Origin: Tetraselmis striata
Taxonomy: Eukaryota; Chlorophyta; Chlorodendrophyceae; Chlorodendrales; Chlorodendraceae
Length of the DNA stretch: 64,000 nucleotides
Reading direction: 5' to 3'
Assembly (NCBI GenBank): GCA_006384855.1
Contig: VCJN01002357.1
Coordinates: 62,001-126,000 of the forward strand
Shown: in pieces, positions 1 through 64,000 of the stretch
Layout: the number at the start of each line of letters is the position of its first letter
How positions within the stretch are numbered: the first letter of the stretch is position 1
Position numbers and translations under genes: made by a program
The notes under the pieces: generated by a model
What the model was told of the DNA's origin: nothing
Database searches by the model: none
Seen by the model: the letters and a program-made list of their open reading frames with translations, nothing else

Positions 1-508
1 GGAACCCGGCGGCCTTGAGCGCGTTGCAGACCTCGTCGATGCTAGCCTGCAGGTCCTCTGGAGACCGGCCGCGGCACTCCACCAGCAGGGATGCAGCGGT
101 GGGGTCCAGCTCCTGACCACATCCGCACAGGGCAAGCGCATGTCAGCCCACCAGGCAGAGCACCCACGCCATGAGGTTGCACATTAAGCGCTGCTACTGA
201 TCTTCTAAGCACATCAGAGCACTCACCCCTCCGAGCCCCTTCACCAGCTTGCCCAGGTCCTCGCTGATGTCACGGGACTGCAGCAGCGACGCATAGTCAA
301 ACATCTCCACGGCGTCGACGGCGGTCTCGGTGCGCAGGATGTTGGCGGCCCTGTGAGTGTTGGCATCAGGGAGAGTAAGGTCAGCCAACACCCTCTTGTT
401 GGGGGGGGGGAGGAGAGAGAGCGTGCCAGGGCCTGGGTGAGGGACCGACGCACAGCGTCAATGCAGGGAGACTAGCGGTGTACGCATAGCAGATCACTCC
501 GGCGGGGG

Positions 509-542
<34 letters not shown>

Positions 543-2560
543 ATAAGGCAAGGTGGGGCATACTCGCAGGCGATGTGGATGTCGGGGAACATGATGAAGG
601 CAGACGCCTTGTTGGGCCACTCGGGCACTGTGTTGATGGTGGCCTGGCTGACAAAGCCAAGCGTGCCCTCGCTGCCGATCATCAGGCGTTTCACAATCTC
701 GAGCGGCTCGTCCGCAGGGAAGTCCACCAGCGCATTGAGGCTGTAGCCAGTGGTGCACTTGATGGAGAACTTGCGGCGGATGAGGTTGGTCAGCTCGCGG
801 TCTGCCTGCACGCGGCGCGCCAGCGCCTGCACGCCCGCCAGCAGGTCCGCATGGCTCTTCTTGAAAGCCTCGCAGCTAGCAGGGTCCGCGGTGTTCAACA
901 CGGTGCCGTCCACCAGAACGATGCGCGCGTCCTTGAGCGTGTGGTACGTGTTCTGGCTCACGCCGCAGCACATGCCGCTCGAGTTGTTGGCCACAATGCC
1001 GCCAATCATGCAGCTGTCGATGGAGGAGGGGTCGGGGCCGATCTTGTACTGCACGTCATGGTTGCCCTTGCGCTTGTGGGCCGCCAGGATGCGGTTCACC
1101 TCGCCACCGATTAGGCCAGGCTCCACTGTCACCTGGCTGCCATCACCCTACAAGCATCACACGCCGCAAGCACCTTCATTCATCCGCCCGTTTGCAGGCA
1201 GCATGAGGCCAGCCAGCTGGCATAAACCCTCCACACTGCCTGGCATGGATGGAGTCACACGGTGGGAGCCTGGGGGGGGGGGGGGGGGGGGGGGCTCACA
1301 TGCACGGTGTAGTTACGGAAATTCTTGCCGGTATGGCTGATCTTGAGGAGCACCGAGTCAGTGATGGCCTGGCCGGACAACGAGGTGCCCGCGGCGCGGA
1401 AGGTGACAGGCACGCCATGGCTTTTGGCAATCGGCAGGATGCGCGCCATCTCCTCCTCGGTGTTCACCTTGATCACCAGCTTGGGGTTCAGCCGGTAGAA
1501 GCTGGCGTCCGTGCCGTATGCAAAGGTGCGAACCGGGTCTGTAAACAGACGCGCCTCCGGCACAAACTTGCCGACATCCTGTGTGCCATGCGATGTCGGC
1601 GCGCTCAGCTCCTGTGGCTCCCAGTGGCACCCCCAGCGTGGCTGCCGTCCTGCCTACTCCCCCGCACCCCCCCCCCCCCCTCCTCTCCCCCACTTTGTCT
1701 TGCAAGTGCGATTCTCATTCTTTATAGTTAGGAATGCGCAGGGAAAAAATGGGAGGTCGCGTTCACGCCAGGCAACATTACTGTGCCAAACGCCAGCGGC
1801 GGTGGGGCTCAGCTCCATCGGGTGAGTAGGGGAAGCGGATAACAGAAGGGGGTCTCCGGGCAAATAATGCTGGAGGACATTTGACAGTCCGCCGCCCTCG
1901 GAGACCGCGCCAGCCGGGCCGCGCTGGTACGCCACCGTAGCCTGGCTAATTGCTGCGTGCACGAGCGAGTCCGAGATTGCGTGCGGGAGATGGGACGCAT
2001 AGAGGGCTGAGATGGAATTGATTGTGCGGCCGCACGGACGCAGCATGCGACGAGAGCGTCGACGGGAAGGCTGCGAGGGGCGTAATAACTGAGATAGACA
2101 GCCTGACATGAGGGCGGTGGTAGAGGAGGGCGAGAGGGGGAAGGAGGGTCGGGGAGAATGGGGCAAGCACCTGCATGAAAGCCTTGTAGCGGCCGTCATC
2201 GAAGCGGCGGCCGTCCACGTTCTCGTACACCCCCTCCTGCACGTCAAGGTCCTCGTCGCTAAGCATGGAAATGGCGCCGACGGCATCCGTACGGATCTGC
2301 GGGACCTCCGACAGCCGGAATTGCGGCTTGAGCTCCATCTGCTGCTGCGTTACTACCGCGCGCGACGCCGCGCCGGGAATGGAACGGGAAGGAGCTGACC
2401 CGGCGCCGGGGCGTGCAACGCGAGCGCCAGGGAGGCCGGAGGAGGTGGAGGCGCCGCGAGCGGCGATAGTGGGCCCGCCGGCCGCGGCGGTTTCGCCGCC
2501 GGGCGCCACGCCACGTCGCAGCGCCGCGCCCAGCCGAGCGGCTGCCGACCGACGGCCCAT
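1..2560 (-). CDS. FAD-linked D-2-hydroxyacid (D-lactate/D-2-hydroxyglutarate) dehydrogenase, 3' end outside window
   Basis: Five exons join in phase on the minus strand: 2560-2171, 1578-1300, 1147-564, 392-227 and 112 to beyond 1, all with GT-AG borders. The protein starts with an Arg/Ala-rich, acid-poor stretch (MGRRSAAARLGAALRR) that looks like a mitochondrial transit peptide. Exon 2 carries AYGTDASFYRLNPKLV and the FAD-binding PCMH-type motif TFRAAGTSLSGQ. Exon 3 carries PDPSSIDSCMIGGIVANN and LMIGSEGTLGFVS. These are hallmarks of the large GlcD/YdiJ-like FAD oxidase family, which oxidises D-lactate, glycolate or D-2-hydroxyglutarate and passes electrons to quinone or cytochrome. Substrate cannot be decided because the C-terminal part (possibly Fe-S) is missing. 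About 510 codons are visible. The codon split between exons 3 and 4 is exact (TGC GA|G). Exon borders were derived by hand. Confidence 0.87.
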
Positions 2561-3559
2561 AGCTTACGCTGCTAGGACGACGGATAGGAGAGAAGCGGCT
2601 GCCGAATTCGGCAGAACTCCGGCAGTATTGGGCGTAGCACTACCGAGAGGGGTTCGGCTGGCTGTGCTACGCGAGGGAGTGAGTCCGTGGCTGTGGCTGG
2701 AGGGCGCAAGTCGGTCTGAGTGAGCACAATGTGCGGGAGGTACGGTAGCGGGCTCGGCTGGGAGGAAGACGCGCTGCGCATGCAAAGTCGATGACGTCGT
2801 CGAGCGCTGTTCTGCGTAACGTACTGTGTGACGTGAACGAACGTCACGCCAGCGTGTCAGCGCGATGGCGTTGATACCCGTACCGTACGGAGGCGCTCGA
2901 GAAACAATACACTGTACGAAAGGTCAAATGTTGTCAGGCACGTATCCTATCTCGTGAACACGTGTATTGGGCCTTTGACCGATCTGGCGCCTCAACGCAC
3001 TGCAGAAAACTGAAATAAAGTACTTCATGCCAGCTTGTCGAATCGTCCGCCAAAACAGCTGAATTGTACTGGCAGCAGCAGGGGCAGACGGGCGCAGCGC
3101 TAGTGCTGCATGACTAGTCGCTAACGGCTGTCTGGCTCCGAGTCCAGCAAACCAGACTCAACTTTGAAACTGTACATCCCAGATAGTGTATCCAGTACTG
3201 TTAGCGACTATCTGAGTGTACTCTGGGGCTGCCGCGCTACGAGCAAGGCAGCGGTACCAGCACATACATGTACCTTTTAGACAGAGTGCGAGTCACGTTG
3301 CCAGAAGCGAGTGTCTTGTCTTACAAGCCCCTCGCCACACCAAGAAATCGCGAAGACATCAAGAAATCCGCGGCACGGCGCCCAACTTCGTCGTCGCCGA
3401 GTAGCCGCAGTAGCCCAGGTCGCATAATCGCTGCCCATGGTGCAGACGGTACGCTCGATTTCAACCCGTACCGCACAGCCGGGTGTTGTGTGCTGTGAGC
3501 ATCTGTACGGGAGATCTGAAAAGCGTCCGCGGAAACGTCCAAGGTAGCAGCCGCAGCAC
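2561..3559. other. intergenic: dehydrogenase 5' flank and 3' flank of DIRS element
   Basis: No convincing coding exon is seen. The first few hundred bases upstream of the dehydrogenase ATG (to about 2.9 kb) should hold its promoter, but no clear TATA box is visible. From about 2.9 kb the GC content falls and short repeated phrases (for example the gcgac/ctaacgg motifs near 3110-3210) suggest transposon-flank DNA. A tyrosine recombinase ORF, expected for a complete DIRS element, was looked for here on both strands and not recognised. Confidence 0.4.
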
Positions 3560-6253
3560 TTAACGCCCCGTAACCGGCGCGTCGCGACCGGTAGAAGAAG
3601 GACGGAAGGGAAGGCGGAAGAGCATCACGCTCCAGGGCGGCGGCCCGACGCCCGCGCGGCGCCCGAGCAGCCCGGGAAAGAACAGATCGCGGGAAGGAGG
3701 GTAGTGCAGTACCTCTGTAGCCATCTCGTGTAGCTGCTGGAGCCAAGGGCGGCCGTGCCAGACCGGGGCGACCACGGTCGCCGCGGCCCCCGATTGCTGC
3801 AGCTTTAGCACCAGATCGTCCAGCAGCTGCCAGGGGGGATTGCACCAGTTCACTTCGGCGCGCCACGTGGCGTCCGACTGGGCCAAGGAGTCCACCGCCT
3901 CGGTACCTGGGACCGTCCACCGGGAGTTGTACCGAGGTAACAAGGCGTTCTCCATAGTTGCGAATCGGTCGACCGTATGAGGTCCCCAGATGCGATCGAC
4001 GTACCGGAATATACGAGGATTGATCATCCAATCGGAAAAGTCCTTCTCTCGCGAAAGCTTGTCCGCCCATGCGTTCGCCGCAGACCGAATGTACCGTACT
4101 CGTAAACGAATATCGTGTACATCCAGCAAATACCATAGCTTGCGAAATTCCGCCATAAGCACCGGTGACCGAGTAGTCAAATTGGACAGGATATGCACCA
4201 CCGCCTGATTGTCCTCGTACAAAAGTACGCGGCGCCCCATCAGCCGTGGCAAAAATGACCGTATGGCGAGACGTACCGCTTTGAGCTCCTTGTACGTTAT
4301 ATGACGTCGACGATCCTCCTCGTACCAATATCCGCGTGCCTCCGTAGTTTCGCACAGTACCGCACCCCAGCCGTACTGGCTGGAGTCCGTGTGCAGATAG
4401 GCTGTCTCCACCGGGCGCAAAATCGGTGCGCCGTTGTGGCGCGTGGGAACATCGCGCCACCACTCCAAATCGCGAATGAGCTGACGCGTCAGAACGACCT
4501 TGCCGCTCGGAGAGGAGCATCGGCCCAGGACGGTGTGCGCCTCGCGGAGGTAGAAACGTGCCGGAGGCATCGCGAGGTAGAGGAACTGGCCCTGCCCGGC
4601 GAGAGACGCAAGGAGTTTGGCCGGCGCGTGGCGGCGGCGGCGCGCAGCGATGCACAGGAGGTCGCGGGCCAGGTTGGAGAGCCGACGCACTTTCGCCGCT
4701 GGGGCGCGGAACTGCATAGTGACCAGGTCCAAGTCCATGCCTAAGTGCTGCAGCTGCTGGGTGGGCTCGGGGTGCGCCTTGGTGGGGTGCTTGGCCAGGC
4801 CCAGGCGCCCCCAGAGTCGCTCGACCTCGGCCCGTAGGCGTAGAGCCAGCTGGCGCGACGGTGCCAGAAACAGGAAGTCGTCGATGAACGGTAGGAGGCA
4901 AACGCCGCGCGCCTTGCGGCGACGCAAGCGTCGACGGAAGGGCCGGCCGTAGCTGCTGTAGGTCGCGAAGTCTGGTTGACGCCGGTAGCGCACCATGACC
5001 GCCATCAGAGTGCAGAAGTAGTAAGGGCTTAGCGACCAACCCATGGGGAGGGCCGCGAAGCGCCACAGGGTGCCACGTACGTTGATCGTAAAGAAGTCGC
5101 GGACGTCCTCCCGCAAGCCCAGGGCGTAGTAGCCGTCCTGCAGGTCGAAGGAAAACGCCCAGTCGCCGCGTTTCGCCAGGTATCGCAGGCGACGCAGAGT
5201 TTCGAATCGCATGGAATAGACCGCGCAGTAAGAGTTTAGATGGCGCAGGTCTATTACAAGGCGCCACTGGTTGCAGCCCGGCTTTGGTACTAGGAAGACT
5301 CGCGACACGTAGTGCTCGCGCACGCCAGGTTCTAGCGCGCCGACTGTTACTAGTCGCTGGCTCTCCCGCTCCCACCACTCGAGCTGCTGAGGCGTAGCGT
5401 CCTGTAGAGAGACGCCCCGGTGGAAAGGCGTGGGCGCCGCGCCAGAGAAAGGTAGCGGCACTCCCTCGCGAACCCACCGGAGCACGCGCCCGCTCGCCCC
5501 GATTCGCCGCCACTCCCGCCAGTTCTGCCGCACGCGATGGCGCAGAAACGTGGAGGGGCGTGGTAACGAAGCGGAACGGCGGGCCGCACCGTCAGGCCTT
5601 GCCCTTGCCCTTGCCCTTGTCGGCGTCGTCGGCTGTGGGGCGGAAGTCTGGGCGTGGGCGGCGTCCGGAGGGCCGGCGCCGTCGCGCTCTGGATGGTGGC
5701 TCGTCGTCGTTGTCCTCCTCCTCGTTGGGGTCTGGTCCCACGCCGAAGCGCTGTTGTACGGCTGCCTTTGCCGCCGCGGTGACGCTGTACTCGGCCTCGC
5801 GGCGCAAAAGCTCGTCGCTGAGCTGCGCCACTGCTTCCGAACCATAGTCCGCGAAACCGGGCTTGAGGAGGCTGCGGCGAACCACCTGTGCGACTGTCTT
5901 GGTCCGCGCATCCGCATCGTTCGACGCGTTGAGGCGGATAAACGCCAGGAAGTCGCGCCGGTGTTTATTTGAGGCGTCGTAGGCCGCCACGCCCGCTTCA
6001 AGGAGGCGAAGGTCCTCCTCACCAGGGGGCTGCGCCGCGCTTGCCGCTCTCTTAATCGACGCGAGCGCCTCGCAGAGAGCCGCGTGGGCCACCGCATCGT
6101 AGAAGCCAAAGCAGTACAGAGAGCGGTACTGATCCAAAGTGGCCCAGTGCCGACGCGCGATGAGCTGGCGGTGCGTCTCGTCAGATGAGATGTCGTACAG
6201 TTGGGGAATCGGAGAGAGGCCGGGACTGGGCTGGACGGAAAAGCCGGGGCCAA
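3560..6253 (-). CDS. DIRS polyprotein: reverse transcriptase, RNase H and Dam-like methylase domain
   Basis: The open frame runs from 6253, but its first ~650 bases overlap the gag ORF in another frame, so real pol coding probably begins near 5600. RT motifs are clear: SRVFLVPKPG, WRLVIDLRHLNSY, FSFDLQDGYYALGL, LPMGWSLSPYYF and the catalytic FIDD in LPFIDDFLFLAP. RNase H follows: HTDSSQYGWGAVL, HITYKELKAVRLA, EDNQAVVHIL and NAWADKLSR. After it lies a block with VDRFAT and NWCNPPW, matching the N6-adenine (Dam-like) methylase domain known in DIRS elements. No stop interrupts these domains. Translation after the overlapping gag probably needs a frameshift or re-initiation. Substitution tests would show whether it is still functional. 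Confidence 0.82.
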   Translation of the reverse strand: MAPAFPSSPVPASLRFPNCTTSHLTRRTASSSRVGTGPLWISTALCTALASTMRWPTRLSARRSRRLRERQARRSPLVRRTFASLKRAWRPTTPQINTGATSWRLSASTRRTMRMRGPRQSHRWFAAASSSPVSRTMVRKQWRSSATSFCAARPSTASPRRQRQPYNSASAWDQTPTRRRTTTTSHHPERDGAGPPDAAHAQTSAPQPTTPTRARARARPDGAARRSASLPRPSTFLRHRVRQNWREWRRIGASGRVLRWVREGVPLPFSGAAPTPFHRGVSLQDATPQQLEWWERESQRLVTVGALEPGVREHYVSRVFLVPKPGCNQWRLVIDLRHLNSYCAVYSMRFETLRRLRYLAKRGDWAFSFDLQDGYYALGLREDVRDFFTINVRGTLWRFAALPMGWSLSPYYFCTLMAVMVRYRRQPDFATYSSYGRPFRRRLRRRKARGVCLLPFIDDFLFLAPSRQLALRLRAEVERLWGRLGLAKHPTKAHPEPTQQLQHLGMDLDLVTMQFRAPAAKVRRLSNLARDLLCIAARRRRHAPAKLLASLAGQGQFLYLAMPPARFYLREAHTVLGRCSSPSGKVVLTRQLIRDLEWWRDVPTRHNGAPILRPVETAYLHTDSSQYGWGAVLCETTEARGYWYEEDRRRHITYKELKAVRLAIRSFLPRLMGRRVLLYEDNQAVVHILSNLTTRSPVLMAEFRKLWYLLDVHDIRLRVRYIRSAANAWADKLSREKDFSDWMINPRIFRYVDRIWGPHTVDRFATMENALLPRYNSRWTVPGTEAVDSLAQSDATWRAEVNWCNPPWQLLDDLVLKLQQSGAAATVVAPVWHGRPWLQQLHEMATEVLHYPPSRDLFFPGLLGRRAGVGPPPWSVMLFRLPFRPSSTGRDAPVTGR

Positions 6254-6560
6254 TTAAATGAGCCCACTCCTCCCAGACTAAGGAAGGGGCAGCGGCACTA
6301 GGGCCACCGCGCTGGGGCTGGGGCACGGAAACCTGCTCTGCGCGAGCCGGTGCGTCGTGCTGGGAGCTCGCCGCGGCAGCGCTACTAGCGGGCGCGCGGG
6401 GCTCGGTAGGAGTAGAACCACTAGGCCGCTGACGGTCACTTCGTAGGGCTTCCAGAAGCTCCGTAAGCCCCGCGAAACCGGCCTCCAGCGCGGCGATGCG
6501 GTCTTCGGCTAGGCCACTAGGGGCGTCACCGGAGTTGTCAGGCATACTGAGCCCTGACAA
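5592..6560 (-). CDS. DIRS gag-like protein (322 aa)
   Basis: An uninterrupted 322-codon ORF upstream of the DIRS polymerase. The N-terminal third has a short heptad-like helix (DRIAALEAGFAGLTELLEAL) and a Pro/Ala/Ser-rich linker. The middle holds a conserved-looking block, LYDISSDETHRQL followed by a Tyr-x2-Leu-x-Cys segment. The C-terminus is strongly basic (RARRRRPSGRRPRP) and ends KGKGKGKA, suiting nucleic-acid binding. Position and composition indicate a capsid-like (gag) role, but no zinc knuckle is visible. The middle block resembles the 422-aa proteins encoded at 34.1-36.9 kb, which links those to DIRS-like elements. Start chosen at the first ATG of the ORF. Confidence 0.6.
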   Translation of the reverse strand: MSGLSMPDNSGDAPSGLAEDRIAALEAGFAGLTELLEALRSDRQRPSGSTPTEPRAPASSAAAASSQHDAPARAEQVSVPQPQRGGPSAAAPSLVWEEWAHLIGPGFSVQPSPGLSPIPQLYDISSDETHRQLIARRHWATLDQYRSLYCFGFYDAVAHAALCEALASIKRAASAAQPPGEEDLRLLEAGVAAYDASNKHRRDFLAFIRLNASNDADARTKTVAQVVRRSLLKPGFADYGSEAVAQLSDELLRREAEYSVTAAAKAAVQQRFGVGPDPNEEEDNDDEPPSRARRRRPSGRRPRPDFRPTADDADKGKGKGKA

Positions 6561-7060
6561 TGCCGTGCGCAGGGCGTCGTGCTAGCGCAGGCGGATAATA
6601 TCGACAAGGATCGCTTCCCCTCGCGGCACAGGTGCCGCGCGATTGCTGGTGCGTGAAGCGCAACAGCAAAAGGGATGAGCGCTATGGTCTAGACAGTTGG
6701 CTAAGTAGTAGCTGCAGGCAGGCAGGGAAACAGGTCGGGAGCTGGTGCGGTCGCGAGTCCGCTGCTCACTGTCCCATCCTGGAAGATTCTAGACAGAGCC
6801 GATGACTGGCTACTGTGCTATATTTTCCAGGTGGTAGTCGTTCGACCGCACAACTCGGTCCGTCGTCTGACTAAACTCAGTTAAGTACTTAACAACGATT
6901 AAAACCGCTCATCAACTGAGCCGGTACGCACATGCGTAGTATTAAGCCACCTTTTGCTTCAACCTCGCAGTCACCGTACGGTAGTGGGCGTTTTTTTCCT
7001 GCTGCTGTGATTCCCCGATCGCCTTTTGCAGCAAAGATGCAACTAGCATAATTAAGCCGG
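6561..7060. other. intergenic, no gene seen
   Basis: This stretch is the 5' flank of the DIRS gag ORF and the approach to the SINE cluster. No exon-like reading frame, RNA gene or clear terminal repeat was recognised. Confidence 0.4.
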
Positions 7061-7317
7061 TAAAAGTAAAGTATGTTTAGTTCGCTCCGGGTCATCGGCC
7101 GAAGCCGCCTCAGCACTTGCGCCAACCTCGTGCGCCAACTGCGGTTGTAGGTATGGCATAGCCATTAGACCGTTGCCTCATTTGCACCCCGAAGGGCTAA
7201 TGCATCAACCGGGTAAACCCGGAACCCCGGCCCGGACAATATTGCTCTAAAATGGCAGATGGGAATCGGTCCGGGGAGCTCTTGAGTAGGAGACCACCGC
7301 TGTACCGAGCGGACATA
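7061..7317 (-). repeat. tRNA-derived SINE, copy 1
   Basis: The sequence reads, on the minus strand, from a tRNA-like head (near 7250-7317) to a 3' tail with aagtaaag units at 7061. It matches the better-preserved copy at 19.9 kb through the shared body (the ccgaagccgcc, ggcatagccat and accgggtaaaccc phrases). The head has drifted: the A-box and B-box positions are recognisable only by alignment to the 19.9-kb copy. The next SINE begins 15 bp away. Confidence 0.65.
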
Positions 7318-7331
7318 CAACGAGGCTTGTA

Positions 7332-8375
7332 ATGTAAAGTAAAGTTTGCCCCGGGACATCGGCCGAAGCCGCCCCAGCACTTGACCTCTTGTGCCAAGCA
7401 ACTGCAGTAGTAGGTCTGGCATAGCCCGTAGACCATTGCCTCATTTGAACCCCGAAGGGCTAAGGGTCGAAGGATAGAAGACGCTAGCGTAACGCGTAAC
7501 GCAACGAATACTGCGATATGATTGGCTGCGAAGTTTACGCTCTCAGCTACATCGATCACCGAATATACCTGAGAGGATAGAAGACGCTCGTGCGACTCCA
7601 TGTCACGCGTCACGCGGGCTTGGGGTTCCGTGCTACCGCGCCCCGGTCAACAGCGGCATTGCGAGCCGAATCCACCCGCGATCGGCCACTGCCCACTGCC
7701 ATCTGACTCACCCCCGCCGCCGCTACCCGTTACCCGCTGATACATGGTAGTCACTATGTCCTCTCGTGGCACTGGGGATGGTAGTTCCACACGCGCTTAG
7801 CGGCACCAACGGCGGTCGGCCGAGAAGGGTGCCCGCGCCTCCGGTTCCCTGGACGCTGATCCTCGCCCCCTGTCCTCTCAGTTCACCGCCGCCTAGACGC
7901 AGCATACGACCCGGCAAAACCGGGGCGCGCGCCGAGGGTCCTGCGGGTGGGGTCATACTGCACGATCACGGCGGCGGTGGATGTCGATCTTGCGCAATGT
8001 GCGACGCAAAGCCGCGCCGCGGGGTCATACAGGCGTTACGCGTAACGTTTTTTGGGGGACTTTTTTCATTTCGAATTTTGCCCAAAAAAATTTCCGTTAC
8101 GGTTTGTGACGAGTATTCCGGAATACTCGTCACGCCGGGAAGTGACGCTCCGGTGACGCCTCGATCGACGTGGCACGTTCTGGTGCGAGTATTTAGCGTT
8201 ACGCGTTACGCAAGCGTCTTCTATCCTTCGACCCTTATGCATCAACCGGGTAAACCCAGTACACGCCAGGACGATATTGCCGAAATACATCGACCAAGAA
8301 TCGATCCCGGGACCTCTCGTGTACGAGACGACCGCTCAACCGAGCGGAAAAGGGATGTACCTTGTACGGCTCAGT
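7332..8375 (-). repeat. tRNA-derived SINE, copy 2, split by a TIR element, with 14-bp target duplication
   Basis: The 3' half is at 7332-7462 and the 5' tRNA-like half at 8236-8375. Between them lies a foreign TIR element. The whole is flanked by the perfect direct repeat CAACGAGGCTTGTA at 7318-7331 and 8376-8389, the target-site duplication of a LINE-mobilised SINE. The head contains the reverse complement of an RNA polymerase III B-box-like sequence (gaatcgatccc, near 8298). Confidence 0.75.
7463..8235. mobile_element. 773-bp non-autonomous TIR DNA element inside SINE copy 2
   Basis: The termini are inverted repeats of 39 bp with one mismatch: the left arm starts AGGGTCGAAGGATAG at 7463 and the right arm ends CTATCCTTCGACCCT at 8235. 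TA dinucleotides flank both ends (7461-7462 and 8236-8237), consistent with a Tc1/mariner-like TA target. A PIF/Harbinger-like 3-bp target (TAA/TTA) is an alternative. The interior has no transposase-like frame. The 271-codon open frame across the right end is not coding-like. A perfect 28-bp palindrome lies at 8106-8133. Confidence 0.7.
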
Positions 8376-8389
8376 CAACGAGGCTTGTA

Positions 8390-9070
8390 TTCACAATTAT
8401 TACCGAAGGCCACTTCTCAATTACCGAGTATTTTAGTATGTTGCTATTTTGGTATTTGAGACCGTTAAATGCGAAAATACCAAAATACTCAAACCCCTTG
8501 ACGCAATCGGCGGCACAGTATCTTAGTATTTCTTGGCCACTCGGCGCCGGCCTCCATATCTCCTCCGCTTGCTGCTTGTAGAGGGCGATCATCAGCAAGT
8601 GCTTCTCCTCCTGGCGAATTTAGGGCCCAGTTAATTAGGGAACCTAGCGATAATAGGTACCCTTAGAGTCTCCCCTGGTCTCAGCGGAAGGAATACTAGA
8701 CAATTGCTGGTCAGTTCTTGGTTCAATTACAGATGGGTTCTGGCGTTCTCTCAATTTGATCGTCGGCTGTTCCGAGGAGGGATTTATACTCGCGAGGAAT
8801 TGCTGAATAGTACACTCTTACTATGCTCTGATGCATCTACGGTGTGCTGTCTAGAAGCAACCAGAAAATTAAGGAAACTTCTGTGAACTTAGCCCAGTAA
8901 CTGTATGGCTTCTTTATGGCACATACAACACTTAGTACCGGATTCCCAATGAATAGGAAACTCGGTATACAGATTAGCATGAAGTAGGACACGGTACCGT
9001 AGGTACTCGTAGTCGCTAATAGCCAGCCTACTAAGTGTAGCGGTACTATGCATGGCTGGAGTATGGAATA
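8390..9070. other. no gene seen; possible 3' LTR of a Gypsy relic
   Basis: No exon-like frame is visible. On the minus strand a purine-rich stretch (ggggggagag) just below 9090 is followed by TGTAGTATTCC near 9075. This would be the polypurine tract and LTR start of the Gypsy relic immediately upstream. The other LTR border could not be fixed and no second LTR was found in the window. Confidence 0.3.
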
Positions 9071-9553
9071 CTACACTCTCCCCCCATTAAGCACCAACGT
9101 CCCCGCTATCATGCCGTGGTCCTGAAGGGCAGGGCCAGGTCTTGATGAGTCTTGGGTGTCATCATGTCTTGGGTACTCGGCCAGGCCAGCGATTGCAAAA
9201 TCTGGTGAAATAATCTGTAGTTGCAGTAAACCTCCGATGGGAGGTGGACTGCAAGAATCGGTCGAAACTCTCCAGATGTTTCTCCGCGAGTCGGCTCCCA
9301 TGTGTCCTCGCTTGGTACGTTGTACGGGTAGGCTCAGCGTACGCGAAACGGTAACCCAATGCCGGTACTGTTGTATGCGACATCTGAGACGTCCTCGGCA
9401 AGAAACGTGATAGCGTGTTAGCGTCATGTACGATAGGTAGTCGTTGATCGCCGCTTGGTCGGTCCGAGTCTTCAACCACTTCTCCAGCATACTTGCGTGT
9501 ACGACTTTGTGGATATGTATGCCAGCAGTAGGTAACCTTATGCGGCAAGCCAC
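9071..9553 (-). pseudogene. Ty3/Gypsy integrase C-terminal/chromodomain relic
   Basis: Two overlapping minus-strand frames together resemble the C-terminal end of a Gypsy polyprotein. VVHASMLEKWL matches the 'H-V-S-x-L-(E/K)-x-(W/Y)' integrase tail. EKHLESFDRFLQ in the second frame resembles the end of a chromodomain. The ends of the frames are followed by a polypurine-like tract and a TG start. The frame changes between the two parts, so it is broken. It is a weak call by motif, with no RT visible in the window. Confidence 0.4.
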
Positions 9554-9583
9554 AGGGGATATTAATTTGATGATGTCAAAGGG

Positions 9584-10320
9584 TCAAATGTAGCGATCGC
9601 GTAACTTGGCGCATGGTTGTTGCACGAACTTCAGATGAGAAGCTTTAAGCTTGCTCATGTCAACGGCCACAACGGCGGCGGCGGCTCCGCTCTGCCGCAG
9701 CTTCTGCACCAGGTCGGGCAGGAGCGGCCAGGGCGGGTTGCAGTAGTTATTGCCCGACCCCCGCTGCGCATCGGAGAGGTGTAGGTAGTCCATCGCCTCA
9801 CAGCCCGGTTCCCGCCAAGCCGCAGTGTGGTGGGGTAGCATCTCGTTGAGGGCCGACGCGAAGCGGTCGACGCAGGGGGGCCCGCTCGGTGTGGATCTCC
9901 GCGAAGAGCACGGGGTTCAGCTGCTAGTCGTCGCGATCCAAGTGCCGGCTCAGGCGGTCCGGATGTAGCACGCCCTGACAAGAATGCCGTTGCCATCCAG
10001 CAAGTACCACAGCCGGCGTAGCTCCGCCATCATCTCCGGGGCCCGGGAGGCGAGCCCGGCGAGGACGTTGCACACCGCCTAGTTGTTTTCGTGCAACATC
10101 ACGCGGCGATTGGCAAGGTGCGGCAAGAAGGACTCCACCGCCAACCGGACAGCCTTGAGCTCCTTGCAGGTAATGTGCCCCGCTCGTCCTCCACGACGGT
10201 AGGTACTATTACATACTTCATGAGAAGGTAGTACTGGTACCAGGTACCCCCAATTGCGCGAACACATGCCGCGTGCGCCACTCCCCATCCTGAATAGGCT
10301 TTGGCGCATTATTTCTTATA
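9584..10320 (-). pseudogene. decayed DIRS fragment (RNase H and Dam-like domains)
   Basis: The minus-strand translation contains GHITCKELKAVRLAVESFL (RNase H, nearly the same as in the DIRS copy at 3.6-6.3 kb) and, further on, NNYCNPPWPLLPDLV and LRQSGAAAAVVAVD (Dam-like block). A stop follows HENN, and further stops and frame changes separate the blocks. It has no RT upstream and lies about 50 bp downstream of the stop codon of the DRM-like gene, so it is a truncated relic in that gene's 3' flank. Confidence 0.75.
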
Positions 10321-10370
10321 TTCGAAAGCGGCTGCCCGGCGATGTTCGAGAACCAACTCCCGTTGCTGCC

Positions 10371-13300
10371 CTACCTGCGGGGCTGACCTATCCTAGTATT
10401 CCTCAACGCAATGCTGGTCAGTGCGGAAATACAACTGTAAAACACTTTTGACTTCTTCCCATGGATGCCTTCCGCCTTGCTGTTGGCTGCCGATACGTCC
10501 TTGCACGGTGACCTGCAAGCGCACTCTCATGTCAATGCGTAACGGGCAAAAAATGAGAGCAATGGCACGTTCGAACGGAAACTAACACGTGCCATTTCAT
10601 GCAGTACAATATTAGGCAGGCGCACCCGAATACCACCAAATGCACCAGCTCATTCGGCTCCAGCAAGCTCTCACTGAACAAGCAGGCGCAAACCCGGGAA
10701 GACGTAGACCAACGGGGCGTGAAGGAAAGAGGGGCAGGGAGAGCGGGGTCAGCTGCGTCACGCACCCCATTACTGATACTGGCCAATCACGTGAACGGGA
10801 CGATACAAGATACTGGCAGAGCAAACGGCACGCATCACTGGTCTCGTATAGAGTATGTCCCAGCCTTCCCGGGCAAGGTGGTTTTAAAATACAGCGTGTT
10901 CCGCCCCTTTTCTGCTTCCAACCGCCATCTACGCAGCCACACGCATTCAAGCACATTCGATTACCTGTTGTTGGCGAGCAACCGCACAACAGACTTGTCC
11001 TTTGTCATGTCGCCTGTATGGATGTGCTCTGGGGGCGGGGGCACAGGCAAAGTTACACATGTTGCGGCAGTAGGCGCAACAACGTCTCAAAGCAGAGCAC
11101 CATTGGCACGCAAGAACATATGGCAGCCGTGGATGTGCAGACTGGCGGGCGGCTGGGGGGCCGGAGACAACGCACGAGTCTGCGGCATCTGATGCTTGAG
11201 AAAGGCGGTGAGAAGCTTGGCTTTTTCGTCTTCTACCTCGGCGGTGATGATTTTCTTCACCTGACACCACCCAGGGTGACAAGTGCAAGCCATCACCCAC
11301 CACCGAGGGCGCCGCGGATCCCGGCCATGCGCGCCCGCTCATGAGCAGCTGAGCAATTCCGCGAGCATCATTGAAACAGGGAGGCACAAGGCACGATCGC
11401 ATGCCAACCTTAATTCCCAACAGCTGCAGCGCCACCTCCGCTCCGCCGATGCCTAAAGGTTGGCCAAGGCCGATTGGGAGCAATACAGCTTCAATTACCA
11501 GTGAGACACACGCTCGATGACACTGCAACTGCATGGGTACGGAGTCCAATGCAGGGAGGCGGGTTCAGCCGGTAACACACCACTGCAAAACGAGGCGACG
11601 GTAATGCCTTCGGGTGGTAGCTTCCCACGCTCTTGCATCTCCGCGAGTGGGTGGAGCAGGTATGCAATAGAATGGACCTGCAAAGATAATCGCGGTCAGC
11701 CGGACATGCTCCATGCATTGATCACCCCTACTTGCGCATTACTTTGCCCACTTAGCATAGAAGAGACTGACTGACATGAAAAGGGCCCCCACCGGGGGGA
11801 GAGAGGGGGGCAGGGGGGGAGATATTACGTTGAAGCAGTCCCCAAGCCAACCCCTTGATCTGGTCGGAGACTGCTCCCAGTGATACCTCTTGACGAATCC
11901 TCGCGGGAAGCCCATCAGCTCCTCGGCCTCCTCGGTCTATCCATTGCGGCAGGGCACGGTAATCGTTATCGCGGGCACAACATGGCAACACAGGTGGTTT
12001 GGAGTGGCGGCAGATGCGGTGTCCTCCGGGCAGGCCCCTCCAGTATCCGGGGCCTGCGACGAGAGAGCCATTGGTGGGCGGGTAGTTAGACAGTGGTGCT
12101 GGCGGATGAAAGAACAAGGGCATACCGTTAGCGGCCGTGGCATGCCGTGCATTGGCCCCCCCGGCTGGTAGACCGGCACAAGCAGGTGTTTCTTGAGCCG
12201 CGCTCGGGCTTTCTGCGGAAACACCCACCAATCCTCAGCATGAGTTGGTGCCGATCAGCCGGCGCGCGCAGGGCATAGGCAGGCCTGCGTGACCCTGAAG
12301 GGGGGGGGGGTCATCTGTCGATAGATGAGCAACGACAAGGGCGGGTGCCCTTGCCTGCGTGACCTCGGGGGGGAATGCAAGGTCCCCGTCCCGGGCGCAA
12401 GGCTGCTCCTGCATGCGGCTGCAGGGGTAACACACAAGACTTGTGCTTTGGTACTTTGCTACTGGCACTTGGAATCCCACCATGGAACGTCAGCGCAGCC
12501 GCCATACCTCCGCAGCTGGTTGATGCTTATCTGGCTGTTAAAAAGTTTACCCAGTACGCATGTCAACTTCCTGCACAGCCCGGCAGCGCACGCGTTTGAG
12601 TCCTGTGTCTGTTCAGTACGCTCCACGAGTGCAACTGATCCCATCTCTTGGCAACCACACGGCCGACGGAGGGGGGGGGGGGGGGGGCAAGGGGGGATGA
12701 GGGTGGGATTTCCTCACCCGCGTGGGTAGAGCTCCCGGAACCAGCGCGGCAGCGGCTCTTCACCCTTCCACCCGATGACATCTTTCACGTCCCGGATCAC
12801 TAGCGGCTCCTCCAGGTAGCTCAAGTCCCCCGCCTTTGCCCTCTGCCGAGCACACCCGCAACTGACCCTGAACTGCCTAGTCCAGGCAGGCACGACTCGC
12901 CGCGGCGCAGCGCCAGACACCCAGGCACAGAGCCAAGGGTGCTGGGGATCGGCGCATTGAATTGCGTGCCGGGGCGCTTGGCAACAGTAGTTCAGCGCGC
13001 GGGGGGGGGGGGGGGGGGGGGGGGGACCTGGACCCATGTCTGCGGGGGTAGATGCCCGTGGATGTTCGTCCAGTGCATGCGGTCCCGCATAGCGGCACTC
13101 AGTCCTGACAAGTGCCGCACCGCACACATCAACAGGCGGCGGCTGCGGTGCCATGAACAGGCGGGGCCAGCAGGCTCACGGCATGGGGGAGTGGGCGCGG
13201 CCATCATGCAGCACCGCAGGCAGAGAGCATACAGCGCGCGGTGCCGAGCCCCCCCCTGCGCTTGCAGGTGACGGCAGGCGGCGGCGCTACCTTTGTCACC

Positions 13301-16300
13301 GTAGTCGAAGCGCAACACTGGGGAGTCCTTGTGCCCCCATTGGGGCATGAACGGCCGGAGAGCCTCCACGTACGCCAATGCCGCCTTCATGGCATTGCAG
13401 CTCACCTGCGAGGCACGAGCGCCGGGAGCATGACATCCCATTGTGCCGCGGCCATGCGGCATCAGCGTCTCTGTGTCTGTGATGCCCTCACCTGCTCCGC
13501 CAGGATGTAGGGGAGCCCGTCCTCGAGGGGGCCGGTGACCTTCCGCGCGGGAAGCCGGCTTGGGCAATCCACCTGTAGGCACGCCGGCCAGCCGCACAAC
13601 CACCGCCACATCAGTCTCAAGCAGCCGCTGCCGTCGGGCACATTCAATTGGGCTCGGGAGCACGGTGCGGTGCGGCATTGATCGCTGCAGACTACGACAG
13701 GAACGGTGCCGTCAGGAGGGCGCACCACATTGAGGCCGGCCGCCCTCCAGTCTGCCAGCCTTTCCCCCTTCTTATCCAGGCGGCGCACAGCCTTCTTGCC
13801 CTGTGGCCGCTTCGACTGGCGCCTGCTGCTGGACGGCCGCTCCTCCTCCTCCGCCGCCTCCTCTTCCTCCTCCTCTGCGCACGGCGCCGCCCGTGTCAGC
13901 CAGGCTCTGGTCAATGGCCGCGCAATACAGCGGCCGAGCACCGCATTGCGAACATGTACACACCACAATCGAGGCAGGATCTATCCGCCGCAATAGCACA
14001 ACGCTTGCCGCACGGCCGCGTGATATCGTATATACACTCGCAGCAACCTCAGATACACAATGTACACATAATTGTAGCGTATATCGAGGCCGAAATTGTC
14101 ACACGCATGCTGACAGGGGGTCTTTCCAATACCCTAGGGTTGAACACCCTGAGATCCCTGGGCTGCTGAAATCTGATTATACACCTAGAAGAGTGAGAGA
14201 AACCTTGCCTGGAGCTTTAGGTGGTTGGAGGGCGTCACCGCCTCTTAATTGGGTAAGAAGCTGGAGCCCTAACACCTAGAAGTGTGTACCGGCCTACAAA
14301 GTGGCCTTTGTATTTCAGCTTCATCAGTTTCAGCCACACTGACGCACAATAATACCACAACCCTTAACTGATGCTGTGAACTACTAGCAATATGCAGATG
14401 CATCAACACACGATCAAAACGATCATGGCATGACAGGAAATGATCAATACTGCAGAGAACATGCACATATATCCTTGTTTGGTTACAACGGTCGATGAGG
14501 TATGATACTACGCTCTATCGCGGCACCCGTAATGTCAACGCACATTGAGCGGCATGATGTCTCAAACAAACAGAACGGAACGGTCACCTGTCCAGCGACA
14601 TAGCAACGCTTCTGATCTTACTATCAACATCAGCTCGCGCGGAGATGTGCAGCCACACCCGCATAGTCATGGAGTGTTCCCCAATTGATCCGTAGCAGTC
14701 TCTGGATGATATTGTACATTATGATCAACCGATTACCGTACACTTGCCGATGTGCTACGGTCTATGTGTGTATATGCAGGTATACAGATATAATGCAAAC
14801 TCCCCTAGGTTTCGAAGTCAAAGTTGAAAACTGAAGTTCGGCATCGCACGCCATGGGCGCACAAGGCTCGCACTGCTCCAGTATGTCGCGGCATGGCTAG
14901 CTACGGCGGCGTGCATTGCGGGACGCACTGCCACAATAAGCGAGCTGCGAAACCTGACACACGGCTCCCTGGGCTCGCAGGCCTGCGAGTCTCCAGAGTG
15001 CGTGCGGGTCTCCGTTCGTGACATACCATAGGTCCTGATCCGGTTTGCAACAGGGACCGCCCGTACCATGCACTTGCTCGGGCACATCCATCTGCGGGCG
15101 CCGCCGCACCTAAGAGGGCCCTTACTATAGGCCTCAGATAGGGCTTGCATGCAACCTATTAAAAACACTCGCTGTAGCTACGCTATATTTGTCTAGATTT
15201 GACCTCTGGCAGGCAGGGCAGGTTGTTATTCGCAGCGTTCCCACTACCGTGTGGGCAGTCTCACCTGGCACGGTCGACTAGGATTAGGTAGCCCTTACTG
15301 TACCGGTCCACCGGCCCGTCCAACCATCAGGCAAGCCCATTTAGACGATGTGTGTGTGTTGAGGGGAGGCGGGAGGGGGGGGGGGGGGGGGGAGGGTCAG
15401 CGCGCCTGTGCCGCTTGCCACGTCGCTGGTGCCGTCGCCCGCCTCATCCTCATCGTTGTCGCCATCCTCGGAGGGCGTGTAGTCCGATTCGTCCGAGTCG
15501 TCAACCACGACGTCCGACTCTGAGCACGCTTCGTCACTCGGGCAGCGCCGAGGGGTGGGGGCCGGAATGCTCCCTGTCGGCTGCGCGCTTTCCCTGCCAG
15601 CCATGGCATGCGCCGCCCCCTCAGCCACCACCCAACCAAGGCGCAGGCATCCCTCTGCACATTCACGACATGCAGCAGCCTCCGCGCACCACGGCGTGAT
15701 GGCTGTCGCAGAGGGAAGGGGAGGAGAAGGGGGAGGGAGGGCGCGCACTGTTCGCGGAGTGCGGAGAGAGTGCGGGCCAAGTGCCAAGTGCCAAGGGCCA
15801 AGGGGGGGTGGGGGTTGCTGAGTGTGGTCGCACCTGGCCAAGCCGCTCCCTTCCGCAGGTGATACCCACAACCCCAGGCAGCCAGGATTGCAGCAGATGC
15901 ACTCGGCCGCCCGGAAAGCGTACTTGCGCTGCATTGCCCTGAAGCTGCGCACGCACAAGCTTGGCCGCCTCAGCTCCCATATGAGAGCTCGCTGCATGCC
16001 CCCCCCCCCCCCCCCCCCCGCCCCTTCAGAACACACACACACACTCACACTCACACACTCATTCCCCACATGCCACCCGTCTATCCTAGCCGCTTTACAT
16101 GAGCCCGCCCAATATGCGCCCCCATCCCCCATGTCATCCATGCCGTTCTCCGTGACGCAAAGAGAGACGCAGAAGGAGGTGGTGCAGGTGAGGCAGGTGC
16201 GTCGCAGTGGAGGTCAGGGAAGACCACGCAGGGAGTGGCGGGGGTGCGGGATGGCGCGCACCTCTGTGTATCGATGTAGCTGGCTGGGATCCATGCGGAG

Positions 16301-19023
16301 TGATGCGTGGGGGCGCACTCGTACCTGAGCAACACGCACAGGAAGAGTCAGGAAGGGGGGGGGGGGGGGGGGGGGGGAGGGGGGGAGGGGGTTGACAGGG
16401 GCAAGGAGGGGGGAGAGAAAGGCAACCGAGCAAAGGAAGGGGGGGAGGCATCTGGCGGCACTCACCCGTGCCACTTGACGCAGCAGAAGGTGCGGCCTTG
16501 CCACACCACCTGCTGCAGCACGTCGTCAAAGGGGTAGGCCGCGCCGGGACACACACTCGCGTCGGCGGTCCGACAGTCGAAGGGTTCGTCTCCGTCCCGA
16601 AACAGGTCGCCGCCCTCGAAGTGCAGCTCCAGCCCGCCGATGCGCAAGAGCACGGGCGAGCACCGCCGAGGGTCGGCCCACCCGCCGGCAGCATCGCAGG
16701 TGTACTGCGTGCACAGGGAGTGGAGACTGTGAAGGGGTTTCACCTTGCAGGGACCCTGGCCAAGCACACGATGCCGGTCCAACTTGGCCAAAGGGCGCTT
16801 GTGGCCGGTTATTCATTCCGTCTTAGCCTTGACGGTGATGGAGCACTGCAGGTGCCGGCGCATTCCAGTAAACCCAAACAATCGATGTCAAAGTTGAGGG
16901 ACCTGCAGAGCATTTTAGTCCACAAGAGACGGCATGGGGCTTATAAATTTGCGGTATTCAAACTTTGAACAACCATGGGGGCCGACGCGCGAACTAGAAC
17001 ACTGCGAATAAGAACCTGCCATACCTGCCTAGAGGTCATGCCTAGAGGTACTGCGTAGAGGAATCACAATACAATATGTCCTTAGAGAATGCATGCAAGC
17101 CCAATCTGAGGCTTATGATGAATAACTGTATGGGTGCGATGGCACCCGTAGGTGAAAAATGCAGCAAAACACGTGTAAAACATGGCAAGTAATCGTGTTT
17201 AGAATCCAGTTACTCCAGGTGCTTACGCATCCACAGATTGACGTAAAATGAAACTGCTCCCCCATCTGCCGCGTTGGTCGCTTGCCCATGTTGCCATTTG
17301 CTGCAGCCAGTAAAGGCGACTCAAAGCGATTCCGAAACAAGAGCCGATAGAACACGGTGACGCCAGCATGGGCGTGGGGCTATACGATGAAGTTTGACGT
17401 GGGGCAGTATGGAGAGCTTGCTCCTGAGGCATTCTTTGCCCTTGCTCAACATTAACCCTAGCCACATGCCCGCCTGGTGAGTTCCCCCCCCCCCACACAC
17501 ACACACACACCACTGACTCTTCCCTTTCCTTCAGACCCGTCATACCCTACATCATGCTGCTCGATCTCCCGGCTGCGCTCCTCACCTGGATCGGGACAGC
17601 ATTGCAGCGCCCGGCCTCGGCGGCTCCGGCTCCAGGGCCGCTGGCAGAGGGTGTGAGCTGGGGGACCGTGGTGCAGGGAGGCGCGGTGCTGGGTCCGCCG
17701 CCGGCAAGGTCTTGCCCAGGCATGGCACCATGCCCCGTGCCGCCCGCCTCATCCACCACCACCATCACCTCCTGCTGGCCCTCCGAGGGCGCGGCTCGCG
17801 CACTGCGGCGGCGCTGCGCAACCGGCGCCCACTTGCGCTTCCGCGAGTCCGGCGTCGACGCTGCTGCGAGCGCGACCTCTTTCTTGGAAGCCGCCAGCGC
17901 TGCGCTGAGGTGCTCCGTAAAGATAGCATCCTCGCCGGCGCTGCTGACCGCCAGCGCCTCGGTCATCTGCTGTTCAAAGCCGCTGCCGGGCGCGTCATAC
18001 TGCTCCGCCGAGCGCCGCAGCGCCTGCCCCCACAGGAGGGCGGAGGGGGCAAGGGAGGGGATGACGTCAAGCTGGTGGAGGACTGATGCGGCGATGCCCG
18101 GGCTGATTCAGAAAAGACAACAAGACAACAACAAGCAATATGGTGAAGGATGTTGGGCGCGAGTTGATCAGTCCTTCCCAATGCTCTGAATGGCAATACG
18201 GAATACTGTAAAGGAAGCAAGACCAGCGCAGGGAAACGGCGAAAGTGACTACAACTATGCCGGCCAGCGGGGGCGCAGGACATTGGAGCGATGCCCCCCC
18301 CCCCCCCCCCCCTCCCCCCCACGCTCCACAGCCGCACCTCGCGCAGCATGTCCTCCTCCGTCATGCCATCCGGCTGCAGCTCCACCAGCTTCTCTGCCCC
18401 GCAAGGGACCGGCGGTGGCAGGGTATCGCCGGCGGGTGCGGTAGAGCCCGCTGGGGAGGCGGCGCTGGGTGCAGTTTGCAGCGCATCTGGGCGCGGCTTT
18501 GCGGGGGACGTCACCTCCCCCTGGCTAGGCGCCGGCGAGACGGCGCGGCCACCGCTGTCTGCCGCGGCTGCCAGGCCATGCAAGGCCACGTCGCACAGCA
18601 TGGGGTGCAAGGTCACGAGCAGCAACAACTGAACTATTCACGTATTGAATCCGAGTATAATAATCATGCACCAAAGCCATTATTAAAGTAGCATTGGAAC
18701 CTGGTTATTCTGGGCTAGGATTAGGTGTTCCGCTAAAAATGTATTAGTAACTCAGAATCGTTATTTACCCGCAGCCACCTCTGCAGCGGCTGCCGCATCA
18801 AGCCACACAGACTGCGATGCGTCTGCTACGTACTTAGAATACGCAGCCTGCGGCGCAGAGAGAGCTGTTGCCTGCCCGACCAGCGGCAGCGGGGCTCACC
18901 TGGTCGGCGCGGCAGGCCGAGCGCGTCGCTCACCAACTGCTCCACGCGCTCGCGGTCGACGCACGGAAACACCACCTCTGTGGCCGCCAACTCGCGCAAG
19001 TCGGATCCCGCCGGCTGTGACAT
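10371..19023 (-). CDS. DRM-like (circularly permuted) cytosine-5 DNA methyltransferase with N-terminal chromo-like module
   Basis: Exons (minus, phases checked): 19023-18900, 18567-18338, 18023-17586, 16704-16466, 16324-16262, 15944-15866, about 15685-15430, 13872-13696, 13572-13492, 13405-13291, 13104-13028, 12842-12718, one or more unresolved exons, 11936-11829, 11677-11581, 11452-11409, 11260-11176, 11013-10965, 10673-10626, 10512-10371. The catalytic motifs are in DRM order. LPYILAEQVSCN, then FDYGDKGLSAAMRDRMHWTN (VI-VIII-like) and EELMGFPRGF with WLGDCFN (IX-X) come first. SFCSGIGGAEVAL (I), KKIITAEVEDEKAK (II) and FGSPCKDVSAAN (IV) follow. The catalytic Cys codon is 10503-10505. C5 methylation of cytosine is therefore the likely activity. 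CVKWHGYECAPTHHSAWIPA (16.3-16.5 kb) is chromo-like, and an acidic/Ser stretch follows. An in-frame TAG at 11937 forces an acceptor there. Plant DRMs carry UBA domains, not seen here. Confidence 0.8.
15118..15260 (+). repeat. dispersed ~140-bp repeat family, copy in DRM-like gene intron
   Basis: Shares ordered blocks with copies at 16.98-17.14, 39.62-39.75, 42.34-42.48 and 42.86-43.02 kb: a gcttgcatgcaacct block, then tctagatttgacctctggc, then gcagggcaggttgttattcgc. No coding capacity, no A/B boxes and no clear terminal inverted repeats are visible, so the class is unknown (MITE- or SINE-like). Confidence 0.6.
16975..17140 (-). repeat. dispersed ~140-bp repeat family, inverted copy in DRM-like gene intron
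   Basis: The reverse complement reads cataagcctcagattgggc, ttgcatgca, then gacctctaggcagg and ggttcttattcgcagtgttc. This is the same order of blocks as the other copies. It lies in the intron between the exons at 17586-18023 and 16466-16704. Confidence 0.6.
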
Positions 19024-19500
19024 GCGTGCGACAGCCTTCAAAGCAGCTGTGACGTATTATCGTGTGTCTGCCTCCCGCGGCGCGGTGGCACCCTCGGGCG
19101 CGGACAGCGGGGAGGAAGCGCGCAACGACGTGTGGGCACGCAGCGCCCTGCCACCGCGAGATGCGGTGCGTGCGCCTCCCTGACCAGAGGCCAATAACGA
19201 GGTAGCGTTGGTAGCGCTGGCTTAGCCCTGCAGGAGGTACCAGGCAGCTTGCAGGTCGAGTGGCTTGGGCGGGAGTGCGGGTGCCGCTGATGTTAGAGCA
19301 ACGACTTTGGGTGCAGTGCACTGCCTGTTCCGGTTTGTTCGTATAGGCTGAGCCGACATGGAGAGGCTCCGCGGCTGACGATGCGCCATCATGATGGCTC
19401 GGCCGGTGCAAGGTGCGCTCGCTGTATTTTCGCGCCCGGTCAATTTACTTATACAGGGTATATGAGAACCCATCCATCTATCCATTACAGGTCGGATACA
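19024..19500. other. 5' flank of the DRM-like gene
   Basis: The ATG at 19023 was taken as the start because the frame upstream is open only through non-ATG codons. No upstream exon with matching phase was recognised. The stretch should hold the promoter. No TATA box at a fixed distance is obvious. Confidence 0.35.
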
Positions 19501-19519
19501 GGATAGAGGTCGGGCGGCG

Positions 19520-19800
19520 AAACGAAAAAAATAGAGTAGAATAGGGTAGAATAGTGTAGAATGGAATAGAATCGAATAGAATGGAATAGAATAGCGACTA
19601 ATAAAATAAAATAGAATCGAATGGAATGGAATGGAATGGAATGGAATGGAATGGAATAGAATAGAATAGAATAGAATAGAATAGAATAGAATAGAATAGA
19701 ATAGAATAGAATAGAATAGAATAGAATAGAATAGAATAGAATAGAATAGAATAGAATAGAATAGAATAGAATAGAATAGAATAGAATAGAATGGTTAGTA
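19520..19800. repeat. pentanucleotide satellite (AATAG/AATGG)n
   Basis: Tandem 5-bp units. The central block 19617-19660 is mostly (tggaa)n, then a long homogeneous (tagaa)n block runs to about 19793, with irregular units before it. The apparent 134-codon frame through it (FYSI repeats) is an artefact of the repeat. Confidence 0.95.
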
Positions 19801-19888
19801 GTCGCTAGAATTGAGCAGAATAGAATGCGTTGATAATTTGCATTTCCTTGGATGAGAGAAAACAAGCAGATACCTCTGTTTTGGTACA

Positions 19889-20151
19889 CACAAGGTACAT
19901 CCCTTGTCCGCTCGGTTGAGCGGTCTTCTCGTATGCGAGAGACCCGGGTTCGATTCCTGGCCGATGTATTTCGGCAATATCGGCCCGGCGTGTCCCGCCG
20001 GGTTTACCCGGTGGATGCATTACCCCTTCGGGGCTCGAATGAGGCAATGGTCTACGGGCTATGCCAGACCTACGACTTACTGCAGTTGGCGCGCGAGGTC
20101 AAGTGCTGGGGCGGCTTCGGCCGATGTCCCGGGGCGAACTTTACTTTACTT
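19889..20151 (+). repeat. tRNA-derived SINE, best-preserved copy
   Basis: The head carries RNA polymerase III boxes: A-box-like TCGGTTGAGCGG at 19912-19923 and B box GGTTCGATTCC at 19947-19957. The body then runs to a tail of actttactttactttt. Imperfect direct repeats (tacctctgttttggtac before, tacctcttagttttgtac after) are the likely target duplication. This copy defines the family, whose other members are at 7.1, 7.3-8.4 and 52.7 kb. It is not a functional tRNA gene. Confidence 0.8.
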
Positions 20152-20227
20152 TTACCTCTTAGTTTTGTACTGCAAATCGATTCCGGATAGGACTAAGAAC
20201 ATTTTAGTCGGTACCACCCTGGTACTA

Positions 20228-21571
20228 CACCCCTCCACATAAGTTTGGGGTCCCTTTTCGGCAGTCTCAAGACTTCACAAGTCTAGGGTACCTGAACGTA
20301 GGGTATATGAGATGAAACCCTGGAATCTCAGAGGGCTTTATAAAACCTGCATGACGAGTGGCTCAAACCGAAGCTTAATGACCTTTGACTAGGGAATCAC
20401 GCTGCACTTGGTGCGTGGATGGGCGTCGCCTGCAACTGCACCAAAACCGGGGTCGGTATCACGCACACGCCGACGCGCGTGCATAGGCAACCAAACGGCG
20501 GGATGGCCATGAACGCGTGAGGAAACACATTGGCGAGGGGCTCGGGTGCATTTGGTTGGGGTGCAGCCGTGTGGGCGGCGGCCAGTGCATGTCGCGTTGC
20601 GATACTGGCATGGCATCAGTGTCGGCCACGCGCGGCAACACCCCCTTGGCTTCAAAACGCTGTAACTTTTCAGGGTTTGCTCAGAAAAACTTTTTAAAAA
20701 TATCACGCCATTCCTCGTTCAATTCTGCGTCGGGAACACTCTTCCATAATCACAAAATCGATTTTTGGGTCTCCGGAAAAAATCCCCAAAGATGATCATC
20801 CAAGTTGCCCCTCACTGCCTCATGTGCCCACCCATATCGGGCGCGTGGCTTTGCGCCAAGTGCGTGTCTAAGCCCCATACTCAGTTGCGCGAGAGCGTTA
20901 TGTATGTGGATGACCACGGACCACCAACACTTGGCATGTGCCACCTCCTAGCGATACACACATCTACTAGCCAAAATGCCATTTTCCACAGCATTTTTCA
21001 AGGAATTTCATATTAATCAAAATCCACGCCCCTACCGCGCCACCCCGCCCACGAAACGGTGCAACTGGCATTCCACCACGCGCCCCCATAGTAGAGCATT
21101 GCCCTACGCCAAGGGGGCCATCGAGCGCCTCTCCTACGTGCGTTCGCCACAGAAACAGCAGCATTTTCACCCCAAAACTGCTCCCCACAGTGGCCAACTT
21201 GACGTTGGGATGTCACGTCGTGCCTATAGCGACATGCTTTCGGTGGCCTACACGCACGGTGTGTGCAACTTATGCCAAGGGCCGTATCCACCGGGTTTGG
21301 TGCGACGAGTGCCGCTATTTCCATAGGTTTGGACGGTTGGCGCAACCCACAACTTTCTGGCGCCAACGCACCATGCAATGATTTCGCGTTTTTGAAAGGG
21401 CGCCCACAAATGGTCGTGTTGTCGCGCGGGTGGGTATAAAGCGCACAATAGGCGTTCGCCCGAACTATTCCCACTGTAGTTAGCATGTATGCACATGCAG
21501 CCGGCGTTATCCTCGCCCATGCATGCGCTTTGCGATCGAAAATGCAAAACCCGGACTTATGTGGAGGGGTG
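20228..21571 (+). mobile_element. TIR element family Z, copy 1 (1344 bp)
   Basis: Starts CACCCCTCCACATAAGT and ends with its inverted repeat ACTTATGTGGAGGGGTG. TA precedes the left end, but TG follows the right end. The interior holds no transposase-like ORF (frames of about 100 codons only). It is followed by a 176-bp spacer and an almost identical second copy, so the unit repeats every 1520 bp. Confidence 0.75.
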
Positions 21572-21747
21572 TGCGCCGCGCCAAGCGCGCTCGACGAGGT
21601 CGCAATAAGGCGTCTTGGGACAGTGAGCCCTTTCGAGCCCGTGGCTCGCATGTGGATGCGTCATGGGCATATGCAGCCAGTAGGAGCATTGGGGTGATTC
21701 AAACATGCCGCGTCGGCCGTATATGGCCGAATGACATATGGCCAACA

Positions 21748-23092
21748 CACCCCTCCACATAAGTTTGGGGTCCCTTTTCGGCAGTCTCAAGACTTCACAA
21801 GTCTAGGGTACCTGAACGTAGGGTATATGAGATGAAACCCTGGAATCTCAGAGGGCTTTATAAAACCTGCATGACGAGTGGCTCAAACCGAAGCTTAATG
21901 ACCTTTGACTAGGGAATCACGCTGCACTTGGTGCGTGGATGGGCGTCGCCTGCAACTGCACCAAAACCGGGGTCGGTATCACGCACACGCCGACGCGCGT
22001 GCATAGGCAACCAAACGGCGGGATGGCCATGAACGCGTGAGGAAACACATTGGCGAGGGGCTCGGGTGCATTTGGTTGGGGTGCAGCCGTGTGGGCGGCG
22101 GCCAGTGCATGTCGCGTTGCGATACTGGCATGGCATCAGTGTCGGCCACGCGCGGCAACACCCCCTTGGCTTCAAAACGCTGTAACTTTTCAGGGTTTGC
22201 TCAGAAAAACTTTTTAAAAATATCACGCCATTCCTCGTTCAATTCTGCGTCGGGAACACTCTTCCATAATCACAAAATCGATTTTTTGGGTCTCCGGAAA
22301 AAATCCCCAAAGATGATCATCCAAGTTGCCCCTCACTGCCTCATGTGCCCACCCATATCGGGCGCGTGGCTTTGCGCCAAGTGCGTGTCTAAGCCCCATA
22401 CTCAGTTGCGCGAGAGCGTTATGTATGTGGATGACCACGGACCACCAACACTTGGCATGTGCCACCTCCTAGCGATACACACATCTACTAGCCAAAATGC
22501 CATTTTCCACAGCATTTTTCAAGGAATTTCATATTAATCAAAATCCACGCCCCTACCGCGCCACCCCGCCCACGAAACGGTGCAACTGGCATTCCACCAC
22601 GCGCCCCCATAGTAGAGCATTGCCCTACGCCAAGGGGGCCATCGAGCGCCTCTCCTACGTGCGTTCGCCACAGAAACAGCAGCATTTTCACCCCAAAACT
22701 GCTCCCCACAGTGGCCAACTTGACGTTGGGATGTCACGTCGTGCCTATAGCGACATGCTTTCGGTGGCCTACACGCACGGTGTGTGCAACTTATGCCAAG
22801 GGCCGTATCCACCGGGTTTGGTGCGACGAGTGCCGCTATTTCCATAGGTTTGGACGGTTGGCGCAACCCACAACTTTCTGGCGCCAACGCACCATGCAAT
22901 GATTTCGCGTTTTTGAAAGGGCGCCCACAAATGGTCGTGTTGTCGCGCGGGTGGGTATAAAGCGCACAATAGGCGTTCGCCCGAACTATTCCCACTGTAG
23001 TTAGCATGTATGCACATGCAGCCGGCGTTATCCTCGCCCATGCATGCGCTTTGCGATCGAAAATGCAAAACCCGGACTTATGTGGAGGGGTG
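21748..23092 (+). mobile_element. TIR element family Z, copy 2 (1345 bp)
   Basis: Same termini as copy 1. By eye the only difference from copy 1 is one extra T in the T-run at about 22285. TA follows the right end (23093-23094) but CA precedes the left end. Copies 1 and 2 together are therefore flanked by TA on the outside only, suggesting that one insertion was later duplicated together with the 176-bp spacer 21572-21747. Confidence 0.75.
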
Positions 23093-23285
23093 TATTACCC
23101 AGATATAAAAAAAAAAAACACATTTTCAAATCAGAGAAGTTAATACAAGAATGCGTACCGATGCACAAATTAGTTACGATAAAATCGCGATCTTTATCAT
23201 TAGGCCTTCGGTGATATATAAGGGTTTTAAATGTATGTATATATATATATATATATATATGGATTTTTAACGATTATCCTACATA
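23093..23285. other. AT-rich spacer with (TA)n between inverted TIR elements
   Basis: Low-GC stretch holding an A12 run (about 23108-23119) and an alternating tatata tract near 23235-23260. It separates copy 2 from the inverted copy 3 and would be the loop of a large stem-loop. Confidence 0.7.
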
Positions 23286-24274
23286 CACCCCTCCACATAA
23301 GTCCGGGTTTTGCATTTTCGATCGCAAAGCGCATGCATGGGCAAGGATAACGCCGGCTGCATGTGCATACATGCTAACTACAGTGGGAATAGTTCGGGCG
23401 AACGCCTATTGTGCGCTTTATACCCACCCGCGCGACAACACGACCATTTGTGGGCGCCCTTTCAAAAACGCGAAATCAGTGCATGATGCGTTGGCGCCAG
23501 AAAATTGTGGGTTGCGCCAAACGTCCAAACCTATGGAAATAGCGGCACTCGTCGCACCAAACTCCGTGGTTACGGCCCTTGGCATAAGTTGCACACACCG
23601 TGTGTAGGCCACGCACTGAAAGCATGTCGCTATAGGCACGACGTGACACCCCAACGGCAAGTTGGCCACTATATTATGGGGAGCAATTTTGGGGTGAAAA
23701 TGCTGCTGTTTCTGTGGCGAACGCACGTAGGAGAGGCGCTCGATGGCCCCCTTGGCGTAGGGCAATGCTCTACTATGGGGGCGCGTGGTGGAATGCCAGT
23801 TGCACCGTTTCGTGGGCGGGTTGGCGCGGTAGGGGCGTGGACTTTAGTTAATATGAAATTCCTTGAAAAATGCTGTGGAAAATGGCATTTTGGCTGGTAG
23901 ATGTGTGTATCGCTAGGAGGCGGCACATGCCAAGTGTTGGTGATTCGTGGTCATCCACACACATGACGCTCTCGCACAGCCGAGTATGGGGCTTAGACAC
24001 GCACTTGGCGCAAAGCCACGCGCCCGACATGGGTGGGCACATAAGGCAGTGAGGGGCAACTTGGATGATCATCTTTGGGGATTTTTCCCGGGGCCCGAAA
24101 AATCGAATTTTTGATTTTTAAAGATGGGTTTCGGTTTGAGCCACTCGTCATGCAGGTTTTATAAAACCCTCTGAGATTCCAGGGTTTCATCTCATATACC
24201 CTACGTTCATGTACCCTAGACTTCTGAAGTCTTGAGACTGCATAAAAGGGACCCCAAACTTATGTGCAGGGGTG
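23286..24274 (-). mobile_element. TIR element family Z, inverted, internally deleted copy 3 (989 bp)
   Basis: Starts CACCCCTCCACATAAGT at 23286, ends GGGGTG at 24274, and has TA on both sides (23284-23285, 24275-24276). It is the reverse complement of copy 2 with scattered substitutions and an internal deletion of about 350 bp, so it is older than copies 1 and 2. Confidence 0.75.
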
Positions 24275-24511
24275 TAGTATCACCTGTCTTGTGCCGGCGC
24301 GTGTATCCGGCGCGCATATTATCGCCTGCCGCGCGTATCTAGCATTGCTTATTCCCGGGGTTGGTAAATGTCAGAAGCTGTACCGGTACCGATTTGTTTC
24401 AAACGCCATGATATAATACTTTGTACCGCCCCTAACAGTAATCACTGCAAACTATGAGATCATGCATATGTTGCATGGTTACCGTTTCGTGATGCCACCT
24501 TCATCGGCTGC
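24275..24511. other. no gene seen
   Basis: Short unannotated stretch between the TIR element and the LINE-like relic. No reading frame or repeat was recognised. Confidence 0.4.
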
Positions 24512-25970
24512 ATGAACGACATCCTCCCGGGGTTCCTCGCTGGGAACTCCGACATCGACACCCCCACCCTTGGTTTCTTTGACCCACAATTTCAGTCCGT
24601 TCTACTTGGCCGAGGCAGCAGCTTCAACGCAACTTCTTCGACCCGACAATATGACCACTTCCTCAACGATGCTCGTGGGTCGGCCGGCTACGCCGCAACA
24701 GTGCGCGAGGCGTGGAGCCGCCTTCCGGCGGCTATTGCTGACCATCTCAGCTCGATTCGGATGCCCGCATGATGGAGCGGGAGGCGGAGGCTGCGTCGGA
24801 CTCGCAGCCAAGAGGAGATGACGGCATTTCTAGACCATGCCAACAACTCTCGACGGCTTCATAATGAGGTGGGCATTTTTCTCTGTCACATGTAGGGAAC
24901 GGATCTTGTTCGGTCAGCTTGACGCGTCGTCGGGCATGTGGACGGTGCCCATGCCCACTGCGCGGACGGTCATGACTCCGCATGAGGTGCGGTAGATCGT
25001 TGCTGGGTACTTCTTTCCACCTAGCCCATGCCTTGCATTGGTGGTTGGGAGCCATATCAGTATGCCCTCGACAGAGCACAACCATGTTTGTGTCGACCTC
25101 TATGGCAACGCGCTCATGAGCCTAACGGCACATGGAGACGTTCACTGGCGTGTACAATACGACGCTACCGCAGACGCCTTCCGCTATCCGTATGTTCACG
25201 AGATGGGTATCGTTGTACGCCGGGAGGTGGGTGACTTGTTCCATCATGCAGCGCCTCTCGGCAACACCGTACTACCCCATGAATGAACTCAAGGATATTA
25301 TGGAGCCGGACGCAAAGATCTCCCTCCCGGCGTTCAACATTTTGACCGGAAGCTATGATCCCCGCCGGTGCTTGAAGCCCACGTTGCAATACTTCAATAC
25401 CATGCGGTACGGGTCAGGTAGTACACTGCGGTGCCCCCGGGCCACCGACGGCTGTGGACCGGTTTGAGCTCTCCTTGTTTGGCGACATACAAAGGGGGTT
25501 GGCAGTGCGGGATGTGGCGTGGCACAACGGAGACGGGACATCCTGGACATACGGGGGTATACGGGCATGGTCTTCGGCACAGCGGGGGAAGTGAGCAAGG
25601 GGGTGCGCCGCACGCCCGCACTTTGCGCGGTGCCGCATGCTTGGCCGCTGATCGGGGTGCCCTCTCATCACGGGGCACTCGGTGTACCACCCGGGCTCAC
25701 TACGTGGCCTTACTCGCAAGAAATTCCCTAAGGGCTCTGAGCTTGGTGGCAGCTCGACAGAGTGCTTGTTGCCTCATCATACAGCGCAGACTTCATTGTC
25801 TGCCATCCCGTTGCCGAAACTGCACATCACGTCCGTGGATCACGGTCCCTCACACACACGTGCACATGTGGCCCGGACTCCGAACCGTGCGCGCATCATC
25901 CATCCCCGGCTAGTGCGGCCGTGCGGGATGAGGGCCGCTTTTAGACGGCTTGTTGTGATGATCTTTTAGC
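24512..25970 (+). pseudogene. relic of a retroelement polymerase-like ORF (LINE-like)
   Basis: Plus-strand frames follow one another with shifts and stops: NDILPGFLAGNSDIDTPTLG, then LFGQLDASSGMWTVPMPT, then HVCVDLYGNALMSLTAHGD and LKPTLQYFNTMRYGSGST. The style resembles the C-terminal part of algal LINE-like ORF2 proteins, but no RT catalytic motif is visible, so the class is inferred only. The frame breaks repeatedly after about 25460. Confidence 0.4.
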
Positions 25971-26246
25971 ACTGCTTTTAGTGGTGGATTTCTTGCTGGC
26001 CTTTTTGTGATTCACACCTAATCTCTAGTCGCTAATCGTCATAAGTGGTAAGGATTAATCCTTACACGCCATAAGGATTATTTATATGGTACGGTACGGG
26101 TGTGTTACCAGAGACAAGTATAAATGGACTACCGGGAGATATCTCAGAAGCCGCCAGAGCCGGGATAGCGGCCGCCCGTAAGACATACCGTGGGTACCTG
26201 TACTTGTACGTACTCGTAGCGCGACCCTGTACCGCGTCGTCCCTCG
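25971..26246. other. pre-insertion host sequence and 5' target copy
   Basis: No gene seen. The last 5 bp (CCTCG, 26242-26246) are the left target-site duplication of the Copia element. In the empty allele this stretch would be joined directly to 37229, 180 bp upstream of the MYND gene's ATG, so it may hold that gene's original promoter. Confidence 0.55.
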
Positions 26247-26571
26247 TGTTGGCTAGTCAGACCCTGGCTAGCCCTGCTTTGTCAAACCCTACACCCGACA
26301 GTTGAATCACCATCGTCACCATGTCAGGTGACCGTTCGGCGACCCGGCGGTTCCCCTCCCCTATACAAGGGCAACGCTTAGCAGTTCTAGTAGTTTCACT
26401 TAGAGACCCTAGAGATACCGGCTAACTACCCGTATCCATCAAGAGTGCGTGCGAGGCTGACCGAGGTGTGACCGTTCAGCCGCACGACCATACATATATA
26501 TAGCCCGGAATTCCGGAACTGTAATCATTCCTTCCTTCTCTGCTTCCAGTTCCTGAGCCATCCCTTTGTCA
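26247..26571 (+). repeat. Copia 5' LTR (325 bp)
   Basis: TGTTGGCTAG at the start, TTTGTCA at the end. Differs from the 3' LTR at 26304, 26390 and 26486, each G here and A in the 3' LTR. It contains tatatatag near 26497-26505, the best candidate TATA box, and the same string is the site later split in the 3' LTR. Confidence 0.93.
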
Positions 26572-27006
26572 GGCTATGGGCCCTCTCACTTGGTAGACTT
26601 CCTCGACAGCATCGAGTGAACTCCACCGACTTCCTTTGCCTTTCCTTTTGCACTGCCTCGGCCGCTCCAGCTGCTTTGCCAACAAGCGCGCCGACCTGAA
26701 AAGCAGCTCGAAAACTGATCGACTTTCCTTCACCCTTTCCTATATTTTGGACACCTGCTTCAACACCCTCGTGTCGACAACGTCCTCAGACGTCGTCTCT
26801 ACTTTCTGCCACTTCGTGTCTGCCTCAGCCTCAACGTCTTTGGCTTTCTCCTTGCTCATCCTCTACAAGCTTGCGGTCGACATTATCTCAGCTTGCCGAA
26901 AAGCATATAATTCTGCAGCATCACCACCAACCTCTTCCTGTCATCACATTCACTGCCACTGGCAGGACGACTTTCAACCTTTCAACCCATTCTTTTCCCC
27001 ATAAAC

Positions 27007-28000
27007 ATGACTTCGGCAACCTCCGGCGCATCCCCCGCTGTCCTTCTTGAGGAGAGCACCATGCAACGTGTCGAGCCACAGCGCGCTCCCAAACTTGCGG
27101 ACCGGGCAAGCATTGAAGATTTTATCACATGGCGCAAGTCCTTTACATCATGGGCTGCCAGAAACGGCCTCGCTGAGGCCCTGGCCGGGGGCAGTGGCTA
27201 CCTGCGTCAAAATCTTCTCTTCGAGTGCGTGGAGGCAGCCGTTCAACAAAATCCTCTTGCAACTGCGGAGGTCAATTATTGTACCCCTCTTGACAACGAT
27301 GTCCTCGCTATCGACAACCATCATGGCGCGGCTGCATGGGGAGCGGTGTTAAACATGTTTCAGCAGCACAAGCATAGGCACGTAAAAACGGTACTGGACG
27401 GCCTGCGCCGTGGTCAACTCGCACATGAAGACTTAGGCGCCTACCTTTATCGCATGCAGACTGCGCGCCGTACCTTGCGTACAACCCTGGAGGCGGAGCT
27501 TACGGACGACGACTTCATGGATCTATATTTTGTTCCCGGTATTCACGAGCGCTATATATGAGAAACTGCGGGACGACTTGGAGGAGCTACGGGCAGATGG
27601 CATCCATTGCGACTACGCACCGCTCCGCGGCAAGGTCATGATCAAGGCTCTTCGTGAGGCCGCCAGGCGCCCGTCGTTGTCACCGCACGTTGACCTTATT
27701 ACTCGCGCTCCTGCTCCCGTCACCCCACCACCAGTGGCAATGTCGGCGTCGCTCCCTACCCAGTCCTACCCCGACCGTGAATGCAGTCGCTGTGGTCGTT
27801 CCCGTCACACAGCACCGTATCGCTGGCAAACACGGCACGTCAACGGCTCCAGGCTCCTTGATTCCCCGCCGGCGGAGAAACCTGCGTGGCTTGCCAGCGG
27901 CGGCCTTCGCACTTCAGCGGGAGCACGCCCGAACCTTGTCAAGTCCCAGCCGCCTGTGTTCCCTGGCGGGCGGCCCACTGGCGCTATCGCCAGCGCCCCC
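27007..28000 (+). CDS. Copia gag, with apparent frame changes
   Basis: From ATG 27007 one frame runs to 27561 with a Copia-gag-like helical region (EDFITWRKSFTSWAARNGLA, LDGLRRGQLAHEDLGAYLYR). Coding sense then continues in the next frame from about 27535 (YEKLRDDLEELRADGIHCDY) to a zinc-knuckle-like CSRCGRSRHTAPY in which the last Cys of CCHC is missing. It returns to the first frame near a C-run at about 27996-28005, where the long pol ORF takes over. The two changes cancel. They may be programmed frameshifts, inactivating indels or sequence errors. The end coordinate is approximate. Confidence 0.65.
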
Positions 28001-31000
28001 CCCCCACCGTGGAGTTGCCTGGGGACGGTTTCGTGTGCATGGCTCACGCCCCCGCTTTTCCGCTCTCCCTTCCCATCTGCGACGGATTCAATGTGCCCTC
28101 CCCCACCGTCGCCGAGACTACACCTACTGAGCTCCCGCAAGGACAGCGCAGTTACTCCGTCTCGGCCGGCTGTGATGGATTCGATGAGCTGTTCGACGTG
28201 GTGGATGGAACGCGTGCTGGCGGAGAGGGCGCTGAGTGCGCCACCTATACTGACTGCGGTGACTGCGGTTTCCTCAACGACACCACGGCCGCGCGGAGTG
28301 GCGGCGTTGGTCTGGCTGGGCGCGGCGGTCAGCACGACACATGTGCCCTACGTGGATCGGCCTCACCCCTCATCGACCACACAAATTGTGGGCGTCACTA
28401 CTCTCTCTACACTGATGCCCCATCTGCCGCTGGTCCACTCCGGCCACGTGGCCATTCCTCACTTTGCACGCATGCCCTTGACAGCGTATCACTGCCGTTG
28501 GAGCAACCCGCCATTGACCATCACTCACCAGTCACGGGCCCTGCGACTCCGACTGGCTGCACCGCAACCATGGACATGTGCGTGCCATCCGCATTGGTTT
28601 TCACAGCTGCTGCTGCACCCCCCGCCTCCGCCCCGGAGCTTCCGTCCCTTCAGACCGTGGGCCTGGTGCCTCTTCCTCATGCTCTCATCATCAATCACTT
28701 CTTCGGGCTGTGCTGCGGTGGGAGGCTCTCTCTGCTCGACGGCATGCTGACGGCAGGCTTTGCGGTCACTAGGATGACACTTTGCGAAATTAGTCCCGTG
28801 CGGAGACGTTGGGCTGCGGACCGCCTTCGGATGCTGTCTGCCGAGTACCCGACCCAGCTCCACGAGGACGCCTTTCAGGAGGCGTTCTCCTCTACGCCGC
28901 AAGACGTGACCTTAATCACTGAGGATGTGCTTGCGGCCATGCCTCCAGTCACCCTGGTTGCTGCGGGGCCCTGCTGTGAGCCCTGGTCTAGTGCTGGCTC
29001 CGGTCGCGGGTGGGAGGATATGCGCAGCGGCGTCATGGCAGCCGTCATTCGCATTGTACGGCATCTGGCGGATGCGCAGCCTGCCTCAGTTTCTTACTTA
29101 ATAGAAAATGTGCCGGGAGCGCTGAAGTGTCCAGAGCTTATCCTCTCTCTTGGCGAGCCTCTCATCGTGAACGCGTTGGACTGCGGTTCGTCGGCTGCCC
29201 GGCGTACACTCCTGTGGACCAACGCCGCTCCTTATAGCTCTCTCATGGACCACTACGCCGCTCAACGTCACTCGGCTCCGCCACTGGCGTCGGTGCTGTC
29301 ATCGCACGGCATGTCGCCCGAATGGACATGCATTCGCCCTGACCAACATCACCTCCCTAAACTAGTCGCAACGGCAGGGAGTTATGCCTTTCGTCCTCAG
29401 TCGGACGGATCTCCTGGTGCTGGCATGCTGATGCATTTTGGAAAGATGGAGGAACCGGATGCTCTAGTGCGCGCTCTCATCATGGGTTTCCCTAGGAACG
29501 CGGTGCTCTGCACATCTATCCCCAACAACGAGTTGTGTGCAGCCCTCGGAGGCTGCGTCGACCGCAACCTCGCGGTCTGGTTCTTCCGGGCCGTGGCGGC
29601 CTATCTTTGCACATCTATACCCTGTGCGGCTCTACCCGCGTGTGCTGTTCTTCCCAACACCGCACCTCCCAGTCCTCAGCTATTCCTCCTGGACAGCGGC
29701 GCATCGTGGCACGTCGCTGGGCGGCGTCGTCGTTTCTATACTTACACGACACTGGCATCCTCGGACCAGTTTCGCCTTGGCGGCCTACGCGCAACAGTTT
29801 ACGGTGTGGGTACCTTACACGTTACTTACACATCTACCGCTGGTCAACCAGTCGTCTCCGTTTTGCGGAATGTACTCCACGCTCCCGGCCTTCTCACCGC
29901 CACTCTTCCGCACGCAGTGGAGTTCCTTTTCAGCCAGAGCGCAGCGCAGTCCTCCGGCGCGACTTTCTACTTCGGCCCCAGCACTTCTACCATGACGCTC
30001 CCCTGCGGCGCGGACGTCAATGTGGAACGTATGCACGATGTCGGACTCTACGCGTTGCACGCTGTCGTGACCTCTTCTGCCGATGCGCCCCAAGCTAGTG
30101 CTCGCACACTCGCCTCTCCCGTGCCGGTGGCGGCGGCCGCTGTCGGCCGTTCGGGCGGTTTTGCTGGCTCTCGTGCCCATGCTGCACTCCTCCATGCGCG
30201 GATGGGTCACACCCATCATGACGGCATCTTGCGAACCGCCAAACTGGTGCCCAGTCTCCCCTATGTTACCGGTGCCCCGCCATTCTGCGAGGTATGCGCA
30301 CTCGTCAAGTCCACCGTTGCTGCAGTTCCTCGCACCGTCGGCTCACGTTTCGAGCATGAACCATTCGCCGTACTCAATCTCGACATATGGGGACCTATGG
30401 CTCCGTCGCTTCACGGTCGCCGCTGGATGATTGGCGCCAACTGCCGGCGCACGAATGTTCACCTGGCGGGCAGTCTTGTTACGCAGTCCGAGGCCGCAGG
30501 TGCCGTGGATCGCTTCTTGGCTTTTGCACGCCGCAAGGGCTTCACTGTCCGTCAGATCCGCGTTGACCGCGCTGCTGTGTTCATGTGCTCTTCTCTTGAG
30601 AAGATCTGCAAAGACGCTAATGTGGATATGCAGACGTGCGACAGCTATAGCCCTCATCAGAACGCGCGTGCGGAGCGCCCTTGGCGAACCCTGGCCTGCA
30701 TTGCCAAATGCCAACTGCTCTATGCCGGTCTACCCCTTAGTTTCTGGGAGCTCTCTTGGTACCATGCAGTCTACATCATCAATCGCAAGTGGAGCGCAGG
30801 ACCCGCAAATGTCCCGTTGCTCGCTGCTGGTCAAGAGGTAGACCTCTCCGGCCTGCGGGTCTTCGGCTGCCCGGCCTACGTGCACCTCGACCGTACGCTT
30901 CGCCGAAAGGCGGACGTGGCAGCATGGAAGGGCATATACGTGGGTCAGTCGCCTAATTCTCCTGGCTGGCAGGTGTATAACCCAACCACCGGCGCGATCT

Positions 31001-33411
31001 CGGTAACACGCAGTGCGGTGTTCTGCGAGACCTGGAGGCAGGGCCACACCTTTCCATTCGGTTCCCAGTCCTTTTCCAGCGAGCCCTTGTTGGACTCACC
31101 AAGTGAGGCGGCGACGCTATACCCTCAGTCGCCAGCGCTCTCTGTCGATGACGACGATGACCATGCGCAACCCCCCACATACATTTCCACCGGCATCATA
31201 CACCCATATGTGGACTCTCCACTATCGCCTGCCTCTCCGCCTCCCCGCTCCGTGGCCAACGACGACCATACCCCCGCACCGCAGCCGGTTCTTCCTCAGC
31301 TGCCCTCCTCAATGGCCTCACCTTCGTCAACTCTCCTCTCTGCGGAGACCCCCACGTCGCCTCTGCAACGTGGTTCTTCCCTGCCTCCCACCACCCCGTC
31401 CAAGGTCAGCCCCCACGCTGTGGCTGATTCTTCCTCTAGCGACGGCGCCGACAACGCTGCCGTGGACGTCCGCCAGCTGCCACCACTGCCATCTTCCCCG
31501 CCACTGCGTCGCAGCACTCGTATCCGCTCCAGCACCACCGATGATTCCTACGTCTACTATGGGACCACCAAGTCCTCATGCCCGGCTGCCCCGGCTGCAG
31601 TCGTGGACTCAGTTTCGCTTCCCTCCACCCTCTCTCAGCACGACATCCCGTGCGACGCCGGTGTGCCAACCGCCCTCTTGGCGTGCGCGATACCTCGACC
31701 TGACACCGCGGGCCGGGAATTTCACCCCCGTTCTCCAGCTCCTACCTCCAGCTTTTGCCTTGCAGCCTCAGCACCTCGCCATTCCCCTGGTGGAGATCTA
31801 CCTCCTGACCCGCTCACTTATGACGAAGCCATGCGCTCCCCCTACGATGCGGAGTGGCAGGCTGCCGTTGCGGCAGAAAATACTGCCCTTCTCGCTAAAC
31901 AGACGTGGAAAGTGTGTCCACTCCCCGCTGGGCATAAGGCGCTCGGCACCCGGTATGCCTTTCGGACTAAATTCTTAAAGAATGGGTATGTTGACAAGCG
32001 CAAGGCTCGTTTCGTAGTTTTGGGCAACCACCAACGCCCCGGCATCGACTTTGACAGCACCAAGCTGTATGCGCCCGTGGTCTCTTTTGTCTCCATCCGC
32101 ATACTGCTCGCCCTGGCTGTTTACCTTCGTCGTCGCATCTACAACATGGACGTCACCACTGCGTTTCTCAATGCCAAGGTCACTGAGGAAATTTACATAA
32201 ATCTTCCCCGCGGCATGGAGGAATTTTCTGAGAGTGGCGAACCTATGGTGGGTCGACTCCTCCGCGCTCTCTACGGCCTCCGCCAGTCACCCGGCCTTTG
32301 GTTCACAGAGCTCGACAACTATCTCAAGCGCAATAACTTTCGACAGTGCACATCGGATGGGTGTGTGTATGTACAACTCGTTGGCACCGACGGGGACTTC
32401 GCAGCTGTTGCAATCTACGTTGATGACATCATCATCCTCGAGGCCGCGGATCCCGCGTGGTACCCGGCATTCAAGACTCGTTTGCTGGCCGAGTTCGACT
32501 GCACCGACGCTGGCCTTTGCACCTGGCTCATGGGGATGGGCCTCGACTGGGACGACGATGACGGGTCCGTTATCCTTCATCAAACTAAATACATTCACGA
32601 TGTCCTTGCCACCTTCGGCATGACAGACTGCAACCCGCAGAGCCTACCGTGTCGCGTGGACACCCGTCTCTCAGCCACTGCAGGCACTCTCCTACCAACC
32701 GATCAAGTGTCTCTATACAAGCAACTGGTGGGCAGCCTTCTGTGGCTCTCTGTCTGTACCCGCCCGGACATCACTGCGATAGTCACCAAGCTTTGTTCTT
32801 ACAATCACAAACCCACAGACCAGCATTTGCTGGCAGCTAAGGGCGTGCTTCGCTACCTCGCCGGCTCCGCTACCCTTGGTCTACACTATACCCATACCAC
32901 AGCCCAGTCCTTCGTCCCATTGTTCGCAGCTGACTCCGACTGGGCAGGGGATGCCGACGACCGACGCTCCACATCCGGCCATGTCGGTTGTCTCTCTGGG
33001 TCCGCTTTCTGTTGGGGCTCCCACAAGCAAGTCACTACCGCTCTCTCTTCATGCGAAGCAGAATATGTCTCCGCGTCTGAAGCTGGACGCGTCATTATGT
33101 TCTCTCGCCAGTTTCTGTGCGAGGTTCTCGGACCGACTGCCTTGAAGGACCATCCCGTCACTCTCCAGTCCGACAATGAAGGCTCACTTTGCAACCTGCG
33201 TCAACTTTCTGTGGGCCGGAAGTTGCGACATGTCGACATCCGATATCACTACGTTCGTGAATTGGTCGCGTCTGGAGCCATTCACGTGGAGTATGTCCAG
33301 TCTGCAGACAATCTTGCCGATATGTTCACCAAGGCTATTCCAAACCCAAGATTCTCCCAGTTGCGGGCCCGCTTCATGCGTGACCACCGTGCCCGTCCCC
33401 AACTCCCCTAG
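27886..33411 (+). CDS. Copia polyprotein: C5-DNA methyltransferase, protease, integrase, RT, RNase H
   Basis: 1841 codons without a stop. The frame opens at 27886 with a GTG, so translation probably enters from gag. Methyltransferase (about 28680-29610): RLSLLDGMLTAGF (motif I), TLCEIS (II), AAGPCCEPWSSAG (IV, catalytic Cys codon 28975-28977), YLIENVPG (VI), SAARRTLLWTN (VIII) and LIMGFPRN (IX-X), in canonical order. Protease LLDSGASWH (29692). Integrase HHCC zinc finger, then the catalytic triad: D 30382 (LDIWGP), D 30565 (RVDRAAVF) and E 30673 (HQNARAERPW). RT: WKVCPLPAGHKALGTRYAF, MDVTTAFLNA, LYGLRQSP and YVDD (32416-32427). RNase H: AADSDWAGD, SSCEAEYVS, LQSDNEGS and NLADMFTKAIP. All key residues look intact. 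The methyltransferase could mark element copies or the host genome; its role is inferred. Confidence 0.93.
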   Translation: MACQRRPSHFSGSTPEPCQVPAACVPWRAAHWRYRQRPPPTVELPGDGFVCMAHAPAFPLSLPICDGFNVPSPTVAETTPTELPQGQRSYSVSAGCDGFDELFDVVDGTRAGGEGAECATYTDCGDCGFLNDTTAARSGGVGLAGRGGQHDTCALRGSASPLIDHTNCGRHYSLYTDAPSAAGPLRPRGHSSLCTHALDSVSLPLEQPAIDHHSPVTGPATPTGCTATMDMCVPSALVFTAAAAPPASAPELPSLQTVGLVPLPHALIINHFFGLCCGGRLSLLDGMLTAGFAVTRMTLCEISPVRRRWAADRLRMLSAEYPTQLHEDAFQEAFSSTPQDVTLITEDVLAAMPPVTLVAAGPCCEPWSSAGSGRGWEDMRSGVMAAVIRIVRHLADAQPASVSYLIENVPGALKCPELILSLGEPLIVNALDCGSSAARRTLLWTNAAPYSSLMDHYAAQRHSAPPLASVLSSHGMSPEWTCIRPDQHHLPKLVATAGSYAFRPQSDGSPGAGMLMHFGKMEEPDALVRALIMGFPRNAVLCTSIPNNELCAALGGCVDRNLAVWFFRAVAAYLCTSIPCAALPACAVLPNTAPPSPQLFLLDSGASWHVAGRRRRFYTYTTLASSDQFRLGGLRATVYGVGTLHVTYTSTAGQPVVSVLRNVLHAPGLLTATLPHAVEFLFSQSAAQSSGATFYFGPSTSTMTLPCGADVNVERMHDVGLYALHAVVTSSADAPQASARTLASPVPVAAAAVGRSGGFAGSRAHAALLHARMGHTHHDGILRTAKLVPSLPYVTGAPPFCEVCALVKSTVAAVPRTVGSRFEHEPFAVLNLDIWGPMAPSLHGRRWMIGANCRRTNVHLAGSLVTQSEAAGAVDRFLAFARRKGFTVRQIRVDRAAVFMCSSLEKICKDANVDMQTCDSYSPHQNARAERPWRTLACIAKCQLLYAGLPLSFWELSWYHAVYIINRKWSAGPANVPLLAAGQEVDLSGLRVFGCPAYVHLDRTLRRKADVAAWKGIYVGQSPNSPGWQVYNPTTGAISVTRSAVFCETWRQGHTFPFGSQSFSSEPLLDSPSEAATLYPQSPALSVDDDDDHAQPPTYISTGIIHPYVDSPLSPASPPPRSVANDDHTPAPQPVLPQLPSSMASPSSTLLSAETPTSPLQRGSSLPPTTPSKVSPHAVADSSSSDGADNAAVDVRQLPPLPSSPPLRRSTRIRSSTTDDSYVYYGTTKSSCPAAPAAVVDSVSLPSTLSQHDIPCDAGVPTALLACAIPRPDTAGREFHPRSPAPTSSFCLAASAPRHSPGGDLPPDPLTYDEAMRSPYDAEWQAAVAAENTALLAKQTWKVCPLPAGHKALGTRYAFRTKFLKNGYVDKRKARFVVLGNHQRPGIDFDSTKLYAPVVSFVSIRILLALAVYLRRRIYNMDVTTAFLNAKVTEEIYINLPRGMEEFSESGEPMVGRLLRALYGLRQSPGLWFTELDNYLKRNNFRQCTSDGCVYVQLVGTDGDFAAVAIYVDDIIILEAADPAWYPAFKTRLLAEFDCTDAGLCTWLMGMGLDWDDDDGSVILHQTKYIHDVLATFGMTDCNPQSLPCRVDTRLSATAGTLLPTDQVSLYKQLVGSLLWLSVCTRPDITAIVTKLCSYNHKPTDQHLLAAKGVLRYLAGSATLGLHYTHTTAQSFVPLFAADSDWAGDADDRRSTSGHVGCLSGSAFCWGSHKQVTTALSSCEAEYVSASEAGRVIMFSRQFLCEVLGPTALKDHPVTLQSDNEGSLCNLRQLSVGRKLRHVDIRYHYVRELVASGAIHVEYVQSADNLADMFTKAIPNPRFSQLRARFMRDHRARPQLP

Positions 33412-33484
33412 ACGCTATTTCGTTTTCACCCCGTGTGTTCTCCACCATCAAGCCCCTTCCACTGGTGTTTGGTTTGTGGGGGGG

Positions 33485-33735
33485 TGTTGGCTAGTCAGAC
33501 CCTGGCTAGCCCTGCTTTGTCAAACCCTACACCCGACAGTTAAATCACCATCGTCACCATGTCAGGTGACCGTTCGGCGACCCGGCGGTTCCCCTCCCCT
33601 ATACAAGGGCAACGCTTAGCAGTTCTAATAGTTTCACTTAGAGACCCTAGAGATACCGGCTAACTACCCGTATCCATCAAGAGTGCGTGCGAGGCTGACC
33701 GAGGTGTGACCGTTCAGCCGCACAACCATACATAT
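33485..33735 (+). repeat. Copia 3' LTR, left part (251 bp)
   Basis: Identical in order to the first 251 bp of the 5' LTR with three A-for-G differences (33542, 33628, 33724). It ends ...CCATACATAT, where the tandem array begins. Confidence 0.93.
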
Positions 33736-34116
33736 TTACCCAAGGAGGCACGATTTGCCAAAGAATGTCAGCTCGCTTACATTGGAGGCTAAGACGAGAG
33801 CCACAGGCTTGGCCTGGGTGTCTCCTAGCGCAGAATGATGGCTGTGGGTGGGTGGGTGCGCGAGCCGGTTGAGGCGAGCGCAAAGCAGAGAGTGCCGGTG
33901 CCCGAGGGCGGATCCCTCAGGTCGTGGTGCTGGTGCGGGCCGGCAGGCCCCAGTCCGTGCGCCGACCGCGGGGATCGTGCGCAGTACAACATTGCTAAGT
34001 ACTGTAAACCTCTAGATGACTACATATGACGATTTACCCAAGGAGGCACGATTTGCCAGAGAAGAAAGCCAAAGGCTTGCACAGGTAGCGAAGTGTAGCG
34101 GCCGGACGGGGACGAG

Positions 34117-35385
34117 CTAGCAGCAGAAACGCAGCATAGCAGCTCGCTGCCGAGGCCGCGCCTTTGCGCAACCTGTGCGATGCCCACGTGACACTGGGGG
34201 GCGGCTGGGCGCCCGCCGCCAGGCGGGCGTCCCGCAGCCAGTCAGTGGGAGTGGCTGAAAAGGACCAAGCGGCGGAAGGCTCCAGCGGGGAGACGCTCCA
34301 AAACTTGGTCGGCAGGCCGGCGCCGGAGAGAGGTCGGCAAGAAGGTGGGGCTCGGCCGCCATCGACCCCGTCCAGGGCGCTCCAGAGCCCGGGCGCGGGC
34401 GCCGTGCGCGGGACGGGCGGCCCAGGTACTGTACACTGTACTGCAGTGACGGCCGTACCGCCAGGGATTGGCCGCATGCCTTAGCATAACAGCGAAGATA
34501 CTGGTACTTGTCGTACGCTGTCAGACCCCGCTGCTCCGCGAGGCCGCGGGCGGCGGTGTCGTCGGTCAGAATCCACAAGCGAGACTCGTCGCCGTCGCGT
34601 GGGGGTGGCTCCAGACCGGAAGGGGGGACTTGACCGAAGTAGGCGGAGTCGACGTACTCGAGCTCGGTGTCGAGTGCGTCCACCTCAGCAGGAAGGGGCT
34701 CTTGCGCTCCTTGCTCACCACCCTCGGGCGCAGGCGCGCCCGCGGGAATGGCTGGCTGGGTACCTTTGGGAGGAGGCGGTTGCACGGGAGGAGCGAGTCG
34801 AGCGAGTAAGGCGGCCGTAGCCGCCTCGAACTGCTCGGCCAACCGCTTCTCCAGGGCTATTGCTTGGGCCGTCAGGCGTTTTTCCAATTCGGTGTCGTCG
34901 TCGGTCAGAATCCACAAGCGAGGCTCGTCGCCGTCGCGTGGGGGTGGCTCCAGACCGGAAGGGGGGACTTGACCGAAGTAGGCGAAGTCGACGTACTCGA
35001 GCTCGGTGTCGAGTGCGTCTAGCTCAGCAGGAAGGGGCTCTTGCGCTCCTTGCTCACCACCCTCGGGCGCAGGCGCGCCCGCGGGAATGGCTGGCTGGGT
35101 GCCTTTGGGAGGAGGCGATAGCACGGGAGGAGCCAGTCGAGCAAGTAAGGCGGCCGTAGCCGCCTCGAACTGCTCGGCCATCCGCTTCTCCAGGGCTTCC
35201 GCTTGGGCCGTCAGGCGTTTCTCCAATTCCGCGACAGATGCCGCCGTGGCGCCGCCCGGGGCGTCGTCCACCAAGGCGTCTTCCGGTACAGGGCGAGGGG
35301 GCATCCTGCTGTCGCGGGGTGGGGAAGGTGTAGCGTCTCGGGAGGCTGAGGCTCGGGTCCGAGTCGGCATAGAGTAAGCTGACAC
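34117..35385 (-). CDS. 422-aa DIRS gag-like repeat protein, unit 2
   Basis: Uninterrupted ORF from ATG 35385 to a stop at 34117. The N-terminus is Arg/Ser/Pro-rich. Two direct 113-aa repeats (339 bp each) follow. Each has a coiled-coil-like helix (LEKRLTAQAEALEKRMAEQF), a Pro-rich linker with GTQPAIPAGAPAPEGG, an acidic LDALDTELEYVD and the block PRLWILTDD. After the second repeat comes ARGLAEQRGLTAYDKYQYLR, comparable to the D-x3-R-x-L...Tyr-x2-Leu-x-Cys block of the DIRS gag-like ORF at 5592-6560. The C-terminus is Arg/Pro-rich. A structural, self-assembling role is inferred; function is unknown. Confidence 0.6.
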   Translation of the reverse strand: MSAYSMPTRTRASASRDATPSPPRDSRMPPRPVPEDALVDDAPGGATAASVAELEKRLTAQAEALEKRMAEQFEAATAALLARLAPPVLSPPPKGTQPAIPAGAPAPEGGEQGAQEPLPAELDALDTELEYVDFAYFGQVPPSGLEPPPRDGDEPRLWILTDDDTELEKRLTAQAIALEKRLAEQFEAATAALLARLAPPVQPPPPKGTQPAIPAGAPAPEGGEQGAQEPLPAEVDALDTELEYVDSAYFGQVPPSGLEPPPRDGDESRLWILTDDTAARGLAEQRGLTAYDKYQYLRCYAKACGQSLAVRPSLQYSVQYLGRPSRARRPRPGSGAPWTGSMAAEPHLLADLSPAPACRPSFGASPRWSLPPLGPFQPLPLTGCGTPAWRRAPSRPPVSRGHRTGCAKARPRQRAAMLRFCC

Positions 35386-35674
35386 TCTGCTCGACTGCTA
35401 GAGTCGAGACTGCTTGCGCGAGCCGGTTGAGGCGAGCGCAAGGCAGAGAGTGCCGGTGCCCGAGGGCGGATCCCTCAGGTCGTGGTGCTGGTGCGGGCCG
35501 GCAGGCCCAAGTCCGTGCGCCGACCGCGGGGATCGTGCGCAGTACAACATTGCTAAGTACTGTAAACCTCTAGATGACTACATCTGACCATTTACCCAAG
35601 GAGGCACGATTTGCCAGAGAAGAAAGCCAAAGGCTTGCACAGGTAGCGAAGTGTAGCGGCCGGACGGGGACGAG

Positions 35675-36943
35675 CTAGCAGCAGAAACGCAGCATAGCAG
35701 CTCGCTGCCGAGGCCGCGCCTTTGCGCAACCTGTGCGATGCCCACGTGACACTGGGGGGCGGCTGGGCGCCCGCCGCCAGGCGGGCGTCCCGCAGCCAGT
35801 CAGTGGGAGTGGCTGAAAAGGACCAAGCGGCGGAAGGCTCCAGCGGGGAGACGCTCCAAAACTTGGTCGGCAGGCCGGCGCCGGAGAGAGGTCGGCAAGA
35901 AGGTGGGGCTCGGCCGCCATCGACCCCGTCCAGGGCGCTCCAGAGCCCGGGCGCGGGCGCCGTGCGCGGGACGGGCGGCCCAGGTACTGTACACTGTACT
36001 GCAGTGACGGCCGTACCGCCAGGGATTGGCCGCATGCCTTAGCATAACAGCGAAGATACTGGTACTTGTCGTACGCTGTCAGACCCCGCTGCTCCGCGAG
36101 GCCGCGGGCTGCTGTGTCGTCGGTCAGAATCCACAAGCGAGGCTCGTCGCCGTCGCGTGGGGGTGGCTCCAGACCGGAAGGGGGGACTTGACCGAAGTAG
36201 GCGTAGTCGACGTACTCGAGCTCGGTGTCGAGTGCGTCCAGCTCAGCAGGAAGGGGCTCTTGCGCTCCTTGCTCACCACCCTCGGGCGCAGGCGCGCCTG
36301 CGGGAATGGCTGGCTGGGTGCCTTTGGGAGGAGGCGATAGCACGGGAGGGGCCAGTCGAGCGAGTAAGGCGGCCGTAGCCGCCTCGAACTGCTCGGCCAG
36401 CCGCTTCTCCAGGGCTATTGCTTGGGCCGTCAGGCGTTTTTCCAATTCGGTGTCGTCGTCGGTCAGAATCCACAAGCGAGGCTCGTCGCCGTCGCGTGGG
36501 GGTGGCTCCAGACCGGAAGGGGGGACTTGACCGAAGTAGGCGAAGTCGACGTACTCGAGCTCGGTGTCGAGTGCGTCTAGCTCAGCAGGAAGGGGCTCTT
36601 GCGCTCCTTGCTCACCACCCTCGGGCGCAGGCGCGCCCGCGGGAATGGCTGGCTGGGTGCCTTTGGGAGGAGGCGATAGCACGGGAGGGGCCAGTCGAGC
36701 GAGTAAGGCGGCCGTAGCCGCCTCGAACTGCTCGGCCAGCCGCTTCTCCATGGCTATTGCTTGGGCCGTCAGGCGTTTCTCCAATTCCGCGACAGATGCC
36801 GCCGTGGCGCCGCCCGGGGCGTCGTCCACCAAGGCGTCTTCCGGTACAGGGCGAGGAGGCATCCTGCTGTCGCGGGGTGGGGAAGGTGTAGCGTCTCGGG
36901 AGGCTGAGGCTCGGGTCCGAGTCGGCATAGAGTAAGCTGACAC
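35675..36943 (-). CDS. 422-aa DIRS gag-like repeat protein, unit 3
   Basis: Near-identical copy of the protein encoded 1558 bp to its left, with a handful of substitutions in the coiled-coil and linker of the repeats (for example AIAMEKRLAEQF in place of AEALEKRMAEQF). The stop and start align exactly with the unit-2 copy. Retention of both full-length frames suggests recent amplification or selection on the protein. Confidence 0.6.
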   Translation of the reverse strand: MSAYSMPTRTRASASRDATPSPPRDSRMPPRPVPEDALVDDAPGGATAASVAELEKRLTAQAIAMEKRLAEQFEAATAALLARLAPPVLSPPPKGTQPAIPAGAPAPEGGEQGAQEPLPAELDALDTELEYVDFAYFGQVPPSGLEPPPRDGDEPRLWILTDDDTELEKRLTAQAIALEKRLAEQFEAATAALLARLAPPVLSPPPKGTQPAIPAGAPAPEGGEQGAQEPLPAELDALDTELEYVDYAYFGQVPPSGLEPPPRDGDEPRLWILTDDTAARGLAEQRGLTAYDKYQYLRCYAKACGQSLAVRPSLQYSVQYLGRPSRARRPRPGSGAPWTGSMAAEPHLLADLSPAPACRPSFGASPRWSLPPLGPFQPLPLTGCGTPAWRRAPSRPPVSRGHRTGCAKARPRQRAAMLRFCC

Positions 36944-37149
36944 TCTGCTCGACTGCTAGAGTCGAGACTGCTTGCGCGAGCCGGTTGAGGCGAGCGCAAA
37001 GCAGAGAGTGCCGGTGCCCGAGGGCGGATCCCTCAGGTCGTGGTGCTGGTGCGGGCCGGCAGGCCCCAGTCCGTGCGCCGACCGCGGGGATCGTGCGCAG
37101 TACAACATTGCTAATTACTGTAAACCTCTAGATGACTACATCTGACCAT

Positions 37150-37223
37150 ATATAGCCCGGAATTCCGGAACTGTAATCATTCCTTCCTTCTCTGCTTCCA
37201 GTTCCTGAGCCATCCCTTTGTCA
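37150..37223 (+). repeat. Copia 3' LTR, right part (74 bp)
   Basis: Begins ATATAGCCCGG and ends TTTGTCA. It matches the last 74 bp of the 5' LTR. 251 + 74 = 325, exactly the 5' LTR length, with no base duplicated or lost at the split. Confidence 0.93.
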
Positions 37224-37408
37224 CCTCGCATCCCCCCAAGCCGCACCCACCCCGGTGAGCGTGTCTGAAATAAGGTCGCGCTAGCCGGTTTTGCTGCGCT
37301 GCCGCTGCTTCTTTCCCCGCCCACCGCCACTGGCAGAGCAAGCGGCGGCTGCAAATCCCGCCCGGCTGTGGCGCGCATTGCTTTAAGGCTCAAAGAACCT
37401 GCGCCAGC

Positions 37409-38761
37409 ATGGACGATGGCGTAATAATGACCACCCCGGAGGGTCGGTTCAACCTGAGCACGCCGCAGGGCGCCGAGGCGTTCCTGGCCGCCGGGCCCGC
37501 CACCCTGATCACCACCAACGCCGACCAGCTTAAGGATAACTCGCTGCCCAAGCTGCACCGCGTGAGGATCATCCAGACCTGGGGCATCCTTGCCAGCTCG
37601 CTGTCTCCCGAGTCCCTGGCGCGCGTGCCGGCGGCGGAGAAGGAGTGCCTGGTGGAGACCGCGGCGGCGGTGCTGGCCGCCGAGGCGAAGCGGCCCAAGT
37701 GGCGCTCCGACGGCGAGCTGTCCCTGATCGGCAAGGAGCTATTCGACACGCTGACGCCGTGGTGCAAGGACGTGGCGGTGGTGCAGCTGCTGCTCGCCGG
37801 CGGGTCCAAGGGGCCGCTGGGGCAAGTGTGCGGGATGTGCCGGGAGGCTGAGCCCGGGCCGTGCTTCGACTTCGCTGAGACGTTCCTGCACACAGTTCAC
37901 AACTGCGCCATCAACCTCAGCAAGGAGTCCTACCCGCGCTACGAGAAGCTGTACCAGACCGGTGCGCTGGAGCAGGTAATGCGGATGGGGCTGTCGAGGG
38001 AGGCGCGGCGCATGCCGGAGCCCGCCCGCATCATCGACTATGTCCGCCGAGACAACAAGCTCGTCCGCAAGCGTTTCGCGCCCGACACGCCGGGCGACGC
38101 GCTTGTGCGGGAGGTGCTGGCCGACCCGGCTTCCCGCTCTTGCCCCGAGCTCCGATCCGCGCTCATGCAGCTGCTGCAGCAGGCCATCCTGGCGCAGGAC
38201 TCTGGCGTCTGCAAGATGATGTGCCGCAACTGCGGGAGGACGGGGGAGGACATGAAGAAGTGCGCGCGCTGCCAGCAGGCCGAGTACTGCAGCAGGGAGT
38301 GCCAGAAGGCGGACTGGAAGGCGCACAAGCCCACCTGCCGTGAGGCTGACGGCAAGGTCGTGGACCACAAGTCCGTGCAGTCCTTCCTCGCGCACGTGTT
38401 CCATTCCCAGATAGAGCCCATCAAGTTTGCGCTGGGCTCCAAGGCGATGCTGGTCCAGGAGGAGATCGGGAGCCGGCCCCCCGTGAAGGACCTCGTCATC
38501 CTCCTGGACCAGAGCGAGCCCAACACCAGGCCGAAGATTGCGTACGTGCACGACCTGCTGTCGCGCAAGGAAGACATGCCCGCGGAGTGGTTCCACAAGG
38601 GGACCGAGGTCTACGAGAACAACGTGCGCGCCTTCCTGGGCGCGCTGAAGGAGCAGCACTCGCGCATGCAGCCATGGCCAGGTCATCACCGCGGTGCGCA
38701 GCTTCGACAGCGCGGGGGTGTACCGCTTCCAGCCCGCGTCCGAGCAGTTCAGCGTGCATGA
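37409..38761 (+). CDS. MYND zinc-finger protein
   Basis: The ATG at 37409 opens a 450-codon frame. Residues 272-309 form a MYND finger: CRNCGRTGEDMKKCARCQ followed by EYCSRECQKADWKAHKPTC, with the full C/C-C/C-C/C-H/C set of ligands. MYND fingers bind proline-rich peptides and are often found in protein-protein scaffolds. The rest (N-terminal 270 residues and a domain around LKDLVILLDQSEPNTRPK) is unrecognised. Coding sense seems to shift frame near 38670-38690, where GQVITAVRSFDSAGVYRFQP continues in another frame to about 38800. The annotated C-terminal 30 residues may therefore be wrong because of an indel or an unseen small intron. The Copia 3' LTR ends 185 bp upstream, so the element sits in the promoter or 5' UTR. 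Confidence 0.82.
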   Translation: MDDGVIMTTPEGRFNLSTPQGAEAFLAAGPATLITTNADQLKDNSLPKLHRVRIIQTWGILASSLSPESLARVPAAEKECLVETAAAVLAAEAKRPKWRSDGELSLIGKELFDTLTPWCKDVAVVQLLLAGGSKGPLGQVCGMCREAEPGPCFDFAETFLHTVHNCAINLSKESYPRYEKLYQTGALEQVMRMGLSREARRMPEPARIIDYVRRDNKLVRKRFAPDTPGDALVREVLADPASRSCPELRSALMQLLQQAILAQDSGVCKMMCRNCGRTGEDMKKCARCQQAEYCSRECQKADWKAHKPTCREADGKVVDHKSVQSFLAHVFHSQIEPIKFALGSKAMLVQEEIGSRPPVKDLVILLDQSEPNTRPKIAYVHDLLSRKEDMPAEWFHKGTEVYENNVRAFLGALKEQHSRMQPWPGHHRGAQLRQRGGVPLPARVRAVQRA

Positions 38762-38830
38762 GGAGGATATCTCAGGGGCCCTCCATGATCGACTCCATGG
38801 TGCGGATGTTGAGCCTGCGAGCCGGCAATG

Positions 38831-39245
38831 CGTGAGCATCTCCGCGGCTCTCTCTCTCTTTTCTCTCTCTCTCTCTCACACCCACCCACCCACCCATACA
38901 CACACGCGCACACTCGTTGATGTGGATCGGGGAATCCTCTTCCATACTAACTACAGTATTGGAGACCTATCAAGGCGGTGAGCAGAGCATTACTGCGTGT
39001 GTGGATTTGGCCTTCAGAGGGCGGCTGCATGCTATGGGCTACGTCCGACCCTATGCGGGTTCATGCAGCCGGCCCGAATGACCGCTGGCTCGTGCAGTTG
39101 GAAGACTGGCAGGAACGAAGATGTGACAAATTTCAATTTCAATGCGTGTGTGGGGCGTAAACGTTAAGCCCGGCGCCGCCTGCTCGAGCGTGCTGCATCC
39201 ACGCCTACCCACATACATGAGGATACACACTGACCTTTCACCCAT
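38831..39245. other. MYND gene 3' region with CT/CA microsatellites
   Basis: Begins with (tct)/(ct)n and caccc repeats (about 38845-38915). No exon is convincing. It lies between convergent genes, the MYND gene and the EF-hand/Cys-rich gene. Confidence 0.45.
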
Positions 39246-42200
39246 TACGTACGCTTTGTGGCCGCCACCTTGTACACAATGGCGGCACTCGCCTGCGTGA
39301 CGCGCTCGCGGCAGCCCCCGGCGCTGTCCGTGTGGCGCGTCTGCCACTCCCCGCCGGCTCGGGGTACCATGTCGGTCGTCATGGGCGCCGCGGCCACTGG
39401 CAATGTGGCATTGCCCCTCCCTTGTAAACCTTATTATGGCTATATTTTGGCCAATGGCTTGGTGTTGTCTACCCCAGAACTGGTGGCTGCGCATGTCTTT
39501 GTTTTTGGCTGTCTGCAACCCGTCCGCTCGCCGCTATGATGTCCTTGGTGTCCGCTGATGTCAGCACAAAAGGCCAAAATGTACGGGTGCCGGCGCACCG
39601 ACATGTAAACCCTGATTATAATAAGCCTCACATTGGGCTAGCATGGCACTTATATAAGAACATTTGCTAGAGTTCTGCTAGATTTTCGTCTAGATTTGAC
39701 CTCTGGCAGGCAGGACAGGCTCTTATTCGCAGAGTTGTTATAAACAGCGCAGAGGTGGCAAAACACGGCGGCCGTGCGTGGCCGTGTTTTGCCATCCTTA
39801 CAGCATTTTTCCTATTTCCTTTCTACTCTGGTATTGATCTACTCTCTCGGAGTGCAGACGGCCAAGTCTGATGCGTCTGCCCGTGCTCATTCCGCACCCT
39901 CTTCTGGTGCTGCTTCCACCGCGCAATTGCTGTAGTGGACGTTTCCTATTGCCTTTTCGGGTGGTTTCCTGATCGCCTTTTGCAGCTAGCTCATGTAACT
40001 ATCTACTCTCTTCACATTGTTGCTGAAGTTCCATAGTAATATAACTGTTTGGACGCGATGGAAAGGATTACGTAATCCTTCATGTCTGCGATTTTGCTGC
40101 TGCATACCCGCCGGTCGCGAGTTACCACCTGATACCTATGTACGAGTACTGCCCGATACTACCTGTACTAACAAATACCAGGAGTACTCCTGCTAATTCG
40201 ATTAGGAGTACTCGCGCGATCGCGTTCGGAGTGCAGTGTAATCAACTATATCTTGTCGCTGTGCATCGGTCCCCATTCCTGCATCGTTTTCGAATTTCAA
40301 ACAGTGCACGTAACATTTTCTCAAATAACTGCGCGATTCAAACTCAAACAGTGCACTTCGTGAGTTCCGAAATCGAATCGCAAAACGACCGAGATGTAGT
40401 TGTCAGTTTTGTTTCAAAATAATCCAAACTATGAACGCATTCTATATTTCTATTCTATTCTATTTACGAACTTGCATCCTACCAAACTGTTGAGTCCGCG
40501 CCGGCACCCGTCGGGGTCTCGAGGTACACGCTGCCGCTGCCGCTCCTTCGGCACTTGTTGACAACTGGGGACGTCGCGACGGGCCGGGGCCACTGCCGCG
40601 TGCGGGCGCCTGCACGTGAAGGCGCAGGTAGGGGAGAGCTGTTCCTTCCAGCACCAAAGCGGCGCGCTTCGCCGATGAGCTACGTTCCGCAGCGAAACCT
40701 CGCCTTTGTCCCTCATAGCAGCACAACCATGACCCTTGGCGCACACGTCACCGCACATGCAGTCAGCATCGGCCCGGCAGGCTGGGTCCAAACAAAACTC
40801 CGGAGGCAGCTCAGCGCACTCCGCGTTACTCCGCACGACCATCCATCCATCTGCCTCTCAATCACTAGGGCGCCCCACTGCTTGAGCCAGAGAGCCACCC
40901 CGCCATCCTGTCAGGATTACGCCTTTGTTATGGTCGTCTAGGTGTCAGCAGACGCGGAGGGATGGCTTGGCTGCAGAAAGTGAGGGGATATGGCGGCGCG
41001 CTCATGGCATGCCCCCCCTTCCCCCCGGCCCCATCTTTCCAGCGTCCCCACGCGACCGCATGGAGCCACAGTCGCAGGAAACCCTCAGCTGCCATGCTCC
41101 ATCTCCAGAGAGGGTTTAGGGTTTATGGAACACAAGCCCACAGTGGCGTACATGTTGCAGCACATGTTTTAAAATGCGACGGCGAGCCCCCAGGCAGGTT
41201 GATGCCGGAGCCCTGGCCTTGCCGCGCAGTGGTGGCTGTAATCGTGCTGCTATTGAGTGCGCGTCCAGCTCTCCATTGCAGAGCTGAGCACGACGCGGTG
41301 CCGCCTGCTGCCCCACAGCGTGGAGACAACGGCAGCCCGTAATAAGACAGAATAGTAGAAAGTGGACAGGGGGACAAAGGGGGGGGGGGGGGGGGGGGAT
41401 TCAGGCCCTGGAAGGCCTGAGGAAGTTGCGACCGTCCTCCGGCTAGGCTGCTGCCCGCCTGGGGGTGCGCTGTTTGATCTGGTCATGGGGGTCTTGATTG
41501 CCGGTGACGGTGAGAGCGGTCCTGCTGCGGCCTTCGCGCCGCCTACATGGCGTTGTTGGCCATGCAGACGCTCACACCTGGCATGCCTGGCATCGTCATA
41601 CAGTGGTGCTCCGGGAGGCAGCCCATGCTGTCCTGGCACACTGCGAGCACACCCGCAGCGAGAGAGCGCTCAATTGGTTGGGTACCGATTGAAATGGGGA
41701 GAGGGGAAGGTGGCGGGGGGGGGGGGGGGGGTTATGAGGCTTGCATGCAAATGAGGCAGATTGTCCTTCGGGGAGGTGGGATGGAATGGGGGCACGCACT
41801 GCATCCACTCCAGCCCTCGCCCCCCATGGGGCAATCAGGACTGTCCATGTGCAGGCAGGTCATGGGGGCTGTGGGGTCTTCCGGGTCTGCGTCGCAGGCG
41901 TGGTCCGCCATGCACTGGCTGCTGTCCGAGCACTCTGTTTGGGAGCGGCACCAGGAGCGTTCAGATGCAATTGCCGCCGGTGCGTGCCGTGAAGCAGGCC
42001 AAGGCAGGACCACCTGCGTGCATGCGGACAGGGGCCGAGGGGCTAGGTGCTCACCGCATCCATGCCAGAGCGAGCTTGTGGACGCTTCGTCGACATCCGG
42101 GCAGTTTTCCAGGAGCCTCATGTCCATCATCATGCCCATCATCGTGCTGTTGCTCATGATCATTGTGCTGTTCAGGTGGCACACGCTGCCATCGCAAAAG

Positions 42201-43498
42201 TGGCCCATCATGCAGTCCTCCTCGCCCTCGCACGCTGCTCAGCGGGGACAGGCAGCAGACACACCCTCCAAAAGCTCAGAGGCGCCACGCATTCAGACTC
42301 TGACGGATAGACTGCATAGCCCTGCACCCGCTCAGATATATGATATAAGCCTTAAAATGGGCTTGCATGCAACCTCTGAAAACATTCGGTAGAGTTCCGC
42401 TGTAGTTCCGTCTACATTTGACCTCTGGCAGGGCAGGGCAGGGCAGGGCAGGTTGTTACTCGCAGTGTTCTTAATACCGCGTCGGCAGCCACGCTATTAT
42501 TGGCAAGCAGGGAATAAGGAAGCGCAAACCGGGCAGGTAGGCTAACAAGGGGGGCGAGCGGGGAGCGGGCGGGGAGGGGAGGGGGCTCACGGCACGCTTC
42601 CCAGCCCTCCATGTTGCCGTTGTCGGCTGGCGGGCAATCCTGTGTCATGTTATGATCGCCATGGCCCATGTGGTGGTAGCAAATGCCCATGTCGCACATG
42701 TAATCCTCCATGCAGTCATCGTCGCCCTCGCAAGCTGAACACAACGCATGACACACAACAGCCGGTCCAATCAGCAGCCAATTGGCAGTCTGCCGCGTGC
42801 TGTGCCATTTGCGCGACCCAACGACCCCACCCTCCTTTCAATGCGGCACTTTCAACGTGGCACGCTTTTCGCGGTTGTCTGGGTACGGGTGCCAATGCGG
42901 TTATAGCAACACGGCAAGCAAGAACCCGCCCTGCCCGTCAGAGGTCAAACGTAGACAAAACTGCAGCGGAATTAAAGCCAATGTCCGTGTTGGCTGCGGA
43001 TTCTTGAGGCCTATGATAGGGGGCCATTAGTATAGGCGCGTCAGCATCTGTAGCAGCACAGGCGGAGGGACAGTCTTGCTGCACAGAATGAACAAAGCGG
43101 GGCGCTCACGGCATGCATCCCAGCCCTTCATGTCGCCGTTGTCGGCTGGCGGGCAGGCCATGGTCGTGTTATGGTGCGCGCTGTCGCATTCGCCCCAGTT
43201 GTTACAGAAGGATGGGTGCCCCTCGTCCTGCATGCATGCGTCGTCGCTGTCGCAGGCTGCAGCAGTGGGTGGCAGCAGCGCAGGCCTCAGTGCACACAGG
43301 AGGGAGCCTTCCGATGAACAAGCAGGAGGAGCACTGCCTAAGAAGGGAATAAGGAGGGGAGGGAGAGATGCAAAGGGGAAGGAAAGAGGGGTGTCTAAAT
43401 ATGTAAATAATTAAAAATGTCTACTTACATAATAATATGTATATATATGTGTGTATGTGTGTGCGTGTATATATCTATGTGTGTATATAATTATATAC

Positions 43499-43569
<71 letters not shown>

Positions 43570-46500
43570 CACAGGTGTGTGTGTGGGGGGGGACTCACGG
43601 CAATACATCCAGGATAGGCTCTCCATGTTGTCAGAGGGAGGGCAGACAACCTCAAAGTCGTAGAAGCATTTGCCTTCCTTGCAGTCGTACCCACTCATGC
43701 AGTCGGCCGGTTCATCGCAGGCTGGTGGCCGACAGCGCGCGGTGGGGAGGGAGTGGGCGCACAAGTCAGCGGCGCACGGCCGAGGGTAAAGCGACAGGCA
43801 GCGGGGCTTCCCTCGTGTATTCCGCTGGCAGCAGGGCCAGGGCACGCACGGCAGTCGCTCCAGCCCGCCATGCTCATGTTGCCGGGCATGGGGCAGCCAA
43901 AGGCCTCATCGTACTCGCACATCCCGCCAACGCACTTGTGGCCAGTCATGCACGACTTGTCACCCTCACAGGCTGCGAGCACACAGACAGACGGGTCTTA
44001 TCCGTCATCCACAGCTACGCCCAGTCCAGGCGGCGATGGGCTCTTGACGGTTTACATCTCTGAATGACTACAACAACGCTGGGAAGAAGGGACCGGGCTG
44101 GGGGGGGGGGGGGGGGGGGGTAAAGCACTCACGGCAGTCACTCCAGCTCTCCTTGTCGCCGTTGTCCGCGTCTGGGCACCCGAGGTCACCAAACGCCGGG
44201 CTCTCGCACTGGGAGTCGTCGTTGCAGAACAGCGACCCGCTGCAGTCCTCATTGCGGATGCACGCTGCGCGCGGAGGCACGTAGGCGGGCACCCCACTGA
44301 AGGTCAGCAACGCGCACTTGATGCATCAAGGGACGGCACGCCAGCCATGCGGCACACCTACAGGCAGGTCGCCTCGCGCAGAGGATGCAATGTTCGCATC
44401 ATAGACATGGCTATACACATCTGGCTTGGCTACATGGGGGGGGCATTTGAGTCGGGAAGTCGGGGGCGGTCACTCACGGCAGAAGGCGAAACCCTCGCGG
44501 CGGCCATTGTCACGAGGGGGGCAGCCCATGGAGCTGTTGTAGTAGGCGGGGAAGGTGGTGCTGGATGTGCAGAAGCCGTTCATGCAGCCAAGGTCAGGCC
44601 GGCAGTCGTCGTCCCCACCGCAGGCTGCGCGGGTTTTCAACGCAAGACGGCCGGCAGAGTAGGTGGGGGTGCGTCAGTCCGGCTTCGCCATGCCAGAACA
44701 GCGACCTGGCGGCTGAGGGCGCAAGCAGACAGGCGCGGTGGTGGGGGCTCACGGCAAGCGTGGGTGCCGTTGTACGACATGGCGCCCACCATGGGGCAGC
44801 CGTAGGTGCCAGGCTGGTGCCCCGGGGGCGTGGCGCAGTAGCCGTCATGGCATCCCAGGCCGTTGGCGCAGTCGTCCTCGAACATGCAGTCTGCATGAGC
44901 GGGGGGCATCATACTTCAGTCAGGGGGCAGGCGGGGCGTGGTGGCGCCTTGCTGCAGCAGCAGATGGTAGCGGACAGCCGGATGATTTCGACTGCAAGGG
45001 GGAATGACTGGCGCAGCATGTGTGGGGGCATATGCCACAGTGGGGAAATTCAGCTGTTGATAGCTGTGTGGCAACGTGGGGGCCATCCCTGTGCTGCTGT
45101 TGGAGCATGGAAGGAGCAGTCGAGGATGAATGCATGAGGGCAAGGCGCGTTGGCAAGTGGGGGGGGGGGAGGGGGGGGGCACCGCAGCCAGGAGCAGCCC
45201 TCTGAGTGGCCATGCCCGACATGGGGCAGGAGGAGGTGCCGTCGCCGCTCCTGCCGCTGGAGTCGAGGATGCACATGCCCTCGACGCACTCCAGGCCTTC
45301 AAAGCAGTCGTCCTGGCCGTCACATGCTGCAGGCCAGGCAGGAAGAAGGGTGAGCCCAGCAGCTTCGCATGCCAGCACCCGCTCTCAGCCCCCCGTCTCA
45401 TAAATGGGAGAGAAACTCTTAAATCAGCGGGATTAGCCGGCGTGAGGGACCCCGCAATCCACATAATACAGCCAGAATATATCCTGTTGCACCTGAACAC
45501 GCCAATTCATGGCATCAAGGCAGAGAAAGGAGGCGGAGATAGGCGGAGCGCACCGGTTTTCTGGGGTGGGGGAGGGGGGGGGGGGGGGGGGGCAGCCTTC
45601 TCACCGCAGCCGCCGGTGCTGAGCTTCCCATCGTTGCTTGTCTGGGCGCACCCATACTGGTTCGGGGTCTTAATGCACACACCGACAATGCACATGTATC
45701 CCGCTGGCAGCGCAGTCACACAGATGGGTAAGGTCTTTCCAGCAGATGATCTCGAGGGTACATTCCTTGGGCGCAGGCACGGCATCGCACGTCAGGGAAA
45801 GCTGATACGAAGGCCAGGGTCGACATGCTCTCACCTCCCATGCGGGTCTCGCACTCCAGGCTGCCCATGCAGGTGTCTGCGGGGATAACCAGGTTGGCAG
45901 CGTCAGTCGGAAGCTGGGTAATTAAAGGGGAGCAGCTGTGTGAGGGGAGGACACGCAGAGGGTAGACCGGGACGAACTTGTAGAGTCCTTGATGGAGGCA
46001 GGATCGACCACGCACACGCTACGCTCGGAGCAGGTGTAGCCGGGCATGCAGTCTGACGGCATGCGCCCCTTTTGGCAGGCTTGGGACAGCAGCGGGCAGG
46101 AGAACGGGTGGAGGTTCAGGATTGATGAGTGATTGGTGAGGCAGGGAAAGGGGGACGAGTGGGGGCATGCTGAATGCCACTGTATGCTGAGTGATGCAGC
46201 AAGTGATGGGCCTCACCGCAGGAAGAGCCGCCCGTCATGGCACCCGAGTCCTTGGCTGGGCATGTCGGCTGAACGTTGGGGCCGCCGGCATTGGGGTCCG
46301 TCACGCATTCACCGGCATCGCAAATGTAGCCGCTGCCCATGTAGGAGCAGTCTGCCGCAATTGTGCAAACTGCGTGGTGGCAGGGGCCGGAGGCAATGGG
46401 ACGCCATAAGGCACCCCATTCGCGCTTTCAAGATAGCGGCGCATTAGTCCAAGAATGATTGAGGGTGAAATGCAGCGCCACCCACCGCTCATGATGCAGG

Positions 46501-49118
46501 CATTGGCCTGGCATGTGTAGGCGGGGCCATAGTTCTGCGTGCAGTCCTTGTTCTCCGAGCAGGCTGCAGGCCAGAGAGCACAAGTGAGATGGGAGACAGG
46601 GGGGAGAGGACAAGCAAAGGGGGAATAAGGGAGTCTTGGCGAGGGTGCGGGGGGATTCACTCACCACCGGTGCCTGGATCGCCAGAATCCACCTCGCAGT
46701 AGCCGTCCTGGCAGGTGTATGGCATGGCGCAGTCATCGGTGGTCACACACTCGCATCCAATGCTGCCAGTGCCAGTCTGGCTGCCAGCATTGTTCTCGAT
46801 TGGGCATGTGGGCTGCCACTCGTCCACAATGCAGATGCCATCGCAGGTGAGGCTGTCCTTGCAGTCCGCATCCCCAGCACAGCCTGTAGTGATAGCCAGT
46901 AGTTACGATGGGTGTCGTCAGGATATGCGACTGGTTCGAGTGATACAAACTCTACATCACTCCACAAAATAATAACAACTTGCAGGCAGGGCCTGGCGTC
47001 AGGAGGGCCTCGCCGCACCGCAGCCGATGTCGCCATCACCGTTCCCATCGCCAGAAACCCATCCAGAAATTCTGCGTGCCACCGCAGACAGTGCAATTAC
47101 GACGGGCTTCGGTGTCCATCATGTCCATCGGTGCCATAGAAATGCGCAATACCGTGCGCACCAAATGGGTGGGTGGAGGTGCCCATGACTATACTGAGTG
47201 TCATGTCGAGTGGCGCTCATCCTACTGGAATGCAAACAACGTGTTGCTACCATAGCATCAAAGCACCAGTGCGCACAAAAATGTCTGTGTGTGTGTGTTG
47301 TGGGGGTGGGGGTGGGGGGGGGGGGGGGGGTTGCTACTCACGGGCAGGAGGCGGAGGTGGAGGATACACTGACAGTGGTCTGCGACCCAGGGCCCATCTG
47401 CAGCAGCTTGCGGCGCGTGACCTCAGGCGTCTCCTTGTGGAAAACATTGCCGGTGGGGTCGTAGATGGTGATGCTGATCTTGGTCACAACAATGCGGTCG
47501 CCGCGCGCGGCATAGAACGTGACCTGGCCAGCCTCAGAGAGGTATCCAGTGATGGTATAGCCTGCAAGAGCGGCAAGGTGAGCGCAAGGGTAAGCCTGGC
47601 GACATATAAGCCGGCTCAACAGAAACATGAAGGCCCCTCTGAGATTGTGTGCCTTGCGTCATCACCCCGTGATATCCTTTGTCTATGATCCAACTTTGTG
47701 CGTCCTTGGTGACCGACCGCAGGCCCCCAGAGACAGATTGATCAAAACCCACCAAAGTTCTTCGAGCCGTTTGGCGCAGTGAACTGAAGCTCCTTCACCT
47801 CTCGCAGCACGCTGGGCGCCAGGCCCACGACGTCGTAGAGTGTGCGCGAAGACTTGGCGGTGCCGGTAGCAACCGGTGTGCTGGAGCCCTTGACTGTCTG
47901 GATGCCAGAGGAGGCGGTCTTCGTCTCCTTGGACATCTCCACCACGCCCACCACGAGGCCGAAGATGCAAAGCAGCATGAGGCCCATCAGCAGGATGAGA
48001 GCCACCGCCAGCTTTGTCAGCCGCTTGACTTGGTTCTTCGAGTCCTGGTACAACTCTGCAGCGCGCGCCAGCTCGCCTGGCGCCACGGTGCCATCGTCAT
48101 CAACATCAAATACTTTGAGCGTGCTGTGCAGCTTCTTGGGAAGCGCCTTGATCGCAATGGCGCCGTCTTTGCCGGCCTTCTTCATTGAGGCATACCTGTC
48201 CGGTACGGCAGACCCATGATAATAATGAGCATCCCGCCATTTCACTGATAGATCCTTGGTAGTCATCCCTTTCCAAAACGCTCACGTTTACGGCAGCATG
48301 CTTGTCACAATCGTGTAGACCAGACGAAATACAGCACGGAACGCGTGAGGGCTACTGGTCACAAATATATGGGAGAAAGCAGGTCGGGATGAATCTAGTG
48401 AGCGACAATTTGCCTGGCTCGAGTGAAAGTAATACACCTCACGGCCTTCGAGCAGTATACGAGTACGAGTAATAAAATCCCGCAGCAAGGGTTATTGCTC
48501 GAGATGCTGCCGGCGAGTTATTTCCGCACGAGCGTACAGCCGAGCCTGTTGTCGGAGACGAGATGGTAGCAACTATAGGATAGCGCTCGCGCACTGCCTT
48601 ACGCAGGACATCGGACTACACCAGCAGCTGGCAGAGGATGTGCCACGGGCGTAGGCGCGAGAGCGCGACAGATTGCATCGCTGCAGACATGCGTTACTAC
48701 TGCGTCAACACGTATGATGTATGCGTCCAGCTCTCGGAGGACGTCAACTGCCGCCGCTCTGCCGGTACCAGTCAGGGAACCGACAGCAACCACCTCCGGG
48801 ATTATTTTTGGGCGCTTGGGAGGGGCCACGACTCACATTTCGAAAACTTCGGTAAGCTCGTCGAGCTCAAGCACGCCGTTACCCTCATCGTCGATCTCGG
48901 CGAGCAGCGGCCGGAGGTCCGCTGGGAACTGCGAGAGAGGCGGGGTCAGCGCAAGCGCGTTGGCACTTAGCAGCGCGACTCTGGCCGGGCATCAGTCCGA
49001 CTCGGCATCTCCGCGCAACATCCGACGCGCCCTGCTGATTACCCCGCCCCGGCGCGTCGCCGGCGCGCCGCTGCCGGAACTACTCGTTCCCCGAGACTCA
49101 CGCCACGAATAGCCTTCA
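39246..49118 (-). CDS. EF-hand, single-pass membrane protein with many one-exon Dickkopf-like cysteine-rich modules
   Basis: The 5' exons are in phase: 49118-49101 (MKAIRG), 48928-48837, 48195-47753 and 47561-47342. They encode two EF-hand loops (DDEGNGVLELDE and DVDDDGTVAPGE, ligands at 1, 3, 5 and 12), then a transmembrane helix LAVALILLMGLMLLCIFGLV, then an extracytoplasmic stretch. About 15-18 short exons follow between about 47.1 and 40.5 kb. Most hold one module of C-x5-C-x5-C-x4-C (CEGDDDCMEDYMCDMGIC, CEGDKSCMTGHKCVGGMC, CDGQDDCFEGLECVEGMC), then a CPxxDN segment and a final W-x2-C-R-E at the donor. The last exon (about 39420-39246) ends YKVAATKRT-stop. Calcium sensing on the cytosolic side and a disulphide-rich ectodomain are inferred. 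Middle exon borders, and whether everything downstream of 41 kb belongs to this gene, are not proven. Confidence 0.65.
39616..39750 (+). repeat. dispersed ~140-bp repeat family copy
   Basis: ataagcctcacattgggc, then tctagatttgacctctggc, then ggctcttattcgcagagttg: the same block order as copies in the DRM-like gene and at 42.3 kb. Lies in an intron of the Cys-rich gene model. A perfect hairpin follows at 39756-39794. Confidence 0.6.
39756..39794. other. perfect 14-bp hairpin
   Basis: Arms TGGCAAAACACGGC (39756-39769) and GCCGTGTTTTGCCA (39781-39794) with an 11-nt loop. Function unknown; it could form a stem in a transcript or be a small inverted-repeat element. Confidence 0.8.
42345..42480 (+). 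repeat. dispersed ~140-bp repeat family copy
   Basis: gcttgcatgcaacctctgaa, tctacatttgacctctggc, then a triplicated gggca and ggttgttactcgcagtgtt. Forms an inverted pair with the copy at 42.86-43.02 kb; both lie in introns of the Cys-rich gene. Confidence 0.6.
42860..43020 (-). repeat. dispersed ~140-bp repeat family, inverted copy
   Basis: The reverse complement contains ataggcctcaag, tctacgtttgacctctgac, gggcagggcgggttcttgc and a matching right end. More diverged than the other copies. Confidence 0.55.
43440..43570. repeat. (TA)n/(GA)n microsatellite
   Basis: Alternating at/gt tract 43440-43528 followed by (ag)n to about 43562. It lies in an intron of the Cys-rich gene. Confidence 0.9.
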
Positions 49119-50040
49119 TAACAACCAGCTGAGATAGCGTCATTGACGTCCTGCATTGGTCCGTCTGGCAGAGCCTCCCGCGCGGGTGAGTCACACGTGA
49201 CTCCGCACTCATCTATACACGCGAGTAGGTACAACGCGTTACATATACATCAGCAGCAGCATGCCCCGTCGTATCGTGGGATGGCGCGTTGGCGCGGTGG
49301 CCCCCGACAATTTAGAATAGATATTGTCGCCACAGATACTGGTACTTAACGTGGGTACAGCGTGAAGCGAGAGAATCTCGCAGGAACCAACCAACCAGGC
49401 ATGCCGGAGCGAGAATCAGGGAGGCCTGGGGCTTGTGAGAATCAGGGCGACACTGCGGCGAGCAGATGTGATACCGGCTCTCCCTAGTCGATATATATCG
49501 ACAGGCGATGACACTGGAGGGATAGGGGAGCGGGGGTGCACCATGTTGACATTGAGGCTCGGCTGCGAGGACGAGCTGCCGCCCGCCGGCTTGGGGTGTA
49601 TCTTCGTCGCCTGAGCCGCCATGGCGCTGACGGGCGCGGTCGGCCGGGGGCTCGCGGGGGGGGGGGGGGGGGGGGGGGGGGACTAGTGTTGCACTCACTG
49701 CGGTTTTCCTACCGATCTTATGGCCAGGCTGTCCTCTGCCGCGTGTGGCTCATGAGCGAAGGACAACTACACTACAGCAGTGCTGAGCCGATTGTTTCGA
49801 CCTGAAGAGCAGCAGCATCGCATGTCCTTTCGACGGAGCCCAGAAAGGATTTGCCGAAACCGCCGCGTTTTTCCCCGCCCCCAGCAGGACAGGACTGGTT
49901 TATCGCTACCGGTACTGGGTACCGCCGCGTATTGAACATTCTTCCATCCAGGATTTAGTGGAAAGCTATTTTAGTATAGGAATAATATTATATTTAGCGG
50001 TAATTCAATTCCGTTTCAAGGGGAGGAGGGGGCGCGAGAC
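49119..50040. other. 5' flank of the Cys-rich gene, with a G24-type run
   Basis: No second gene is convincing. A coding exon continuing the Cys-rich gene upstream of MKAIRG is possible but not identified. A G homopolymer of about 24 bp lies at 49657-49680. Confidence 0.4.
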
Positions 50041-50069
50041 ATGGCCGATAAGGTGCTTTGGCTTTATTA

Positions 50070-50440
50070 CAAGCTTTTTGGAGGGGCCAGAAGCCTTGGA
50101 GGCAGACCCGCGAAACTGAACGAAGAGAGGGGAAGGTGGGTGTGGATGTCGCGGCGCGACCCCATGGTGGGTGCGCCGCGACAAAGTAAGATGAGGACAG
50201 ACAAGCCCCCTTGTGCTTTTAAGCACACGACGAAGCAGCATGCGGCAGCAACGCTATCCAGGATGGCTGTGTCGGGAACCGAGCGCGGGGTGTGCCGTAC
50301 GGGTGTACGCCAACTTCCGCTGGACGATAAAATTGCCGAGGGGCTGCTGATGGGTCGATGCAGCTCCTCGGACGGTACGAGCATGCCACGTGGGGACCAT
50401 ATTGGTGCCGTACCACGCCTGCTAAATAGACCATACCACC
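50070..50440 (+). repeat. left copy of a ~350-bp direct repeat flanking a minisatellite
   Basis: The block from ccatggtgggtgcgcc through cccccttgtgcttttaagca, cgggtgtacg and aaattgccgaggggctgctg to ggtgccgtaccac recurs at 52.5-52.96 kb with moderate divergence. Flanking direct repeats suggest an LTR-like or tandemly duplicated non-autonomous element. No protein is recognisable. Confidence 0.6.
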
Positions 50441-50869
50441 AATGAAGACGAAACTCCAGTTACTAGTAGTAAACATTTTAAGGGACGAGGGAAGGGGCGC
50501 ATGCTTCAGAGACATATTGCCGAGATATATCTTGGGCGCCGGCCGCAGGGCGACGGCCGGGCGGGACAGCGACCGCCCCTGAGGAAAACGGGTGGCAACT
50601 ACGTTACAATCGCACGGCGGGGCCTGCGAAGTGCGGCCGGGGGGTAGCGGACGATGTAGTATGTAGCCATCTCCGCGCAAGGTAGGGTTGCAGCGGGGGC
50701 AGCCCGACGACCCAAGCACCAGCGACAACCCGATTGCGCCGACCATCTGCGTGCCCGGGGCCTATTGCGAAAGCAACATGATAATATTGTGCAGCGACGG
50801 CCCGAGGGCGCCGGCGAATAGCTGCGTGCCTGGGCCGCAGAATTGACAAGGGCATATATATGGTGCAGT

Positions 50870-52110
50870 GGCGGCCGGATTACGCCGACCCGCTGCGTGC
50901 CCAGGCCACAAAGGCGACCCGGCGGCACAAAGTGCAGCGGCGGCTCGACGGCGCCGTTCAGCTGCGTGGGTGCAGTGGTGGCCTGATGGCGATCATGTGC
51001 GTGCTCGGGGTGCGAAAGCAACCGGGGCACAATCTGCAGCGGCGGCGGAATGATGGCGCCGACCAGCTGTGTGCCCGGGCTGCGAAACCGGCCCGGGCAC
51101 ATGCTGCAGCGGCGGCCCGTTGGCGCCGACCGGCTGCGTATCCGGGCTGCGGAGGCGATCGGGGCACTGGGTGCCGCAGCGGCCGGATGGCGCCGATCAG
51201 CTGCGTGGGTGCATTGGCGGCCTGATGGCGCCGACGACCAGCTGCGTGCCCGGGGTGCGAAAGCAGCCGGGGCACATGGTGCCGCGGCGGCCCGTTATAG
51301 CGCCGACCAGCCGCGTGCCCGGGGCTGCGGAGGCGAACGGGGCACATGGACGGTGCAGCGGTGGCTCGATGGCGCCGCCAGGTGCGTGCCCGGGCCGCGG
51401 AAGCGGCCGGGGCACATGGACGGTGCAGTGGCGGCCCGGTGGCCCCGACCAGCTGCGTGCCCGGGCCGTGGAGGCGACCGGGGTACATGGTGCAGTGGCG
51501 GCCCGTTGGCGCCGACCGGCCGTGTGCCCGGGCTGCGAAAGCAATGGTGGCAAATGGTGCAGCGACGGCCCGATGGCGCCAACTAGCCGCGTGCCCGGGC
51601 TGCGGAAGCGACCGAGGCATACTGTGCAGTGGCAGCCCGATGGCGCCGACCAGCCGCCTGCCCGGGCCGCTGAGGCGACCGGGGGCACATGGTGCAGTGA
51701 CGGCCCGATGACGCCGACCACCTGCGTGCCTGGGCCACGGAAGCAACCGCATCACGTGGTGCAGTGCCGGCCCGTTGGCGCCAACCCACTGCGTGCTCGG
51801 GCCGCGGAAGCGACCATGGGGGACATGGTGGAGCGGCATTTAAATTATGTCGTCAACTAGCTGCGTGCCCGGGGCCGCAAAAGCAACATCCGCACACGTT
51901 GCAGTCGCGGCCCGATGGCGCCGACCCACTGCGTGCCCATATACAACGCGGAAGCAAACTGAGCACACGGCGCAGCGGCGGCATGATGAGCCGACATGCT
52001 GCGCGTAGTGGCGGCCCGATGGCGCCGGCCGACTGTGTGGATGGCCCGGAGGCGGCATACGGTGGTGGCCGGTTTGCGCCGACCAGCTGCGTGCATGGGG
52101 CTGCGAGAGG
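50870..52110. repeat. GC-rich minisatellite, ~66-72-bp degenerate units
   Basis: Around 18 tandem, diverged units built of gcgtgcccgggctgcgga, agcgaccggggcacatggtg and cagcggcggcccgatggcgc. Spacing between gcgccgac anchors is mostly 66-72 bp with some truncated units. Long open frames on both strands (up to 293 codons) are by-products of the GC-rich repeat and are not annotated as genes. Confidence 0.85.
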
Positions 52111-52464
52111 CAGCGCGGTTATTGTGGCGCGGAGTAGCGCGTTGAAGCCGCATGTCCCACCGGCGCATGGATCATGGACCGACAAGCTTGCCCGGAAATG
52201 GTGGTTTTCTTCACCGGCGAGCCGACGGCCGCAGGCATGAGGGGCCCTTGTGTCACAAGGCGTGAAGAGCCCCCCCCCCCCCCCCCCCCCCCAAAAAAAA
52301 ATCATTCGCATTGTTGTCCGTGCGGGATGTATATTGGTTGTCGACTTCGAGGAGCCAACGCTCGGTACCCTCTGGACGATCGTCGACCGCTTCCCGGCCA
52401 CCGAGACAGGTCCTCGAGCTGGGCCCGGGGCACCACTTCTGAGTGGTTTGTAAACCAAAGACCT

Positions 52465-52960
52465 TGCATGTCACGAAGATACGAGCTCTGTCGCGGCGCG
52501 ACACCCTACCATGGTGGGTGCGCCACGACAAAGGAAGATGGGGAGGGACAAACCCCCTTGTGCTTTTAAGCACACAACAAAGCAGCATGCGGGAGCATCA
52601 CTACCCGGTGTGGCTGCGTCGGGAACCACGCGCAAGTGGCGCCGCACGGGTGTACGGCAACTTTCGCCGGGCGACGAAATTGCCGAGGGGTTAAAAGAAT
52701 AGGTAAAGACCGCCCCGGATCATCGGCAGAAGCCGCCCCAACGGTTTACTTCGTGCGCCAATCGTAGTCGTAGGTCTGGCATAGCCATGAGACCGTCGCC
52801 TCCTTAGAGCCCTTAAGGGCGAAGACATCAACCAAGCAAACCCGGAACACGGGCCCGGTCGGCCCGAGGGGCTGCTGGATCAATGCAGCTCTACGGGCAC
52901 GCTACGTGGACATACTAGCACCGTGCTGGTGCCGTACCGCTCTTGGCAAGGAGTAAAGAG
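52465..52960 (+). repeat. right copy of the ~350-bp direct repeat, split by a SINE
   Basis: Aligns with 50070-50440. It is interrupted after aaattgccgagggg by a SINE fragment and resumes ccgaggggctgctgg to ggtgccgtaccgc. The doubled ccgagggg at the two junctions is a likely target duplication of the SINE. Confidence 0.6.
52697..52857 (-). repeat. tRNA-derived SINE, 5'-truncated copy
   Basis: aggtaaagaccgccccgg, ggcagaagccgcccc and gtctggcatagccatgagac match the SINE body in reverse orientation. The tRNA-like head is missing. Confidence 0.6.
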
Positions 52961-53105
52961 GAAACCCCAACTACAAGTAGTAAGCGTAATTACCACCTAT
53001 TAATAATGAAAATGATAACTACGACTACAGGTTTTTTGCTCCCGAGACAGATTGGCAAAAGTGAAAACCTTGCAATGTCACTACGACGGCCGTTTAGACA
53101 GCTAT

Positions 53106-53324
53106 GGGTAGGTGACGCTCCGTTATAGTCATCAAGGCGTTCCGGTGTCACACATAATCCATCAAGGCGGATGGGCCACGAATTCCGACGTCGTTCTTGA
53201 TTACATAGACCCTAATGTCCTCCCTTCACATGGGTGGTTATTCTTCGGTCACATCGCGCCCCTTCGCCACTTCCAAGTTCAACAAGACTCCGTAGCAGTG
53301 GCCTTCCCGATGCCCCTTTCATGA
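53106..53324 (+). pseudogene. tyrosine recombinase C-terminal fragment
   Basis: Reads VTLRYSHQGVPVSHIIHQGG followed by WATNSDVVLDYIDPN. The 'G-V-P-x-x-x-I-x-x-x-G-G-W-(S/A)...V-L-x-Y-I' layout matches the C-terminal catalytic end (H/W and final Tyr) of tyrosine recombinases from DIRS/Ngaro or Crypton elements. The upstream catalytic Arg/Lys part is not recognisable. A partial relic. Confidence 0.5.
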
Positions 53325-53600
53325 CCTGGTGCTACCGCTGCTTCGTCAACCTTCCGCTCCCTTCTTTCGCTCTTCACATGCAAAACTATACTCAACTTGG
53401 AATGATCTAAACTAGCTTATCGTGGGGTTTCTTCTTTTATTTCCTAATCGAGCAGCGATCCAAGTCAAAGTCGGACACATCGAGGACCGAGAGGACCAGC
53501 CAACCACCCCGCTCCCAGGAGCACTGCCCCCGGCAGTATCCAAAAATTCTTCCGATGCGCACTGACGGCCAAAGCGATCTGCACCGGCCCCCTGGCCAAC

Positions 53601-54005
53601 ATGGAGCTGCCGACGGTGGAGCAGTTGGCGGAGGCCATCGCAGCTACCATCAGCCAGCGCATCAACACACCTCCGGAGCTGCAACACGCGCAGTGGCTGA
53701 CGGACACCATGACAGCTGCCGGCGTCGAGAAGCATCACCACGACATCGAGCCGACACTGCTGCGAGTGGGAGACGACAACCTCTGCGCCATCTCCCTCGG
53801 CCAAGAAGACGAGGAGTTCGCGGACACCCTGCGCTTGGCAGTGGCCCTCACTTCCCCTGTCGCACCACTGCGGGCGATACGCCTCCGCACCATCGTCATC
53901 TACCTCACGGAGTCCGAGTTCGAACCCTCGGAGCTGCTCATCCATCCCTTCACCCACACGATCCGGGAGGCGGGAGAACAGGGAGGCAACACTGGCCACA
54001 ACTAG
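53601..54005 (+). CDS. unknown 134-aa ORF, possible mobile-element ORF1
   Basis: An acidic, Leu-rich ORF (MELPTVEQLAEAIAATISQR at the start, DDNLCAISLGQEDEEFADTL in the middle) with codon use unlike random frames. A longer 451-codon frame overlaps it, but its first third is Arg/His-rich and looks like a shadow. The second half of that frame (about 54170-54910), rich in Thr/Glu/Ala with TAMPEAQADDEEELELNYEK, looks coding. A frameshift near 54000-54170 may therefore join the two. I do not recognise the family. Position just upstream of a LINE-like relic suggests an ORF1/gag-type protein. Confidence 0.35.
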   Translation: MELPTVEQLAEAIAATISQRINTPPELQHAQWLTDTMTAAGVEKHHHDIEPTLLRVGDDNLCAISLGQEDEEFADTLRLAVALTSPVAPLRAIRLRTIVIYLTESEFEPSELLIHPFTHTIREAGEQGGNTGHN

Positions 54006-54169
54006 ATCCGACGCGCAGCGATAGGCCTGCGTATGAAGGCCCGGAAGACCGCCCCAGCGTCCCTCGCCCTACGATCCACCGGACGCCCAATCTACACCCT
54101 CACACTGCAGCTGACCGCCCACCACCACAGCATCATCGGTGGTACCCGCGGCACCGACAGAACATAGCA

Positions 54170-54910
54170 GTGGCGCAAGACAGTGTCAACAACGTGCGTG
54201 AAGATCAAGGCCGCGCCAGCTCCGGCACCAACCGAGAGGCGCCCTGCCGACACATCGCCAGCCCCACCACCAGCAGACCCAAACCAACTGCCACTTCCAG
54301 CGACCCCAGCAGTTTAGACCACACCCCAAGTCCGCGACGCTCCCCCTTTGGGTTCGAGCACATTACACCGAGGCGTGGAGCAGTTGCAGACGCAGTGGCA
54401 ACCATCGACCAGCGCGGAGCAGCAACGGAGCGCGCCCCCGGAACAGCCCACCCAGCCCCTGCGCCTACAGCCACAGCCCCAGCGGCAACGGCCATGCCTG
54501 AAGCGCAGGCGGACGACGAGGAAGAACTCGAACTCAACTACGAGAAGAACCACAACGCCATGGAGGTGGACACCGCCCAGCGTGCAGCAGCAGAGACACC
54601 AGATCTGGCTGACATATCCTTCGACTCCCCCCAACGCTCAACAATGCACCGCACATTCCGGGAGGGCACACCCGATGGCACCACGGAACGACTGGCAGAA
54701 CTCCACCACCTCACCACCGCAACCACGGAGCTGCTTACACAGTCCTCTACCGCCAGTCAACCCGCAATAGCCGCCGAACTGGCCAGCCTCACAGCGGAGT
54801 CACACAAGCTGCGCAAAACACAGCGTCTCTCCATCCGGCTGGAACATCACCCCAGCCAGCCTACCCCAGCAGGCAAGGGCAAGGCAGCCACAACAGCCAA
54901 GCAAACATAA
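54170..54910 (+). CDS. unknown Ala/Thr/Glu-rich ORF segment, possible continuation of the 53601 ORF
   Basis: Open frame with a low-complexity Pro/Ala/Thr stretch, an acidic block (DDEEELELNYEKNHNAMEVD), LADISFDSPQRSTMHRTF and a C-terminal helix with SLTAESHKLRKTQRLSIRLE ending in a basic AGKGKAATTAKQT. No known domain recognised. The start is set by the point where coding sense appears, not by an ATG. Confidence 0.35.
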   Translation: MAQDSVNNVREDQGRASSGTNREAPCRHIASPTTSRPKPTATSSDPSSLDHTPSPRRSPFGFEHITPRRGAVADAVATIDQRGAATERAPGTAHPAPAPTATAPAATAMPEAQADDEEELELNYEKNHNAMEVDTAQRAAAETPDLADISFDSPQRSTMHRTFREGTPDGTTERLAELHHLTTATTELLTQSSTASQPAIAAELASLTAESHKLRKTQRLSIRLEHHPSQPTPAGKGKAATTAKQT

Positions 54911-55528
54911 GAAGAAGCAGCCCAAGGGTCGTAGCCGCTCGGACGGCGCCACCCGCAACCGCATCAGGAGCAAGCCAAGCGTCTCTGGCACCCGCGGCTC
55001 AGACAGCAAGAGGGAAACGGACGATGATGCAGCCCACCCGTTTAGCAACTCGCACAAGTAAGTTGCTGAGCGAGCCACCGCAGCAACAACCAAGCTAGCT
55101 GACTCAAGACCACCGCCCGCCACTAACCTTGTGCCGTGTGCAGCTCATATACCACACACACAGAACACCCACCGCTGATTCCCACAACCACCACAGGCAG
55201 CACCTACCCAATTACATGTCGGAGGGCATCGCAGCCCCCACCAATCATACTAGCCGGCTCAGCGGTGGATACATACTGAGCACCACATAAATATTCCGGT
55301 CAGCCCCCTTCCCCCATCTCACCTTGGTAGCTGCAGGCGGGACGCTTCGGCTGCCTAAGCTTGCCTGCTGAGCTATGGATGGGATGGGTCGGACTTAGGT
55401 AGGGACAACATGGGGGCGTTGATGTCCTAGCTTCAGCCCACTGGAAAGAGGAGGGGCTTGGGCACACTGGAGGAAGGCCGTTAGCTTGAGCTGTAATTAC
55501 ACCTAGTGTTCCCTATCATGGTCACGGG

Positions 55529-55572
55529 TTTTTAGGGTTTAGGGTTTTAGGGTTTTAAACCCTAAAAACCCC
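55529..55572. repeat. interstitial telomere-like repeat, head-to-head
   Basis: tttttagggtttagggttt then tagggttttaaaccctaaaa: mixed TTTAGGG (plant/trebouxiophyte type) and TTTTAGGG (Chlamydomonas type) units meeting inverted AAACCCT units. Only a few units long. Confidence 0.7.
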
Positions 55573-55879
55573 AAGATAGCAGATCCTGCGAACAACTCAG
55601 TCTGGGCCAGTGGATGCAACAGACTAGCAGTTGTAATCAATTTCAATTTCAATTTCCTAACCGCTTTTCCGGCTATTCATTGCTGCAAAGTAGTACGGGT
55701 TACGAGCTAACCCGTCGCTGCGCCCGTTCGTGTGCAGCGCGAGTAGACGTAAACGCATCCGTAACAACTAAGCCTGCCATCTCTCAATTTCGTTGTGTTA
55801 CAAACAGCGCCCTCCCCCCCCCCCCCCCCCCAACTGACTCCTTTTTCCCTCCACGTTTTATTCCCTAAAACGTTTTATT

Positions 55880-57259
55880 CCCTAATAAACCTTCCTGCCA
55901 TATGGGGTGTTATCCCCGACCTCTTGGATACGCCCTCCATGCGCACGCAACTGTCCCTCCCGGTCCAATTTGGGGGCCTCGGCGTCGGCGATAATGTGGT
56001 TATCGCAGATGCCTCCCACATCGGCGCTGCCGCCCTTGTGGTTGGCGAAGCTGCGCGCCCTCCGTGCTCCACACGCCACCCTGAGCGACGCCAGCGCGTT
56101 CTTTTCCGACCCCTCAGGCGTATCCAGCCCTCATAGCCTCTACCTTGTTGGGGCGTCCTCGATTCACCAGGCTTTGGCCACCCCACCGTTGGAGCCCGAT
56201 GCCGGCGCCAACGTGTCGGCCGCGCCGATGTGGGCTGTCGAGCTTCGCGGTGCTCATACCCGTGTCGTTGACGAGTGTGGAGACGCGGTGCTCGAGGATC
56301 TAGCGGGGCCGCTGGCCTCTGCCCTAAAGTTGCTCCCCTCCAAGCGCTCTCACGTTGCCCGTGCCGGCTGCTCGATCGGCCGCTGGGGCTGAGCCACGTC
56401 GGCGATGCGCTCGGCGGCCGACCTCCAAGCTATCCCGCATTACTCGGACTTCCCCTTGCACTCCATGCGAAAAGTCCGGGAAACCCTGAGCCACCGCATT
56501 CACACGGTCCGTTTCGCAAAGCTTGCCGAGCGTATGCCTACAAGCGGCCATGGCAGCAACCGCTTCCGAGGCCCCCGCTTACGCGCTGCGACAGCGTTCC
56601 TGGTGACCGATCCTCCAAGTAAGGGTCGCCTTGGTGATGTCCGTGAGCGTTCCCCTGAGTACTACGATTCCATGTTCCGCGTTGCCGCTTGCCGCCCATT
56701 TGGCCTTCCGGCGGCTCATGTCCTCTCCCTTGGCGAGCTATGCCCTTGTGCTTTTTGCTCCTTCTCGGTACAAGGTATGCTGGCCCGTTTTGAGGATGCT
56801 GGCGTGGAATTCACTCCAACCTTCAACTTGGGCGGTCGCTTACGCTGATCACGTGGCACGTTGCTCTGGGGGCGACTCCAATCACGCCGCACACGAGTGG
56901 GCGGCACATGGCCTTTCCGACGTTTGCCACGATGTGAACTCCGCGCCGGGCGTGGGTGTTCAGATCCTCACGGACCCGTCGGTGCTTGTTTCTCTTCCGA
57001 AGGGCAGCGACGTATGGTGGTATCCGCGGGATCACGGTTGCTGTCGATACCACCACTGCCCCTATCCTCGGCGTGTCAAGCTCGGATCCAACGATTGCAT
57101 TGCGGATTGCAGAGCGCCACAAAATCCAGAAGTATGACAAGCCCGGGTGTCCGAAACGCCGCCGGCATGCTTCGCTTTGTTCCTTTCGCCGTTTCCGAGT
57201 TCGGCTCGCTGGCCCCGCACGCTGAGGCCTTCTTAGTGGAGCTCGCTGGCGAAAGCTAG
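55880..57259 (+). pseudogene. LINE-like reverse-transcriptase ORF2 C-terminal relic
   Basis: Successive plus frames give QLSLPVQFGGLGVGD (the conserved 'LP-x-x-x-GGLGl' after the RT thumb of algal/plant LINE-type proteins), then VRFAKLAERMP, DHVARCSGGDSN, IALRIAERHKIQKYDKPG and LRFVPFAVSEFGSLAPHAEA. These follow the usual order of that C-terminal domain, including the KY...F-x-P-F...E-x-x-G end. Frameshifts separate the blocks and the RT itself is absent, so it is a decayed 5'-truncated copy. Confidence 0.6.
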
Positions 57260-58063
57260 CTACACACACATTGGCCAAAAAATCGGCCAGCTCTTGTCTA
57301 CGAGGCGCCGCCGTTTCTCCTTGGTCATCAACATGGCACATGTAGACAACGTTCTTGGCGGGGTCGCGGCCGTGCGCGCGGCACGTGATGGTGCTCCTGC
57401 GCCTGCGTCGCGTCGCTCGTCGGCCTTTGTTGATATGACTCGAGTCAGTGGATGCAAGCGTCCTCGCCGCGGCCTATGGCCTACCCCGGGGCGGTGGTCC
57501 CTATGGTCCCTGGCAGCTTGGCGACTTCGTGGTTCCCTTGGCTCCCCCTTTGTTCTTGGCTCCCTAGCCTCCTGCTCGACCTTGGTTTCAGGCTTATGTC
57601 TCTCTTTTGCTGGCAACCCTTCATAGTTGCTGTTAGTTCTGTTTGTACTGCGCATCTTTTTAAGCCCTGATGATGTAAAAATTAACTAACCTTCCTGCCA
57701 ATTTCGGCTCCCTGTCCTTGTCATATAGCCTGCGCGACCTTTTTTGGCAAGACCATGTATGGCAGCATGATGATGGCGACGATCCTCGTCGATGACGGGC
57801 GAATATCTAATAATATCGTAAAAGACACACGGAGGCGCCAATACGGGCACACGGAGGCGCCACGCGCCAGCGGAAAGCGGTTAAGCGGATAATGGGCGAC
57901 GGGATTATCGCTTTCGACTACGACATAGTGGGCGGCCGTACCCTGTATTAACTGCAGGAGCAGCGACAAGAACCTGGATATATTGATAGCACGCCTCCAC
58001 ATCACGCCATCCTCTCGCCGCATCCCACGGCATCTCACCCCTAGCTACACGCACGCTTCCAAG
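57260..58063. other. LINE 3' flank and TL17 promoter region
   Basis: No exon recognised. The last 250 bases before the TL17 ATG should hold its promoter and 5' UTR. Confidence 0.4.
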
Positions 58064-58194
58064 ATGACACATGCTCTCACGTTGTCAACCCCCCGCGGGC
58101 CCGCCTGCCTGCGCCGCCCGACGTCCGCCTGCCTGCGTCGCCCCGCGCGGGCCCCTATCGTGGCGCGCGCCGGCAGCGGTCCGCCCGTCCCCGA

Positions 58195-58225
<31 letters not shown>

Positions 58226-60791
58226 AACCTTCCAGCGATTTCCCTCGCCTGTCGGTCGCCGGGCATGGTGTCGCAAGCCTCGGGCGGGTGGGCTGTATTC
58301 GCGGCATATGTCCATACAGTATCGGGACTCCCCTCCCTCCCCGACTCGCGAACAGCAGCGCCCCGCTCTGTACGGGTATCTTTTTAACCGCGATGCCTCG
58401 ATGAAAAACACCCTATTAATAATAGAGCCCCGTCTTGATCATTATTTTCCAACCAGCAGGCGCTCGTGCCACGCGGCAAGCTTTGCCGGTCCAGCTCGAC
58501 TCTACCGTCCCGCTACTTCTCTCCCCGGCCGAGAGCAGGGGGCTGACCGTAGTCCTTGCCATGAGCACCAGCACTGTAGCGAGAGGAACCAAAGCAGGAT
58601 TCTGGCAGCACTGGGACGCCTCTGCCTTCGCTCGCTGGCGATGGTGATATCTCAGGCTCGAACTATCTGCAGGGGCGGTGTCGACGCGGTTCAAGATGTC
58701 CGGACGACTTTGAGTTAGTAGCGTCGCTTATCTTGCTGCATCAGCGGCCAGCTAGTGGCACTCTTACCAAACAGGGCTTGCGCAGCTGTCGGGGCGCTGG
58801 GCCCAATGCCGTCCACCGCCTTACCCTCGGCCCCTGCCACCCCTTCTGATCGCGGTTCAGACGCGTGCAGGGAGCTGGCGGCGCGCGCAGGGTGCGCTCT
58901 GAGCGCGGCAGCGCTGGCGCTGTCGCTGGCAGCAGGGCCGGCAGCGGCGGAGGCGCGCCTGCCCCCCATCGACAGTGGTGCGCTCCATGCCCCCACCCCC
59001 CCTCATCCCCCACTACACCATGATCTCCGGCTTGCCGGCGGGGCTGCATTCGTCTGCCAGAAAGGGCCAAATGACTACTTGACTGCTGACGGATGGATGT
59101 GCGTGACTGGGATGGACAGACCCCAAGCGGTGCGAGCGCGCGTTTGTGGGGAACACCATTGGCCAGGTCTACTCCCCGCCCATACCCCTCCCCTCTCTCC
59201 CCTCCCCTCCTGCGCCATCACTGCGCATGCTCTGCCCCAGCCGCTGACGGGCATGCCGCCGCCTGCCACCCCGCAGGCGAACGCAGGTGTCGGACCGCGT
59301 GCTGGACCTGAGGAAGTGCAACTTCGACGGGGCCGATGTTTCGCAGAAGACTCTGTCTGGCGCGCTCATGTCGGAGGCGTCCTTCAAGGGAACCGTCATG
59401 ATCGAGGCCGTCCTGTCCAAGGCGCGCCTGCCCCCCCCCCCCCCCCCCCCCCCCTTTCCGCTTCTCAGCCCCTCCCTTTTTCCTTCCCTGGTCAAGGTGC
59501 AAGCTGCCGTAGGGCTGTCCCAGTCGCGGTGCACACAGCGTTCCGACTGCTTTTGGGATTGTGTGATGGATGTGGAGCTTCGCCTTGTCTACATGGGGCT
59601 TTGCTTGGCTTGGTCCCCGATTCCATGGGCATTCAGGGATGCAGGGAAAGCGAGGCAGTGAATACCGCATATGCTGCCCATCCGTGCTCACATTTCTCCG
59701 CCCCCTTGCAGGCCTATGCTGAGGACACTGACTTCACCGGTGAGCCATTTACACACCAGCCATCACTGGCTCCCCCCTTCCCCTCCCCCCCCCTTTTCGC
59801 CACCCATGTCTCGCGACCACCCGATGCCCGCCAGCGCTGCCGTAGAGCAGCCAGCCGTGCCGCCATCCGCCCATCAAGTTGAGCTTCTTAGCTCCGCCCG
59901 CTCGCAGGCGCCAACATGACCAACGCCGTCATTGACCGCGTGGACTTCCGGGGCGCCAACCTGAGCGGCGTCAACTTCACCAACGCCGTGCTCACGGGCG
60001 TGTTCTGGGAGGGCTCCAACTTGGACGGCGCCACCTTTGAGGACGCGCTCATTGGATCGCAGGACTCGAAGAACCTGTGCGCCGCCCCCCCCCCCCCCCC
60101 CCCCCCCTCCACCCCTCCCCCACGTCGCCCCCCTTGTTGGCCAGGCCCGCCATATCAGGCGGCTCTACGTCCGCAGCTGGCATGACCTGGGTCGGGACCA
60201 GGCTTGACTTGGCGCTGGTTTACCCTGAGGTCCATTTGCGCTGCCCGGCATGCCCTGTGCCCCCACCCCTCCCCCCCCCAACCCCGCGGCCCCGTCACGC
60301 ACTGTCTGTGATCTGAATGGGGGCAGAGTATCGGGATTTATGGTTGATAAGAAGACATGATGATACTGTTTGATGGTGAGGTGTGATACCGTTGATTTGC
60401 AATATTGCACAATGATGCCGGTGCTTTGTTTATAACTCCTCAACTTTTTTGGACAAACAAGCGAGAGAAACCTCGCTAGACTTTTCAACCTGAAAGTTGA
60501 TGCGACAATTGTATGTAGCAAACATGATGGAGAGACAGTCAAAGCGGCTCTCTGATGCATACACGTGGCAGTTCATTCATCATCCATCCACTTCCCCATT
60601 CCACGTGTTGCTCCACCGTCCGCCTGGCTCTTGCTCGCCCCGCGCTGGGTGTGGCCTCCACCAAGTACTAGGCTTACCCCCCTCCCCCCCCCCCCCCCCC
60701 CCCCGGGGCCTTTGTTGTTTTGTGCCGGAGCAGATGCCTGAACCCCACCCTGAAGGGCGACAGCCGCTACGAGGTCGGCTGCCGCAACTGA
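58064..60791 (+). CDS. TL17: thylakoid lumenal 17.4-kDa-type pentapeptide-repeat protein
   Basis: Exons in phase: 58775-58977, 59120-59166, 59287-59421, 59712-59739, 59908-60076 and 60734-60791 (stop TGA). A first exon from ATG 58064 encodes a chloroplast-transit-like, Arg/Ser/Ala-rich peptide, but its 3' border is unresolved. The second signal (CALSAAALALSLAAGPAAA) is a thylakoid-transfer domain with an Ala-x-Ala cleavage site, so the mature protein is lumenal. Mature sequence includes ARLPPIDSDPKRCERAFVGN, CNFDGADVSQKTLSGALMSE and tandem pentapeptides A(N/D)(L/F)xx such as FRGANLSGVNFTNAVLTGVF, ending RYEVGCRN, in the same order as plant TL17. Pentapeptide repeats form a right-handed beta-helix; precise function is unknown. 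The intron after 59421 begins GC, not GT. Confidence 0.88.
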
Positions 60792-61464
60792 GCGGCTGCT
60801 GATGAGCTGTCAAAGGCGCCGCTGGCATCCCCCCCCCCCCCCCCCTGAGTCATACAGGGCCAGGAGGGGCAGCTGAAGGCTGGAGCGGGTCGCCTCTACG
60901 GCATGCCCGTATGTAACCACTGCCGGGCGTGCGACATGCCCCTTCTCCCTCCCGCCCCTCAACCGCGCGCCCGCCTCTCGACCCCCGTTGCATTACGAGT
61001 TTGGATGCCGGAACACCGCCAATGAAAAGGCATTTGTCTGACAGTGCCTGCCTTCTGCCCCCCCAGTTGAGATTAATTTATTGCAGCTTTGTCCCTGGGC
61101 GAACCAGGCCAGCTGTCTCACATGAATATTGACCACATGAACCCGCATGGGGTCGGCTGCTCCCATTAGGGGTGGCAACGCGCGAATGAGGGGCAATGTA
61201 TAGTCCTCTGAGGGCCAGTGCCCACCCGGATGAATCCAAGCGCAATACACGCCGAGTATCGTATGGTCTCGCATGGGAATGAAAGGTTTGCGGCTAGGCA
61301 GCCCAATAGTCGCGTGCCCTGGGTGTATTCATGGCGCGGCTCCACCAGTCACGGCATCGTTGCGTCGGCTTCTCCTTGAGCGCCACTCCTCTGCAGTCAG
61401 CGGGTACAAGCAGCTTTGGGCGCAGTGGCCTAATGGACCTGATATACAGGTGGGGGAGCGGATC

Positions 61465-61495
<31 letters not shown>

Positions 61496-63049
61496 GGAGG
61501 GGGGTCATGCATGGGCTACAGCACACAGCGGTCTTTGTCACACGCACCGGCGCCCGTACATAAGCGCAGTCAGATCCTCGCCTGGGCGATAGATGGATGC
61601 CACAAAGGGGCATGCAGCTTGCGGAGCGATGCCGCCCGGGCTAACCAATCCGTGCCACTGATCTGCGCTCGTGCATGCAGCCGCCTGGCAGCCGCTACCT
61701 GGAACCCGCGACAAGTGTGCCATTGCCCTAATATGCGGTGATTGGGTTTGCAGGCCCCCCAAAATGAAGCGTTTTGATGCAGCACCGCGTCGGAAGATCT
61801 GTGTGGTATTCGCGGCGGGTGGACTATTTTGCGCTTGGGTCTAGAAGCCCGACAATCTCGCGACCTCATGGGACGATGTATTCTACGTATCGTTGCGCTA
61901 CTGGCCTAATCACTGTATTTGTCCGTGATAGCGCGCGGCATTGGGCGTCGATATTCTGAGATATCTCAAGAAAGGATAACGTTTTCCCCTCCTTGCCAAG
62001 GGCGGGCCGGGGGGGGTCTGCACACACTGAACAAGCACTCACATTCTTCCTACGAAAGCATGATTCGCAAGAAACTGCCGAACCCTTGCCCATCTAGGAC
62101 AAAAACACATGTATCACGAATATGAGCAGAACGACTGGGGGAAGTGTCGCTTCAAAACGCTCCCGGAAAGTCTCTTAATATCATGCGTTTCTTATTATAT
62201 ACCCATGAAAGTGCGTCGGCACCTCTACTGCCAATTCGTCGGACTATCAAATAAAGAAACTGCTCACACAGACGAGGGGAGATTACGCAGCAGCACATGT
62301 ACTTATTGTGTCACACAATGAGCACACGAGGGTTTGTATGCATTTACAGGTTTTCAGGCAACGGCACAAAGAGAGGGCCCGGATGAAAGGTTTCAGCAGA
62401 GGGCATCGACCGGGAGCCTCTCCACAGAGGAACAGCTGCTACAGATCGTCGCTATGACCAGGTGTTGCTGCCACCCTGGAGCGCGTTACGGGCATGGGCC
62501 CCTAAAGATAGGGTGCTGAGGAACACCGTCGAAACCGCACGAAACTTGTTAAATCTCGCGCGCTTCATGGGGCACGATGTAACCAAAGAAATGCTACTGC
62601 TTTCATTTGCTCACCTGGCTGCTGGGCGTATCCAATATGCTGTCACCGTTCCCACGCCCCGGTCTCTGCGCTGGCCCGGCTGTTGGCACAGCGCCGGGGA
62701 CGCAGACACACAGGGGTTACGCGTGCCCACGCACACCCCTGCACGAGTATGGACAGGCATCATATGACCAAGCGGGGGGCATGACGGTGGACACATGATC
62801 AGAAATGAAGCACTATTACTGCACTATTACTGCATGTGGCAGCATCTCCTGCTCCCGCCATCATCACAAGTGGTGAGATGCCTAGATATTTCCTTCACTG
62901 CCTATCGCTACATAGCAGGCGACCGGGGCAACATGCACTGGACTGGGCGTTGGTGACTCGCTGCGGCGGCCAGAGATGGTGACTGGGGCCATGGTCACGG
63001 TCAGCGGATCTCGTGGCCCCTGTGGTGCGGCACCCGCCACTGGGCCGGC
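60792..63049. other. intergenic, no supported gene
   Basis: Holds a (TG)n microsatellite (61466-61491) and short open frames. Two plus-strand frames (62334-62519, 62462-62767) have mildly protein-like stretches (TVETARNLLNLARFMGHDVT) but no domain, splice context or start could be supported. Confidence 0.4.
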
Positions 63050-64000
63050 TCAGCCCTGCGATGCCCCTCCGCCGTCCGTTGCAGCTCCTGCACGAGGTTG
63101 AGACCAGTCACTCGCGGGGGTGGCATCGGCGGCCTCCTCCTCGACCCCGGACGGGTGTGGCGCATCCCGCCCAAGCCGCGCTGCCAGCGCTGTCTTGAGC
63201 TTCTGCAGCTCATGGCCCTTGACGATCCTGCAGTAAACGCCCAAACCGGCCGGCCAGCTCTCAGGTTGGGTGAATGCCTGGCGACGCTGCATCCCGGCAT
63301 TTCATGCAGGATTGATTGCGCGCAATGGGCCGCTGGGCTTGATTTATGGCAATGCCAATGGAAGCCAATGGTTTGGATTCGGCAATGGCTTGGACAATGC
63401 GCATTGAGCTTTGCCCGCAAGGGAGAGATGGGTGGCGTTTTGGGTGAGGCGGCACTGACCGGAACGCGTCGTAGCGCTGCTCGTACTGCGCGGAGCAGTG
63501 GTGCTCGGCGCCCCAGCCGTGCCGCTGTTCAAACGGCTTTGTCGTCGTGCTCGGCTTCTTGTGGTAGTAGTGCGTCGCAGCCTGGTCAAAGCCATAGATG
63601 GACACCTGGCAGGGGAAGCAGCACCGCAGGATCAGCATGTACTAGCACCGCCCTTTCCTAAGGAGCCCGAGACGGACCGATGGCACATCCAGCCAAATCT
63701 GGGGCAAATTGCGACCGATGGCACATCGCACCTCCCCGCAGAGGTGAAGCGCCAGGAGGGTGCCGAAAAAGCCGGCACTGGTGTCCACGTGCCCGGAGGT
63801 GTTCCAGTGGTGGCCGTCGACGTCCACGGAGGAGTGGTTGTAGAACTCGGGCTGCATGAACTTGCGCACGGCGGCGTGTACCTGGTCGCTCAAGGCGACC
63901 AACGGGCAGGTGCGCCCCTCGGTGGGGTGGCACCTGTGCTGTGTGGAAAACTGTGCGCAGCCCAGCGCATGAAGGCAAGCATGAGTGTTCATTCTCATGG
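63050..64000 (-). CDS. GT29 sialyltransferase-like protein, 5' end outside window
   Basis: Three exons are visible in phase: 63933-63732, 63605-63460 and 63227-63050 (stop TGA). The first begins with an acceptor and a split codon, so upstream exons lie beyond 64000. The protein holds GHVDTSAGFFGTLLALHLCG followed across the splice by VSIYGFD. This is the sialylmotif S region, with the LALHLC...V-x-(I/V)YGF signature. ATHYYHK follows, with the H-Y-Y of motif III. GT29 enzymes are Golgi type-II glycosyltransferases; in algae and plants the family is sialyltransferase-like and true sialic-acid transfer is unproven. The C-terminal 58 residues are a charged tail (KLKTALAARLG). Confidence 0.8.

Follow-up and report, generated by a model that had tools for sequence, protein, structure and literature searches.

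The 64-kb window of the Tetraselmis striata genome analyzed here contains an element bounded by two 255-nt LTR-like direct repeats, one at 26246-26500 (+) that starts with TGTTGG and one at 33484-33738 (+) that follows a G-rich, PPT-like tract; the two are 98% identical (4 mismatches). Between them lie a 184-aa ORF with a stop at its end (27007-27561, +), which was assigned as gag by position and had no gag match in Pfam, and a pol-type open frame of 1841 aa (27886-33411, +). Along this frame Pfam placed, in order, a C5-methyltransferase match (PF00145), the Copia protease domain Pol_BBD (29683-29892, +; PF22936, 33.5 bits), gag_pre-integrs (30169-30312, +; PF13976, 18.9 bits, under its cut-off), an integrase (30358-31032, +) composed of rve (PF00665, 16.3 bits, under its cut-off) and SH3_retrovirus (PF25597, 68.2 bits, above its own), and the Copia reverse transcriptase (RT) RVT_2 (31900-32652, +; PF07727, 172.6 bits, also above cut-off). 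The integrase thus precedes the RT, with RVT_2 and Copia protease both present, and LTRs were found at both ends of the window copy and of a second element, L045, as in Ty1/copia LTR retrotransposons. Presumably an RNase H is also part of the window element, as assigned by eye from its motif; no Pfam model reported one in the frame. We saw no 5-bp target-site duplication at the window copy, while L045 (469-nt LTRs, 3 mismatches) is flanked on either side by the bases CCCAT, apparently a target-site duplication.

The initial annotation had placed the methyltransferase motifs in one uninterrupted frame with protease, integrase, RT and RNase H, and this was correct from the methyltransferase to the RT, but the gag ORF stops at 27561. 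A zinc-knuckle-like string near 27780 lies in another reading frame. Since the gag stop is followed by further frame changes before 27886, the window copy has probably lost its autonomy. The methyltransferase domain itself spans 310 codons of open frame at 28681-29610 (+); the start previously given, 28680, is one nucleotide off and yields 9 stops.

PF00145 matched residues 330-414 of the 1841-aa frame with 29.5 bits (cut-off 22), and the domain alone scored 33.2 bits; a lack of any C5-methyltransferase HMM hit, which would have refuted the initial annotation, was thus not observed. The window domain and those of six other Copia elements, each scanned alone, gave 22.6-41.8 bits; the longer ORF of L049 (19.4 bits) and the protein P0010 (19.2 bits) fell under the cut-off. 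We used an alignment of seven sequences (A1) as the basis for invariant residues and for a profile. Motif I had been read as LSLLDG, but is more likely the LCCGG just upstream (within GLCCGG, 28705-28722, +), because its C11 and G13 are invariant in A1 and it directly follows the first strand of the structural model (residues 7-10). The remaining motifs stood as placed: motif IV (GPCCEPWS, 28966-28989, +), in which the catalytic-position cysteine (codon 28975-28977) corresponds to the invariant C99; motif VI (ENV, 29104-29112, +; E142, N143 and V144 invariant); motif VIII (SSAARRTLLWTN, 29188-29223, +; R174, W179 and N181 invariant), which aligned to SAAHRARYFWGN of DNMT3A; and motifs IX-X (MGF ... 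GGCVDRN, 29482-29568, +; M268, G269, G290, D294 and N296 invariant). Across nine aligned Copia sequences, the catalytic-position cysteine and the EN of ENV were kept in all nine, with one row reading ENY. In the predicted structure the C5-methyltransferase catalytic fold was complete, with ENV as motif VI. The model suggests that the domain is DNMT3-like; by sequence, the A1 profile scored a DNMT2-type tRNA methyltransferase (35.8 bits) and DNMT3A (35.1 bits) alike, and identity to the human DNMT3A/3B catalytic domain was 16%.

Searching the alga's own assembly (224 Mb, 2903 contigs; E<=1e-3) for more copies of the insert gave at least 131 rows matching the domain, a lower bound because 128 of 502 candidates were scored, with some elements giving more than one row. 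Among the matches listed were 18 full-length copies at 96-100% identity on 18 contigs, the window's included (family A), and more distant groups at about 86-87, 55-66, 40 and 35% identity. The domain was free of stops in 16 of the 18 copies. Since 25 of the 131 listed rows lay in open frames of at least 2000 aa, including two close copies at 2152 and 2164 aa, intact copies probably carry gag and pol in one frame, unlike the window copy. The other finding that would have refuted the initial annotation, family members lacking the domain, did not hold for the family as a whole: among the 24 places with a family-A RT (72-100% identity), 23 have a methyltransferase row upstream, on the same strand and within about 5 kb. 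The exception is L039 (contig C1098), where the retrieved stretch showed none, and the domain is also missing from a separate Copia family. Both methyltransferase and Copia RT were detected at ten loci among L031-L052, and at nine of these (L038, L045-L052) the order was methyltransferase, integrase, RT on one strand.

The remaining locus, L037, has its methyltransferase on the opposite strand, within an element of gypsy type. This second C5-methyltransferase ORF (L037:1-3036, minus strand, contig C2171; 329 aa, PF00145 25.5 bits) had DNMT3A as its best PDB match (E 9e-4) and lacked the motif I part in this frame. Immediately downstream, separated by one stop but in frame with it, comes a Ty3/gypsy-type RT (RVT_1, 86.3 bits), with RNase H following across another stop. 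The Copia methyltransferase profile scored it at 96 bits, compared with 38 bits for P0003, an NCBI C5 methyltransferase.

The Copia family lacking the domain is very abundant, has a 1561-aa ORF and about 42% RT identity, and carried no methyltransferase in the stretches fetched. Scanned in six frames with the A1 profile, all 11 of its loci gave at most 1.8 bits, whereas the same scan gave 220-471 bits at 13 Copia-methyltransferase loci among L031-L056, most of which are A1 profile members or near-copies of members. The complete 1561-aa frame was present at 5 of the 11 loci, the rest being cut or decayed. Two polyproteins of this family showed gag (below its cut-off) followed by protease at residue 450, with no methyltransferase.

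We analyzed selection on the domain using variants among the 18 family-A copies. Variants shared by at least two copies comprised 13 nonsynonymous (N) and 19 synonymous (S) changes, a ratio 0.26 times the neutral one (binomial p 1.9e-4), while singletons, with 54 N, 28 S and also 2 stops, stood at 0.75, compatible with neutrality (p 0.13); the two classes differed (Fisher p 0.020). In the protease-integrase region of the same copies, three of which were partly covered, the counts were 20 N and 42 S for shared variants (0.19) and 70 N, 50 S and 3 stops for singletons (0.55). The shared-variant result held at kappa 1-4, after removal of the two stop-bearing copies, and for variants shared by at least three copies (0.24-0.37, worst p 0.0099). 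The ratio of mean pairwise dN to mean dS was 0.40 among family-A copies and 0.35 in comparisons with L019. Because shared variants were constrained and singletons near neutral, these substitution patterns indicate that selection acts on the domain while elements move, nearly as strongly as on protease-integrase, and that the domain degenerates once a copy has inserted. Such purifying selection supports a function of the domain for the element, and would look the same under self-methylation or interference with the host.

We also looked for a methylation footprint. CpG was not depleted (observed/expected 0.95 for the element against 0.92 elsewhere in the window), which counts against the explanation that we favor below. 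Private C-to-T changes per 10,000 sites were 43.6 at CG, 55.9 at CHG and 29.3 at CHH in family A, and 16.1, 21.5 and 23.9, respectively, in the family without methyltransferase. The resulting CG+CHG excess in family A had a ratio of ratios of 2.12 (z 2.4, uncorrected, one comparison); for transversions the ratio was 1.38 (z 0.9). Since CHG transversions were also raised in family A and only two families were compared, the C-to-T excess is at most a hint of methylation.

A protein search with the L048 polyprotein gave 532 hits, and in 7 of the best 120 PF00145 was precomputed: P0004 and P0009, both from ENA contigs, and five Tetstr1 models. Our profile added P0016 (ENA, 279 bits; Pfam PF00145 24.0 bits), P0010, P0034 and P0006. 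The ENA polyproteins P0004, P0009 and P0016 thus carry the methyltransferase domain in three other sources. Within residues 1001-1300 of P0004, motif IV reads TPDCQPFS, with Asp-Cys in place of Pro-Cys. The A1 protein search (8000 candidates scored) returned two Tetstr1 models and P0003 (E 3e-4). The Tetstr1 model P0001 was near-identical to the window in the compared stretches, and P0002 less so, which points to Tetraselmis striata or a close relative as the host; the full-ORF protein search limited to the domain gave no match. No relative was confirmed with A1 among 54 pattern matches in viral_contigs or 45 in genome_contigs, absences that carry little weight because the scans used one or two short patterns. 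Phages gave 12 records with weak matches (at most 29% query coverage, best E 4e-4), and fold comparison against BFVD found C5 methyltransferases of similar fold, none outstanding. On these results, which for viral_contigs and genome_contigs come from short-pattern scans, we rejected a close viral or prokaryotic origin.

In an RT tree with outgroups, families A and B grouped together (100/99), as did P0016, C/D/E and P0004 (99/96), and P0009 fell beside the 1561-aa family without methyltransferase (92/94). The methyltransferase tree again supported A+B (96/95) and C/D/E+P0004 (98/97), so that both groups were recovered in both trees, and joined P0009 with P0016 at only 51/4. With P0016 and P0006 labelled as domain-bearing, the methyltransferase label needs 3 changes on the RT tree, and a single clade for all 13 methyltransferase rows (versus 21) was marginally rejected (AU p 0.028). 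In the tree without outgroups, one branch (100/100) split 10 methyltransferase rows from 11 rows lacking it. Since the supported parts of the two trees are not in conflict, the sequences are compatible with prolonged vertical descent and occasional loss, or with more than one gain.

Retrotransposon-borne DNMTs are known from LINE, DIRS and Gypsy elements, and the available text of PMC5890265 bears out the precedents in dinoflagellates and a charophyte to which the initial annotation referred. KnitGypsy-Dnmt3 of Klebsormidium nitens resembles the present case in that an LTR element of the green lineage encodes a DNMT3-type domain within its Pol polyprotein; this domain, too, is reported to be under purifying selection (PMC5890265). 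However, it is a Gypsy element of a streptophyte, whereas ours is a Copia element (RVT_2, integrase before RT) of a chlorophyte with the domain between gag and protease. SymbioDIRS-Dnmt3 likewise combines a DNMT3 domain and an RT in one ORF, selected and found in several lineages, but is a DIRS element with a tyrosine recombinase and shows CG activity in yeast, while the Copia domain is known from its sequence. SymbioLINE-Dnmt is also a many-copy, retrotransposon-borne C5 DNMT, but a LINE with an orphan DNMT type, mostly in a separate upstream ORF. The same text describes the abundant Copia elements of Symbiodinium as lacking any DNMT domain (PMC5890265). The present element has none of the Gypsy, DIRS or LINE backbones; its backbone is Copia. 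Transposon-carried methyltransferases in algae also include the ParB-methyltransferase accessory proteins of DNA transposons, which are predicted N4-cytosine or N6-adenine enzymes encoded by a separate gene (PMC12477816, as far as its available text describes them).

Open-licence PMC text, supplements aside, yielded neither a chlorophyte case nor, apart from one sentence in PMC12344493 (2025), any account of a methyltransferase in Copia. That sentence places some DNMT3s in LTR Copia and DIRS elements. It cites the 2018 paper, in whose available text the bearers are Gypsy, LINE and DIRS elements, and the available text of PMC12344493 gives no chlorophyte, copies, anatomy or selection; the available text of PMC6338049 and PMC8226300 names no Copia methyltransferase. 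The arrangement, which had been thought possibly new, is therefore one for which a detailed description was not found in this text, but whose superfamily had already been named. Since DNMT3 was not identified in any green alga of MMETSP in the available text of PMC9998398, the Copia elements described here may supply green algae with DNMT3-like enzymes.

Taken together, the Pfam matches, predicted fold, one-frame fusion upstream of the protease, copies in several families, relatives from other sources and purifying selection mean that the region is almost certainly a DNMT3-like C5-cytosine methyltransferase module of a Ty1/copia LTR retrotransposon in a chlorophyte alga, which upholds the original proposal of such a domain between gag and protease with its catalytic-position cysteine kept. 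How it acts we infer more tentatively. The domain would be synthesized within the Gag-Pol polyprotein, be packed with RT and integrase, and methylate cytosines of the element's own double-stranded cDNA or fresh insert, before or at integration. A new copy would then reach the nucleus already marked, and the mark may keep the host from recognizing it as unmethylated DNA or hold harmful expression down. Methylation of cDNA was proposed for SymbioDIRS-Dnmt3 by de Mendoza 2018 (PMC5890265), and the de novo CG methylation by two SymbioDIRS DNMT3s in yeast counts in favor of our explanation. Counting against it are the abundance of the Copia family without the domain and the failure of the KnitGypsy and SymbioLINE domains to methylate in yeast, a result that PMC5890265 calls inconclusive because human DNMT3B failed too. 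The self-methylation step is thus a plausible but uncertain proposal, while for the whole explanation, module and mechanism combined, our confidence is moderate.

Also weighing against this explanation is motif IV, from which we considered whether family A retains the domain for a structural or regulatory role after losing catalysis. GPCCEPWS occurred in 17 of the 18 family-A copies, with GPCSEPWS in L007, and the older L019 reads GPCCEPSS, compared with PPC[Q/A/S]P[F/W]S in the other eight aligned Copia sequences; in family A, Cys-Cys has thus replaced Pro-Cys and Glu has replaced Gln, so that the Pro-Cys of C5-methyltransferase motif IV is missing. The initial annotation was right that GPCCEPWS retains the catalytic cysteine, but this proline replacement makes the motif unusual. 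Because 17 of the 18 copies retain that cysteine and the domain is still under selection, we regard loss of catalysis as unlikely.

It is rather improbable that the domain instead alters methylation of the host genome in trans, disturbing the silencing of the element or its rivals. Lacking a recognizable targeting domain, a DNMT3-like enzyme could modify DNA of any kind, and copy number is high; its place beside gag, in the same polyprotein as integrase, suits packaging better, although nothing in the present evidence separates trans action from self-methylation. We give similarly little credence to methylation of RNA (element RNA or primer tRNA) or mere nucleic acid binding, even though A1 scored the DNMT2-type tRNA methyltransferase as high as DNMT3A and RNA methylation was raised for SymbioLINE by de Mendoza 2018 (PMC5890265). 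Finally, the idea that a host or bacterial methyltransferase became joined to a single Copia copy by chance or in assembly, for which the bare stretch at L039 might be cited, is refuted by the 18 copies on 18 contigs, the 23 of 24 RT places, the shared order in divergent families and the three other sources.

This detailed Copia and chlorophyte case, with selection and several lineages shown, adds to the few retrotransposons bearing C5 DNA methyltransferases and enlarges a recognized but uncommon class of genetic parasites, which may mark their own DNA. Since one alga contains Copia elements with and without the domain, the question of why a transposon would carry an enzyme that silences transposons is directly testable through methylation of young copies. 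A bolder reading, which we consider doubtful, is that a Copia branch spread across several eukaryotes has carried the methyltransferase since ancient times, with loss in some families and, as the related domain next to a Ty3/gypsy-type RT in this alga may indicate, passage between LTR superfamilies. The enzyme would be active in the particle so that copies integrate already methylated, a parasite applying the host silencing mark to itself during replication.

Several other features were observed in the window. Downstream of the element, 33857-36754 is a direct duplication with 1558-nt spacing that contains 339-nt tandem repeats, and each copy holds a 422-aa minus-strand ORF; the one scanned had no Pfam match. 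Two minus-strand ORFs (21013-21651 and 22534-23007) have identical C-terminal sequence, which reflects a local duplication or repeat. Tandem arrays of a 67-nt repeat (3.1 and 10.6 copies) occupy 50998-51938, and a 450-aa ORF at 37409-38761 (+) contains a MYND zinc finger (44.9 bits).
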